From Candidatus Didemnitutus sp. (GTDB lineage: Bacteria > Verrucomicrobiota > Verrucomicrobiia > Opitutales > Opitutaceae): 52,769 nt of DNA. Shown here one piece after another: positions 1-52,769 of this stretch. Positions within the stretch are counted from its first letter, which is position 1, and each line of letters begins with the position of its first letter. The notes under the pieces are model-generated. The model saw only the letters and a program-made list of their open reading frames with translations. It was not told the origin of the DNA and searched no databases. The translations under genes were made by a program, and so were the position numbers. The stretch is taken from positions 1 to 52,769 of the forward strand of contig JAMPXH010000014.1 of NCBI GenBank assembly GCA_023701285.1, written 5' to 3'.

Positions 1-2
1 CC

Positions 3-734
3 GCCTCCTCCGCCGCTCCCGCCTCCACCCGCGAGCATCGCCCGCCCGGCCCGCTGGTCATCGACATCCGCGGCGTCACCAAGCTCTACAAGATGGGCGA
101 AGAGATCGTGCACGCCCTGCGCGGCGTCGCGCTCCAGGTGCACCGCAACGAATACCTCGCCATCATGGGCCCCTCCGGCTCGGGCAAGTCGACGCTCATG
201 AACATGCTCGGCTGCCTCGATACGCCCACCAGCGGCCACTACGAGTTCGCCGGCAAGGACGTCTCCAGCATGACCGACGACGAGCTCGCCGACATCCGCA
301 ACCGCGAGATCGGCTTCGTCTTCCAGACCTTCAATCTCCTGCCGCGCTCCACCTCGCTGGCCAACGTCGAGTTGCCGCTGATCTACGCCGGCATCCCGGC
401 GCACGACCGGCGCGAGAAGGCCAGCCAGGCCCTCCGCAACGTCGGGCTCGGCGACCGCATGGGGCATAAGCCCAACGAGCTCTCCGGCGGCCAGCGCCAG
501 CGCGTCGCGATCGCCCGCGCCCTCGTCAACAATCCCTCCATCATCCTCGCCGACGAGCCGACCGGCAATCTCGACTCCCGCACGGGCGAGGAGATCATGC
601 AGCTCTTCGAGGACCTTTATGCGCAGGGCAACACCATCATCGTCGTCACGCACGAGGAGGACATCGCGCGCCACGCCCGCCGCATCGTCCGCCTGCGCGA
701 CGGGTTGATCGAGAGCGACCTGAAGCAAGACTGA
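3..734 (+). CDS. MacB/LolD-type ABC transporter ATPase (5' end outside window)
   Basis: ATP-binding subunit of a MacB-like exporter; it would hydrolyse ATP at the inner membrane to drive the two FtsX-type permeases encoded downstream. The frame is open to the left edge, and residues before the first internal ATG (93) read [16 protein letters not shown], the normal start of this family's first strand, so that ATG is not the true start. Visible motifs are Walker [10 protein letters not shown] (nt 168-194), Q-loop FQTFNLLP, signature LSGGQ (nt 480-494), Walker [14 protein letters not shown] and H-loop VVTHE. The text GCLDTPTSG after Walker A is typical of MacB/YknY ATPases. A membrane-fusion partner would be expected upstream, outside the window. 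Substrate cannot be deduced. Confidence 0.93.
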
Positions 735-770
735 TCCATTTTCGATTTTGGATTCTCGACTTTCGATTTC
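735..770 (+). repeat. Left heptamer arm flanking the four-helix-bundle gene
   Basis: Immediately after the ATPase stop codon lie tandem 7-bp units: ATTTTCG, ATTTTGG, ATTCTCG, ACTTTCG and a partial ATTTC (738-770). The block is AT-rich in an otherwise GC-rich region. Its reverse complement recurs at 1118-1152, with about 32 of 35 positions matching, so the two blocks form inverted arms around one small gene. Confidence 0.85.
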
Positions 771-1151
771 ATGACCGAACGCGAACTCAAGGATCGGACG
801 AAGGCTTTTGCCCTGCGCGTGTTGAAGCTCATCGACACGTTGCCGGATACCCGCACCGGGCGGGTTCTGGCGACGCAGTTGGGGCGTTCGGGCACATCGG
901 TCGGCGCCAATTACCGCGCGGCCTGCCGCTCCCGCTCCACGGCGGAGATGATCTCGAAGCTCGCCATCGTGGAGGAGGAAGCGGATGAATCCGGATTCTG
1001 GCTGGAGTTGATTGCCGGGCACGAGCTTCTGCCCCGTAAGAAGCTGACGGCGCTCCTGCAGGAGGCCGATGAACTCACCGCCATCATGGTGGCCTCGCGG
1101 CGCACGCTGCAGTCCGCGAATCGAAAATCGAGAATCCAAAATCCAAAATGA
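771..1151 (+). CDS. Four-helix-bundle protein (S23 / IVP family)
   Basis: 126-residue protein of the S23/intervening-sequence-protein family (TIGR02436-like four-helix bundle). The family hallmark is clear: QLGRSGTSVGANYRAACR around residues 37-54, then KLAIVEEEADESGFWLEL. Relatives occur inside 23S rRNA intervening sequences, beside diversity-generating retroelements, and as solitary scattered genes; molecular function is mostly unknown, with nucleic-acid or protein binding suspected. Here it separates an ABC ATPase from its permease, which are usually adjacent. Its last ten residues (NRKSRIQNPK) are translated from the right heptamer arm, and its stop overlaps the permease start (ATGA at 1148-1151). 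The context suggests an inserted cassette rather than a transporter subunit. Confidence 0.9.
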   Translation: MTERELKDRTKAFALRVLKLIDTLPDTRTGRVLATQLGRSGTSVGANYRAACRSRSTAEMISKLAIVEEEADESGFWLELIAGHELLPRKKLTALLQEADELTAIMVASRRTLQSANRKSRIQNPK

Positions 1152-1152
1152 A
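1118..1152 (-). repeat. Right heptamer arm, inverted copy of 735-770
   Basis: Read on the minus strand this block gives ATTTTGG, ATTTTGG, ATTCTCG, ATTTTCG, ATTC in 7-bp steps, mirroring the left arm. It encodes the C-terminus of the four-helix-bundle protein and contains the start codon (1148) of the next permease, so it is simultaneously repeat, coding sequence and translation-initiation region. Confidence 0.85.
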
Positions 1153-2398
1153 ACGGCTTCTCTACGAGTTCTCCGAGTCCGTGCGCATCGCGGCGACGCA
1201 GATCCGCGCGAACAAGATGCGCTCCGTCCTCACGGCCCTCGGCGTCATCATCGGCGTCGTCGCCGTCACGCTCATGGGCACCGCCATCCGCGGCATCGAC
1301 AAGGGCTTCGCCAACAGCCTCGCCCTCCTCGGCGAGGACGTGCTCTACGTGCAGAAATGGCCCTGGGGCCCCGTCGAGGATTGGTGGAACTACGTCAACC
1401 GGCCGAACCTCAAGCCCGAGCACGCCGACAAGCTCAACCGCGTCATCGAGAGCACCAACAATTCGCTCCTCGCCTTCGCCGTGCCGGTGGTCGGCCGCGG
1501 CTCCGTCATCAAGGTCGGCGACGCCAAGGTCAGCGGCGTCTTCACCATCGGCACCACTGCGCCCTATGCGCAGATGACCGGCACCGAATACAAGGAAGGC
1601 CGCCTCTTCAACGAGACCGAGGCCGAGTCCGGCGCGCAGGTCTGCGTGCTCGGTTACGACGTGGCCGAGGCGCTGCTGCCCAACCGCGACCCGATCGGTG
1701 AGACCGTGCTCATCAGCGGGCAGCCGTTCACCGTCGTGGGTGTCTTCGCCAAGCAGGGCGAATTCCTCGGGTTGTTCAGCTTCGACAATCAGGCCGTCAT
1801 CCCCCTGAAGGCCTTCCAGAAATATTTCTCGACCCGCCGCGGCGCCGAGATCCGCGTGAAGGTGCTCGACCAGACCAAGCTCGCCGCCGCCAAGGACGAG
1901 CTGACGGGTGCGATGCGCCGCGTGCGCGCCCAGCTCCCGGGCGAGCGGGATAATTTCAGCATCAACGAGCAGGAGGCGTTCAAGGCGCAGCTCGATCCGG
2001 TGAAGGGCTCGATCGCCACCATCGGCTTCGTCATCACCGGTCTCGCGCTTTTCGTCGGCGCCATCGGCATCATGAACATCACCTTCGTCTCCGTGAAGGA
2101 GCGCACGAAGGAGATCGGCACGCGCAAGGCCCTCGGGGCGCGCCGCCGGTCGATCCTGCTGCAGTTCCTCATCGAGGCCGTCTCCATCTCGCTCATCGGC
2201 GGATTGGTCGGCCTCGCGCTCACCATGGTGCTGGTGCAGGTGGCGGCCCAGGCCTTCCCCAGTTTCCCTGTCAGCATCTCCTTCGGCATCGTGGCGCTGG
2301 CGGTCGGGACTTCGGTCTTCGCCGGCGTCGCGGCCGGCTTCGTCCCCGCCCTCGGCGCGTCGCGCCTCGATCCGGTCGTGGCCCTGCGCTACGAGTGA
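1148..2398 (+). CDS. MacB-like ABC transporter permease (FtsX domain), first copy
   Basis: 416-residue inner-membrane permease with MacB topology: one N-terminal transmembrane segment (about 22-45), a large periplasmic domain (about 46-285), then three C-terminal segments. The FtsX-domain signature is seen as IGIMNITFVSVKERTKEIGTR and RKALGARRRSILLQFL, and the protein ends SRLDPVVALRYE as is usual in this family. It should pair with the upstream ATPase in a mechanotransmitting exporter. Its ATG overlaps the stop of the four-helix-bundle gene by four bases, so translation may be coupled to that gene rather than directly to the ATPase. A second permease follows after 7 bp. Confidence 0.93.
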   Translation: MKRLLYEFSESVRIAATQIRANKMRSVLTALGVIIGVVAVTLMGTAIRGIDKGFANSLALLGEDVLYVQKWPWGPVEDWWNYVNRPNLKPEHADKLNRVIESTNNSLLAFAVPVVGRGSVIKVGDAKVSGVFTIGTTAPYAQMTGTEYKEGRLFNETEAESGAQVCVLGYDVAEALLPNRDPIGETVLISGQPFTVVGVFAKQGEFLGLFSFDNQAVIPLKAFQKYFSTRRGAEIRVKVLDQTKLAAAKDELTGAMRRVRAQLPGERDNFSINEQEAFKAQLDPVKGSIATIGFVITGLALFVGAIGIMNITFVSVKERTKEIGTRKALGARRRSILLQFLIEAVSISLIGGLVGLALTMVLVQVAAQAFPSFPVSISFGIVALAVGTSVFAGVAAGFVPALGASRLDPVVALRYE

Positions 2399-2405
2399 TC
2401 CGCCC

Positions 2406-3653
2406 ATGAAAATCACCGAAGTCTTCCGCATGGCCGTCGGCTCCCTCGGGGTGAACAAGCTCCGCTCGGGCCTCACGATGTTCGGCATCACCATCGGCGT
2501 GTTCACTGTCATCGGGGTCATGACCGCCGTGACCGCGCTGCGCAGCTCCATCGAGACCGGCCTGAGCTTCCTCGGCACGAACATGTTCCAGTTCGCCAAA
2601 TTCCCCGTCTCGGGTGGCGGCGGCGATGAGGGGCCCCGCCGGCGCCGCCTCGAGTTGCGGCGCGACATCACGCTCGACCAGGCGATGCGCTATCAGCAGC
2701 TCATGGCCGAGACCACGAACGTCGTCTGCCTGAAAGTCTTCAACAACGGCGCGCCCGTGCACGCCACCTACGGCGGCCGCAAGACGCAACCCGGCGTCAC
2801 TTTCGGCGGCAGCAACGAGCACTTCCTCGCCGCCAACCAGTATGCCATCGACTCCGGGCGCAACTTCACCGCCGACGACATCGAATACGGCCGCCCCGTC
2901 ATCATCATCGGCCAGGAGCTCGTCACGCGCCTTTTCCCTTCGGAGAACCCGCTCGGCAAGATCATCAAGATGAAGGACCGCACCTACACGGTCATCGGCA
3001 CCTTCGCCTCGAAGGGCAACGCCTTCGGCGGCAACAGCGACGCCATCGGCATGATCCCGATCACGCGTTTCATCACGGATTTCGGCGCCGAGCGCCTGAC
3101 GATCAACATCGCCACCCAGGCGCCCACGCAGACGCTCTACAACGAGACGCTCGATAAGGCCGTCACCGCCATGCGCATCGCCCGCGGCCTGAAGGCCGAG
3201 CAGGAAAACGATTTCGAGATCTACTCCAACGACTCGCTCCTCTCCGCCTTCGCCAAGGTGGCCGACGTGATCGCCGCCGGCTCGTTCCTCATCAGCGGCA
3301 TCGCGCTCCTCGCCGCCGGCGTGGGCATCATGAACATCATGCTCGTCAGCGTCACGGAGCGCACCAAGGAGATCGGCATCCGCAAATCCCTCGGCGCCCG
3401 GCGCAAGTCGATCCTCACCCAGTTCCTGATCGAGGCCGTCACCATCTCGCTCATGGGCGGCGTGGCCGGCATCCTGCTCGGCATCGGAGTCGGCAACGGC
3501 CTCGCGATGCTGCTCAAGGCGCAGGCCGTGATCCCGTGGGATTGGGCCGGCATCGGCCTCGTCGTCTGCTCGGGCATCGGCATCGGATTCGGTTTCTATC
3601 CGGCCTGGAAGGCCGCGCGCCTCGACCCGATCGAGGCCCTGCGCTTCGAGTGA
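2406..3653 (+). CDS. MacB-like ABC transporter permease (FtsX domain), second copy
   Basis: 415-residue paralogue of the preceding permease with the same plan: N-terminal membrane segment, periplasmic domain, three C-terminal segments. The FtsX motif reads VGIMNIMLVSVTERTKEIG with RKSLGARRKSILTQFL, and the C-terminus is AARLDPIEALRFE. A glycine- and arginine-rich stretch (SGGGGDEGPRRRRLE, about 73-87) at the start of the periplasmic part is absent from the first copy. Two different permeases with one ATPase suggests a heterodimeric exporter. It begins 7 bp after the first permease, so both are probably on one transcript. Cargo is unknown. Confidence 0.92.
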   Translation: MKITEVFRMAVGSLGVNKLRSGLTMFGITIGVFTVIGVMTAVTALRSSIETGLSFLGTNMFQFAKFPVSGGGGDEGPRRRRLELRRDITLDQAMRYQQLMAETTNVVCLKVFNNGAPVHATYGGRKTQPGVTFGGSNEHFLAANQYAIDSGRNFTADDIEYGRPVIIIGQELVTRLFPSENPLGKIIKMKDRTYTVIGTFASKGNAFGGNSDAIGMIPITRFITDFGAERLTINIATQAPTQTLYNETLDKAVTAMRIARGLKAEQENDFEIYSNDSLLSAFAKVADVIAAGSFLISGIALLAAGVGIMNIMLVSVTERTKEIGIRKSLGARRKSILTQFLIEAVTISLMGGVAGILLGIGVGNGLAMLLKAQAVIPWDWAGIGLVVCSGIGIGFGFYPAWKAARLDPIEALRFE

Positions 3654-3747
3654 ACCGCGCCGCGGCCCCGCGCGCCGCCGCCGGTGACACCCTGGGCACA
3701 ACTGCGCTATTGAAGCGGGCGGACTCGTCCGGTTTGCTGGGGCACCC

Positions 3748-6084
3748 TTGAAGCTCCAATTTAAGCTCAATCCCGCCCTGCGTCGCGACCTGGCCCCCGG
3801 TGACCGTCGGCGCTGGTTCTTCAGCTCCATCGCGCTGCGCATCGATGTGCGCGCGGTGTCGATCTGGTCCTTCGAGATCTACTGGAAGCGTCTCCTGCTC
3901 GGCACCTCGGTGCTCGCGGTGATCGGCTACCTCACGCTCGTGACGGCGCTGTTTTTCTGGCTCGATCGCCACAAGGAGAACCGCGTCACCTGGCTCGACC
4001 TCGCGACCGCGCCGGTGCGCTGGGATAACCTGCGCAAGAAGCGCGGCGAGACCGCGATCGAGACGGCCTTCTCCAAGTTCGAGGAGCGCGATTTTGTCGA
4101 GGGCTTCTACAACCTCCGCGTGGGTCTCTCCCGCGCGCAGGACAACGTGAAGGCCCGCGTCATGCTCGCGCGGCTCTACGCCGGCTCCGATCCCGCGCAG
4201 GCCCTCGCCACGCTCGAGACCGGCTTGAAGCACGCCGCCAACGACCCCGCGCTCCTCCGCGCGCTCTTCAGCTATTACGCCCAGTTGCAGGCCCAGGGCC
4301 GCGCCCTCGAGCAGACGGAGAAGCTGCTCGACCCCAACCGCGTGCCGCCCATCACCGGCGAAGCCCGCGAGTTTCTCACCGTCGTGCGCGCCGGGCTCGT
4401 GTTGGAGCGCGACCCCGCCGAGACCGAGCGCCTGCTCTCCTCCCTGCCGGAGCTGCAGAACAACGCCGACACGCTCCGCGCCTACCGTTTCCGGCTCGAT
4501 GCGCTCGTGAAGCTCGGCCGCGGCCTCGAGGCGCTCGCGTTGCCGCGCCCCGCCGCCGCCAAGGATTCCGACGACGCCTCCGAACTGCGCGCCGAGGCGG
4601 AGATCGCGATCGCCCGCGAGGACGCCACCGCGCTCGACAGCGCCCTGCGCCGCTACAAGGCCACCGGCCCCGACCAGCCGCAGAATTACATCTACGCCTT
4701 CCAAGCCTGGCACCGCATGAAGCGCCTCACGCTGCGCGACTCGGTGGAGCAGGAGTATTACCGCGTGTTCGGCGCCAACGACGCGGCGATGCAGCTCCTC
4801 GCTGCCTCCGCGGTGAACATGGGCCTCTCCGTCGTCGTGCATCGCGCGATGCGGGTGGCGCAGCGCAACCGGCTCAGCACTATCGCGTTTCGTGTCCACT
4901 TGACGGAACTGGCGCTCCGCCGCGGCGAGTTCGACCAAGCCTTCCGCCTGCTCCGCGACTGGGAACGTTCCGTGGAGACGCTCAAGTCGATGCAGCGTTC
5001 CTATCCGGACCTCGTCAGCCGCCTCGTGCGCGCCTGCGTCACCGGCGGCGAGCAGCAACAGGCGGGCCTCGTCTCCCAACTCGGCACGATGCGCGGCCGC
5101 TCCGGTCCGAGCCTCTACGTGTTCACCGCCGAGACGCTCGAGCGCGCCGGCCACCTCGAGACGGCCCGCGATGTCCTGCAACTCGGCCTGCGGTTCTACC
5201 CTTACACCGACAACCTCGTGGAGCTCAACCAGCGCGTCACCGGCCGCCTCGCCGAGCTCGCCGCTGCCGCCGAGAAGGCGAAGCCCGTCGTCGCCGCCGT
5301 GGAATTGCCCAACACCGCTGCGCTCGCGTTGCAGCAGCTCGACGAACTCATCGCGGATCAATCCTTCCTCGCCGCGCGCGAATTGCTCCGCGCCATCCGC
5401 ACCGGCAAGCCCGCGTGGATCCAGCTCGCCGATCAGGACCTCGCCCTGCGCGAGGCCGAGGTCGCGCTGCTGACCCAGGATCCGCTGGCGGCGCGCGCCG
5501 TCGTCCGCTCGCACCTCGATCGCTTCCGCAGCGAGGAAGATGCACTCAAGCTGGTCCGCCTCGGCGAGTCCCTGCTCAAGCGCGAGCGCGTGTCCGAGGC
5601 GCGCATCATCCACGACGAGGTCGAAGCTCTGCGCGGGGCCGCTCCCGCTGTGGCCTCCGCGCTCCGCTGGATGAATCTCGGTGACGATCTGGCGGGCTCG
5701 CTGGTCAGCCAGGCGGCCGGCTTGGCCGCCATCGACCGGGAGCTGGCCAAAAACCGGCCGGCCGAGGCCCTGCGCGTGCTCGATTACGTGCGGCAGAAGG
5801 CGCCGACCTGGCTCGCCCAGGCGCGCAACGACCTGCTGGCCCGCGAGGTCCGCATCCGCCTGCTGCTCGACCAGCGTCCGCTCGCAGTCGCCGCCCTGCG
5901 CGAACTCGTGTTGCGCGCCGGCGTGTCGCGCGCGACGGCGTTCAAGCTGGTGCGCGATTACCTCGCCGACCGCGAGGAGGAGCGCGCGCTGCTGCTCGCC
6001 CGCGAGATCGTGAAGCTGCTGCCCGGCGACGCCGCCGCGAAGAAGCTGCTCAGCGAAGCCGAGGCGCCGCGACCGACGGATTGA
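3748..6084 (+). CDS. Membrane-anchored TPR-repeat protein
   Basis: 778-residue protein with a short cytoplasmic N-terminus, the sequence FEIYWKRLL just before one transmembrane segment (about 48-71), and a long helical TPR-like region. The start is a TTG at 3748; no upstream ATG fits. The N-terminal layout (basic tail, WKR, membrane span, K/R-rich exit) matches the two tandem TPR proteins at 43550-46922, so this is a third, more distant member of one family. It may have its own promoter: GTGACA (3684-3689), 16 bp, GCTATT (3706-3711) is a weak sigma70-like pair. Function is unknown; TPR arrays usually scaffold protein complexes, here probably in the periplasm. Confidence 0.8.
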   Translation: MKLQFKLNPALRRDLAPGDRRRWFFSSIALRIDVRAVSIWSFEIYWKRLLLGTSVLAVIGYLTLVTALFFWLDRHKENRVTWLDLATAPVRWDNLRKKRGETAIETAFSKFEERDFVEGFYNLRVGLSRAQDNVKARVMLARLYAGSDPAQALATLETGLKHAANDPALLRALFSYYAQLQAQGRALEQTEKLLDPNRVPPITGEAREFLTVVRAGLVLERDPAETERLLSSLPELQNNADTLRAYRFRLDALVKLGRGLEALALPRPAAAKDSDDASELRAEAEIAIAREDATALDSALRRYKATGPDQPQNYIYAFQAWHRMKRLTLRDSVEQEYYRVFGANDAAMQLLAASAVNMGLSVVVHRAMRVAQRNRLSTIAFRVHLTELALRRGEFDQAFRLLRDWERSVETLKSMQRSYPDLVSRLVRACVTGGEQQQAGLVSQLGTMRGRSGPSLYVFTAETLERAGHLETARDVLQLGLRFYPYTDNLVELNQRVTGRLAELAAAAEKAKPVVAAVELPNTAALALQQLDELIADQSFLAARELLRAIRTGKPAWIQLADQDLALREAEVALLTQDPLAARAVVRSHLDRFRSEEDALKLVRLGESLLKRERVSEARIIHDEVEALRGAAPAVASALRWMNLGDDLAGSLVSQAAGLAAIDRELAKNRPAEALRVLDYVRQKAPTWLAQARNDLLAREVRIRLLLDQRPLAVAALRELVLRAGVSRATAFKLVRDYLADREEERALLLAREIVKLLPGDAAAKKLLSEAEAPRPTD

Positions 6085-6110
6085 GCACCGGCCAGCGTTT
6101 GCGTTTCATC

Positions 6111-6136
6111 GCCGGGGTCTCCGACCCCGGCTTTTT
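6111..6136 (+). terminator. Rho-independent terminator between convergent genes
   Basis: A perfect 9-bp stem, GCCGGGGTC paired with GACCCCGGC, closes a 3-nt TCC loop and is followed by TTTTT. It lies 26 bp after the TPR gene and faces the convergent adenylate-kinase-like gene. The same design (short loop, GGTC/GACC) appears at 15131-15147. Confidence 0.85.
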
Positions 6137-6187
6137 CGCGCCCTGGCGCCGGGCCGTGGGCCGCGCCGGTCGCAGCGAGCCGGCGGA

Positions 6188-7396
6188 TCAGCCGCGGCGC
6201 AGCTCGGACCCGCGGAAGCGGATCATGATGCGGTTCACCTTTTTTTGGCGGCAGGAAATCTTGCCGGTTTGCAGATCGAACCGGTCGGGCACGTCGAGGC
6301 GGATGACATCCACGACGGCGTGGTAGCCGCGCTCGGAGAAGATATCGATCAGCATCGCCAGCGCGCCGGGCTCGTCGAGCAGCGGATCCTCGCTGTTCAC
6401 GTGGGCGTGGCCGGAGATGGCGTGGCGCAGGACGATCGGGAGGATCTTCTTGTCGATCAGGCCGATCACGCGGGCGAAGAGTTCCGGGTGGTTCAGCGCG
6501 TAGCCGTCGAGGCGCTTCACCAGTTCCTGGCGGGCGTGGATGACGATCTCGCTGGCCAGCGGGAGGGAACGGAGCTGGTCGTAGGTGCGGGGGTCGAGTT
6601 CGAGCGAGCTCTGGTAGGCGAGTTCCTGCGCGATGTTGCCCTCGACCTCGTTGATCGCGCCCTGCGCGTTGATCAGGTGGTAGTGGAAGATGTCCTTGAG
6701 CGAGAGGAGCGCGTCCCAAGTCTGCTCCTTGAACACCCGGTAGCGGCGGGCGGCGAGCGCCTCGTCGAAGTCCGTGGCGCGTTCCTCGAGCAGTTCGCCG
6801 CGGCCGGAGACGCGGACCTCTTCGTTGTGGGCCTTGGACTCGCGGCCACGCTTGAGCTGGCGGGCGATGGATTCCTTCTCATCGACGAAGAGGACGACGA
6901 TGTGCACCACGGGCTGGCGGAAATGGATGCCGAGCGGCGTGCCGTAGAATTCGCGCCAGAGCTGGACCATCTTCTCGTAAAGCATCTTCAGGCAATCGAC
7001 CTGCACCTTGGTGCGGGGGAAGCCGTCGAGGATGACGCCGTCGCGATACTCGGGTTTGAGCAGCTGGCGCAGCAGCACGGAGAGCACCTCGCGGTCGCCG
7101 ATCAGGCTGCCGGCCTCCTTGAGGCGCTTCATCTCGGGCGTGTCGAGCAGGGCGCTCATCACGATCGGCTGACAGGTGAGGCCGCGGGCCTTGGAGATGT
7201 AGGGCGTGTTCGTGCCCTTGCCGGCGCCGGGTGCGCCGCCGAGGAGGATGAGCTCCTTGGGGAAGCGAAGGTTCTCGCGGCCGTAGTCCTCCTCAAGGTC
7301 GGCCCAAATCGGTTCGAAAATCACCGCGGCATCCTTGATCTCCAGATCGTGGGGGGGCGGGGCTTTGGGTGCGGCGGGCGGAACGGGCGAGCTCAT
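6188..7396 (-). CDS. Adenylate-kinase-like nucleoside monophosphate kinase with C-terminal extension
   Basis: 402 residues, nearly twice the size of a normal adenylate kinase. After about 48 extra N-terminal residues comes the P-loop LLGGAPGAGKGT, then a region resembling the NMP-binding part and LDGFPRTKVQVDCLK, a strong adenylate-kinase signature. A basic stretch (RQLKRGRESKAHNEE) could be the LID side; no zinc cysteines are seen there. About 130 residues after the kinase core (from roughly 270) form a helical domain I do not recognise. The likely reaction is phosphoryl transfer between ATP and a nucleoside monophosphate, but this is probably not the housekeeping Adk. It starts with ATG and has no obvious operon partner. 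Confidence 0.75.
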   Translation of the reverse strand: MSSPVPPAAPKAPPPHDLEIKDAAVIFEPIWADLEEDYGRENLRFPKELILLGGAPGAGKGTNTPYISKARGLTCQPIVMSALLDTPEMKRLKEAGSLIGDREVLSVLLRQLLKPEYRDGVILDGFPRTKVQVDCLKMLYEKMVQLWREFYGTPLGIHFRQPVVHIVVLFVDEKESIARQLKRGRESKAHNEEVRVSGRGELLEERATDFDEALAARRYRVFKEQTWDALLSLKDIFHYHLINAQGAINEVEGNIAQELAYQSSLELDPRTYDQLRSLPLASEIVIHARQELVKRLDGYALNHPELFARVIGLIDKKILPIVLRHAISGHAHVNSEDPLLDEPGALAMLIDIFSERGYHAVVDVIRLDVPDRFDLQTGKISCRQKKVNRIMIRFRGSELRRG

Positions 7397-7484
7397 TGGG
7401 TCAGGGGGAGGCAGCGTAGGACGGCACCCCGGCGAGGCGACAAAAAATGGCGGTCTTTCGTCCCGGGGCGGGCGCGCCGGCGGC

Positions 7485-10097
7485 TCAACTCTTCTTGCGC
7501 AGGAGCTGGGGCGCGGCCTCGAGCTGGCCGCGGGTGACGCCGAGCTGGTTGATGAGCTTGAACTCGCGCCAGAGCTCGGCGCCGCTGATCTCGCCGCGGA
7601 GCAGCTGGCGGTAGCGAGCCACGGTGCGCTGCAGCTCGTCGGCGGATTCGTTGAGGAACTCGATGCGGAAGGACCGCGCGCCGAGGGCGAGCAGGCGGTC
7701 GACGAACTCCGCGCCGGTCTGCGCGCGGGCGTTGTAGACGGTGTTGCGGCAGCCGGCGTCGGCCTTCAGCGGATGCTCGGCACCGATGCGGTCCCGGAGG
7801 CGCACGTCGTGCTGGTCGCAGGGCCGGCCGCAGTTGCGGTAATCGGTGCCCGCGGAGAGGAAGGCGCAGAACACGCAATGCTCCATGTGAAACATCGGCA
7901 TGTGCTGGTGGAGCGTGATGTCGAACCAGCGGCCGGGCGCGCCTTGCAGCAGCGCCTCGAGCTGCGCGACATTCAGGTCGTAGGAGGCCGTGACGCGTTC
8001 GAGGCCGTGCTGGTTGACGTAGTAGTCGGCGGTGAGCGGATTGGCGACGTTGAGCGGAAAATCCCCGCGGCGGCGGCGGCCGGCGAACCACTGCAGGTGG
8101 TCGTAATTGCGGACGAGGTAGCCGTCGGCCTCGCAGGAGAGCACCTGCTTGAGGATCCACTCCTCGCCGGGTTTGAAGATGCGCGGCGCGGCGACCCAGA
8201 AGGAAGACGGATGCTCGCTTTTCGGATCTCGGTTCTCGCCCGGTTCGCCGGCGGTCGCTTGCAGTTCGCGGAAGCGCGCGACGGCTTCGCGGTATTTCTT
8301 CGGGTCCTCGAACTCGGCGTAAATCGTGCGCGCTCCGGCAGCCCACGCAGCGTCGAGCTGGTGCAGGTGACGGATGACGACGATGAGTTCCGGCTCTCCG
8401 GTGACCGCTTGGTCGGCTGCGTTCCGCAGGCTGACCTTCGCGTGCTGCGGTTCCTGCATCGTCCAGCGTTTCGGGGCGGCGCGGCGAGCATCGAGCTCGG
8501 CCACGAGGCGACGGCGCAGGTCGTTCAACTCGCTGAGCGCGAGAATGGCGTCACCTTCGAGCGCATTCACCAACGTGCCGAGGGTGAACGGCGTTCCGCC
8601 GAGGCGACCGAGCTGGTCGCGGAGACGCTCGGTGGTGAGCGGCTGTTTTTCCGCGCGGGCGAGCGGTGTGGCCGAATCGGCGCGGGCGACATGGCCCTCG
8701 TCGTCACGCGCGAAGACGGTCAGCGGCGTGCCGACGGCTCCGTGGACCTCGACGTGCACCGGGCGCGTGAAACAGATTTTCTCTCCCTCGAAGGACTGGC
8801 GCAGGCGGCGGTCGAGTTCGGGGTCGTTGGTTTTCCAGACGAGGTTGCCCGGGCGCACGCGCCCGAAGTCGATGTCGCCGCGGCCGAAACGCAGCACGGT
8901 CTCCGCGCCGCGCGGTTCCACTTGGTAGATGCGGCCGCCTTCCTCCTTTTCGTCCGGATGGCCGCGGTCGAAGACGATGCCGTCGCCCGGCTTGAGAGGC
9001 GCGACCGGTTGCAACGCGACGAAGTCCGGACCGACGCGCGTGACTTCACCCAGGAACACGCCGCGCTTGGTGCCGAAGCGGGCGTGGGCGAGTTCCTGGT
9101 TGTTGATGCCGCGGAACCAACCCGTGTAGAGCCCGCGCGAGAAGCCCATCTCCAGATCGTAGCGGGCCGCCGCGGGGTTGAACTCGCCGCCGGACGCCGC
9201 GCCCGGCTCGGCGCCGGGTGCCCGCATGACGTGATCCAGCGCCGTGCGATAGACCCGCGTGATGTTGGCGACGTATTCGGGGCTCTTGAGCCGGCCCTCG
9301 ATCTTGAGCGAGGCCACGCCTGTGCGCACGAGGTCGGGCAGCACGTCGAGCCCGGCGAGGTCCTGCGGGCTGAGGAGATAGCGGCGGTCGCCGAGGTCGA
9401 CCTTGGCGCCGTCGGAGATCAGCTCGTAAGGCATGCGGCAGGCCTGCGCGCATTCGCCGCGGTTGGCCGAGCGCCCGCCGAGCGATTCGCTGGTGAGGCA
9501 CTGGCCGGAGTAGGCGACGCACAGCGCGCCGTGGACAAAGACTTCGAGCGGCAGCCCGGTGCCGGTGTCCTTCGTCGCGGCCTGGATGGCGGCGATCTCC
9601 TTGAGCGAGTTCTCGCGGGCGAGCACGACGAGTTGCGCGCCGAGTTCGCGGGCGAAGGCCACGCCGGCGGCGCTCGTCACCGTCATCTGCGTGGAGGTGT
9701 GGATGGGGAAATCCGGCGAGATGCTCCGGATCAGCCGGCAGATGCCGACGTCCTGCACGATGGCGGCATCGACCCCGGCGGCGATGATGCTGCGAAGGTA
9801 ATCCCCGGCGGCGGCGAGCTCGTCGGCGAAGACGAGCGTGTTGAAGGTGACGTAGCCGCGCACGCCGCGCCGGTGGAGGAATTCCATCAGCTGCGGCAGG
9901 TCCGCGAGGGTGAAATTGTGCGCGCGCATGCGCGCGTTGAAGCGTTCGAGACCGAAGTAGATCGCGTCCGCGCCGTTCTCGACCGCGGCCCGGGCGCACT
10001 CCCAATCGCCCGCCGGGGCGAGGATCTCCGGGCGCGCGCGCGCCGGCGCCGGGGCGGCGGCGGAGACGGCGGGAACGGTGGAAGGCGCGGGAGTCAC
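7485..10097 (-). CDS. U32 family protein with two U32-like modules
   Basis: 870 residues. The N-terminal half is a clear U32 'peptidase' of the RlhA/YhbU type: EILAPAGDWECARAAVENGADAIYFG, then HGALCVAYSGQC and RGECAQACRMPY, giving cysteines 193, 200, 216 and 220 that in RlhA-like enzymes bind an iron-sulfur cluster. Characterised relatives act in tRNA or 23S rRNA hydroxylation rather than proteolysis. Unusually, the C-terminal third has a second Cys cluster (C741, C744, C756, C760, with C783 following) in a U32-like context (MFHMEHCVFCAF, RNCGRPCDQHDVRLRDR). The start is GTG at 10097; no in-frame ATG lies nearby upstream. It is divergent from the small secreted protein at 10192. Confidence 0.85.
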   Translation of the reverse strand: MTPAPSTVPAVSAAAPAPARARPEILAPAGDWECARAAVENGADAIYFGLERFNARMRAHNFTLADLPQLMEFLHRRGVRGYVTFNTLVFADELAAAGDYLRSIIAAGVDAAIVQDVGICRLIRSISPDFPIHTSTQMTVTSAAGVAFARELGAQLVVLARENSLKEIAAIQAATKDTGTGLPLEVFVHGALCVAYSGQCLTSESLGGRSANRGECAQACRMPYELISDGAKVDLGDRRYLLSPQDLAGLDVLPDLVRTGVASLKIEGRLKSPEYVANITRVYRTALDHVMRAPGAEPGAASGGEFNPAAARYDLEMGFSRGLYTGWFRGINNQELAHARFGTKRGVFLGEVTRVGPDFVALQPVAPLKPGDGIVFDRGHPDEKEEGGRIYQVEPRGAETVLRFGRGDIDFGRVRPGNLVWKTNDPELDRRLRQSFEGEKICFTRPVHVEVHGAVGTPLTVFARDDEGHVARADSATPLARAEKQPLTTERLRDQLGRLGGTPFTLGTLVNALEGDAILALSELNDLRRRLVAELDARRAAPKRWTMQEPQHAKVSLRNAADQAVTGEPELIVVIRHLHQLDAAWAAGARTIYAEFEDPKKYREAVARFRELQATAGEPGENRDPKSEHPSSFWVAAPRIFKPGEEWILKQVLSCEADGYLVRNYDHLQWFAGRRRRGDFPLNVANPLTADYYVNQHGLERVTASYDLNVAQLEALLQGAPGRWFDITLHQHMPMFHMEHCVFCAFLSAGTDYRNCGRPCDQHDVRLRDRIGAEHPLKADAGCRNTVYNARAQTGAEFVDRLLALGARSFRIEFLNESADELQRTVARYRQLLRGEISGAELWREFKLINQLGVTRGQLEAAPQLLRKKS

Positions 10098-10191
10098 GTT
10101 GGCTGCACTCTGTTAGCCGGGGCGGGTGGGGCTGCAACTGCTATCCTGATGCGCGCTGGCGCCGGGATGGGAACGCACGTAGAATAGAGGC

Positions 10192-10560
10192 ATGAAAACC
10201 TGGCTGGTGCAGAATTTGAAAATCACGCTCGCGCTCCTCGGTCTCCTCGCGGCGGCCGGCGTCTGGGCCGGCACCGATCCGCGTTTTCCCGATCTGGATG
10301 CGGCGGCGCGGGAACATCAGGTGCAGGCGGCGCGGCTGGTGATGCAGAATTACCGGAAGGAAGTCACCGCCGCCGCGAAGGCGTCGCCGCCGGAAGACCG
10401 GCGGTATGAGCAGGCGATCAAGCTCGTCGTGCAGGGCGAGCGGCTGGTGCACCGGATGGTCTCCGCCTCGCCGGCCGAGCTGGCGCAGGTGCAGGTCGCT
10501 TTCGATGCCAACCGCGCCGCGCTCGACCGTGAGCTCGGGCGCGAGCCGGCGAAACGCTGA
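10192..10560 (+). CDS. Small secreted helical protein, unknown function
   Basis: 122 residues with a convincing signal peptide: basic start, hydrophobic ITLALLGLLAAAGVWA, cleavage expected after VWA near residue 26. The mature part is charged and helical (EHQVQAARLVMQNYRKEV) with no cysteines and no recognised domain. It lies between a divergent U32 gene and a convergent PH-domain gene, so it is probably transcribed alone. A GAGG sits almost against the ATG, too close for a normal ribosome-binding site. Confidence 0.7.
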   Translation: MKTWLVQNLKITLALLGLLAAAGVWAGTDPRFPDLDAAAREHQVQAARLVMQNYRKEVTAAAKASPPEDRRYEQAIKLVVQGERLVHRMVSASPAELAQVQVAFDANRAALDRELGREPAKR

Positions 10561-10584
10561 CGCGTTTGCCGGCGCCGGTCGGTA

Positions 10585-11508
10585 TCAGCTGAGCGCCTGG
10601 CGCAGTGCGCGGGCCTCGGCGAGCACTTCCTGCGCAGCGGCGAGCGCATCCGCGCCGCCCCCGGTCGTGGCCGTGGCCGACGGCTCGGCGGCGGGCGCGG
10701 CATGGTGATCGTCCGGATCGCCGAGACCGGCGGCGCGGAAGTGGCGCAGCCGGTCGAGGATGAGGTCGCGGATCTCGCTGGCGTTGTCGACGCCGTGGAA
10801 GACTCCGGTGTGCAAAGAATCGTGGTGTTCGTGCCCCTTCACCTCGCCGCCGCCACCGCCGGCGGATTGCACGCGGACATCGGCGATGCCGAGCAGGCGT
10901 TGCAAGGGGCCCTGCATGACTTCGACTTGCTGAAGATTGGCGAAGCTCATGGTGGATTCCTGCAGCGACCAGAGGCCGGCGCGGATGCGCAGGCTGCGGT
11001 CGGTGACGATATACCAGCGCAGTTCCCAATCGAGGCGCACGGCCGCGAGGGTGAACGGCAGCTGCGCGAGGAAGCCGGCGATCGTGAGCAGCTCGATGAC
11101 CGCGATGACGTCCATCGACCACGGCGGCAGGCGGCGGGCGATTTCGCGGAAGCGTTCCTCACCCGAGCGGCGGGTGCGCTTTTTCTTCTTCGGGGTGGGC
11201 TCGCCTTCGGTCGGGGGCGTGGCGGTGGGGGCGGCGGATGCCGCGGCGGCGTTGGCGGAGGGCGGCACGGCCGAGGCGGCGGCGCGGGCGGCGTCGAAGC
11301 CTTCGCGCAGCTGCGCGATGAAGAAGACGGAAAACGCGATGCCGAGCGCGGCGCCGATCTGGGTGAAGATCCAGCGGGCGAGGCGGACGTAGTAGAAATT
11401 CCGCCCGGCGCGGAACGTGCGCACGGAGCCGGGCGCGCCGAGCGGCGGCTCGGGCTCGGCGGGCACGCGCATCCAGCGCAGGACGAGGGCGCGCATCCGG
11501 TCAAACAT
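10585..11508 (-). CDS. PH-domain (bPH2, YdbS-like) membrane protein
   Basis: 307-residue inner-membrane protein. Two hydrophobic segments (about 45-65 and 130-150) flank a low-complexity Ala/Pro and lysine-rich loop (PKKKKRTRRSG). They are followed by a bPH2 domain: WYIVTDRSLRIRAGLWSLQ, then MSFANLQQVEVMQGPLQRL and a short HEHHD stretch. ATG 11508 is preferred over a longer reading because GGAGG lies 8 nt upstream on the minus strand. It overlaps the end of the next PH gene by 8 bp, so the two are translationally coupled. Paired YdbS/YdbT-like proteins are common in bacteria, but their role is unclear. Confidence 0.82.
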   Translation of the reverse strand: MFDRMRALVLRWMRVPAEPEPPLGAPGSVRTFRAGRNFYYVRLARWIFTQIGAALGIAFSVFFIAQLREGFDAARAAASAVPPSANAAAASAAPTATPPTEGEPTPKKKKRTRRSGEERFREIARRLPPWSMDVIAVIELLTIAGFLAQLPFTLAAVRLDWELRWYIVTDRSLRIRAGLWSLQESTMSFANLQQVEVMQGPLQRLLGIADVRVQSAGGGGGEVKGHEHHDSLHTGVFHGVDNASEIRDLILDRLRHFRAAGLGDPDDHHAAPAAEPSATATTGGGADALAAAQEVLAEARALRQALS

Positions 11509-12097
11509 CGGTGGGTCCTCCGGTGTCGTCCCGGCGGGCGGCGAGGGCGAGGCGGGTGGCGCGGAGCTCGAGCGCGACCTCGCGCAACGCGGCGGCGAAC
11601 TCGGCGTCACGCCCGGCGGCGGCGAGGGTCGCGGCGGCGGCGGACGGAGAGTGGCGTGCCGGCTCCTTCACGCCGCGCATGCGGGCGTAGAGGTAGTCGC
11701 GCAGCGCCTCGAACTCCTTGATGCCTTCGATCGTCATCTCGGCGCTGGCGTTGCCGCTGGCGGTCTGCACGAGGATGCGGGCGAGGCCGAGCCAACGTTC
11801 GACGAAGTTGGAGCGCAGGTGGATGTCCTGGATGCGCGCGTATTGGATGATGACCTCGCGCCGGAAGAGGATGCCCCACCGCATCGAGATGCCCTCGTCG
11901 GTGAACTTGTAGCGCATCGTGTGGTAGCGGAAATACGCCGGCAGCACGAGGAAGGGGAAGGCCGGGGGAAAAACGAGGCAGCTGAGGAGGTAATATTTCC
12001 ACAGGTCCGGATGCGGACGTTCGATCGCGTGGATGGCGGCGTCGGTGAGGGGCGGCGGTTTCACGCCGCGAGGGATGACAGGTCCGCTCCGCGCCAC
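11501..12097 (-). CDS. PH-domain (bPH2) membrane protein
   Basis: 198 residues: a hydrophobic hairpin (YYLLSCLVFPPAFPFLVLPA, about 35-54) followed by a bPH2 domain with MRYKFTDEGISMRWGILF and IIQYARIQDIHLRSNF. This is the first gene of a two-gene unit with the larger PH protein downstream (8-bp overlap). The start is a GTG at 12097; a second in-frame GTG at 12064 is possible. Function is unknown beyond membrane association. It is the only recognisable partner of the downstream gene. Confidence 0.8.
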   Translation of the reverse strand: MARSGPVIPRGVKPPPLTDAAIHAIERPHPDLWKYYLLSCLVFPPAFPFLVLPAYFRYHTMRYKFTDEGISMRWGILFRREVIIQYARIQDIHLRSNFVERWLGLARILVQTASGNASAEMTIEGIKEFEALRDYLYARMRGVKEPARHSPSAAAATLAAAGRDAEFAAALREVALELRATRLALAARRDDTGGPTDV

Positions 12098-12175
12098 AAT
12101 CCCGCAGTGCGGAACGGTCGCGCTGCCGGTGCGGGCGGTCGGCGGCGCGGGGGCGGACGCAGGGAGCCGGCCCGG

Positions 12176-12628
12176 TCAGACGCCGTATTCCGCCCAGCTG
12201 GAGCTGGTCTCGGTCACGCGGACGCGCTCGACGCGCACGGCGGCGCCGATGCGGTAGCCGGTGGGGTCCGGCAAGCCGGCGGCGAGGCGGCGGGAAAGTT
12301 CGTCGAAGATGGTGCGGGCCATGACTTCGCTCGTCGGGTCGGTCTGTTCGAACACGATGACACGGTCGCCGTAGGTCTGGCGGAAGAAGGCGGCCTGCGG
12401 GTCGGCGGAGTTGATGGCCAGCGCGTGGTCCCAGCGGTCGAGGAACTGCTGGAGGAGGTGCTTCACGGCCTTGAAGTCGCAGATCATGTCGTTGGCATCG
12501 AGGGCGTCGGCGGCGAGCACGACCTCGACGCGCCGGCTGTGACCGTGCGGGAAGCGGCACTTCTCCGGGTGCTTGCTGAGCAGGTGACCGCTCTCGATCT
12601 CGAAGGTTTTGCAGATCCGATACGGCAT
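12176..12628 (-). CDS. queD: 6-carboxy-5,6,7,8-tetrahydropterin synthase (QueD)
   Basis: 150 residues, PTPS/QueD family. It converts 7,8-dihydroneopterin triphosphate to 6-carboxytetrahydropterin, the second step of preQ0/queuosine synthesis. Zinc ligands are seen at His15 (SGHLL), His28 and His30 (FPHGHS), with the catalytic cysteine at Cys24 (EKCRF), DFKAVK, RWDHALAI and the C-terminal ETSSSWAEY. The gene directly follows hemN on the same strand (4-bp gap), probably one transcript. queA, a later queuosine gene, is in the same window but about 39 kb away. A true PTP synthase is less likely given the Cys24 spacing. Confidence 0.9.
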   Translation of the reverse strand: MPYRICKTFEIESGHLLSKHPEKCRFPHGHSRRVEVVLAADALDANDMICDFKAVKHLLQQFLDRWDHALAINSADPQAAFFRQTYGDRVIVFEQTDPTSEVMARTIFDELSRRLAAGLPDPTGYRIGAAVRVERVRVTETSSSWAEYGV

Positions 12629-12632
12629 CGCG

Positions 12633-14033
12633 TCACACGACCTTGGAGAATCCCGTGCGGCGCTTCTCGAGGTGCGCGTCGAACCGCATGGCGATGATGC
12701 GCAGGAAGAGCTGGCCGAGCTGGGTGATGGTCACGCGGCCGGGTGTGCGCTCGATGAGACCGTCGGCGGCGAGGTCGTCGAGCGAGGAGAGTTCGGCGGC
12801 GTAGTGGGTCGCGAAATCGTGGCCGAGCTTCTGCGTGAGTGCGGCGAAATCGAGGCCGCGGGCGCACATGATGTCGGTGATGATCGTGCGGCGGCGCTTG
12901 TCGTCTTCGGTGAGAAGGTAGCCGCGCTCGATGGGCAGGCGGCCGTCCTTGATCGCGGCCTCGTAGTCGGGGAGTTCCTTGTAATTTTGCCGGAAGGAGC
13001 CGTCGGTTTGAGAAATCGAGGACATGCCGAAGCCGTAGAGCGAGGCGCCGGCGCGGGTGGTGTAGCCTTGAAAATTGCGGTGCAGCGTGCCCTCGCGGAA
13101 GGCGACGGCGAGCTCGTCCTCGGGGCGCGCGAAGTGATCCATGCCGATCGTGGCGTAGCCGGCGGCGACGAGCTTCTGCGAAGCGGTCATCAGCATCGTG
13201 AGCTTGGCCTCGGTGCTGGGGAGCTGCTGGCGGTCGTCGAAGATCTTCTGCGCGGGCTTGATCCACGGCACGTGGGCGTAGCTGAAGACGGCGAGGCGGT
13301 CGGGGTTGAGCGCGATGACCTCGTCGACGGTCTGGCCGAAGGATTCCGGCGTCTGCAGCGGGAGGCCGTAGATGAGGTCGACGCTGACGGATTGGTAACC
13401 GGCCTCGCGGAGCCAGTCGATGGCCTGTCTGGTCATCGCGAGCGGTTGCCAGCGGTGGATGGCGACCTGCACCTGCGGGTTCGTGTCCTGCACGCCGAGC
13501 GAGGCGCGGTTGCAGCCAAGGCGGCGGAAGGCCTCGACGTGCTCCTTGGTCAGGCGGCGCGGGTCGATCTCGACGGAGATCTCGGCGTCGGCGGAGAACT
13601 TGAAATGCGCGTGGATGGCCGCGGCGAGGCGGTCGATCTCGGCGGGCGGGAGGAAGGTGGGCGTGCCGCCGCCGAAATGCAGCTGCGTGACCGGGCGGCT
13701 GGTGTCGATCTGCGGGGCGGTCAGCTCGATTTCCTTGATGAGGAGGTCGACATACTCGCCGGCCGAGGCGCGCCGGCGGGTGATGACGGTGTTGCAACCG
13801 CAATACCAGCAGAGCGACTCGCAGAACGGCAGGTGGAAGTAGAGCGACAGCGGCGTGGCGGCGTCGGCATTGTCACGGCGGATTTCCGTGAGCAAGGCGT
13901 AGCGGTCGATCGCGTCGGAGAACTGCGGTGCCGTCGGGTAGGACGTGTAGCGCGGTCCGGGGATGTTGTATTTGCGAACCAGCTCGAGGGCAGGTTCGAC
14001 GGCGGGCGGGACGGTGTAGCGTGGAGACACCAT
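12633..14033 (-). CDS. hemN: Oxygen-independent coproporphyrinogen III oxidase (HemN)
   Basis: 466-residue radical-SAM enzyme that oxidatively decarboxylates coproporphyrinogen III to protoporphyrinogen IX without oxygen. The cluster motif HLPFCESLCWYCGCNTV gives the C-x3-C-x2-C set; PRYTSYPTAPQF before it and LHFGGGTPTFLPP after it are HemN hallmarks. Full length matches E. coli HemN, and the C-terminal HemN domain ends with TITQLGQLFLRIIAMRFD. The start ATG 14033 opens MVSPRYTVPP; longer readings run into unrelated sequence. It is divergent from the phosphoesterase gene and 4 bp ahead of queD. Its presence implies haem synthesis under low oxygen. Confidence 0.95.
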   Translation of the reverse strand: MVSPRYTVPPAVEPALELVRKYNIPGPRYTSYPTAPQFSDAIDRYALLTEIRRDNADAATPLSLYFHLPFCESLCWYCGCNTVITRRRASAGEYVDLLIKEIELTAPQIDTSRPVTQLHFGGGTPTFLPPAEIDRLAAAIHAHFKFSADAEISVEIDPRRLTKEHVEAFRRLGCNRASLGVQDTNPQVQVAIHRWQPLAMTRQAIDWLREAGYQSVSVDLIYGLPLQTPESFGQTVDEVIALNPDRLAVFSYAHVPWIKPAQKIFDDRQQLPSTEAKLTMLMTASQKLVAAGYATIGMDHFARPEDELAVAFREGTLHRNFQGYTTRAGASLYGFGMSSISQTDGSFRQNYKELPDYEAAIKDGRLPIERGYLLTEDDKRRRTIITDIMCARGLDFAALTQKLGHDFATHYAAELSSLDDLAADGLIERTPGRVTITQLGQLFLRIIAMRFDAHLEKRRTGFSKVV

Positions 14034-14173
14034 AGTGCGCACAGGGTAACCCAAGCCGCGCGCCGGGGCTGCGCATCTGTTGCGCTTTTTTTGGCCGTCC
14101 CGGAGGCGGTGGGGCCGGTGCGGGGCGGCTTGGGGATTGCCGTGGCGAAGCCAGGCCCGCAGGCTCCAACCCC

Positions 14174-15124
14174 ATGAATCGTCGCGATTTCCTCCAGCGG
14201 GGTGGCGCGCTCGCCTTGGGTGCCACCGTGGGTCTGTCCGCCGCTTCCGGGCAAGCCGTGCCACCGACAGGGAGCCGCCGCGTGTTGCGCGTGGCGCATC
14301 TGACGGATGTGCATGTGGGACCTGCGAACGATGCGCCGGGCGGCATGGCTGCGGCGTTGCGGCACGCGCAAGCGCAGGAGGACCGGCCGGAGCTGTTCCT
14401 GTTCGGTGGCGACTGCATCGGCGATGCGCTCGGCACGCCGAAGGCCCATGTGTTGGAACAATGGGACATCTGGAACCGCGTGCTCGCCGACGAATTGAAG
14501 ACGCCGGCCCGCATGTGCCTCGGCAACCACGACATCCTCGGTTGGAACCGGCGCGACGACGCGGAGCTGCGGGCCGATCCGCACTACGGCAAGGCCCTCG
14601 CGCTCGAACGGCTCGGCATGCCGGCGCGCTATTATTCCTTCGACCAAGCCGGCTGGCACTTCGTGGTGCTCGATAGCATGGAGTTCTGGCACGGCAACAA
14701 CCAGGGCTACCTCGCGCGGCTCGACGATGAGCAATTCGCCTGGCTCGACGCCGATCTCGCGGGCGCCGCCGGGCGGCCGGTGTGCGTGCTCTCGCACATC
14801 CCGATCCTGAGCGTGGCGGCGTTTCTCGACGGCGACCTCGCCGGCACCGGCACGTGGGTCGTGCCCGGCGCGTGGATGCACATCGACGCACGGCGGATCA
14901 AGGACCGGTTCGCCAAGCACGGGAACGTGAAAGTCTGCCTGAGCGGCCACCTGCACATGGTGGACGACGTGACCTACCTCGGCGTGCGCTACCTCTGTAA
15001 CGGCGCCGTGTGCGGCGGCTGGTGGAAAGGCAAGTGGCAGGACTTCGGGCCGACCTACGCGTTGCTCGATTTCTACGCGGACGGCACGGTCGGGCGGACG
15101 ATGGTGGATTACCGCGGCGAGTGA
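14174..15124 (+). CDS. Secreted (Tat) calcineurin-like metallophosphoesterase
   Basis: 316 residues. The N-terminus has a Tat-type signal, NRRDFLQRGGALALGATVG, followed by a cleavage region near SAASGQA. The metallophosphoesterase blocks are complete: AHLTDVHVGP (D-x-H), FGGDCIGD (GD), CLGNHDI (GNHD), LSHIP and SGHLHMVD (GH-x-H), giving a two-metal site. It is probably a periplasmic phosphomono- or diesterase; substrate unknown. Transcribed alone, divergent from hemN and convergent with sufS. The 140 bp before it contains a short GCGCA/TGCGC hairpin with a T-run at 14071-14092. Confidence 0.9.
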   Translation: MNRRDFLQRGGALALGATVGLSAASGQAVPPTGSRRVLRVAHLTDVHVGPANDAPGGMAAALRHAQAQEDRPELFLFGGDCIGDALGTPKAHVLEQWDIWNRVLADELKTPARMCLGNHDILGWNRRDDAELRADPHYGKALALERLGMPARYYSFDQAGWHFVVLDSMEFWHGNNQGYLARLDDEQFAWLDADLAGAAGRPVCVLSHIPILSVAAFLDGDLAGTGTWVVPGAWMHIDARRIKDRFAKHGNVKVCLSGHLHMVDDVTYLGVRYLCNGAVCGGWWKGKWQDFGPTYALLDFYADGTVGRTMVDYRGE

Positions 15125-15125
15125 C

Positions 15126-15152
15126 GTGGCGCCGGTCTGCGACCGGCTCCAC
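15126..15152. terminator. Hairpin between convergent genes (bidirectional terminator or REP-like)
   Basis: GCCGGTC (15131-15137) pairs with GACCGGC (15141-15147) around a TGC loop, extended by outer GTGG (15126-15129) and CCAC (15149-15152). There is no T-run. It lies between the stops of the phosphoesterase and sufS and resembles the hairpin at 6111. Confidence 0.6.
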
Positions 15153-15159
15153 CACGCGA

Positions 15160-16398
15160 TCAGCCGGCGAAAAACTTCTGGATCTTGCGCAGCGAGGCGA
15201 CGAGGCGGTCGACCTCCTCCTCGGTGTTGTAGAGGTAGAAGCTGGCGCGCGTCGTGGAGGCGAGGCCGAGCTTGCGCATGAGCGGCTGGTTGCAGTGGTG
15301 GCCGCCGCGAAGCGCGATGCCGTCCTCGTTCGCGAAAGTCACGACGTCGTGCGCGTGCACGTTGTCGAAGGCGAAGCTGACCAATCCGCTGCGCGGCGCG
15401 CCGGCGCGCGGGCCGATGATGCGGATGCCGGGCAGCGCGGAGAGTTTCTCCATCGCATAACGGACGAGTTGGTCGTCGTGCGCGGCGATGGCGGCGCGGC
15501 CGATGCCGTCGAGGTAATCGCAGGCGGCGGCGAGGCCGATGGCGTCGGCGACGTTGGGCGTGCCGGCCTCGAAGCGCTCCGGGGCAGGCTTCCACGTCGC
15601 GCCTTCGTAATTCACCTGCACGACCATGCCGCCGCCGGTCTCGTCGGGCGCGAGCTTGTCGAGCAGGGCGCGGCGGCCGTAGAGGACGCCGATGCCGGTG
15701 GGGCCGCACATCTTGTGGCCGGAGAAGGCGAGGAAATCGCAGCCGATCTCGCGCACGTCGAGCGGCCCGTGGCCGATGGACTGCGCGGCGTCGATCACCG
15801 TCACGGCGCCGACGGCGCGGGCGCGGCGGCAGAATTCGGCGACGGGGTTGATCGTGCCGAGGGTGTTGGAAATGTGGGTGAACGCGAAGAGCTTCACCTG
15901 CGGCGTGAGCAGGGTGTCGAGCGCGGCGAGGTCGGGGCCGCCTTCGCCGTCGGCGCCGAGGAGCGGCACGTATTTCAGCGTGGCGCCGGCGGCTTTGGCG
16001 GCCTGTTGCCAAGGCACGAGGTTGGAGTGGTGCTCGAATTCGGTTGTGAGCACGATGTCGCCCGGCTTCAAGTGGGCGTGGCTCCAGCTGCGGGCGACGA
16101 GGTTGATGCTCTCGGTCGTGCCGCGGGTGAAGATGATCTCGGCGGGATCGGCGGCGTTGATGAACTTGGCGATGCGGGCGCGAGCGCCCTCGTAGGCGTC
16201 GGTCGCGCGCATCGAGAGCGCGTGGAGGCCGCGATGGACGTTGCTGTTGTCGCGCTCGTAGTAGCGGACGAGGGCGTCGATGACCGCGCGCGGCTTCTGC
16301 GAGGTGGCGCCGTTGTCGAGGTAGACGAGCGGTTGGCCATTGACCTGCTGGTGCAGGATGGGGAAGTCGGCGCGGATTTTTTGCAGGTCGAGGGACAT
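15160..16398 (-). CDS. sufS: Cysteine desulfurase (SufS)
   Basis: 412-residue class V PLP enzyme. It removes sulfur from cysteine and passes the persulfide to SufU for Fe-S cluster assembly. The PLP lysine is Lys229 in FSGHKMCGPTGIG, the persulfide cysteine is Cys369 in LRGGHHCNQP, and YLDNGATSQKP near the N-terminus is typical of group II (SufS/CsdA). It lies downstream of sufU, separated by 39 bp holding a 7-bp tandem repeat. SufBCD are not in this window. Close relatives such as CsdA cannot be excluded from sequence alone, but the sufU neighbour favours SufS. Confidence 0.94.
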   Translation of the reverse strand: MSLDLQKIRADFPILHQQVNGQPLVYLDNGATSQKPRAVIDALVRYYERDNSNVHRGLHALSMRATDAYEGARARIAKFINAADPAEIIFTRGTTESINLVARSWSHAHLKPGDIVLTTEFEHHSNLVPWQQAAKAAGATLKYVPLLGADGEGGPDLAALDTLLTPQVKLFAFTHISNTLGTINPVAEFCRRARAVGAVTVIDAAQSIGHGPLDVREIGCDFLAFSGHKMCGPTGIGVLYGRRALLDKLAPDETGGGMVVQVNYEGATWKPAPERFEAGTPNVADAIGLAAACDYLDGIGRAAIAAHDDQLVRYAMEKLSALPGIRIIGPRAGAPRSGLVSFAFDNVHAHDVVTFANEDGIALRGGHHCNQPLMRKLGLASTTRASFYLYNTEEEVDRLVASLRKIQKFFAG

Positions 16399-16401
16399 GC
16401 G

Positions 16402-16429
16402 CGTAAGCGGTGAGCAGTGAGCGGTGAGC
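16402..16429 (-). repeat. Heptamer tandem repeat between sufU and sufS
   Basis: Four 7-bp units on the minus strand, GCTCACC, GCTCACT, GCTCACC and degenerate GCTTACG, fill most of the 39-bp gap. Unit length equals that of the arms around the four-helix-bundle gene, but the unit sequence differs. Confidence 0.8.
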
Positions 16430-16437
16430 CGGTGGGC

Positions 16438-16890
16438 TCAGTCCTTGTGCGTCTCGGTGGTGGCGGGGGCCTCGTCACCCTTCAGGGCGTTGAGGGCGGC
16501 GTGCCAGCCGAGCGTGGCGCACTTGATGCGGGCGGGGAAGGTGTGGACGCCGGCGAAGGCGGCGAGGTCGTTGATTTCCTCGGGCGGTTGGCCGGTCGTG
16601 ACGATGTGGTGGAACTGGTCGTAGAGCTGCTGGGCCTCGGCGGCGGTCTTGCCCTTGAGCTGGGTCGTCATGAGCGAGGCGCTGGCCTGCGAGATGGCGC
16701 AGCCGGCGCCGTCGAACGAGATGTCGGCGATGCGCTCGCCATCGAGGCGGATGAAGACGCTGCACTGGTCGCCGCAGGTGGGATTGTCGCCGTGGGCGAC
16801 GCGGTTGGCCGTGGGTAGTTTGCCGCGGTTCCGCGGACGGCGGTTGTGGTCCAGAATGACGGACTGGTAGAGATCGGTGAGGTCGTGCAT
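16438..16890 (-). CDS. sufU: Fe-S cluster assembly sulfur-transfer protein SufU
   Basis: 150-residue SufU/IscU-like protein. Conserved residues are Cys39 and Asp41 in NPTCGDQC, Cys64 in GAGCAIS and Cys124 in KCATLGWHA; these bind zinc and accept sulfur from SufS in the Gram-positive-type SUF system. The N-terminal LYQSVILDHNRRPRNRG is the usual SufU opening. The extra span between Cys64 and Cys124 distinguishes SufU from IscU. It is first in a two-gene unit with sufS. The C-terminal tail (APATTETHKD) is unconserved. Confidence 0.93.
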   Translation of the reverse strand: MHDLTDLYQSVILDHNRRPRNRGKLPTANRVAHGDNPTCGDQCSVFIRLDGERIADISFDGAGCAISQASASLMTTQLKGKTAAEAQQLYDQFHHIVTTGQPPEEINDLAAFAGVHTFPARIKCATLGWHAALNALKGDEAPATTETHKD

Positions 16891-17011
16891 CGGCCGGGTC
16901 GTGAAGGGTGAAAAGCTAGTGCGCCCTCCGGGGTTGGCAAACAGAGTTTCCGTTCCGCGGCGCGCTGTGCCGGGCGGATGTGCGCGCGGCTGTGCGCGCG
17001 ACGGCTCAGGC

Positions 17012-19048
17012 TCAGGATTTGATCGGAGCAGACGGTGCAGCTTGGAGCAGGCGGGCGAGCAGGCGGCGGGCGCGGATTTGTCCGACGACGCGGCGGGAGA
17101 CGGAGTCGCTGACCACGGGGAGCGACTTGTGGCCGTGCTCGCGGAAAGCGGAGGCGGCGATCAAGGCGGTGTCGGTCGCGGCGATCGCGGCGGGATTATT
17201 CGCCATGAAGGTGCGGAGCGGCGTGTCGGGCGCGAGCCCGTCGGCTTGGGCGCGGAGCAGGTCGGTGAGCGTCACCAGGCCCTCGAGCGCGCCGTCCGCG
17301 GATGTGACGTAGAAAACCTCGGTGGCGGTCGTGGCGAAGAGTGTGGTGACGTGGTGCAACGTGTCGTCCGATCGCAGCAGCGGTGCGGGTGCCGGTTCGA
17401 TGAAATCGGCCAGCTGGAAGGTGCGGAGCGCGGCGAGGGCCTGCGGTCGTTCCTGCCAGAATTTGCCGGAGCGGCGCGTGATGGCGGCGGTCAGCGCCGC
17501 GCGCAGCGGCGCGAGGGAGCGTGAGATGGTGGAGAAGACGTTGCGTCCCATCACCACGACGTCGACCGGGCCGCGGGCGCGCACGGAAGCGGAGCGAGGC
17601 TGTTGGTTGATGAGCGCCTGCTCGCCGAAGAAGCTGCCAGGGCCGAGCGTCGCGATGACTTCGCCGTCGGGACGATCCCCGCTGCTGCGGACGATTTCCA
17701 CCTCGCCTCGTTCGAGCACGTAGAAATTCGCCGGCGCCTCGCCTTGGCGAAGAATATAGTCTCCGGCCTCGTAATGCGCATGCGTGACGCGCTCCGTCGG
17801 GTCGGTGCGCAGGTGCGCGAGGTCGCGGGGAAACAGCAGCAGCCACGCCCAGTCCGCGCCGACCTGGATGCGGCGTCCCCAGGACGGCAGCTTGAAGAGA
17901 TAAACACCGCGCCAGACGAACCACGCGAGAAAGCCGCTGAGGCGCAGGCCGGCCAGTTCCGCGACGGCGCGGTGGCCGCCGATGGAGCAGAGTTGCCCGA
18001 GCACGCGGAAGGAGAAGGGGCGGGTCGGCTCCCCGTGGAGCGTGCGCAGGATGTTCTCCGCACATTGGCGGCCTTGGCGCTCGGCGAACTGCCCCGTGGG
18101 CGGCGAAAGCTGGCCGTCGTGCGCGTTGCGGATCGCCGCGCAATCGCCCACGGCCCACGCGTTCGCGCGGCCGGGCAGGCGCATGTCCGGCGCGGTGATG
18201 AGGCGGCCCTTCTCCCGCGGGGTGTCCATCCGTTCCACGATCGGCGCCGGGGAGCTGCCGATGGTGCACACGATGGTGCCGCCGCGGACGAAGCCGTCGC
18301 CCGTGCCCACGCCGTCGCCGGTGGCGAGTTGCACGCGGCAATTGAGCCGCAGCGTGACGCCGGCTGCCTGCATCTTCACGCGGGCGAATTCGCGCAGCGG
18401 CGGACTGATCTCCGGCAGGATCTGGTCGCGCGAGTGGAGCAGGGTGACCGCGACGTCCTCGGGCCGGATGTTGCGGAAGAAACGCAGGCTGCCGCGCACG
18501 AGATCGTTGATTTCGCCGGCCGCCTCCACGCCGCTGTAGCCGCCGCCCACGACGATGAACGAGCAGAGCCAGCGCCGCCGCGCCTCATCCTCGCAGACTT
18601 CGGCGCGCTCGAGTTGCTGCAGCACTTGGGTGCGCAGGACGGCGGCGTCGCCGACGGTCTTGAGCGGGAACGCGTGGTCGGCCATGCCCGGCACGACGTT
18701 GAGGTTGGCCACGCTCCCGCAGGCGAGCACGACATGGTCGTAGCGCATCCGGCGGGGCAACCCGTCGTGGCTTTCGAACTCGACCTCGCTGGCTGCGAGA
18801 TCCACGTGCCGCACTTCCTCCGTGCGGCAAATGACGCCCGGCAGGAGCTGCCGCAGCGGCACGATGACGTCCTGCAAATTCAACGAGGAGCCGACGGCGT
18901 CGGCCAGGAGCGGACTGAAGACAAGGTGGTTCTCGCGGTTGAAGAGGACGATCTCCGCATCGTTGCCGCGCAGTGCCGCGCGCAGGGTGCGGGCGCAGGA
19001 CACGCCGCCGAAGCCGCCGCCGATGATGACGATGCGTGTGCGTGGCAT
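17012..19048 (-). CDS. NDH-2-like FAD oxidoreductase fused to cyclic-nucleotide-binding and CBS domains
   Basis: 678 residues, well above the 400-450 of ordinary type II NADH dehydrogenases. Residues 1-400 are the flavoenzyme: FAD loop VIIGGGFGGVSCAR (10-15), second dinucleotide fold VVGGGYSGVEAAGEI (168-173), AWAVGDCAAI, and a hydrophobic C-terminal patch (FLAWFVWRGVYLFKLPSW) that in NDH-2 anchors to the membrane. About 413-525 is a cNMP-binding domain with GSFFGEQALINQQPRSASVRA. About 550-670 holds two CBS motifs. The domains imply NADH:quinone electron transfer gated by a nucleotide ligand; which ligand is unknown. It faces the nuo operon across a tRNA gene. Confidence 0.88.
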   Translation of the reverse strand: MPRTRIVIIGGGFGGVSCARTLRAALRGNDAEIVLFNRENHLVFSPLLADAVGSSLNLQDVIVPLRQLLPGVICRTEEVRHVDLAASEVEFESHDGLPRRMRYDHVVLACGSVANLNVVPGMADHAFPLKTVGDAAVLRTQVLQQLERAEVCEDEARRRWLCSFIVVGGGYSGVEAAGEINDLVRGSLRFFRNIRPEDVAVTLLHSRDQILPEISPPLREFARVKMQAAGVTLRLNCRVQLATGDGVGTGDGFVRGGTIVCTIGSSPAPIVERMDTPREKGRLITAPDMRLPGRANAWAVGDCAAIRNAHDGQLSPPTGQFAERQGRQCAENILRTLHGEPTRPFSFRVLGQLCSIGGHRAVAELAGLRLSGFLAWFVWRGVYLFKLPSWGRRIQVGADWAWLLLFPRDLAHLRTDPTERVTHAHYEAGDYILRQGEAPANFYVLERGEVEIVRSSGDRPDGEVIATLGPGSFFGEQALINQQPRSASVRARGPVDVVVMGRNVFSTISRSLAPLRAALTAAITRRSGKFWQERPQALAALRTFQLADFIEPAPAPLLRSDDTLHHVTTLFATTATEVFYVTSADGALEGLVTLTDLLRAQADGLAPDTPLRTFMANNPAAIAATDTALIAASAFREHGHKSLPVVSDSVSRRVVGQIRARRLLARLLQAAPSAPIKS

Positions 19049-19210
19049 GCGCGTGGGGTGAGCCGGAGTGTGCGGGCGGGCGCGGGTTTGGCAATGCGGC
19101 GCTGTGGGGCAGGGCAGGCGGGGAATTTTTTTCGCCGGAAGGGCGAGGTGTGGGAATTTCCGTTGACCGCGGCGAGTCCAGCACCCTTATTCACCCTTCC
19201 TTTGTTCACT

Positions 19211-19298
19211 GGAGAGGTGGCAGAGTGGTCGAATGCGCGCGCTTGGAAAGCGCGTATACCGCAAGGTATCGGGGGTTCGAATCCCCCCCTCTCCGCCA
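19211..19298 (+). tRNA. tRNA-Ser (anticodon GGA)
   Basis: An 88-nt class II tRNA. The acceptor stem pairs GGAGAGG (19211-19217) with CCTCTCC (19288-19294), followed by G and an encoded CCA. The anticodon stem CGCGC/GCGCG encloses loop TTGGAAA, giving anticodon GGA (serine UCC/UCU codons). A long variable arm (TACC-GCAA-GGTA) and T-arm GGGGG-TTCGAAT-CCCCC are clear. Confidence 0.97.
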
Positions 19299-19530
19299 CT
19301 TTCCCTGCATTGGGCGAACGTAAACCCCTTCGCCGACTTGCGAGGTGCGGTGCGCCGCGCGACCGCAGCCAGGCATGGAGGATGGGGGCGGTTAAAGCCC
19401 GCCAATCAAAACCTGCACAGCGATTCCCAACGCGTGCGTCTTATGCAGAGCGGGTGTGCCCAAAAGACCCTTGCGCGACCCCTCTCGGTTGGTAGCGTGC
19501 GGCGTATTTTACCTTTCGCCTTTTTCCGAC
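19299..19530 (+). other. Leader region of the nuo operon
   Basis: 232 bp between the tRNA and nuoB with no convincing gene; in particular there is no nuoA. A weak promoter-like pair TTGCGC (19471-19476), 16 bp, TAGCGT (19493-19498) exists but is unremarkable. The last bases before nuoB are pyrimidine-rich (CGCCTTTTTCCGAC) and contain no Shine-Dalgarno sequence. Confidence 0.5.
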
Positions 19531-20040
19531 ATGGTTTCTCCCAACACCGACCTGACCTACGACAGCAAGATTGAGGGTGATGTCGTGGTCACGAAGCTGG
19601 ATTCCGCCATCAACTGGATCCGCACCAACTCCATGTGGCCGATGCCCATGGGCCTGGCGTGTTGCGCCATCGAGCTGATGGCCTCCGGCGGCGCCCGGTT
19701 CGACATCGCGCGCTTCGGCGCCGAGGTCATGCGCTTCTCGCCGCGCCAGTCGGACTGCATGATCGTGGCCGGCACCGTCACTTACAAGATGGCCCCGCAG
19801 GTCCGCCGCATCTACGACCAGATGGCCGCGCCGAAGTGGGTCATCGCCATGGGCGCCTGCGCCTCCACCGGCGGCATGTATCGCAGCTATGCGACGCTGC
19901 AGGGTGTGGACCGCATCATCCCGGTCGATGTTTACGTGAGTGGCTGCCCGCCGCGCCCCGAGGCGCTGCTCGACGCCCTCATGAAGCTCCAGAACAAGGT
20001 CAAACGCGAGCGTTCGGCCTCCCGACTCTTCTCCGCCTGA
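19531..20040 (+). CDS. nuoB: NADH-quinone oxidoreductase subunit B
   Basis: 169-residue peripheral-arm subunit carrying cluster N2, the last Fe-S centre before quinone. Ligands are Cys44 and Cys45 ([10 protein letters not shown]), Cys110 ([10 protein letters not shown]) and Cys139 (SGCPPRPE). ATG 19531 (MVSPNTDL) is preferred; a longer in-frame start at 19456 would add 25 unconserved residues. It is the first gene of the operon here, which is unusual because nuoA normally precedes it. The start is preceded by TTTTCCGAC instead of a purine-rich ribosome site. Confidence 0.96.
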
Positions 20041-20063
20041 GGCGCTTCCGCGCCCCGCTCCCC

Positions 20064-20690
20064 ATGACCGAGAACGCCGACGTCATCGCCGCCGTCCAAG
20101 GCAGATTCCCTGCCGCGACTCCCCGCCCGACTTCCGACCACCCCGCGCTGAACGTGCCCGCCTCCGAGGCGATCGCGTTGCTGCGGTTCCTCCGCGACGA
20201 GCAGGGCTACGATTACCTGACCGACCTCACGGCCATCGACTGGAGCGCGGAGAAATCCCCGCGTTTCACCGTGGTCTGGCACCTTTATTCCAGCACCAAG
20301 CACGTCTGGGTGCGCGTCGCCGCGGATTGCCGCGACGATGCCAATCCCTCCATGCCCACCGCCTCCGGCCTCTGGGCCGGCGCCAACTGGCATGAGCGCG
20401 AGTGCTACGACCTCCTCGGCGTGAAGTTCGAGGGGCATCCCGACCTGCGCCGCATCCTCATGTGGGACGGCTATCCGCATCACCCGCTGCGCAAGGAGTT
20501 CCCGCTCGCGGGCCTGCCCACCGAGCTGCCCGACGCGGAGATCGCCGCCGAGACCGGCACCGGCGTCATCGCCGCCCCGATGGCCGGCGGTCCCTTCGTC
20601 GCCACGCCCGGCGAGCCGATGAGCGACGCCGAACCGCGCGCCAAGGACGAAGCCTGGAACGAACAGCGCCCCAAGCCTGACAACGCCTGA
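20064..20690 (+). CDS. nuoC: NADH-quinone oxidoreductase subunit C
   Basis: 208-residue 30-kDa-type subunit at the junction of the peripheral and membrane arms, near the quinone site with NuoB and NuoD. Recognisable blocks are YDYLTDLTAIDW, WHERECYDLLGVKFEGHPDLRRI and HHPLRKEFPL. Start ATG 20064 follows nuoB by 23 bp. The last 45 residues are an Ala/Glu/Pro-rich tail not needed for the fold. NuoC and NuoD are separate here, not fused as in E. coli. Confidence 0.95.
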   Translation: MTENADVIAAVQGRFPAATPRPTSDHPALNVPASEAIALLRFLRDEQGYDYLTDLTAIDWSAEKSPRFTVVWHLYSSTKHVWVRVAADCRDDANPSMPTASGLWAGANWHERECYDLLGVKFEGHPDLRRILMWDGYPHHPLRKEFPLAGLPTELPDAEIAAETGTGVIAAPMAGGPFVATPGEPMSDAEPRAKDEAWNEQRPKPDNA

Positions 20691-20695
20691 CACCG

Positions 20696-21931
20696 ATGGC
20701 CACCGAGCAAACTTTCCCCGACGCCTCCGCGAAAGCCGCCGCGAATCTCCCCAAGGAATTCGACCCGGAGAAGATGTCCCTCTCGATGGGACCTTCGCAC
20801 CCTTCCACGCACGGCGTGCTCCGCATCCAGTTCGAGCTCGACGGCGAGACGGTGACCAAGGCCGAGCCGGTCATCGGCTACCTGCACCGTGGCGACGAGA
20901 AGATCGCCGAGAACATGACCTACAACCAGTTCGTGCCCTACACGGACCGGTTGGACTACATCGCGCCGCTGGCCAACAACCACACCTTCGCCCACGCCGT
21001 CGAGCAGCTCGCCGGCCTGAAGATGCCCGCGCGCGTCGATGCCATCCGCGTGCTCACCTCGGAGATGGCGCGCCTTTCCTCGCACCTCCTCGGCCTCGGT
21101 GCCTTCGGCATCGATGTGGGCGCGTGGACGGTGTTCATGTATACCTTCACCGAGCGCGAGAAGCTCTACAGCCTCTTCGAGAAGCTCACCGGCGCGCGCT
21201 TCACCACCAGTTACAGCCGCATCGGCGGTCTCTCACGCGACGTGCCCCCGGGCTGGATCGAGGAAGTCGACGCGTTCTGCGACCAGTTCATGCCGATCCT
21301 CGACGAGGTGCTCGCGCTCCTCTCGCGCAACAAGATCTTCATCGATCGCACGGTCGGCGTGGGAGTCATCACCAAGGAGGACGCGATCGCCTACGGCCTG
21401 AGCGGCCCGAATCTCCGCGGCTCCGGCGTGCCGATGGACCTCCGCAAGGACCGTCCGTATTGGGGCTACGATCAATACGACTTCGACGTGCCGATCGGCT
21501 CGAAGGGTGACTGCTACGACCGCTATCTCGTCCGCGGCGAGGAGATGAAGCAGTCCGTCCGCATCATCAAGCAGGTGATCAAGAACTTCCCGGCCGGCGA
21601 TTACTACGCCCCCGAGGCGCGCCGCATCTTCGCCCCGCGCAAGGACAAGGTGCTCTCCTCGATGGAGGAGCTGATCAACAATTTCATGATCGTCACCGAG
21701 GGCCCGCAGATGCCCGCCGGCGAGGTCTATTTCGAGCACGAGAATCCGAAGGGTCTCCTCGGTTTCTACATCGTCTCGAAGGGCGGCGGCGTGCCTTACC
21801 GGCTCAAGATCCGCGGCCCGTCGTTCTGCAACCTTTCCATTCTCCCGAAGCTCTGCGTCGGCCACCTCGTGTCCGACGTCGTTTCCATCCTCGGCTCGCT
21901 CGACTTCGTCATGGGCGAGTGCGACCGCTGA
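20696..21931 (+). CDS. nuoD: NADH-quinone oxidoreductase subunit D
   Basis: 411-residue 49-kDa-type subunit that forms the quinone cavity with NuoB. Family blocks are SLSMGPSHPSTHGVLR, GYLHRGDEKIAE, YTDRLDY and the C-terminal VMGECDR, where the terminal Asp-Arg matches the normal end of NuoD. The His of the PSTHG loop and the Tyr of the SYSR region (TTSYSRIGG) are candidates for quinone contact. The gene follows nuoC by 5 bp. Length is normal, with no insertions. Confidence 0.96.
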   Translation: MATEQTFPDASAKAAANLPKEFDPEKMSLSMGPSHPSTHGVLRIQFELDGETVTKAEPVIGYLHRGDEKIAENMTYNQFVPYTDRLDYIAPLANNHTFAHAVEQLAGLKMPARVDAIRVLTSEMARLSSHLLGLGAFGIDVGAWTVFMYTFTEREKLYSLFEKLTGARFTTSYSRIGGLSRDVPPGWIEEVDAFCDQFMPILDEVLALLSRNKIFIDRTVGVGVITKEDAIAYGLSGPNLRGSGVPMDLRKDRPYWGYDQYDFDVPIGSKGDCYDRYLVRGEEMKQSVRIIKQVIKNFPAGDYYAPEARRIFAPRKDKVLSSMEELINNFMIVTEGPQMPAGEVYFEHENPKGLLGFYIVSKGGGVPYRLKIRGPSFCNLSILPKLCVGHLVSDVVSILGSLDFVMGECDR

Positions 21932-21943
21932 TCTCCTGCGCTG

Positions 21944-22432
21944 ATGAACCTGAAGCCTGAAACTTTCACCAAGATCGACGAGGTCATCACCCATTACCCG
22001 GTGAAGCGCAGCGCCACGCTCCCGCTGCTGCACCTCATCCAGGAGGACGCCGGCTACATCTCCGACGCAGCGATCGAGTGGGTCGCGACCAAGCTCGAGC
22101 TGCAGCCGATCAACGTCTACGAGGTCGTCACCTTCTACCCGATGTTCCGGCGCCAGCCGATCGGCCGCCGCCACATCAAGGTCTGCCGCACGCTCTCCTG
22201 CGCCCTCACCGGCGGCTACAAGGTCTGCGAGCGCTTCGAGAAGGAATTCGACACGCACCGCGGCGAGATCTCGCCCGACGGCGAAGTCACGATCGAGTTC
22301 GTCGAGTGCCTCGCCAGCTGCGGCACCGGCCCGGTGGTGATGATCGACGACGACCTCCACGAGAAGGTCGACGAGGCCAAGGTCAAACAGCTCGCGGACC
22401 AGATCCGCGCGGAGGCGAAGCAGCGGAAATGA
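21944..22432 (+). CDS. nuoE: NADH-quinone oxidoreductase subunit E
   Basis: 162-residue thioredoxin-fold subunit of the NADH-dehydrogenase module, holding the [2Fe-2S] cluster N1a. Ligands are Cys81 and Cys86 (VCRTLSCALTGG) and Cys122 and Cys126 (ECLASCGTGP). The N-terminal helical part with LLHLIQEDAGYISDAAIEWVA is standard. Its stop overlaps the start of the next, unknown, membrane gene (ATGA at 22429-22432), so that gene is probably co-translated. Confidence 0.96.
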   Translation: MNLKPETFTKIDEVITHYPVKRSATLPLLHLIQEDAGYISDAAIEWVATKLELQPINVYEVVTFYPMFRRQPIGRRHIKVCRTLSCALTGGYKVCERFEKEFDTHRGEISPDGEVTIEFVECLASCGTGPVVMIDDDLHEKVDEAKVKQLADQIRAEAKQRK

Positions 22433-22737
22433 AGAAGATCCGCCTCATGCACGTGCCGCCGATCCGGTTCGGGATCGTCCTCGGACTCATCAACGGAGTC
22501 ATCGGGATGATCACCGCGCCGATCCTGCTCCTTTCGCTCGGCGCGGCCGCGACATGGGACACGACCTTGCTCCCGAAATTCCTCGGCATCCCCTGGCTCT
22601 TCGCCGGCGGCGCCGCCCTGTTCATGCCCTTCATCCACTTGGTCGGCGGCTTCCTCGTCGGAGTGCTGCTGGCCATGATCTACAACCTCGCCTCCCGCTG
22701 GACCGGCGGGATCGAGATCGTGATTAAAGACAACTGA
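22429..22737 (+). CDS. Small membrane protein of unknown function inside the nuo operon
   Basis: 102 residues with two to three hydrophobic segments: about 12-40 (FGIVLGLINGVIGMITAPIL), 52-64, and 66-88 (FIHLVGGFLVGVLLAMIYNL), ending ASRWTGGIEIVIKDN. The YNLxxxxxGGIE ending resembles DUF3566-type membrane proteins; I do not recognise it as any Complex I subunit. It is not NuoA, which has three helices and a conserved acidic loop. The ATG overlaps the nuoE stop by four bases, and nuoF follows 7 bp after its stop, so it is embedded in the operon and probably made with it. It may be an assembly or accessory factor; that is inference. Confidence 0.85.
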   Translation: MKKIRLMHVPPIRFGIVLGLINGVIGMITAPILLLSLGAAATWDTTLLPKFLGIPWLFAGGAALFMPFIHLVGGFLVGVLLAMIYNLASRWTGGIEIVIKDN

Positions 22738-22744
22738 TTTTCCG

Positions 22745-24094
<1,350 letters not shown>

Positions 24095-24106
24095 GCATTT
24101 TCCGAG

Positions 24107-25792
24107 ATGTCTTCCGCTCCCGCCAAACCCGCCGACCTCGTCACCGTCAACATCGACGGCAAGGACATCGCCGTGCCGCGAGGCACGAACGTCATCGAGG
24201 CTGCCAAGCAGCTCGGCATCGAGATCCCGCATTACTGCTACCATCCGAAGCTGAGCGTCGTCGGCAACTGCCGCATGTGTCTCATCGAAATGGGCCTGCC
24301 GGCCGTCGACCCAGCGACCAAGCAGCCGGTGATGGATGCCGCCACCGGCAAGCAGAAGGTCAACTGGATGCCGCGCGCCCAAATCGGTTGCGCGACCAAC
24401 GCCTCGCCCGGTCTCCACATCCGCACCAACACGCCGCTCGTCAAGGAGTGCCGCGAGGGCGTCACCGAGTTCCTGCTCATCAATCACCCGCTCGACTGCC
24501 CGATCTGCGACCAGGCCGGCGAGTGCAAGCTCCAGGAACACTCCACCGCCTACGGCCGCGGCTACTCGCGCTTCGTCGAAAACAAGAACGTGAAGCCGAA
24601 GCGCACGCAGCTCGGGCCGCGCGTCACGCTCGACGACGAACGCTGCATCCTCTGCTCGCGCTGCATCCGCTTCTCGAAGGAGGTCGCGAAGGACGACGTC
24701 CTCGGCTTCATCGACCGCGGCAGCTACAGCACGCTCACCTGCTACCCGGGCAAGAAGCTCGAAAACAATTACTCGCTCAACACCGTCGACATCTGCCCGG
24801 TCGGCGCGCTCACCTCGACCGATTTCCGCTTCAAGATGCGCGTGTGGTTCCTCAAGGAAACCCCGGGCATCGACACCGAGTCCTCCGTCGGCGCCAACAC
24901 CGTCGTCTGGTCCCGCGAAGGCGTCATCTACCGCATCACGCCGCGCCAGAACGACGCCGTCAATGACACTTGGATGACCGACTCCGGCCGCCTCCTCTAC
25001 AAGCAAGTGCGCGCCGAGGATCGTCTGCTCCAGGCTTCTTCGCCCGATGCCCTGGCCAAGGCGGCTGAACTCATTCGCGCCGGCTCCGTGGCGATCGTCG
25101 GCTCCGGCCGCAGCTCCGTCGAAGAGCAATTCCTCACCAAGAAACTCGCCGTCGCGCTCAAGGCTCCGGTCGCGCTCGTCAGCCGCATCGGCAAAGGCGA
25201 CGGCATCCTCCTCTCCGCCGACCGCAACCCGAACATCCGCGGCGCGCTCGTCACCGGCCTCGCTTCCGCGCTCCCGTCGCAGCAACTCACCACGCTCGCG
25301 GCCGACATCGATGCGGGCAAGGTGAAGACCGTCGTCGCGATCAACGAGGACCTCGCCGCCGCCGGCCTCACCGCCGCGCAGCTCGCCAAGGTTTCCGTGA
25401 TCTACCTCGGCACGCACCAGAATGCGACGAGCGCCGCGGCCAAGGTCGTCATTCCCACGCTCACCGTTTTCGAAAAGTCCGGCAGCTTCGTGAACCAGCA
25501 GTTCCGCCTGCAGAAGTTCGCCAAGGCCGTTCCCGGGCCCGAAGGTGTGGCCGACGATCTCGTCACGCTCGCCCACCTCGCCGCCGCCGCGGGTGCCGGC
25601 GCGCTGCCGTCCGACCTCGCCGGCCTCTGGGCCGTGCTCGCCGCCGAAATCCCGTCCCTCGCCGGCCTCAGCCACGCGAAGCTTCCTGCGGCAGGCGTCG
25701 TGCTCGATCACGCCGCGTGGGCCGGCCTGCCCTTTGTCGAGGGCGAGACCCTTCACTACAAGCCCGCCGCTTCCGCGGCCAGCAACGCCTGA
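24107..25792 (+). CDS. nuoG: NADH-quinone oxidoreductase subunit G (short form)
   Basis: 561-residue 75-kDa-type subunit with the electron wire: [2Fe-2S] ligands in HYCYHPKLSVVGNCRMC and IGCATNA, the His/Cys cluster in NHPLDCPICDQAGECKLQEHS, and CILCSRCIRF with DICPVGALTSTD. About 30 extra residues lie between the second and last [2Fe-2S] ligands. The C-terminal molybdopterin-like part is short (from about 260) compared with the roughly 900-residue E. coli protein, and I see no extra N7-type cysteine set. A TTTTCCGAG sequence precedes the ATG. Confidence 0.95.
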   Translation: MSSAPAKPADLVTVNIDGKDIAVPRGTNVIEAAKQLGIEIPHYCYHPKLSVVGNCRMCLIEMGLPAVDPATKQPVMDAATGKQKVNWMPRAQIGCATNASPGLHIRTNTPLVKECREGVTEFLLINHPLDCPICDQAGECKLQEHSTAYGRGYSRFVENKNVKPKRTQLGPRVTLDDERCILCSRCIRFSKEVAKDDVLGFIDRGSYSTLTCYPGKKLENNYSLNTVDICPVGALTSTDFRFKMRVWFLKETPGIDTESSVGANTVVWSREGVIYRITPRQNDAVNDTWMTDSGRLLYKQVRAEDRLLQASSPDALAKAAELIRAGSVAIVGSGRSSVEEQFLTKKLAVALKAPVALVSRIGKGDGILLSADRNPNIRGALVTGLASALPSQQLTTLAADIDAGKVKTVVAINEDLAAAGLTAAQLAKVSVIYLGTHQNATSAAAKVVIPTLTVFEKSGSFVNQQFRLQKFAKAVPGPEGVADDLVTLAHLAAAAGAGALPSDLAGLWAVLAAEIPSLAGLSHAKLPAAGVVLDHAAWAGLPFVEGETLHYKPAASAASNA

Positions 25793-25798
25793 TGCGTC

Positions 25799-27055
25799 AT
25801 GGTTGAACTCTGGCAAAACCTCCACCCGGCCGTGCAGCTCTTCCTCAAGGGCCTCGCGGTGGTGCTCGTCATCTTCCCGCTCGGCGGCATCGGCTCGCTC
25901 GCGGAGCGCAAGATTTCCGCCTGGATCCAAAACCGCCCCGGCCCGAACCGTGCGCTGCCGATCTGGTTCGCGTGGGTGCCCGTGCTCGGTCCGGCGCTCC
26001 AGCGTGTCGGCGCCTTCCACCTCATGGCCGACGGCCTGAAGATGCTCTTCAAGGAAGACGCGCTGCCCGGCCACGTGAACAAGGTCTACTTCGTGCTCGC
26101 GCCGATCCTGGCGATGATTCCGGCGCTCACGACCGTGTCGGCCGTGCCCTTCGGCGCCTACATGAACGACGCCGGCCAGATGGTGCCGCTCATCCTCGCC
26201 AACGTCGACGTCGGCATCCTCGCCGTCTTCGCCGTCTCCTCGCTCGGCGTCTACTCGCTCATCATCGCCGGCTGGGCCTCGAATTCGAAATATCCCTTCC
26301 TCGGCGGCGTCCGCGCCTCGGCGCAGCTCATCTCCTACGAACTCTCGATGACGCTCTCCGTGCTGCCCGTCTTTCTCTGGGTCAACGCCCCGGGCACGAG
26401 CGGCACGCTCAGCCTCTTCGACGTCGTGCAGTTCCAGAGCGGCACTTGGCAGGGCCTCAGCTCCGGCTCGTGGGGCGGCGTGTGGTTCCTCTTCCTCATG
26501 CCGGTCTCGGCCGTGGTGTTCCTCGTCTCGCTCTTCGCGGAGACCAACCGCCTGCCGTTCGACATGGCCGAGGGCGAGGCGGACCTCGTCGGCGGCTTCC
26601 ACACCGAATACGGCGCCTTCAAGTGGGGCCTGTTCTTCGTGGCGGAATACGCGCACATGATCGTCGGCTCCGGGCTCTTCGTGTTGCTCTTCCTCGGTGG
26701 CTGGAACCCGCTGCCATGGCTCCCGTTGGCGGAGGTGCTCGGCTGGTTCGGGCTCGCGGGCAATCCCATCGTCTTCGGCCTCGCCTCGATCGCCGTCTTC
26801 CTCGCGAAGGTGCTCTTCTTCATCTTCGTCTTCATGTGGGTGCGCTGGACCGTGCCGCGCTTCCGCTACGACCAGGTGATGAAGCTCGGCTGGCAGAAGC
26901 TGCTGCCGCTCGCGATCGGCAACCTGCTCTTCTACGCGCTGGCCATCGCCATCATCGACCGCCAGCTCGGCGCCGCGGCCTGGGCCGCGCTCGCCGTCAC
27001 CACCGTGGGCGCCCTCACGCTCATCTTCCGGTCGGCCCAACCGAAAACCCTCTGA
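25799..27055 (+). CDS. nuoH: NADH-quinone oxidoreductase subunit H
   Basis: 418-residue membrane subunit at the base of the quinone tunnel. The conserved block ERKISAWIQNRPGPNR is at about 38-53, ADGLKMLFKED follows, and ETNRLPFDMAEGEADLVGGFHTEY is the strong NuoH signature. About eight hydrophobic segments are visible. The stretch between membrane helices around 195-235 is longer than in E. coli NuoH. The gene begins 6 bp after nuoG; the reading frame closes just before nuoI. Confidence 0.96.
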   Translation: MVELWQNLHPAVQLFLKGLAVVLVIFPLGGIGSLAERKISAWIQNRPGPNRALPIWFAWVPVLGPALQRVGAFHLMADGLKMLFKEDALPGHVNKVYFVLAPILAMIPALTTVSAVPFGAYMNDAGQMVPLILANVDVGILAVFAVSSLGVYSLIIAGWASNSKYPFLGGVRASAQLISYELSMTLSVLPVFLWVNAPGTSGTLSLFDVVQFQSGTWQGLSSGSWGGVWFLFLMPVSAVVFLVSLFAETNRLPFDMAEGEADLVGGFHTEYGAFKWGLFFVAEYAHMIVGSGLFVLLFLGGWNPLPWLPLAEVLGWFGLAGNPIVFGLASIAVFLAKVLFFIFVFMWVRWTVPRFRYDQVMKLGWQKLLPLAIGNLLFYALAIAIIDRQLGAAAWAALAVTTVGALTLIFRSAQPKTL

Positions 27056-27065
27056 CCTGCGAGCC

Positions 27066-27605
27066 ATGGCTTACGTCGTCGAACGCAAACCCCTCTCGCT
27101 CTCCGAGCGCCTTTACCTCCCCGCGATCTTCGCGGGGATGAAGACCACGCTGCGACACCTGTTCCAGCCGAAGATCACGCTCGAGTATCCCGAGCAGCGC
27201 CCCGCCATTCCGCCCGGCTACCGCGGCGTGCCCACGCTGGTGAAGGACCCGCACGGCCGCGAGAAGTGCGTCTCGTGCCAGCTCTGCGAATTCGTCTGCC
27301 CGCCCAAGGCCATCCGCATCACGCCGGGCGAGCTGCCGGCCGACTCCGCGCAGGCGCACGTCGAGAAGGGCCCCAAGGCCTTCGACATCGACATGCTGCG
27401 CTGCATCTACTGCGGCCTCTGCCAGGAAGTCTGCCCCGAGGAGGCGATCTGGCTGCAGAACCAGTTCTCCATGTCCGGCTACACCCGCGCCGAGATGGTG
27501 AACGACAAGGCGCGCCTCTACGAACTCGGCGGCACGCTGCCCGACCAACACTTCAAGTGGGACAAGAAGAAGGCCGCCGAAGAGCGCGGCAACGCCCACC
27601 ACTGA
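27066..27605 (+). CDS. nuoI: NADH-quinone oxidoreductase subunit I
   Basis: 179-residue ferredoxin-like subunit holding clusters N6a and N6b. The two CxxCxxCxxxCP motifs are [12 protein letters not shown] (Cys68-Cys78) and [12 protein letters not shown] (Cys113-Cys123). An amphipathic N-terminal region ([21 protein letters not shown]) should lie on the membrane. The gene follows nuoH by 10 bp and precedes nuoJ by 3 bp. Confidence 0.96.
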
Positions 27606-27608
27606 GCC

Positions 27609-28112
27609 ATGACCAACGTCCTCTTCCACACGTTCGCCCTCCTCACGGTCGTTTGCGCCGTGCTGGTCGTCGTGAACAAGAATCCGGTGAACGGCGCCAT
27701 GTTCCTGCTCCTGTCGCTGGTCGGCATGGCCGGCCTCTTCGTGATGCTCGACGCCGCCCTGCTGGCCTTCGTCCTCCTGCTCGTCTACGCGGGCGCGGTC
27801 GTGGCCCTGTTCCTCTTCATCATCATGCTGCTCGACACCCGGCCGGAGCACCTGAAGCCGTTCAAGAAGCTGAGCGTGTTCGCCGCCGTCATCGGTGGCG
27901 CGCTCCTCGCGCTCGGCGCGTGGACGCTCGTCGGCCGGGTCGAGAACGTCCCGGCCCCGGCGGTCGCCGCCCCGACGCTCAAGAATTACGCGGAGCTGCT
28001 CTTCACGACCTATCTGCTGCCCGTGCAGCTCGTCGGTTTCATGCTCCTCATCGCCATGCTCGGCGTGATCGTGCTGAGCAAGAAATTCGCCCCGGTGGAG
28101 GACCCGCAATGA
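27609..28112 (+). CDS. nuoJ: NADH-quinone oxidoreductase subunit J
   Basis: 167-residue membrane subunit with five hydrophobic segments. The conserved third-helix region is [20 protein letters not shown], which carries the pi-bulge helix of Complex I, and [20 protein letters not shown] precedes it. Its stop overlaps nuoK by four bases (ATGA). Length and composition are ordinary. Confidence 0.95.
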
Positions 28113-28417
28113 ATCCCGCCAGCCTCGACTCCTACATCGCCCTCAGCGCGATCCTCTTCGTGATCGGCTTCGCCGGCGTGCTGCTGCGCAAGAACACGCT
28201 CGTGATCTACATGTGCCTCGAGCTCATGCTGCTCGCCTCGACGCTGGCGCTGGTGGCCTTCTCGCGTTTCCACGGCACGCTGGACGGTGCGGTCTTCGTC
28301 TTCTTCATCCTCACGATCGCGGCCGCCGAGGTGGCCGTCGGTCTCGCCATCATCGTCGCCCTCTTCCGCCGCCGCCACACGGTGCAGGTGGAGGAGTTGA
28401 ACGCGCTCAAGCACTGA
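28109..28417 (+). CDS. nuoK: NADH-quinone oxidoreductase subunit K
   Basis: 102-residue, three-helix membrane subunit related to MrpC. Conserved glutamates for proton transfer lie in [19 protein letters not shown] and in [20 protein letters not shown]. The start ATG 28109 overlaps the nuoJ stop. nuoL follows after a single base, consistent with one tightly packed transcript. Confidence 0.96.
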
Positions 28418-28418
28418 C

Positions 28419-30293
28419 ATGTCCCCTGTCACTTCCGCCCTCGTCATCCTGCTGGCTCCGCTCGCCTCCGCGACGGTGATCGCGCTGTTCCTGCGGCGCC
28501 AGGGTGCGCTCGCCTCGTGGATCTCGGTCGCCGCCGCCGCGGTCCTGTGCGTGCTGTCGCTCCAGCTCGTGTTCAACGGCACCGACGTCAACGCCAGCCG
28601 CGAGTGGCTGCGTTTCGGCGACTTCGCGATCTCGCTCGGCTTCAAGATCGATGCGCTCGCGCGCCTGATGCTGTTCGTCGTGGCCTTCGTCGGCTTCCTC
28701 ATCCACGTCTTCTCGCTCGGCTACATGCACGACGACGAGGCGCGGGCGCGGTTCTTCGGCGGGTTGTCCATCTTCATGTTCTCGATGCTCGGCATCGTTG
28801 TCGCCGACTCGCTGTTCATGATCTTCATCTTCTGGGAGCTGGTCGGCTTCAGCTCCTACATGCTGATCGGCCACTACCTCGACAAACAGTCCGCGGCCGA
28901 CGCCGCCAAGAAGGCCTTCATCGTCAACCGCGTGGGCGACTTCGGCTTCCTGCTCGGCATCGTGTGGACCTACTGGATGTTCGGCACCACCAACCTGACC
29001 GAGCTCGCCACGCTGGCGCCGACGGTCGGCACGATCTCCGCCGCGCTGCCGCTGCTGCTGTTCTGCGGCGCGATGGGCAAGTCCGCGCAGATGCCGCTGC
29101 ACGTGTGGTTGCCGGACGCGATGGAAGGCCCGACGCCCGTCTCCGCGCTCATCCACGCCGCGACGATGGTCGCCGCCGGTATCTACATGCTCTGCCGCAT
29201 CCAGGTCCTCATGGTGCCGGATGCGCTCACCGCCATCGCGTGGATCGGCACGATCACCGCGGTCTACGCCGCGCTCTGCGCCATCACGCAACGCGACATC
29301 AAGAAGGTCCTCGCTTACTCCACGCTCTCGCAGCTCGGCTACATGGTGGCGGCGTTCGGGTTGGGCTCGCTGGCGGTCTCGCACGGCGCGGGCGGCCATG
29401 AGGTCGTCATCGCGGCCGGCGTCGGCGCCGCGATGTTCCACTTGGTCACGCACGCGTTCTTCAAGGCCCTCCTCTTCCTCGGCTCCGGCTCCGTCATCCA
29501 CGGCTGCCACCACGAGCAGGACATCTTCGCGATGGGCGGCCTGGCGAAGAAGATGCCGGTGACGTTCATCACGTTCACGCTCGGCGTGCTCGCGATCATC
29601 GGTTTCCCGGGCCTCGCCGGTTTCTTCTCCAAGGACGCGATCCTCTACCTCGCGATGGAGAACAACACGGCCATCTTCGCCGCGCTCACTTTCACGGCGA
29701 TCCTGACCTCGTTCTACATGATCCGCATGTGGAAGATTGTCTTCTTCGGCGAGGCTCGCTCCGACCACGCGAAGCACGCGCACGAAAGCGGTCTGACGAT
29801 GACGCTGCCGCTCGTGCTGCTCGCGGCCCTCTCGGTCGCCGGCGGCTACAGCGGCGTCTTCGGCCGCATCGCCGGTTCGGTCGCCGAGCTGATCCCGGTC
29901 GCCCATGGCTCCGCGCATACGACGATCCTCGCGGTCTCGGTCGCGGTGATGGTCATCGGTGCCGGTGTGGCTTGGCTCCTCTACCCGGCGGCCAAGACCG
30001 ACGCTCTCGAAGCGAAGGCGGGCGGCCTCTTCCGCGGGCTCGGCGCGCTGAAGGAATCCTTCGACACGGCCTACAATTACTACGTCGCGAAGATCCAGCA
30101 GCGTTTCGCGCTGTTCGTGAACTTTCTCGAGCAGGTCGTGCTCGCCGGCCTGATCATCCGCGGCCTCGCGGGCCTCGTCGGCCTGTTCGGCTACGGTGCG
30201 CGGGCGCTGCACGTCGGCAGCCTGCACGCCTACGTCTACTGGTTCCTGCTCGGCACGGTGCTGCTGTGGGCCTTCGCCACCGGCATTTTCTAA
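28419..30293 (+). CDS. nuoL: NADH-quinone oxidoreductase subunit L (antiporter-like)
   Basis: 624-residue antiporter-like proton-pumping subunit, about 15-16 membrane helices. Family blocks include FWELVGFSSYMLIGHYL (with the key Glu), KKAFIVNRVGDFGFLLG, PLHVWLPDAMEGPTPVSALIHAATMVAAG and the long C-terminal amphipathic helix region typical of NuoL (about 530-600). It is preceded by only one base after nuoK, and no Shine-Dalgarno sequence is present. Confidence 0.96.
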   Translation: MSPVTSALVILLAPLASATVIALFLRRQGALASWISVAAAAVLCVLSLQLVFNGTDVNASREWLRFGDFAISLGFKIDALARLMLFVVAFVGFLIHVFSLGYMHDDEARARFFGGLSIFMFSMLGIVVADSLFMIFIFWELVGFSSYMLIGHYLDKQSAADAAKKAFIVNRVGDFGFLLGIVWTYWMFGTTNLTELATLAPTVGTISAALPLLLFCGAMGKSAQMPLHVWLPDAMEGPTPVSALIHAATMVAAGIYMLCRIQVLMVPDALTAIAWIGTITAVYAALCAITQRDIKKVLAYSTLSQLGYMVAAFGLGSLAVSHGAGGHEVVIAAGVGAAMFHLVTHAFFKALLFLGSGSVIHGCHHEQDIFAMGGLAKKMPVTFITFTLGVLAIIGFPGLAGFFSKDAILYLAMENNTAIFAALTFTAILTSFYMIRMWKIVFFGEARSDHAKHAHESGLTMTLPLVLLAALSVAGGYSGVFGRIAGSVAELIPVAHGSAHTTILAVSVAVMVIGAGVAWLLYPAAKTDALEAKAGGLFRGLGALKESFDTAYNYYVAKIQQRFALFVNFLEQVVLAGLIIRGLAGLVGLFGYGARALHVGSLHAYVYWFLLGTVLLWAFATGIF

Positions 30294-30304
30294 CCTGATT
30301 TTCG

Positions 30305-31828
30305 ATGGAAGCCTCCTCCAACGCCCAACTCCTGCAGCTCGCGATCGCCACGCCGCTCCTCGCGGCCCTGGCCATCGCGCTCGGCCTGCCGAAGCGCCTC
30401 GCCACCGGATTGGCGGCGCTGGCCTTCGCGTTGCCCGCGGCTATCGCGCTGTGGCTGTGGTCGCAGTTCCCGGCTGACGCCGGCGCGGCCTACCAATTCG
30501 TCAGCAATACCAACACCGGCCTCCAGGGTTTCGGCATCAGCCTGAAGCTCGGCCTCAACGGCGTCGCGCTGCCGATGTTCCTGCTCGCCGCCATCGTCGG
30601 GCTCGCGGCCGGTCTCTATGCGCTGCGTTCGGGCGCGGAGCGGTTGACGACCTACCTCACGCTGCTGCTCGTGATGCAGGCGGGCTTGCTGGGCACTTTC
30701 GCGTCGATCGACATCTTCTATTTCTACTTCTTCCACGAACTCGCGCTGATCCCGACGTTCATCATGGTCGGCGTCTGGGGCGGGCGGGACCGCAACTACG
30801 CGGCGATGAAGATGACGATCTACCTCACGCTGGGCGCGATGCTGTCGCTCGCCGGCCTGATCGCCATCTACACGCAGAGCGGCGCGCAGTCCTTCGACTT
30901 GCAGACGCTGCGGGCCGAGCTGGCGGCGCACCCGCTGGGTGAGACGGCGCAGAAATACATCTTCGGCCTGCTGATGTTCGGTTTCGGCACGCTGGTCTCC
31001 CTGTGGCCGTTGCACACCTGGGCGCCGCTCGGCTACGGCGCGGCCCCGAGCTCCGCGGCGATGTTGCACGCGGGCGTGCTCAAAAAGTTCGGCCTCTACG
31101 GTCTCATCCAGGTCGCGCTGCCGCTGCTGCCGGTCGGTGCCCAGGCCTGGGTCTGGCCGCTGGCCCTGCTCGCTGCGCTCGGCAACGTGCTCGTCGTCGG
31201 CTTCATCACCATGGCCCAGCGCGACCTCAAGCAGATGCTCGGTTACAGCTCGGTCATGCACATGGGCTACTGCTTCCTCGGCATCGCCACGCTGTCGGTT
31301 GTTGGCGCGGGCGGCGTCGTGCTGCTGATGGTGGCGCACGGTTTGTCGGTCGCGTTGCTGTTCCTGCTCGCGACCAGCATCCATCACCGCACGCAGACCT
31401 TCGACCTCGGCGAGATGGGTGGGTTGGCGCGGCAGACGCCGGTGCTCGCCGCCTTCTTCGTCGCGGCCACGATGGCCAGTGTGGGCCTGCCGGGCTTCGC
31501 CAATTTTTGGGGTGAACTCACCGTCTTCGTGTCGTTGTGGAAATTCTCCCCGTGGGTGACCGCCGCCGCCATCGCGGGCGTGATCATCTCCGCCATCTAC
31601 GGCCTGCGCGCCGCCGCACGGGTGTTCTTCGGTCCGCCGACGGAGCAATTGCAGGCCGTGCTCAAGGAGCGCCCGGCCGCCGACCTCGTCTGGTCGGAGC
31701 GCCTGCCGGCCCTGATCCTGCTCGTCGCGCTGCTCGTGCTCGGCTTCTGGCCGAAGGCCGTCTCCGACGGCGCCAGCCACGCGCTCGCCGCGACGCATTC
31801 CGCGCTCACGACCACCTCCTCGCGCTAA
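30305..31828 (+). CDS. nuoM: NADH-quinone oxidoreductase subunit M (antiporter-like)
   Basis: 507-residue antiporter-like subunit. It has FYFYFFHELALIPTFIMVGVWG (conserved Glu), LVSLWPLHTWAPLGYGAAPS and the lysine-containing LHAGVLKKFGLYGLI. Roughly 14 hydrophobic segments are present. The ATG follows GATTTTCG, the same pyrimidine-rich context seen before nuoF, nuoG and nuoN. Normal length. Confidence 0.95.
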   Translation: MEASSNAQLLQLAIATPLLAALAIALGLPKRLATGLAALAFALPAAIALWLWSQFPADAGAAYQFVSNTNTGLQGFGISLKLGLNGVALPMFLLAAIVGLAAGLYALRSGAERLTTYLTLLLVMQAGLLGTFASIDIFYFYFFHELALIPTFIMVGVWGGRDRNYAAMKMTIYLTLGAMLSLAGLIAIYTQSGAQSFDLQTLRAELAAHPLGETAQKYIFGLLMFGFGTLVSLWPLHTWAPLGYGAAPSSAAMLHAGVLKKFGLYGLIQVALPLLPVGAQAWVWPLALLAALGNVLVVGFITMAQRDLKQMLGYSSVMHMGYCFLGIATLSVVGAGGVVLLMVAHGLSVALLFLLATSIHHRTQTFDLGEMGGLARQTPVLAAFFVAATMASVGLPGFANFWGELTVFVSLWKFSPWVTAAAIAGVIISAIYGLRAAARVFFGPPTEQLQAVLKERPAADLVWSERLPALILLVALLVLGFWPKAVSDGASHALAATHSALTTTSSR

Positions 31829-31840
31829 TTTTCCGCCGCC

Positions 31841-33346
31841 ATGCCGCTCGAACTTCTCAAGGCCGCCGCCGAGTCCAACCAATGGGCCGCCCTCCTGCCC
31901 GAGGTCATCCTCGCCTGCTCGGCGCTCGGTCTCCTCGCGTTGGAGATCCTCCTGCCGCGCTCGCTGTATCGCTTCATCCCGGTCGTCGCCGTGCTGGCGC
32001 TCGCGGCCGTGCTGGTGACGGTGCTGGTGGATTTCAATTCCCTCTGGCTCGGTGAGGCCACGTTCGCGGGCTTGGTGCGCCACACGGTGCCCGGGCAGGT
32101 CGCGCGGGTGTTCTTCGTGCTCACGGCGCTGCTCGTGTGCTTCATCGCCGGCCTGGTGCTCCCGCGCACGAAGCTGCCGCGCGTGGAATTCCACGCGATC
32201 GTGCTTATCGTGACCGTGGCGATGATGCTGCTCGCGCAGAGCGACCACTTCGCTCTGTTCTTCGTCGCGCTGGAGACGGTGACGATCGGCTTCTACATCC
32301 TCGTTTCCTATTTCCGGAACAACCCGCTCACGCTCGAGGCCGGCCTGAAATACCTCGTCATGGGCGCCCTCAGCTCCGCGATCATGCTCTTTGGCATCGT
32401 GCTGCTCTACGGCGCGGTCGGCAGCGGTGCCGGCGTGGGCCAGAGCGGTTTCTCCTTCGATGCCATCACGGTCTTCCTCGCGGCCAATCCCGACAACCTG
32501 CTCGGCTTGGTCGGCGCGGTGCTGGTGCTGAGCGGCGTGGCCTTCAAGATCGGTGCGTTCCCGTTCCAGATCTGGATCCCTGACGTTTATCAGGGTGCGC
32601 CGACGCCGGTGACGGCGTTCCTCGCGGTCGGTTCCAAGGCCGCCGGGTTCGCCGTGCTGCTCACGCTGGTGCGCAACGTCTTCGCGCCGCTTGAGTCCGT
32701 GCTCGTGCCGCTGCTCTCGACGCTCGCGGCCGCCACGCTGATCTTCGGCAACGTGGCCGCGCTCAAGCAGCGCAACGCCAAGCGCCTGATGGGTCTCTCC
32801 GGCGTGTCGCACGCGGGCTTCCTGCTGCTCGGCGTCGTCGCCTCGCTGAGCGTCTCGTGGGCGCCGGGCGCGGTGTGGTTCTACCTGTTCACCTACCTGT
32901 TCGCCTCGATGGCGGTCTTCGGCGTCATGGCGCACCTCGCGGGCGAGGACGACACGGCGCAGGAACTCGACGGCTACATCGGCCTCGCGAAGGACAAGCC
33001 CTTCCTCGGCGCCGTGCTGGCGATCGGCGTGGGCTCGCTGGCGGGCATCCCGCCGCTGGCCGGGTTCATGGGCAAGCTGCTCGTGTTCATGGCCGCTTTC
33101 CAGGCCGGGCTCCACGGCCTGCTCGCCATCGCGATCGTGTGCGTCGTGGTCTCGATCTATTACTACTTCGGCTGGATCAAGGCCGCGTGGTTCGAGACCT
33201 GGCGCCCGGAAGGCGAGGCCGCTCCGGCCTTCACCGGCACGACGCCCGGCTTCGTCGGCACCGTGGTGCTGTCGGCGCTCGCGTTCACGACCGTGCTGCT
33301 CGGCTTCTTCCAGGAGCCGCTCACGCGCTGGCTGATGCTCCAATAA
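31841..33346 (+). CDS. nuoN: NADH-quinone oxidoreductase subunit N (antiporter-like)
   Basis: 501-residue antiporter-like subunit and last gene of the operon. Visible blocks are FFVALETVTIGFYILVSYFR, KYLVMGALSSAIMLFG, FKIGAFPFQIWIPDVYQGAPTPVTAFL and GLSGVSHAGFLLLG. About 14 membrane segments. A strong hairpin terminator follows 27 bp after the stop. The order L-M-N matches most bacterial operons. Confidence 0.95.
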   Translation: MPLELLKAAAESNQWAALLPEVILACSALGLLALEILLPRSLYRFIPVVAVLALAAVLVTVLVDFNSLWLGEATFAGLVRHTVPGQVARVFFVLTALLVCFIAGLVLPRTKLPRVEFHAIVLIVTVAMMLLAQSDHFALFFVALETVTIGFYILVSYFRNNPLTLEAGLKYLVMGALSSAIMLFGIVLLYGAVGSGAGVGQSGFSFDAITVFLAANPDNLLGLVGAVLVLSGVAFKIGAFPFQIWIPDVYQGAPTPVTAFLAVGSKAAGFAVLLTLVRNVFAPLESVLVPLLSTLAAATLIFGNVAALKQRNAKRLMGLSGVSHAGFLLLGVVASLSVSWAPGAVWFYLFTYLFASMAVFGVMAHLAGEDDTAQELDGYIGLAKDKPFLGAVLAIGVGSLAGIPPLAGFMGKLLVFMAAFQAGLHGLLAIAIVCVVVSIYYYFGWIKAAWFETWRPEGEAAPAFTGTTPGFVGTVVLSALAFTTVLLGFFQEPLTRWLMLQ

Positions 33347-33372
33347 CCGGCGTTCGCACCGGTCTCCTCCGC

Positions 33373-33400
33373 GGCGCGGCTCAAGCCGCGCCTTTTGTTT
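33373..33400 (+). terminator. Rho-independent terminator of the nuo operon
   Basis: GGCGCGGC (33373-33380) pairs perfectly with GCCGCGCC (33385-33392) around a TCAA loop, followed by TTTTGTTT. It is 27 bp after nuoN and 99 bp before the next gene. Confidence 0.92.
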
Positions 33401-33498
33401 GGCGCCGGCCCGGGGCGGGGCGTGCGCTGCGGGGCGGCCGCGTTTTTCAGGAATTTTCTTCGCCACCGTGCGGGAATGTGTTTCGGCTGGGCGCACGC

Positions 33499-34845
33499 AT
33501 GAAGGTCACTGGCATCGCCCTCGTTCCGCCCCCGTCGGCGGCTGATTTGCCCAAGGTCACGCCGGAGTTGCTGGCGTCCGTGCTCGCCCGCTACTCGCGC
33601 AGCAACGACGGGCTGGCGACCATTCTCTCCAAGGTCGACCTCGCCAACCCCGACGAGTCCATCGACCGCATCCTGAAATTCGTCGACTACGGCCACGCCT
33701 CGATCGGCGGTCTCACGGGCGGTCTCGCCATCGCGCTCGACGGCGTCTCGATGTGGCTGGCCTATAAAATTTTCGAGCTCGCGCAGATGGCCGACGGCCA
33801 GGAATCGAGCACGCGCTACATCACGATGGACGCCACCGGCCTGCCGACGCCCGCCGAGTTGGGGGTCCCGGACGATCTGGCCGCGCGCTGGACCGCAGTG
33901 ATGGCCAAGGCCTTCGCCGCCTACCACGCCGAGTATGCGCGGCTCGACGCGCTCGGTCAGGCGCAGCCCGAGCTCATCCGCCTGCCGCCGAACGCGAAGC
34001 CCGCCGTCATCATCCGCATCCGCAAGAACTACGCGCTCGACCGCGCCCGCTACTTCATCCCGCTCGCCACCCGCACCAACCTCGGCCTCGTGCAGAGCTC
34101 GCGCATGTGGGCCGCGACGGTGAAGCACCTCGATTCCCTCCCGCAGCCCGAGGCGCGCGCGGCGGCGCAGCTCATCCGCGACGAATTGATCAAGCAGTCG
34201 CCCCGCCTCATGCGCCACAGCACGGCGGAGAAATCCTACGCGGAGCAGGCCCGGCAGGAACTCGCCACCTCGCTCCGGCTCGGGCTCGCCCGCCTCTCGA
34301 CCGCACCGCTGCGCGACGAGGTGTGGGTGAAGGTCGACCGCGACACGCCGCCCTGGCTGCGCGAGGAGCAACCCGTGGGCGAGGCGCTCCGCCATCGCGC
34401 CAACCGCTACGGCTATCAGGGCACTGCGACGCGCCGCATGCGTGTGACCTTCGCGTGGAACAATCTGGCGATCGCCGAGCTGCGCGACCTCAACCGCCAC
34501 CGCACCGGTCATCGCTACACGCCGCTCATCCAGGCCGGCTTTTATTTGCCGCCGGAGATCGCGCATGCCGCGCACCAGCCGTTGCTTGACGAGCAGGCGG
34601 CGCTCACGCGCGAGCTGATGCAGCGCGGCTGCGGCAGCTACGTCTATTCGCTGCTGCTCGGCGCGCAGACGCCGTTCGAGCACAGCACCCAGGCCGACAA
34701 GTTCATCTACGAGGCCGAACTGCGCACCGGCATGGGGGCGCATTTCCGCTACGCCGAGCATCTGTCCGCCGCGTTGAGGGAATTCCGGGCGCAAGTGCCC
34801 GAATCCTCTGCGCACATCGTTGAGGGCACGGCCGAGCCGGAATAA
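33499..34845 (+). CDS. ThyX-like (FAD-dependent thymidylate synthase family) double-domain protein
   Basis: 448 residues, about twice a normal ThyX. Both halves carry ThyX-like elements. In the N-half, GHASIGGLTGGLAIALDGVS then ESSTRYI stands where RHRxxSxxxxSxRY would be, and RARYFIPLATRTNLGLVQSS follows. In the C-half, LRDLNRHRTGHRYTP and YVYSLLLGAQTPFEHSTQ with ELRTGMGAHFRY appear. Neither half has the full catalytic motif; the RHR is only in the second. It may use dUMP, 5,10-methylene-THF and FADH2 to make dTMP, or may have drifted to another role. The start ATG 33499 lies after the nuo terminator; no partner gene is obvious. Confidence 0.7.
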   Translation: MKVTGIALVPPPSAADLPKVTPELLASVLARYSRSNDGLATILSKVDLANPDESIDRILKFVDYGHASIGGLTGGLAIALDGVSMWLAYKIFELAQMADGQESSTRYITMDATGLPTPAELGVPDDLAARWTAVMAKAFAAYHAEYARLDALGQAQPELIRLPPNAKPAVIIRIRKNYALDRARYFIPLATRTNLGLVQSSRMWAATVKHLDSLPQPEARAAAQLIRDELIKQSPRLMRHSTAEKSYAEQARQELATSLRLGLARLSTAPLRDEVWVKVDRDTPPWLREEQPVGEALRHRANRYGYQGTATRRMRVTFAWNNLAIAELRDLNRHRTGHRYTPLIQAGFYLPPEIAHAAHQPLLDEQAALTRELMQRGCGSYVYSLLLGAQTPFEHSTQADKFIYEAELRTGMGAHFRYAEHLSAALREFRAQVPESSAHIVEGTAEPE

Positions 34846-34967
34846 ATTGGCTTGCTGCACGGAGGGCCGAGGCAAGCATCCAACTCATTGCTGCGTATGG
34901 CCCCACGCGTTCACTCTGGACCCCGGTTCACCTGCGGGCGTGCCGCCACCTCCAACGGGGACCGCAG

Positions 34968-35741
34968 ATGAGCCGGTTCAAGGTTCTGCAGTTCAACATG
35001 CAGTTCGGCCAAGTCTGGCGCGATCACGATCCGGACAACGCTCCGCTCGACCTCGCGCAGAGCATCGCGGAAATCCAGGCGCACGATGCCGACATCATCC
35101 TCCTGCAGGAAGTGGAGCGGGCCCTGCCCGGCGGCGTGCAGCCCGCCGTGCCGCCGAACTTCACGCGCCTGCAGGCCGCGTTGCCCGGCTACCACGGATT
35201 TTTCTCCTACCCGAAACCCGACCCGCGCGAGCTGCCCTTCGGCGTGGGTCTGGCGATCTTCTCGCGCACACCTTTGGTGGACACCTTCCGCGTCGACCTG
35301 CCTTCGCCGCCCGTGGAGTTCGAGTTTCTCGGCGAAAAGAAGACGCCGACCGACCGCCTCCTGATCGGAGCTTCCACTGAGATCGGCGGGCGCAAGCTCC
35401 GCCTGCTCAACACGCACCTGCTCGCGCTCTTCATGCTGCATTCGAGCAGCGAGGCGCACAACGGACAGCGGCAACGCGTGGCCGAGGAGCTGCAGCGGCA
35501 CGCGGGGCCGACGATTCTCACCGGCGATTTCAACGTCAGCCGCCACGAGTCCCTCGTGCGGCAGTTTGCCGCGGTGGGCTACCGCACGGTGCAGACGAGC
35601 GAGGTCACCTGGCGCCGCCGACCCTACGTGCTCGACCACATTTTCTATAACGCGCCGCTGCGTCCCGTGAGCCACGCCGTTCGCCCGACGCCCGCCTCGG
35701 ATCACCACGTGCTGGTCGCCGAGATGGAATTCGCCGAGTAG
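34968..35741 (+). CDS. Endonuclease/exonuclease/phosphatase (EEP) family hydrolase
   Basis: 257 residues with the complete EEP (DNase I-like) set: QFNMQFG, IILLQEVE (catalytic Glu), LLNTHLLAL, ILTGDFNVS (Asp-x-Asn), YVLDHIF and ASDHHVLVAEM (Asp-His). The Mg-dependent phosphodiesterase fold is certain, but substrate (DNA, phosphoinositide-like lipid, or other) is not. No signal peptide, so probably cytoplasmic. It is convergent with the UVR-like gene at 35800. The 122 bp before it shows no clear promoter. Confidence 0.87.
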   Translation: MSRFKVLQFNMQFGQVWRDHDPDNAPLDLAQSIAEIQAHDADIILLQEVERALPGGVQPAVPPNFTRLQAALPGYHGFFSYPKPDPRELPFGVGLAIFSRTPLVDTFRVDLPSPPVEFEFLGEKKTPTDRLLIGASTEIGGRKLRLLNTHLLALFMLHSSSEAHNGQRQRVAEELQRHAGPTILTGDFNVSRHESLVRQFAAVGYRTVQTSEVTWRRRPYVLDHIFYNAPLRPVSHAVRPTPASDHHVLVAEMEFAE

Positions 35742-35799
35742 AACCTGCCCGCAGCAGGGCGGAAAAAGATACGCTGACGCGCGACAGACCGTGCCGGCG

Positions 35800-36078
<279 letters not shown>

Positions 36079-36099
36079 CGCCCGCGAAGATTGCCGGCT

Positions 36100-37743
36100 T
36101 CACCCAAACTTCACGCCCAAAATCAGCACCAGCCCCAGCGCCGCGACCGGCAGCCAGAAGCCCCACGGCCGCCGCCAGCGCCGGTCCGCCGCGAGCAGCA
36201 TCGTGCCGAGCAGGATCACGAGCGACGCGCCCGTCATCCAGCCGGCGTGGAAGCTCGCCGTGAAATACATGCCGGGCAACGCCGCACCTTGGAGCACCAT
36301 TGCCTCCATGGCCGTGATCAGCACGCCGGCGGCGTGGTTGAACAACAGGCTGACGGGCATCAGGCCGACCAAGCCGGCCAGGAGCGAGACGAAGCCCGCG
36401 GCGATCGCCAGCGAGGCCAGCGGCACCACCAGCAGGTTCGCCAGCAACGCCCCGGGCGAGAACAGGCCGAAATTGCCGATGCTGCTCGGCGTGCTGGCGA
36501 GCAGCGCGGCGCAGGTGATGGCCAGACCGCCGAGCAGAGCGCGGCCCAGCGTGCGCACGCCGTGTTGCCGCCGGCTCCAATCCGCCTCGGGCAGGTCGCG
36601 CCACGGTTGCCAGGCCTGTTGCCAACGGTCGCTCAGCGGGATGCCCATGACGATCAGGGCCACGACCACGGAGTAAGACATCTGGAATCCGGTCGTGAAC
36701 AGCTGCCGCGGTTCCAGCAGCAGCGTCGTGAAGGCCGCCGCGGCGAGCGCCGCGAGCAGGTTCCCCGGCAGACGCAGCATCTGCGTGGCGGTGGCGAAGG
36801 CGATCATGAGGAACGCGCGTTCCGCCGGCGTGCTGCCGCCGGTCACCTGCACGTAGAGCCAGAGCGTCGCGAGTCCGGCGATCGCGCCCGCGCGCCGGGG
36901 AACGCGCAGCAACGTGAGCACGCTCACGATCGCCAGCGCGATGGCGGCCACATGAAGCCCGCTGATGCTGAAGATGTGGAAGACTCCCGTGCGCATGAAC
37001 GCGTTTTCCTGCTCGGTGCCGAGCACCGCCTTTTCGCCGAGCAGCATCGCTAGGTAGAGCGAGATCAGTTGCGGATGATCCTCCAACCCGTGCCGCAGGA
37101 TTTCCTCCAGCCGTGCCTCCGCCCGGCGGCAAAAGCGCCGGAAGGCGGTGGGTGGCTGCGTCTCCTCCCGCAAGTGCCCGCGCATGATGCGCACGTGCAC
37201 GCCCTGCGCGGCGAGGTATTGCTCGAACCCGCGTCCGTCACCGGGCTCCGGCACGGCTTCGATGACGCCGCGGAAACGGTAATGTCCGGAGATTTCCGGC
37301 TGCGTGCTGATTCGCCGGATCGCCGCGAAATAAACGCGCTGCCCGCGGATGAAAGCGGCCGGCCCCTCGGCGTCCACGACGCGGGCGAGTCCGCTGAAGG
37401 TCTTGCGCTGGGGCAGCGGCGGGAAGATCTGCTCGATCTCCAGCACCACATTCACCTCGCGGGGCGGATGCGTCCACGCGATCCGCGGCGGCGAGCGCAA
37501 CGGCAACCACACGTAACCCAGCCACAGGCCGCACCCGAGCAACGCCGCGCCGACGCTCCGCTCCGCCCAGCGGTGCGGGCTGCGCGCCAGGAGGAGGGTG
37601 AGCCCGGCGACGGGCAGGAGCGCCCAAGCGAGTGTGCGCCAAAGGTCGGGCGGGGGCGGGAATGCGTCAGCCAGCACCAGGCCCGCTGCGAACGGCAGCA
37701 GCAGCCACAGGAGCGGGGCGCGCAGGGAATCGGGCGAGGACAT
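36100..37743 (-). CDS. ComEC/Rec2-like membrane protein without a metallo-beta-lactamase domain
   Basis: 547 residues. N-terminal hydrophobic hairpins and an OB-like soluble region (about 75-190) precede the Competence domain with FMRTGVFHIFSISGLHVAAI, VTGGSTPAERAFLMI and GFQMSYSVVVALI, the usual ComEC signatures. ComEC forms the inner-membrane DNA channel in transformation. The protein ends at the last membrane helices (LGLVLILGVKFG), lacking the C-terminal metallo-beta-lactamase domain of full-length ComEC (about 750 residues). Such short forms are known in several phyla. It is divergent from rarA. Confidence 0.88.
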   Translation of the reverse strand: MSSPDSLRAPLLWLLLPFAAGLVLADAFPPPPDLWRTLAWALLPVAGLTLLLARSPHRWAERSVGAALLGCGLWLGYVWLPLRSPPRIAWTHPPREVNVVLEIEQIFPPLPQRKTFSGLARVVDAEGPAAFIRGQRVYFAAIRRISTQPEISGHYRFRGVIEAVPEPGDGRGFEQYLAAQGVHVRIMRGHLREETQPPTAFRRFCRRAEARLEEILRHGLEDHPQLISLYLAMLLGEKAVLGTEQENAFMRTGVFHIFSISGLHVAAIALAIVSVLTLLRVPRRAGAIAGLATLWLYVQVTGGSTPAERAFLMIAFATATQMLRLPGNLLAALAAAAFTTLLLEPRQLFTTGFQMSYSVVVALIVMGIPLSDRWQQAWQPWRDLPEADWSRRQHGVRTLGRALLGGLAITCAALLASTPSSIGNFGLFSPGALLANLLVVPLASLAIAAGFVSLLAGLVGLMPVSLLFNHAAGVLITAMEAMVLQGAALPGMYFTASFHAGWMTGASLVILLGTMLLAADRRWRRPWGFWLPVAALGLVLILGVKFG

Positions 37744-37846
37744 GACAGCGGCCCCGGCCCGTGAGGAGACTGCCGCGCCAGCAAAGCGAACCGCGCGGCG
37801 GCTTCAAACTTGTTTCGTGCGCCCGGCCCGCGCACATTGGCCGGCC

Positions 37847-39205
37847 ATGGCACGCGGTGACGACCAAGCCTCGCTCTTCGGCGACGATTCGCCGGCGGAG
37901 CCGCGTCCGGAGGCCGCGGCCGGGTCGGCCTCGGGGGCGCACCAGCCGCTCGCCGCCCGCATGCGCCCGCGCGCGCTGGCGGAGGTCGTGGGGCAGGACC
38001 ATGTCACGCGTCCCGGCGGACTCCTGCCGCGGCTGATCGCGACGGATCGCTTCGGCAGCCTGATCTTCTACGGTCCGCCCGGCTGCGGGAAGACCAGCAT
38101 CGCCGAGGCCATCGCCCGCGAGACGAAAAGCCGCTTCGTGCGCGTGAACGCCGTGATGAGCAACGTCGCCGAGCTGCGCGAGATCCTCGCCGTCGCACGG
38201 CGCCGACCCGAGGCGCGCACGCTGCTCTTCATCGACGAGCTGCACCGTTTCAACAAGTCCCAGCAGGATCTCCTGCTCCCCGACGTCGAGGAAGGCAACG
38301 TCCGCCTCATCGGTGCCACGACGCACAACCCCGGTTTCTACGTCAACCCGCCGCTGCTCAGCCGCAGCCACCTCTTCCGGCTGGAGCCCCTCGCCACGGC
38401 GGCCGTCGCCGGCGTGCTCCGCCGGGCGCTCGACGATCCCGAGCGCGGGCTCGGGGCCCGCGGCCACACGGCGGACGACAAGATCCTCACCGACCTCGCC
38501 GTGCTGTGCGACGGCGACCTGCGCCGGGCGTTGAATGCGCTCGAGGTCATCGCGCTTTCCCTGCCCGAGCAGGCGCCCCTCACGGAGGCGGAGCTGGAGG
38601 TGTTCGCCCGCGAGCGCCGCATTCGCTACGACGCCGATGAGGACGAGCACTACGACACCATCTCCGCCTTCATCAAGAGTTGCCGCGGCAGCGATCCCGA
38701 CGCGGCGATGTATTGGCTCGCCAAGATGCTGGCCGGCGGCGAGGACCCGCGCTTCATCGCGCGGCGGCTCGTCATCCTCGCCAGCGAGGACGTCGGCCTC
38801 GCCGATGCGCTCGCGCTCCCGCTCGCCGTCGCTGCGCACCATGCCTGCGATTTCATCGGCCTCCCCGAGGCGGAGCTCACGCTCGCTCACGCGACGCTCT
38901 ACATCGCCGCGGCGCCGAAGAGCAACTCGGCCACGCTCGCGCTCGCCGAGGCGCATCGCGTCCTGAAGGAACAACCCGTGCAGCCGGTGCCGCTGGCGTT
39001 GCGCGACAAGAGCGGCAAGGCCAGCAAGCAGGCGGGCCACGGCAAGGGCTACCTCTATTCGCACGACTTTCCGGAAAACATTTCCGGCCAGGCTTATCTC
39101 GAGCGCCCGCTCACGCTCTACACACCCAAGCCGGTCGGCATGGAAGCGAAGATCGCCGACCGCCTCGCGCGCTGGCAGGAACTGCGCGCGCACCTGGGGC
39201 GCTGA
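37847..39205 (+). CDS. rarA: Replication-associated recombination protein A (RarA/MgsA)
   Basis: 452-residue AAA+ ATPase of the clamp-loader-like RarA family, acting at stalled replication forks. Visible are RPRALAEVVGQDHV, Walker A FYGPPGCGKTS (Lys82), Walker B LLFIDELHRFNKSQQD, sensor-1 LIGATTHNPGFYVNPPLLSR and the C-terminal tetramerisation part with KGYLYSHDFPENISGQ. ATG 37847 (MARGDDQASLFGDD) is chosen; the frame is open far upstream but that part is unconserved. DDQASLFGDD resembles the SSB- or clamp-interacting N-termini seen in homologues. It is divergent from the ComEC-like gene. Confidence 0.95.
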   Translation: MARGDDQASLFGDDSPAEPRPEAAAGSASGAHQPLAARMRPRALAEVVGQDHVTRPGGLLPRLIATDRFGSLIFYGPPGCGKTSIAEAIARETKSRFVRVNAVMSNVAELREILAVARRRPEARTLLFIDELHRFNKSQQDLLLPDVEEGNVRLIGATTHNPGFYVNPPLLSRSHLFRLEPLATAAVAGVLRRALDDPERGLGARGHTADDKILTDLAVLCDGDLRRALNALEVIALSLPEQAPLTEAELEVFARERRIRYDADEDEHYDTISAFIKSCRGSDPDAAMYWLAKMLAGGEDPRFIARRLVILASEDVGLADALALPLAVAAHHACDFIGLPEAELTLAHATLYIAAAPKSNSATLALAEAHRVLKEQPVQPVPLALRDKSGKASKQAGHGKGYLYSHDFPENISGQAYLERPLTLYTPKPVGMEAKIADRLARWQELRAHLGR

Positions 39206-39346
39206 GCGGCAGCGGCCGAGACCGCCGCCGGCTTGTCGCGCGCCTTGCTCCTGCCGCCGGCCGCGAACGCGAAACGACCGTGAATCCACGGGCCGCCCGG
39301 CGATGGCGGCTTGCGACTGGCGCGCCCAGCGGTATGTCTTCCACTC

Positions 39347-39811
39347 ATGAAACTGCGGTTCGCGCTCTTCCTCGCCTGCGTCCTCGGTGTCGGTTCGCTG
39401 CTGGCTCAGCCCGCGCCGAAACCGCCCGGCTCCAAGGGCGCCGCACCCGCGAAGCAGGCCGTGAAGAAGGAAACGGCCAAAAAGGAGGAGCCCAAGATCG
39501 AGGGCACGGTGCTCAACCGCCCCGACGGCACCTTCCTCGGCCTCACGTTGCAGGACGGCAAATACAAGCTCTCCTTCTACGACAAGGACAAGAAACCCAT
39601 GCCGGTGAACGTCCTGCGCGGCGTCGCCCGCTGGCCCAATCCCCACGGCCCCGGACAGAACCGCACGGTGCTGAACCGCGCCGGCGACGGCACCTATCTC
39701 CTCGGCGCGCTCTTCGTGCGCGGCCCGCACAGCTTCCGCCTCATGCTCACGCTGGTGAAGAGCGAGGACGGGCAGGACGTGGAGAATTACGCCGTCGATT
39801 TCCGCGGCTGA
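39347..39811 (+). CDS. Small secreted protein, unknown function
   Basis: 154 residues. A signal peptide MKLRFALFLACVLGVGSLLA is followed by a Pro/Lys/Ala-rich linker (KPPGSKGAAPAKQAVKKE) and a compact beta-rich domain (EGTVLNRPDGTFLGLTLQDG, KLSFYDKDKKPMPVNVLRGV). I recognise no named family. The ATG at 39347 is best because it opens the signal peptide; an in-frame ATG at 39311 would spoil it. It lies between rarA and ribBA with 141 bp before and 99 bp after it. Confidence 0.75.
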   Translation: MKLRFALFLACVLGVGSLLAQPAPKPPGSKGAAPAKQAVKKETAKKEEPKIEGTVLNRPDGTFLGLTLQDGKYKLSFYDKDKKPMPVNVLRGVARWPNPHGPGQNRTVLNRAGDGTYLLGALFVRGPHSFRLMLTLVKSEDGQDVENYAVDFRG

Positions 39812-39866
39812 GGCGACGACATCCGGCGCCTGGGGAGGAACGCTGGCGGGTGGGGCGCCGCGGGAT

Positions 39867-39895
39867 TTGACAGCCGGTGCGGTCGCGCGGATGCT
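39867..39895 (+). promoter_or_regulatory. Possible sigma70 promoter of the ribBA-ribH-nusB unit
   Basis: A perfect TTGACA (39867-39872) is followed after 17 bp by GATGCT (39890-39895), matching three of six -10 positions. It is 15 bp before the ribBA start, which would give a very short leader; no FMN riboswitch fits in that space. Confidence 0.35.
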
Positions 39896-39910
39896 GCCTG
39901 CCCTTTACCC

Positions 39911-40990
39911 ATGTCCACCACACCGTTCGATTCCGTCGAGACCGCGATCCAGACCATCGCCGCCGGCGGCGTGGTCATCGTGACCGACGACGAGGGCCGC
40001 GAAAACGAGGGCGACCTCGTCTTCGCGGCCGAGAAGACGACGCCGGAGCTCGTGAACATGATGATCCGCCACGCCCGCGGGCTCATCTGCGTGCCGATGA
40101 CGGAGCCCCAGCTGAAGCGGCTCGGCATCAATCCCATGGTGCAACAGAACCGCGAGGCGATGCGCACGGCGTTCACCGTCTCGGTCGACGCCGCCGAGGG
40201 CATCACCACCGGCATCAGCGCCTTCGACCGCGCCCGCACCATCAAGCTGCTGGCCGAGCCGGCCACGCGCCCCGATGAGCTGGTGCAGCCCGGACACATT
40301 TTCCCCTTGTGCGCGCGCCCCGGCGGCGTGCTCGAGCGCGCCGGCCACACCGAGGCGGGCGTGGACCTTGCCGCCCTGGCCGGACTCCGGCCCGTGAGCG
40401 TGATCTGCGAGATCCTCAACGAGGACGGCACGATGGCGCGCCTCCCGGAGTTGGTGGAGTTCAAGCGCCGGCACAACCTGCCGCTTATCTCCATCGCTTC
40501 GCTGATCGAATACCGGCACAAGCGCGAACGCCTCGTCGAATGCGTGAGCACGCGCCCTTTCGCCTCCGAGTATGGCGACTTCATGCTCCATGTGTTCCGG
40601 AGCAAGGTCGACGGCCGGCACCACCTCGCCTTCACGATGGGACAGCTCGACGCCTCGCCGGCCTTGGTGCGCGTGCACACTGAGAACCTGCTCAGCGACG
40701 TCTTCCACGGCCGCGAGATGGGCAGCCATCGCTCGCTCGTCGCCTCGCTCCAGCGCGTGGCCGAGGCGGGGCACGGCGCCGTCGTCTACATGGAGCAGAC
40801 CGGACGCATGCAGGAGGCCGTGTTGAGCGACGGCAAATCCGGCCCGGCCAATCTCCGCGATTACGGCACCGGCGCCCAGATCCTCACCGCGCTGGGCCTG
40901 CGCAAGATCCGGCTCATGGCGCACTCCAGCCGCCGCGTGGTCGGCCTCGACGGCTACGGCATCGAGATCGTCGAACAGGTGCCCGTCTGA
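39911..40990 (+). CDS. ribB: DHBP synthase with a degenerate GTP cyclohydrolase II domain (RibBA-like)
   Basis: 359 residues. Residues 1-205 are a complete 3,4-dihydroxy-2-butanone-4-phosphate synthase: TDDEGRENEGDLVFAAE (metal loop), GHTEAGVDLAALAGL and CEILNEDGTMARLPEL. It makes the four-carbon precursor of riboflavin from ribulose 5-phosphate. The C-terminal half aligns with GTP cyclohydrolase II (RVHTENLLSDVFHG, RDYGTGAQILTALGLRKIRLM, GYGIEIVEQVPV). The zinc cysteines (normally C-x10-CDC) are replaced by REMGSHRS, and the catalytic QEGRGIGL region reads QTGRMQEAV. That half is probably inactive and may be regulatory, so RibA would have to come from elsewhere. Confidence 0.9.
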   Translation: MSTTPFDSVETAIQTIAAGGVVIVTDDEGRENEGDLVFAAEKTTPELVNMMIRHARGLICVPMTEPQLKRLGINPMVQQNREAMRTAFTVSVDAAEGITTGISAFDRARTIKLLAEPATRPDELVQPGHIFPLCARPGGVLERAGHTEAGVDLAALAGLRPVSVICEILNEDGTMARLPELVEFKRRHNLPLISIASLIEYRHKRERLVECVSTRPFASEYGDFMLHVFRSKVDGRHHLAFTMGQLDASPALVRVHTENLLSDVFHGREMGSHRSLVASLQRVAEAGHGAVVYMEQTGRMQEAVLSDGKSGPANLRDYGTGAQILTALGLRKIRLMAHSSRRVVGLDGYGIEIVEQVPV

Positions 40991-41045
40991 GCCGACGGAT
41001 TTCTGGTTGCCGAACCCGGTTTTGGCCGCGCCAATAGACCCTTCC

Positions 41046-41531
41046 ATGAGTTTCCATCCTCCCAGCGTCACCGCCATCGAAGGCACCGGACTGCGCTTCG
41101 GCGTGGTCGCCGCGCGCTTCAACGAGAAGCTGGTGGACGGCCTGCTCGACCGCGCCCTCCTCACGCTCTCCGCCGCCGGCGTCCGCGGCCGCGACGTGCA
41201 GATCGTCCGCGTGCCCGGCTCGCACGAGGTGCCCTGGGCCGCGCAGCAACTCGCCGGGCTCGGGCGGTTCGACTGCATCCTCGCCCTCGGCGTGCTCATC
41301 GGCGGCGACACCAATCACCACGAGATGGTCGGCGACAGCGTCTCCCACGCCCTGCAGCAGGTCGCGCTCGGCACCGGGACGCCCGTCATCAACGGCGTCA
41401 TCGTCACCCCCACCGCCGCGCTGGCCCGGGCCCGTTGCCTCGGCCGGATCGACCGCGGCACGGAATTCGCGCGCGCGGCGCTGGAAATGGCGGCCCTCCG
41501 CCGCACCCTCCGCGGCCACAAAAAATCATGA
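41046..41531 (+). CDS. ribH: 6,7-dimethyl-8-ribityllumazine synthase
   Basis: 161-residue lumazine synthase joining DHBP with the pyrimidine intermediate of riboflavin synthesis. Family motifs: FGVVAARFNEKLVDGLLDRA, VRVPGSHEVPWAAQQLAG, LGVLIGGDTNHHEMVGDSVS (catalytic His) and GTPVINGVIVT. The end reads RIDRGTEFARAALEMAAL, with Arg-Gly-Thr in place of the common Asn-Lys-Gly. ATG 41046 (MSFHPPSV) is chosen over an upstream in-frame start. It overlaps nusB by four bases, a common riboflavin-nusB arrangement. Confidence 0.96.
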   Translation: MSFHPPSVTAIEGTGLRFGVVAARFNEKLVDGLLDRALLTLSAAGVRGRDVQIVRVPGSHEVPWAAQQLAGLGRFDCILALGVLIGGDTNHHEMVGDSVSHALQQVALGTGTPVINGVIVTPTAALARARCLGRIDRGTEFARAALEMAALRRTLRGHKKS

Positions 41532-41974
41532 GCAGCCAGTTCACCCAACGCCGGGCCAGCCGCGCCGCCGCCCTCCAGTTCCTCTACGCGTGGAGCATCA
41601 ACAAGCCCGCGAACATCACCGAGGACCTGCGCCTGTTCTTCGAGAGCCTCGAGCATCCGCGCGACCACTACGCCTTCGCCGAGGAACTGATCGACGGCGT
41701 GATCACGAACATCGAGGAGATCGACGGCCACATCCGCACGCTCGCGCACAACTGGGAGTTCGACCGCATCGCGCGCATCGACCTCGCCATCCTCCGCCTC
41801 GCCATCTTCGAGATGCTGCGCCGCAAGGACATTCCGCCCGTCGTCTCGATCAACGAGGCCATCGACCTGAGCAAGAATTTCTCCACCGCCGATTCGAAGC
41901 GTTTCATCAACGGCATCCTCGACCGCATGAAGGACAAGCTCGGCCGCGACGCCCGCAAGGCGGCGACGGAGTGA
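41528..41974 (+). CDS. nusB: Transcription antitermination factor NusB
   Basis: 148-residue all-helical RNA-binding factor that acts with NusE (S10) at boxA in rRNA antitermination. Recognisable: RRASRAAALQFLYAW at the N-terminus, RIARIDLAILRLAIFEMLR and PPVVSINEAIDLSKNFSTADSKRFINGILD near the end. ATG 41528 lies in an ATGA overlap with ribH. A repeat-rich intergenic stretch follows, before ftsY. Confidence 0.95.
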   Translation: MSSQFTQRRASRAAALQFLYAWSINKPANITEDLRLFFESLEHPRDHYAFAEELIDGVITNIEEIDGHIRTLAHNWEFDRIARIDLAILRLAIFEMLRRKDIPPVVSINEAIDLSKNFSTADSKRFINGILDRMKDKLGRDARKAATE

Positions 41975-41978
41975 AGCG

Positions 41979-42040
41979 CCCGCGAATGACGCGAATGCCT
42001 CCGGTTAACGCCCAGGTTTCGCGCTGATTCGCGGAATTCG
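41979..42040. repeat. Inverted pair of short CGCGAAT repeats upstream of ftsY
   Basis: Left side CCGCGAATGACGCGAATG (CGCGAAT twice, 9 bp apart). The right side, read on the minus strand, gives ACGAATTCCGCGAATC and AGCGCGAA. The two sides are separated by about 25 bp and face each other. No gene lies between them. Confidence 0.65.
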
Positions 42041-42054
42041 TGGGAGGTTCCCTC

Positions 42055-42972
42055 ATGTTTTCCCTCTTCAAAAAATTCAAGGAAGGCCTGACCAAGACCG
42101 TCGCGGCCATCGCGGCCAAGACGCACGGGCTCTTCGGCGGACGCAAGATCGACGCGGCCTCGCTCGACGAACTCGAGGAGGCGCTCTACACCGCCGACTT
42201 TGGCGTCGAGACGACCACCGAGATCCTCGAGGAGATCAAGACCGCCTACCGCAAGGACCCGTCGCTCCAAGGCCGGCAGGCCGCGGAGATCGGAGCCGCC
42301 GTCCTCAAGCGCGTGCTGGCCGGCGCCGAGGGCACGTTGCCCGCGCCGACCGTGAAGCCCGTCGTGATCGCCATGATCGGCGTCAACGGCTCGGGCAAGA
42401 CCACGACCACCGCCAAGCTCGCCCACAAGCTGAAAGGCGACGGCCAGTCCGTCATCGTCGCGGCCTGTGACACCTTCCGCGCCGCGGCGGTCGAGCAGCT
42501 CAAGAGCTGGGCCACGCGTCTCGACATCGAGATCGTCGCCAGCCACACCGGCGCCGATTCGGCCGCAGTCGCCTTCGATGCCTGGCAGGCCGCGAAGACG
42601 CGCGGGCACGACTGGCTCATCGTCGACACCGCCGGCCGCCTGCACACGAAGAGCAACCTGATGGACGAACTGGCGAAGATCCGCCGTGTCCTGCAGAAGA
42701 ACGACTCCACCGCGCCGCAGCACCGCTGGCTTGTCGTTGATGGCTCGCTCGGCAGCAACTCGATCGAGCAGGCGAAGGTGTTTCACCAGAGTTTCGGGCT
42801 CACCGGCCTCGTCGTGACCAAGCTCGACGGCACGAGCCGCGGCGGCGCGATCGTCGGCATCTACCGGCAGCTGAAGATTCCGATCTACTTCATCGGACTC
42901 GGCGAGCAGCCCGACGATTTGCAGCCGTTTTCGATCGAGAATTACAGCCGCGCCGTCTTCGGTTTGGAGTGA
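42055..42972 (+). CDS. ftsY: Signal recognition particle receptor FtsY
   Basis: 305-residue SRP-type GTPase that docks SRP-ribosome complexes at the inner membrane. N domain: SLFKKFKEGLTKTVAA onward. G domain: G1 GVNGSGKTTTTAKLA (Lys115), DTFRAAAVEQLKSW, G3 DTAGRLHTKSNLMDEL, G4 TKLDGTSRGG and FIGLGEQPDDLQPF. It lacks the long acidic A domain of E. coli FtsY. ATG 42055 is fixed by GGGAGG (42042-42047), 7 nt upstream. The next gene starts within the stop region. Confidence 0.95.
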   Translation: MFSLFKKFKEGLTKTVAAIAAKTHGLFGGRKIDAASLDELEEALYTADFGVETTTEILEEIKTAYRKDPSLQGRQAAEIGAAVLKRVLAGAEGTLPAPTVKPVVIAMIGVNGSGKTTTTAKLAHKLKGDGQSVIVAACDTFRAAAVEQLKSWATRLDIEIVASHTGADSAAVAFDAWQAAKTRGHDWLIVDTAGRLHTKSNLMDELAKIRRVLQKNDSTAPQHRWLVVDGSLGSNSIEQAKVFHQSFGLTGLVVTKLDGTSRGGAIVGIYRQLKIPIYFIGLGEQPDDLQPFSIENYSRAVFGLE

Positions 42973-42974
42973 AC

Positions 42975-43424
42975 ATGAAGGCGTGGCGCGCCTGGCTGCT
43001 CGGGTGTTTGTTTGCCCTCGCGGCAACCGCGGCGGAGCGTCCGGCCGAGTCGCAGTGGCGGCTCAGCGATCGCGCCGTGCGTGAAGCCGTGCGGGCCACC
43101 GTCTCCGCCCAACTCGCCGCGCTGCAGCGCGAGGATCTTGCGGCTGCCTACGCGTGGGCGGCGGAGGGCATCCGGCGTCAATTCACGGAGCCGGTTTTCG
43201 CGGCCATGATTCGTCGCGGCTATCCGGCGTTGCTCCGGCATGAGGCGGCGGAGCTCGGAGTCGTGCGCGATTCCGGCGACGGCCGTGCGAGCGTCGTCGC
43301 GACGGTGCGGCCGGAGCGCGGGCCCAGCGTCCGCTACCGCTATCTGCTGCAGCGGGAGAAAGGACGTTGGCGCGTGGCCGGCGTGTTCTTGGACGAGCGC
43401 CCGCCGGAACGCGGCGACGCTTAG
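42975..43424 (+). CDS. DUF4864-like secreted protein
   Basis: 149 residues. A signal peptide (KAWRAWLLGCLFALAATAA, cleavage near residue 19) precedes a domain resembling DUF4864: VSAQLAALQREDLAAAYAWA, RRQFTEPVFAAMIRRGYPAL and YLLQREKGRWRVAGVFL. Such domains are NTF2-like in appearance; function unknown. ATG 42975 has GGAG five bases upstream; a GTG at 42969 overlapping the ftsY stop is the alternative. It is coupled to ftsY by position (2 bp), probably an incidental pairing. Confidence 0.75.
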   Translation: MKAWRAWLLGCLFALAATAAERPAESQWRLSDRAVREAVRATVSAQLAALQREDLAAAYAWAAEGIRRQFTEPVFAAMIRRGYPALLRHEAAELGVVRDSGDGRASVVATVRPERGPSVRYRYLLQREKGRWRVAGVFLDERPPERGDA

Positions 43425-43439
43425 CCGGGATCATGCAGG

Positions 43440-43497
43440 AGGTGGGCGTCGGTGTCCCGGCCGACGCCTGTCGCCGCTGGGACAGCGGCGACCACCT
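43440..43497. terminator. Branched palindrome between convergent genes
   Basis: Outer AGGTG (43440-43444) can pair with CACCT (43493-43497). Inside are two hairpins: GCGTCGG/CCGACGC (43446-43452 and 43461-43467) and the 9-bp GTCGCCGCT/AGCGGCGAC (43470-43478 and 43484-43492) with loop GGGAC. No T-run on either strand. It could be a bidirectional terminator or a REP-like element. Confidence 0.6.
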
Positions 43498-43549
43498 CAT
43501 TGTCAGGAGCTCATCAGTCGGGAATCGCGTCCAACTGCATGAGTCCGGC

Positions 43550-45223
43550 TCAGATACCCGGCTCGGGGTTGGCGGTCAGGCGGGTGACCGCCTCGGCGAT
43601 GGCGCGGCGCAATTCCGCACGGGCCGGGGTGGCGTCGTTGAGAGCCGAAAATGCCTCCTGCAGCACGACGCGCGACGGCTTGCTCATCGCGAGCAGACGC
43701 GGGAGGTGCTCCTCGAGTCCGGCGAGATTGCCGCTCTGCGTGTCGAGACGGATGAGACGGGTGAGGGCGGCTTGATTGTCCGGCTGGCGTTGGACGAGCG
43801 CGGCGAGCAGGCGGCGGGCAGCCGCGCTGGCACCCACGCGCTCCAGCGGATCCGACATCGTCAGCGCCTCGCTGCCGCGCAGGTTGACGTCGCCGATGAA
43901 GGCTTGGAGCAGGATTTCGCCGTTGGTCGGATCGCGATCGCCGAAGGCGGCCACGGAGCGCCAACCGGCGAGCAGGCGCCCGGCCGGCGTGTTGGCAGGG
44001 TAGGCGGCCTGCAGCGCATCGGCCATGACGCGCGCCTCGCGATAACGCTCGGCATTGATCAAGGCCTCGATCTCGGAGATCTGGAACGGGGCACTCGTAA
44101 CTTCCGAGGCCTTGGCCCGCGCGGCGGCGAGGCGGGCGAGGTCGACGATGCCGAGGTCGGCGCCGAGGCGGGCGAGCAGCAGCACGGCGGCGGGATCGTG
44201 GCCGAAATCGCGGACATACAGATCGGTCTCGCGCGCGAATCGGTCCGTCTGGCGGAGCATGTGGAGCGAATGGAGCAGGTCCACCCGCGGGCCAGGGCTC
44301 AGCGGATCGCCGCTGACGCGCACGAGCGCCTCCTGGTGTGCGCGGTTGTGGTCGCCGAGTTCGCGGTAGAAGCGGATGAGTTGCAGCGGCAGTTCGTCGC
44401 GGCCGGGATAATCGTCGCGCACCCGCTCCAGGCGCACGAGCGCGAGGTCGGGGTAGCCGCGCTCCCAGTCGCAGCGGGCGAGCAGCAGCACGCCTTCGAG
44501 GCTGCGCCCGAGCTGCCATTCGCTGGCGATGGCTTCGGCGGCGTCGTAGCGACCGAGGCGGAAATGCGCCGTGGCGGCCTGCAGCGCGATGAAGGCCTCG
44601 GTGACGACCTCGGTGCGCTGGGGCTGACCGTAGCGCGTCGCGAGCTCAAGCACTTCCTCCTCGCGCTGAAGCTCGAAGAGCAGCGTGAAGGTGTGGCGGA
44701 GGTATTCGAGGTCGGTGCGGCCGCGATCGAGCCCGGCGATGAGGATGCGGGCGGCGATCGGTGCGCGGCCGAAGCGTGTGTTCAGCACCGCGAGCTGGCG
44801 GCGGGCCTCGAGATCATCGGGCACGCGGCTGACGCCGGCTGTGAGGTGATAGAGTGCGTCGACGGGGCGCCCTTCGCGCAGGTCCGTGCGCGCCATCGCG
44901 AGGTAGTGGCGGCCGAGGGCGCGGCGGTGCTCCGGCCAGCGGTGGGGGAGGACAAGATTGAGGTAACTGATGTCCTTGAAGTCGTGCTTCTGCTGCAGGA
45001 ACACGTAGGCGGCGGCGGCCAGCGAGCACCAACCGAGGAGCGCGAGGGTCACGAGCACGGTGGCGATACGCTTCCAGAAGACAATGAAGCGTGCCTTGCC
45101 GTCCTCCTCTTCCACCCGCACCCAGAGCCTCCACCGGTAACGCTGATCCGCAGGGTTGAAGATCAGGGGTTGCTCCTTGATGGGGGCGTCGACGTTCGGA
45201 GGTGACACAGCCTGGACATCCAA
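43550..45223 (-). CDS. Membrane-anchored TPR protein, tandem paralogue 2
   Basis: 557 residues: cytoplasmic tail, FWKRI, one membrane span (about 54-76), then KHDFKDISYLNLVLPH and a TPR-like helical array. It is highly similar along its whole length to the adjacent gene at 45267 (same KHDFKDISYLNLVLPH, same EEHLPRLL/EEYVPRLL context, same RLTANPEPG end), so the pair arose by tandem duplication. The start is a TTG at 45223; a GTG at 45208 is an alternative. It is the last gene of a minus-strand series behind a TonB-dependent receptor. It may be an envelope scaffold; the function is not known. Confidence 0.8.
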   Translation of the reverse strand: MDVQAVSPPNVDAPIKEQPLIFNPADQRYRWRLWVRVEEEDGKARFIVFWKRIATVLVTLALLGWCSLAAAAYVFLQQKHDFKDISYLNLVLPHRWPEHRRALGRHYLAMARTDLREGRPVDALYHLTAGVSRVPDDLEARRQLAVLNTRFGRAPIAARILIAGLDRGRTDLEYLRHTFTLLFELQREEEVLELATRYGQPQRTEVVTEAFIALQAATAHFRLGRYDAAEAIASEWQLGRSLEGVLLLARCDWERGYPDLALVRLERVRDDYPGRDELPLQLIRFYRELGDHNRAHQEALVRVSGDPLSPGPRVDLLHSLHMLRQTDRFARETDLYVRDFGHDPAAVLLLARLGADLGIVDLARLAAARAKASEVTSAPFQISEIEALINAERYREARVMADALQAAYPANTPAGRLLAGWRSVAAFGDRDPTNGEILLQAFIGDVNLRGSEALTMSDPLERVGASAAARRLLAALVQRQPDNQAALTRLIRLDTQSGNLAGLEEHLPRLLAMSKPSRVVLQEAFSALNDATPARAELRRAIAEAVTRLTANPEPGI

Positions 45224-45266
45224 GCGGGCATGGCGTCCGCCCGCAAGCGCAAGGGGGCGCCCAGCC

Positions 45267-46922
45267 TCAGCTGCCGGGTTCGGGGTTCGCGGTCAGGCGG
45301 CTGATCGTCTCGCCGACGGTCCGGCGTAGCGCGGCCCGGGTGGGCGTGGCGTCGTTGAGGGCGGAAAACGCCTCCTGCAGCACCGCGCGCGAGGGTTTGC
45401 TGAAGGTGAGCAGGCGCGGGACGTATTCGTCGAGCCCTTCGAGGTTCCCTTGCGCGGCATCGAGGCGCACGAGGCGGGTGAGGGCGGATTGATGCAAGGG
45501 CTGTTGCTGGACCAAGGTGGCGAGCAGACGGCGGGCGGCGGGGTAGGCGCCCGCGCGTTCGAGGGTCGTGACCATGGGCATGGCCTCGCTGCCGCGGAGG
45601 CCGCTTTCGCTGGTGAAGGCTTGGAGCAGCACATCGCCCTTGGTGGCGTCGCCCTCGGCGAAGGCGGCGACCGCGCGCCAGCCGAGCAAGGTGCGTCCCG
45701 GACCGGATTGGGGCGGGTTCTCCGCCTGCAGGCTCTCGGCGAGCTGGCTCGCCTCCTTGAACCGGTCGGCCGAGATGAGCGACTCGACCTCGAGCATGGC
45801 GAAGGCCGTCTGGTTCACCTCGAGGCCGGAAACCTGTCGACGCGCCTCGCGCGTGAGCTCGACCTCGCCGAGATCGGCCGAGACGCGGGCCAGCAGCAGG
45901 AGCGCCACGGGATCGCGGGCGAACTCGCGCAGGTAGGCCTGGGTCTCGCGCTTGAACTGCGCGGTGTCGCCCACGATGTGGAGCGAGTGCAGCAGGTCGA
46001 TGCGCGGGCCCGGGCTGAGCGGATCGCCGCTGACGCGCATGACCGCCTCCTGCAGCGCGCGCGGGTGGTTGCCGAGCTCGCGGTAGAAGCGGAGCAGTTG
46101 CAGGGCGAGCGGATCGCTGCCGGGGAAGCGGTCGCGGGCACCTTCCAGGCGGAGCAGCGCAAGGTCGGGATAACCACGTTCCCATTCGCAACGCGCGAGC
46201 AGGAGCACGCCTTCGACCTGCTGGTCGAGCTGCCAGTGGCGCAGGATCTTCTCGGCCTCGTCGTAGCGGCCGAGCCGGAAATTCGCGGTGGCGGCCTGCT
46301 GGGCGAGGAATTGGTCCGCCGCCACCTTGGTCGGGTTGGCGGGCAGGTGCTGCGCGATGAGTTGCAGGGCTTCCTCCTCGCGCTGTTGCTCGAAGAGCAC
46401 GGCGAAGGTCTGCCGCACATATTCGACATCCGTGTAGCCGTGGGGGAATCCCGCGATGAGGAGCTTGGCCGCGACGGCGCTGCGGCCGATCCGGCTGTTG
46501 ATCGCGGCGAACAGTCGCCGGGCCTCGATGTCCTCCGGGGCGCGGCTGACGCCGGCGCTGAAGAAATGGTAGGCGTCGGCGATGTTGCGGTCGCTCAGCG
46601 CCTGCTTGGCCTTGGCGATGTAGTGGCGACCGAGGGCGCGGCGGTGCTCCGGCCAGAGGTGCGGCAGCACGAGATTGAGGTAACTGATGTCCTTGAAGTC
46701 GTGCTTCTGCTTCAGGAAGAGGTAGGCGGCCAGTGCCAGCGACATCCAGCCGGCGACGGCGAGCAGGCCGAGCACCACGAGGATGCGCTTCCAGTAGATT
46801 TTGACGCGGGTGCGTCCGCCGCGCAGACGGGCGCGGACCCACAGGCGCCAGATGCTGGTCCGGCTGGAGTGGCTGGAGAAGCGCGCGCGCTTCTGGGATT
46901 GCTCCGGGGGCAGGTCGGTCAC
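45267..46922 (-). CDS. Membrane-anchored TPR protein, tandem paralogue 1
   Basis: 551 residues with the same architecture as its neighbour: basic N-terminus, VKIYWKRILV, membrane span (about 47-70), KQKHDFKDISYLNLVLPH, then TPR-like repeats containing GVSRAPEDIEARRLFAAINS and ending SRLTANPEPGS. The start is GTG at 46922. Eight bases upstream an ATG opens a three-codon frame (ATG GCG CGG TGA) whose stop overlaps this GTG, and the only GGAGG lies inside a hairpin (46938-46974). It is 43 bp from the second paralogue and 58 bp after the TonB receptor gene. Confidence 0.82.
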   Translation of the reverse strand: MTDLPPEQSQKRARFSSHSSRTSIWRLWVRARLRGGRTRVKIYWKRILVVLGLLAVAGWMSLALAAYLFLKQKHDFKDISYLNLVLPHLWPEHRRALGRHYIAKAKQALSDRNIADAYHFFSAGVSRAPEDIEARRLFAAINSRIGRSAVAAKLLIAGFPHGYTDVEYVRQTFAVLFEQQREEEALQLIAQHLPANPTKVAADQFLAQQAATANFRLGRYDEAEKILRHWQLDQQVEGVLLLARCEWERGYPDLALLRLEGARDRFPGSDPLALQLLRFYRELGNHPRALQEAVMRVSGDPLSPGPRIDLLHSLHIVGDTAQFKRETQAYLREFARDPVALLLLARVSADLGEVELTREARRQVSGLEVNQTAFAMLEVESLISADRFKEASQLAESLQAENPPQSGPGRTLLGWRAVAAFAEGDATKGDVLLQAFTSESGLRGSEAMPMVTTLERAGAYPAARRLLATLVQQQPLHQSALTRLVRLDAAQGNLEGLDEYVPRLLTFSKPSRAVLQEAFSALNDATPTRAALRRTVGETISRLTANPEPGS

Positions 46923-46937
46923 CGCGCCATATGAAAG

Positions 46938-46974
46938 GGGAGCCTCCGGGCATGCAAGAGCAACGGAGGCTCCC
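46938..46974 (-). terminator. 11-bp hairpin between the TonB receptor and TPR genes
   Basis: GGGAGCCTCCG (46938-46948) pairs with CGGAGGCTCCC (46964-46974) across a 15-nt loop. On the minus strand it is followed only by CTTTCAT, a weak T-run, so it may be a partial terminator. Its 3' arm holds the sole GGAGG upstream of the TPR gene, so it could instead hide a ribosome site. Confidence 0.6.
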
Positions 46975-46980
46975 GCGCAG

Positions 46981-49059
46981 TCAGAAGGCGAACCTTAACC
47001 CGGCTGTGACGTCGCGGCCGGGCAGCGGCGCGATGTCCTTGAGGAACGAGGTGTGCAGGCGGCCCGTGCGGTCGAGCAGGTTGCTGCCGCGCAGGAACAG
47101 TTCCGCGTCGGCGCGGCCGAGCTGCAGGCGGCGGCTGACGGCCACGTTCACGCTGCTGAAGGAGTCCGTGATGCTCTCGCCCGGCGCCGTGCGGTCGGCG
47201 CGCGCGCTCCGGCGCAACTCGGCGGTGAACGCCCACCCGGGCACGCGGTAGTCCAGTGCCCACGCGACGCGCAACGGCGTGATGCGCGGCAGCGGCGTGC
47301 CGTCTGTGCGGTTGGTTCCGCGCACGGAGTCGAGCGTGACGCGGAAGTCCGCCTGGTGGTGCCGACTCTCGTGGAGGTGGGCGATGAGTTCGATCTCCAC
47401 GCCGGCGAAACGCGCGTCGCGTTGCACGAAACGATAGATGGGCAACTCCTCGTCGACGGAGACGAGCCCCGTGTCCTGCTCGAAGATGTAGCCGGAGAAA
47501 CGGCTGGCGAAGAGCGTGACGCTGCCGGTGAACCGGTCTTGCCGGCGGCGCAGGCTGAGGTCGACGCCGAGCGAGCGTTCGAGGCCGAGCGCGGCATCGC
47601 CGATCTCGTAGCTGCCGGTGCCGGCGTGCGGACCGTCGGCGTAGAGCTCCTGCGCGTTGGGCGCTCGCTCGCTGCGCGTGACCGAGAGCGCGAGCGTGTG
47701 CCGTTCGTCGAGTTTCCTGATCCAGCCGGCGGACCAGCTCACGCCGGTGTGCCGGCGCGGGGCGTCGGCGGAATCAGGATCGATTTCCTGGCGCTCCACG
47801 CGCGCGCCGAGTTGCCAGGTGCCGGAAGCGAGCGCGATTTCCTCGTAGAGGAACACGGCTTGGTTGCGCGTGACCGAGGGCGGCACGAAGGCCTCGTCCC
47901 CGGCGGCCTCGAAGTCGCTGCGCGAGACCTGGACGCCGAGCGCGCCTTCGGCCGCGCCGATCTTCTCGTGCAGGAACTCGAGCCGGCCCTCGTGGGCACG
48001 GTTGCGGAAACGCGTGCCGATCTCGTCGCCTTCGAGTTCGTCGTGGCGGTAACGCGCGGCGCCGAACTGCAGCTTCACCGCGCGCAGCCAGGCCGCCGGC
48101 TCAAGCCATTCCGCGTGCAGATCGACGCGGCGCTGACGCAGGTCGAGGCGCACGCCTTCCTCCTCGTGGTCATGATCGGGATCGGGCGGCGCGCCGCCGT
48201 GGTCCTCGTGGTGGGTATGGCCGGGCACGCCGTAGAGCGCATCGAGGCCGGTGTAGGACAACCCCACATGGCCGCGCTCGCCGAGAAACGACACGCCGAA
48301 GCCGGCGCCGCTCGTCTCGCTGGCGGTGTTGGGCAGGATGTCGCGGGCGGGCGGACCTTCCTCGGCTGCGTCGTGGTCGGCGAGCAGCGCCGCGGTCTCG
48401 GCGTAGTCCGGGATGCGGACATCGTCCGTCGTGCGGCGGAAGCCATCCAGCCGCCACGCGAGGCGTCCGGCCGCGCCGGTGAGCACGGCGGCGCCGGCGC
48501 GTTCCTCGGCTGCGCTGCCGAGCCGGGCCTCGACGCGGCCTTGCAACGGGGCGGCGGGCAGGGATTCCGGGATGCGCGCGTCGATGACGTTCACGACCCC
48601 GCCGATGGCGGAGCCGCCGTAGAGCAGCGTGGCGGGGCCGCGCACGATCTCGATGCGGTCGATGAGCAACGGATCGATGCTCACGGCGTGGTCTGGGCTG
48701 ATGACCGAGGCGTCGAGCGTGCCGATGCCGCCGGTGAGCACGCGGATGCGGTCGCCGCCGAGGCCGCGGATCACGGGCCGGCTCGCGCCGGGACCGAAGT
48801 AGGTCGAGGAGATGCCGGGTTGGCCGACGAGGGTCTCGCCGAGCGAGGCTTGGCGGGCGAAGATCAACCGCTGGCCCGCGAGCACCGAGGTCGGTTGGAC
48901 GATCTCGTCCTGCGCGCGCCCGAACGGGCTCGCGGAGACGACGAACTCCTCGAGGCTGACCGGTTCATGTTCCGGAGGCAGCGCGGGAGCGGGTGGCATT
49001 TGGGCGCAGGCGAGGCCGGCGCCGAGAGAAAGGCAGGGAAGGAGGGAAAGTTTTTTCAT
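46981..49059 (-). CDS. TonB-dependent outer-membrane receptor with a His-rich loop (ZnuD-like)
   Basis: 692 residues. Signal peptide MKKLSLLPCLSLGAGLACA; plug domain with LGETLVGQPGISSTYFGPG, RPVIRGLGGDRIRVL and EIVRGPATLLYGGSAIGGVVNV; then a beta-barrel ending in AGLRFAF with a C-terminal aromatic. Residues about 280-300 form a metal-binding-like loop (GHTHHEDHGG, PDHDHEEE), as in the zinc receptor ZnuD. ATG 49059 is chosen; an in-frame GTG at 49083 would add eight residues before the signal peptide. It would import a metal or metal complex with TonB energy. The small His/Cys-rich protein upstream supports this; zinc is inferred. Confidence 0.87.
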   Translation of the reverse strand: MKKLSLLPCLSLGAGLACAQMPPAPALPPEHEPVSLEEFVVSASPFGRAQDEIVQPTSVLAGQRLIFARQASLGETLVGQPGISSTYFGPGASRPVIRGLGGDRIRVLTGGIGTLDASVISPDHAVSIDPLLIDRIEIVRGPATLLYGGSAIGGVVNVIDARIPESLPAAPLQGRVEARLGSAAEERAGAAVLTGAAGRLAWRLDGFRRTTDDVRIPDYAETAALLADHDAAEEGPPARDILPNTASETSGAGFGVSFLGERGHVGLSYTGLDALYGVPGHTHHEDHGGAPPDPDHDHEEEGVRLDLRQRRVDLHAEWLEPAAWLRAVKLQFGAARYRHDELEGDEIGTRFRNRAHEGRLEFLHEKIGAAEGALGVQVSRSDFEAAGDEAFVPPSVTRNQAVFLYEEIALASGTWQLGARVERQEIDPDSADAPRRHTGVSWSAGWIRKLDERHTLALSVTRSERAPNAQELYADGPHAGTGSYEIGDAALGLERSLGVDLSLRRRQDRFTGSVTLFASRFSGYIFEQDTGLVSVDEELPIYRFVQRDARFAGVEIELIAHLHESRHHQADFRVTLDSVRGTNRTDGTPLPRITPLRVAWALDYRVPGWAFTAELRRSARADRTAPGESITDSFSSVNVAVSRRLQLGRADAELFLRGSNLLDRTGRLHTSFLKDIAPLPGRDVTAGLRFAF

Positions 49060-49178
49060 CTGGCTGAGTGGAAGAGACGCCACGCGGCCGGCAGGGCCGG
49101 ACGTGACAGAGGGAATCGGCGCAGACGCGCCGGCAGAGGACGGCCCGCAGGCTTGTCCTTCGTTGGGTTATCCTCGAC

Positions 49179-49538
49179 TCAGCAGGCCGGCGGGCCCCGG
49201 CCCGGCGGCAGACGCGCCGGAGCAGTGGCTTCCGGCCATTGATCGCGCGACCTTGGGAGGGCGACCGCGCGCACTTGCGGCACCGGCAGAGGTGCCGGCA
49301 ACAGGTCGGCGGGGTTGTCGGCTCCCTGATGAAAGAGATCGATGACGCACTCGTGGTGCTCCTCGCCGCAGTCCTCGTGCATCTCGTGGTGGAGATCCGG
49401 ACTGTAGGCGAGGACGCCGAGCAGCCAGACCACGAGGGCGCACGCGAGACCGACGCCGCGGGCGAAGCGCGACCTCGCCGACGCCAGCAGGACGCGGCGG
49501 CGGAAGGGATCAGCGGGCACGGCGCAGGCGGACATCAT
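49179..49538 (-). CDS. Small His/Cys-rich membrane protein upstream of the receptor
   Basis: 119 residues with one hydrophobic segment (about 27-45) followed by a metal-binding-like stretch: HHEMHEDCGEE and HHECVIDLFHQ (His50 onward, Cys57, Cys64). The C-terminal part is Pro- and Arg-rich. Small proteins of this style often precede TonB-receptor genes for metal import. The ATG at 49538 (or 49535) is 4 bp past the TPR gene's stop. Function is not established; periplasmic metal binding is my inference. Confidence 0.68.
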   Translation of the reverse strand: MMSACAVPADPFRRRVLLASARSRFARGVGLACALVVWLLGVLAYSPDLHHEMHEDCGEEHHECVIDLFHQGADNPADLLPAPLPVPQVRAVALPRSRDQWPEATAPARLPPGRGPPAC

Positions 49539-49542
49539 CCGT

Positions 49543-49899
49543 TCAGAGACTTTGCGTGGAGCCGGGATTTTTCAACTGTTCCTTCCAGCTGGCGATCTTG
49601 GCCTGGGCGCCGAAGTGCTCGGCTTTGGCCTTGTCGCCCTTTTCCATCCAGACGCGCGAAAGCGTGGTGTTGATGAAGAGATCGTCGGGGCGCAGCGCGT
49701 GCGCCTGCTCGGCGGCGGCGAGGGCAGCGTCGAAGCGGCGCAGGCTGAAATTCACCTCGGCCAGCGCATGCCACGCGGCGAAGGAGCCGGGCACGGCCGC
49801 GGTGGCGCGCGCCAGCTTCTCCAGCGCGACGTCGTGGTCGCCCATCGTGAAGTCGAAGGTGGCGTCGTCGATGAGGTGTTGGAGGGCGTCGTCGGTCAC
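49543..49899 (-). CDS. Short TPR protein
   Basis: About 118 residues, three TPR-like units: DDATFDFTMGDHDVALEKLARA, AWHALAEVNFSLRRFDAALAAA and LFINTTLSRVWMEKGDKAKAE. The frame is open back to an ATG at 49959, but that stretch is the terminator hairpin of yceI, so I place the start at GTG 49899 (TDDALQHLID). It is followed 4 bp later by the His/Cys-rich gene and so leads the receptor block. Generic TPR role; partner unknown. Confidence 0.75.
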   Translation of the reverse strand: MTDDALQHLIDDATFDFTMGDHDVALEKLARATAAVPGSFAAWHALAEVNFSLRRFDAALAAAEQAHALRPDDLFINTTLSRVWMEKGDKAKAEHFGAQAKIASWKEQLKNPGSTQSL

Positions 49900-49924
49900 G
49901 CGCGGGACCGTAGCCACCCGGCGG

Positions 49925-49957
49925 AAAAAAGAAAGGACGGCCTTGCGGCCGTCCTTC
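49925..49957 (-). terminator. Rho-independent terminator of yceI
   Basis: On the minus strand AAGGACGGCC pairs with GGCCGTCCTT (stem 49933-49942 and 49947-49956, 4-nt loop), followed by TTTCTTTTTT. It lies 29 bp after yceI and before the TPR gene, separating two transcription units. Confidence 0.9.
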
Positions 49958-49985
49958 ATGCGTGGAGGGAAATGTTGCTGCCGGC

Positions 49986-50606
49986 TCAGGCCTGGGGCGC
50001 GCTGCCGACGAGGCCGAAGGTGAGCTTCACCTCCGCGTTGACCTTGTCCTCGTTCTTGCCGGGCTGGATGCCGTAGTCGCCGCGCACGAGGGTGAACTCG
50101 CCGCGGACGACGAGCAGGTCGCCCTTGACCTCGGGCTTGTTGATGCGCTTGCCGAACGCGCCGGCGAGGTGGGTGAGCTTCACGGGGACGCTGATCTCCT
50201 TGGTGACGCCCTTGAGCGTGAAGCTGCCGTGCGCGACCGCGCTGGTGGTGTTGCCGGAGGTCTGGATGTCGGTGAGCTTCGCGATGGTGAAGGTGATCTC
50301 CGGGTGCGCGGCGGCGTCGATCCAGTTGGCGCTGTGGAGGTGCTCGGTCATCATGTTGTTCGACGTGGCGAGCGACTTGGCGGCGACGACGATCGCGCCG
50401 GTGGTGGCGGCGGGATTAGCCGGGTCGAAGCTGACGGTGCCGCTGACGCCGCTGGCCGTGCCGGCGATGGGCTCGAGCAGCGAGTCGAGGTGGAACTGGA
50501 TGGCGTTGACGCCCTTCGGGTCCTTGAAGTCGAAGGAGACCGGGGCCGCGGCGAGCGCGGCGGACGTGGCGAAGGCGAGGAGGGAGGCGAGGAGCGGGTG
50601 TTTCAT
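49986..50606 (-). CDS. YceI-family periplasmic lipid-binding protein
   Basis: 206 residues with a signal peptide (MKHPLLASLLAFATSAALAA). The YceI lipocalin-like beta-barrel shows VSFDFKDPKGVNAIQFHLDS, VSGTVSFDPANPAATTGAIV, MMTEHLHSANWIDAAAHPEI and GSFTLKGVTKEISVPVKL. Family members bind polyisoprenoid or amide-type lipids in the periplasm and are often base- or stress-inducible. Its ATG overlaps the stop of the upstream small membrane gene by four bases, and a terminator follows. Confidence 0.92.
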   Translation of the reverse strand: MKHPLLASLLAFATSAALAAAPVSFDFKDPKGVNAIQFHLDSLLEPIAGTASGVSGTVSFDPANPAATTGAIVVAAKSLATSNNMMTEHLHSANWIDAAAHPEITFTIAKLTDIQTSGNTTSAVAHGSFTLKGVTKEISVPVKLTHLAGAFGKRINKPEVKGDLLVVRGEFTLVRGDYGIQPGKNEDKVNAEVKLTFGLVGSAPQA

Positions 50607-50863
50607 GTGGTGGAGTTTTTCTTTTTGGACAGGAAAAGGGAGACGCCGGCCAGCGCGACGGCCAAGCCGAGCCCGGCGCCGAGCATGTCGATGCCTGGCA
50701 CGTAGCGGTCCTCGTAGGTGATGTGCTCGAGGCCGGTGACCTCGTCGACCTGCTTGACCGGCACGCGGTCCTGGGTCCAGCCGGTGTGCGCGCCCTTGGC
50801 CGCCCAGAAACCGATGGTGGCAAGGGCGAGGCCGAGGGCGAGGAGCTGGAGGGTGCGGCGCAT
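50603..50863 (-). CDS. Small membrane protein coupled to yceI
   Basis: 86 residues, two hydrophobic segments: about 3-20 (RTLQLLALGLALATIGFWAA) and 58-80 (DMLGAGLGLAVALAGVSLFL), with a polar loop between (RVPVKQVDEVTGLEHITYED) and a lysine tail. I recognise no family. The ATGA overlap with yceI means co-translation. A 14-bp palindrome lies 38-51 bp upstream of its start, the likely operator for both genes. Confidence 0.75.
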   Translation of the reverse strand: MRRTLQLLALGLALATIGFWAAKGAHTGWTQDRVPVKQVDEVTGLEHITYEDRYVPGIDMLGAGLGLAVALAGVSLFLSKKKNSTT

Positions 50864-50900
50864 GGTGGAGGCGAGGATGGCCCGCACAGAAGGCGAGATT

Positions 50901-50914
50901 GTTGCAGATGCAAC
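50901..50914. promoter_or_regulatory. Palindromic operator-like site upstream of the yceI unit
   Basis: GTTGCATCTGCAAC (minus strand) is a 6-bp perfect inverted repeat with a 2-bp spacer, with AT-rich flanks (GATTTTA on one side, AATC on the other). Its shape fits a MarR- or LysR-type repressor site. It lies between the queA stop and the small membrane gene. Confidence 0.5.
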
Positions 50915-50928
50915 TAAAATCTTTTCGC

Positions 50929-52017
50929 CTACACGATCAACATGGCGTCGCCGTAGCTGAAGAAGCGGTATTCGCGCGCGACGGCCTCGGCGTAGATCTC
51001 CTTCAGCCACGCGATGCCGTCGGTCGAGCCGGGCGTGAGGAAGGCCGACACGAGGCAGAGCAGGGTGGAGCGGGGCTGGTGGAAATTCGTGATCAGGGCG
51101 TCGACGCCGCGGAAATCGCGGGGCGGGTAGATGAACAGATCGGCTTCGGCGAAGTGATCGCGCCCGAGCGGGGTGGCGTGGTCGCGGAGGAAATGCTCGA
51201 TCGTGCGCACGGACGTGGTGCCGACGGCGATGCGCCGGCCGCGCGGCGCGCCGGCCGGGGGTGGGGCGAACAGCGCCTCCTGCGTGGCGGCGGAGATCTC
51301 GTAGAATTCGCGGTGGATGGCGTGGGTCTCGATGTGCTCGGTGGCGATCGGGCGGAACGTGCCGAGGCCGACGTGGAGCGTGAGGTCGGCGCAGCGCACG
51401 CCGGCGCGGGCGAGTTGTTCGAGCAACTGCGGGGTGAAGTGCAGTCCGGCGGTCGGGGCTGCCGCGGCGACTTGGTGCGCGCGGTCCGCGTAAACGGTCT
51501 GGTAACGCTCGCGATCGAGCTGGCGCGCGGTGTCGTCGGCGCGGCCGGCGATGTAGGGGGGGAGCGGCATCTCGCCGATGCGGTTGGCGACGGCGAGGAT
51601 GTCGTCCTCCGGGCGGGCGCAGGCGAACGCGACGCGGAACGTGCCTTCGGCGTTCTTCTCGCGCACGGTGGCGGTGAAGAGGCCGTCGAGGCCGAAGGTT
51701 TCGCCGGGCGGGAGCTTGCGGCCGGGACGCAGGAGGCACCACCACTCGCCGGCGGTGGCGGCGGGACGCAGGAGCAGGCACTCGACCTGGCCGCCCGTCG
51801 GGCGGCGCGCGTGGAGGCGCGCGGGGATGACCGCGGCGTTGTTGCGGAAAAGGATGTCGCCGGTGCGGAGGTAATCGCCGAGCTCGCGGAACTGCCGGTG
51901 CTCGAGACGCCGCTCAGCGCGGTGCACGACGAGCAGGCGCGAGTGGTCGCGCTGCTGCGCCGGAGTCTGCGCGATGAGGCGTTCGGGAAGCGGGTAATCG
52001 AAGAGGTCGGTTTTCAA
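50929..52017 (-). CDS. queA: S-adenosylmethionine:tRNA ribosyltransferase-isomerase (QueA)
   Basis: 362 residues. It transfers and isomerises the ribosyl part of SAM onto preQ1 in tRNA to give epoxyqueuosine. Family blocks: DLFDYPLPERLIAQTPAQQRD, GDILFRNNAAVIPARLHA, YQTVYADR, AAPTAGLHFTPQLLEQL and GTFRPIATEHI; the end reads YRFFSYGDAMLIV, the normal QueA C-terminus. It is divergent from the YeiH-type gene and separate from queD. Confidence 0.96.
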   Translation of the reverse strand: MKTDLFDYPLPERLIAQTPAQQRDHSRLLVVHRAERRLEHRQFRELGDYLRTGDILFRNNAAVIPARLHARRPTGGQVECLLLRPAATAGEWWCLLRPGRKLPPGETFGLDGLFTATVREKNAEGTFRVAFACARPEDDILAVANRIGEMPLPPYIAGRADDTARQLDRERYQTVYADRAHQVAAAAPTAGLHFTPQLLEQLARAGVRCADLTLHVGLGTFRPIATEHIETHAIHREFYEISAATQEALFAPPPAGAPRGRRIAVGTTSVRTIEHFLRDHATPLGRDHFAEADLFIYPPRDFRGVDALITNFHQPRSTLLCLVSAFLTPGSTDGIAWLKEIYAEAVAREYRFFSYGDAMLIV

Positions 52018-52121
52018 GGCGGGCGGGCAGGCAGAGAACCACAGGCGCGCGCGGGGACAAAGCAGAAAGCCGCGGCCGGTGCGCGGGCACGATGGGGTGG
52101 GATGGGACGGCTGCGTTTAGG

Positions 52122-52153
52122 GGCTGGAATCCCGGGCGCGCGGCTGGCATCCC
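52122..52153 (+). repeat. Direct repeat before the YeiH-type gene
   Basis: GGCTGGAATCCC (52122-52133) recurs as GGCTGGCATCCC (52142-52153), 20 bp apart, two helical turns. It ends 6 bp before the start codon and could be a regulator site; no protein is identified. Confidence 0.4.
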
Positions 52154-52159
52154 TGCGCG

Positions 52160-52769
<610 letters not shown>

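Follow-up and report, generated by a model that had tools for sequence, protein, structure and literature searches.

An S23p gene between mirrored heptamer arms in an Opitutaceae transporter operon: probably an IVS-like mobile element outside rRNA

Reading frames of the S23p family are known from intervening sequences (IVS) of 23S rRNA genes in Coxiella and Leptospira. The Coxiella IVS closes in a 28-bp terminal stem, such IVS have been proposed to be mobile, their ORF serving as mobility factor, and a Xanthomonas protein of the S23p family is reported to be a pentamer (PMC4990558). S23p has lacked a settled function ever since the discovery of the rRNA IVS, and many of its genes are annotated merely as "four helix bundle protein". 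A separate literature deals with heptameric repeats: GGGAATC and GGGGATT in Xanthomonas and Nostoc, with 70-75 convergent inverted heptamer pairs per Xanthomonas genome (PMC4692102), and TAACTGA in Beggiatoaceae (PMC4679880). Our literature search, with preprints and most subscription journals outside its reach, turned up no paper that joins S23p and heptamer repeats. Since the two are known, each on its own, and no joining paper was found, we call the unit described here an IVS-like element outside rRNA; that it constitutes a class of its own is also a possibility. Either way, the cassettes connect the two literatures.

The window locus and its S23 protein

The window, by which we mean the whole stretch of 52,769 nucleotides that was analysed, starts at a contig edge of the draft source genome (G000; 4.02 Mb, 95% complete). 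The operon at its beginning has the following parts.

3..734, + strand: ABC ATPase of the MacB/LolD type (PF00005, E 2e-34), truncated by the start of the contig
738..770, + strand: left arm, ~4.7 heptamer units (ATTTTCG ATTTTGG ATTCTCG ACTTTCG ATTTC), from the inverted match and a period-7 run
771..1151, + strand: S23p/TIGR02436 four-helix-bundle gene, 126 amino acids (TIGR02436, E 2.3e-22; PF05635, E 1.3e-13)
1117..1150, - strand: right arm, an inverted copy of the left arm that reaches into the permease start codon, from the inverted match and from RNA-fold pairing with the left arm
1148..1151, + strand: ATGA overlap of S23 stop and permease start, from the sequence
1148..2398, + strand: MacB-like permease 1 (PF12704, PF02687)
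2406..3653, + strand: permease 2 of the host operon; the permease 1/permease 2 junction is J2, where S23 cassettes lie in other genomes

An earlier note, made from these letters alone, had described an S23-type gene of 126 residues that splits an ABC ATPase from its permease, and the TIGR02436, PF05635, PF00005 and PF12704/PF02687 matches bear this out, the two S23 profiles scoring well above their cut-offs (79.3 bits against 24 for TIGR02436, 51.5 against 33.8 for PF05635). The ATPase stop codon ends at 734, the left arm starts 3 nt downstream, and the whole unit, 738-1150, measures ~410 nt. The arms, which had been put at about 32 matches in 35 positions, are real inverted copies with a period of 7, but their match is slightly lower, at 29 of 33 positions (738-770 against 1117-1149). 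In the computed RNA fold they pair end to end around the S23 gene (-193.9 kcal/mol, z = -5.2, with 0 of 100 shuffles as stable). The absence of any Rfam match within 600-1300 led us to reject a known structured RNA, and the absence of a PADLOC match to reject a defence-gene reading.

The sequence also confirms that the right arm encodes the C-terminus of the S23 protein, its last ~10 residues (NRKSRIQNPK), and that it adjoins the permease start at the ATGA overlap. The repeat-encoded tail is a by-product of a 7-nt repeat that is open in all frames. A cassette that entered the gap between the stop codon of one operon gene and the start codon of the next would do the operon no harm, because the heptamer repeat is stop-free in every frame and because the stop codon of S23 shares bases with the start codon that follows. 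A second heptamer array lies elsewhere in the window, at 16403-16429: four units of the GTGAGCG type on the minus strand, directly before a SufS-like start codon, occupying the ~40-nt gap between SufU-like and SufS-like genes, with no inverted partner seen.

The AlphaFold2 monomer model of the protein (pLDDT 95.6, with confidence dropping over the arm-encoded tail) is a four-helix bundle, and its best match in the PDB is S23p 2RLD (Z 17.8, rmsd 1.6 over 111 residues), followed by S23p 2GSC (Z 15.6); both of these structures have five chains. Purifying selection acts on S23 among relatives (19 unsaturated pairs give a dN/dS of ~0.11), and residues P25, Q36, R39, S43, N47 and E73 are near-invariant. 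Next among the structural matches comes Avd of the ribonucleoproteins of diversity-generating retroelements, or DGRs (4DWL, 8UB7/8UB8), with a Z of about 13 that is borderline for helical bundles. It is this fold match that would favour a retroelement, an Avd-like protein served by a reverse transcriptase in trans. Against it, no RVT_1 match was found in the S23-bearing genomes G000 (95% complete), G004, G013, G015 (closed), G017, G021 and others, so that a resident reverse transcriptase is rejected as a requirement for many genomes, and we hold a retroelement of this kind to be extremely improbable.

Mirrored arms across the S23 family

G000 has just three S23 genes, and all three lie between inverted heptamer arms, each built of a different heptamer: ATTTTSG at the window, GGCGATG on contig C207 and GGACGGA on contig C101. 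The notion of the arm as one fixed motif does not survive this comparison. Anatomy of the same sort recurs far beyond G000. In the set of S23 genes that was gathered from relatives by profile, and thus not selected by arms, 86 of 89 have arms by at least one test. At the first 114 S23 loci the score for left/right inverted matching has a median of 23, where shuffled flanks give 8.5 and never more than 18, and 97 of the 114 exceed the 99% level of the shuffles. Over many phyla (the named-genome set, which took in Verrucomicrobia, Planctomycetes, Acidobacteria, Deltaproteobacteria, Chloroflexi, Cyanobacteria, Ignavibacteria and others, has a slight bias because the arm-encoded tail served as one of the search peptides), 147 of 178 S23 genes (83%) stand above the 99th percentile of control genes; the control consists of 112 other genes, with a median inverted score of 9 and a 99th percentile of 15.8.

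The periodicity is equally distinct. At lag 7 the left flanks score 16.1 on average and at lag 14 they score 13.2, whereas lags that are not multiples of 7 give 3.4-4.7, and the median period-7 scores are 14-15 against 4 for the control genes, medians and shuffles being used here because a few long arrays distort the control 99th percentile. Chance repeats are ruled out by the shuffled flanks, the lag scores and the control genes together. Arm length falls in a narrow range, with a median of 32 nt, or 4-5 units. As far as these sequences go, inverted heptamer arms appear to be the family-wide rule for S23 genes. Two loci (L059 in G076, L060 in G067) have arms apparently made of 8-nt units, AAAGGGAC and AAAGGCAC. 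On Planktothrix plasmids (L339, L340) an S23 cassette sits between DISARM drmD and a restriction-modification enzyme gene, with arrays of the ATTTACG and ATCCCCA types. Database records of S23 include 26 on plasmids, mostly cyanobacterial, and two weak ones on phages, and a phage origin has been set aside on that count.

From element to element the heptamers vary widely; within each element, left and right match. The mirroring is in register: with windows picked by periodicity alone, the true order of the units beats permuted order in 73 elements and does worse in 29 (p 1.6e-5). The distance between left-arm heptamers is, moreover, correlated with the distance between the S23 genes (r 0.61, the maximum of 999 permutations being 0.22). 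There is no fixed recognition motif in the arms, whose sequence varies but tracks the S23 clade. Mirroring that stays in register and heptamer types that follow the S23 clade argue that arms and gene evolve as a unit in which the pairing of the arms is maintained. The proposal that arms and gene travel together has held up too, since the arms recur elsewhere in G000 and around other S23 genes. Mirrored heptamer arms around S23 genes of many phyla give the family a common anatomy, and with it an experimental handle, the binding of an S23 protein to its own heptamers.

Occupied sites, empty sites and gene-less arrays

We designate the ATPase/permease 1 junction J1 and the position after permease 2 J3; the genomes compared are mostly draft assemblies. 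An empty ATPase-permease junction, for which the earlier note had advised looking, exists in the closest relative, G012 (86% complete; permease 95% identical to that of G000), where J1 is only TGA-CCG-ATG, with a 3-nt gap, and in several other sister genomes. By itself, the difference between G000 and G012 may denote gain or loss alike. A second pair of sisters, one occupied and one empty, is G008/G002 (permeases 93% identical); G006 differs in S23 occupancy from G007 and G001, with permeases 88-89% identical, and so do the members of the pairs G049/G051 and G039/G058. The G006 cassette occupies the place of a homologous ~95-nt spacer that is kept in G001, G007 and G004. At some junctions decayed cassettes and empty arm pairs have been left behind (L028, L029, L032, L034). 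Across the family the presence of S23 is patchy, with cassettes at J1, J2 or J3, and S23 distances are unrelated to those of the permease (Mantel r 0.04, with 341 of 999 permutations as high, for 18 loci). Read together, these junctions indicate that the window cassette is an insertion. Neither of the outcomes that the earlier note had named as fatal to its idea was seen: the gene and arms are not a fixture of this junction in all relatives, diverging in step with the transporter, and the arms do recur, in G000 and around other S23 genes.

The window-type S23 clade is tied to one transporter (MacB) operon across much of the Opitutaceae, at three different junctions. This attachment speaks for a hotspot or for recurrent re-insertion more than for random jumping. 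Residence in a single operon is unusual for a freely moving element. It would suit a stable regulatory module, in which S23 functions in the transporter operon, the arms are a controlling RNA hairpin and the patchiness reflects repeated loss; the strong terminal stem into which the arms fold and the purifying selection on S23 fit such a module as well. However, most other S23 genes of the same design have unrelated neighbours, the cassette shifts between J1, J2 and J3, its history is uncorrelated with that of the permease, and arms also occur without the gene. We consider this account very unlikely.

A cleaner case of an empty site is provided by plasmids of Nostoc. Plasmid pC052_A of Nostoc sp. 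C052 has an S23 cassette whose inverted ends, built of CGTAATT heptamers, match perfectly over 39 nt, and the same segment is found without the cassette in pC052_D, pC052_B, p057_H and pNPM1. The cassette replaces ~190 bp, which we read as part of an HNH-type nuclease gene; because the four other plasmids retain this stretch, at 89-93% identity, the state of pC052_A is the derived one. Target site duplications were found neither at this empty/full pair nor at the copies in G014 that are described below. The right flank of pC052_A is 99.8% identical to that of pC052_D and the left flank 90.6%, and this inequality makes later recombination between plasmids possible.

Flanks of different age on the two sides of an element are also what one would expect if homologous recombination were the only process at work, the cassettes riding on transferred DNA that enters via conserved flanking genes and the heptamer arrays being unstable, recombination-attracting repeats. 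That the same junctions are struck repeatedly, and that a resident spacer is replaced instead of interrupted, is in keeping with this. Recombination alone would, however, leave the use of three different junctions unexplained; the dispersed miniature copies share no flanks, some lie in frame in dnaE and gcvP, and the permease trees should follow S23 more than is observed. We judge it unlikely to be the whole story.

Searching with the window arm gives 22 hits in G000, one in G012 and 0 in four other relatives, with 0 for a reversed control. The G000 copies comprise gene-less intergenic pairs, single arrays just before start codons and in-frame arrays inside genes. One of the last (L046, on C139) adds the insert FTPVPAQQSKIENPKSKIAADGGSIRFGL to DnaE; G012 and G008 lack this insert (FTPVG..IRFGL), and G004 has a different inverted heptamer pair, also in frame, in the same DnaE loop (L194, on C35). 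In two other G000 loci (L042 on C35, L047 on C140) QSKIENPKSKI peptides are encoded by in-frame arrays in glycine dehydrogenase (gcvP) and in a dihydrolipoamide dehydrogenase-like gene. Many ~111-nt miniature elements with arms of the window type are present in G014, and many with GTAGCGA arms in G032; G012, which has no window-type S23, shares miniature elements at three loci only as decayed copies. Inside the heptamer arms of the G014 elements (L199-L218) are two 14-nt GC-rich hairpins with GGNA loops, in both orientations. Near L073 (G014:C1:23600-31700) GGAGTCA arrays recur every ~2.0 kb, at 23603, 25629, 27605, 29645 and 31671, a spacing that would fit tandem amplification of a segment carrying an S23 cassette.

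Like the window cassette, the miniature elements have terminal inverted repeats and no transposase gene, as MITEs do, and they are clearly non-autonomous forms. For them, and for mobility as such, the term "non-autonomous mobile cassette" of the earlier note was apt; it was less so for the gene-bearing form, whose protein is under purifying selection.

Arrays and S23 genes do not always keep company. The closed genome G016 has 35 GTAGCGA and 7 ATTTTSG array hits, and no S23 gene above threshold was found in it. GGAGTCA arrays follow the S23 genes that have arms of this type (p 0.002, with the genes' own arms included), whereas GTAGCGA arrays do not follow theirs (p 0.10), so that there is only partial support for the idea that an S23 protein moves no arrays but those built of its own heptamer. 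Both the G016 arrays and the GTAGCGA result appear to run counter to any simple scheme in which S23 moves its own arrays, and because of them the part of S23 in movement is something that we infer. The same observations, and the commonness of gene-less pairs, lend some credit to a MITE-like cargo, in which an unrelated host enzyme (a Y1/HUH or other transposase) moves paired heptamer arrays and S23 is a passenger or later accessory; Y1 transposases are present in 34 of 37 genomes. They were not found, on the other hand, in G029 and G035, which have S23 cassettes, and Y1 transposase as the sole mover is disfavoured on that ground. The clean Nostoc insertion without target duplication, arms that follow the S23 clade in place of any fixed motif, and the purifying selection on S23 also weigh against a cargo moved by others, which we regard as rather unlikely.

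A model, and its kinship with known elements

Our best explanation, which we take to be probable, is that the window holds a mobile element of ~410 nt, an S23p gene within heptamer-built terminal inverted repeats, akin to the S23p IVS of rRNA and located outside rRNA. Because its arms mirror each other, the transcript, or one strand of the DNA, could fold back on itself as a single long hairpin. S23, which has the fold of pentameric S23p and of Avd and is probably an RNA-binding protein, would bind heptamer arrays as a pentamer and help to spread or maintain the element and its gene-less derivatives, and a hairpin intermediate would preserve the mirror relation of the arms as their sequences drift. 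The protein most likely forms pentamers, as its relatives do, binds heptamers and takes part in movement; its presumed five subunits would correspond to the 4-5 heptamers of an arm, a suggestive agreement.

A stronger proposition, which we advance tentatively and as a possibility, is that S23p/TIGR02436 cassettes make up a distinct and very widespread class of minimal mobile element that does without both transposase and reverse transcriptase: the pentamer ring would read about five heptamers, one per subunit, protein and heptamer would diversify as lock and key, and spread through a hairpin would copy arm onto arm. The occurrence of S23 cassettes across many phyla suggests a minimal type of mobile element that has so far escaped notice, and the mobile-cassette idea of the earlier note may fairly be called largely right but understated. 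Elements of such a class would move without any known recombination enzyme and would place extra peptides in essential proteins, DnaE among them.

Among described systems the rRNA IVS stands closest. Cassette and IVS have in common the S23p family, their size (~410 and 428 nt, respectively), terminal inverted repeats that form a stem with the S23p ORF inside, and a sporadic distribution. They differ in location, the cassettes being found in protein-coding operons and intergenic gaps (the window cassette lies between two ABC transporter genes, not in an rRNA gene), and in that cassette ends are tandem heptamers with letters varying by element, the rRNA IVS ends being compared here by description only. 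With the heptamers of Xanthomonas, Nostoc and Beggiatoaceae the arms share tandem 7-nt units and a mostly intergenic position; the papers concerned do not mention S23, describe repeats that are not generally near mobile elements, and have one fixed heptamer per genome (PMC4692102, PMC4679880).

REP/REPIN-RAYT systems resemble the cassettes in their short, intergenic repeats in inverted pairs, in the lack of target site duplication and in a gene flanked by the same repeats (PMC3116915, PMC3733652). In a RAYT locus the flanked gene is of the Y1 type; here it is S23p, a helical bundle without a Y1 domain, and the repeats are heptamers in tandem where REP elements have tagged palindromes. Prokaryotic MITEs and the Rickettsia palindromic elements are likewise short inverted-repeat elements with gene-less derivatives and in-frame copies within genes (PMC10969869); unlike them, the cassettes have no target site duplication or known transposase, and they keep their mirroring while the arm sequence changes. 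The likeness to the Avd of DGRs (4DWL, 8UB7/8UB8), finally, is one of protein fold, for the cassette loci have no reverse transcriptase, template or variable repeat.
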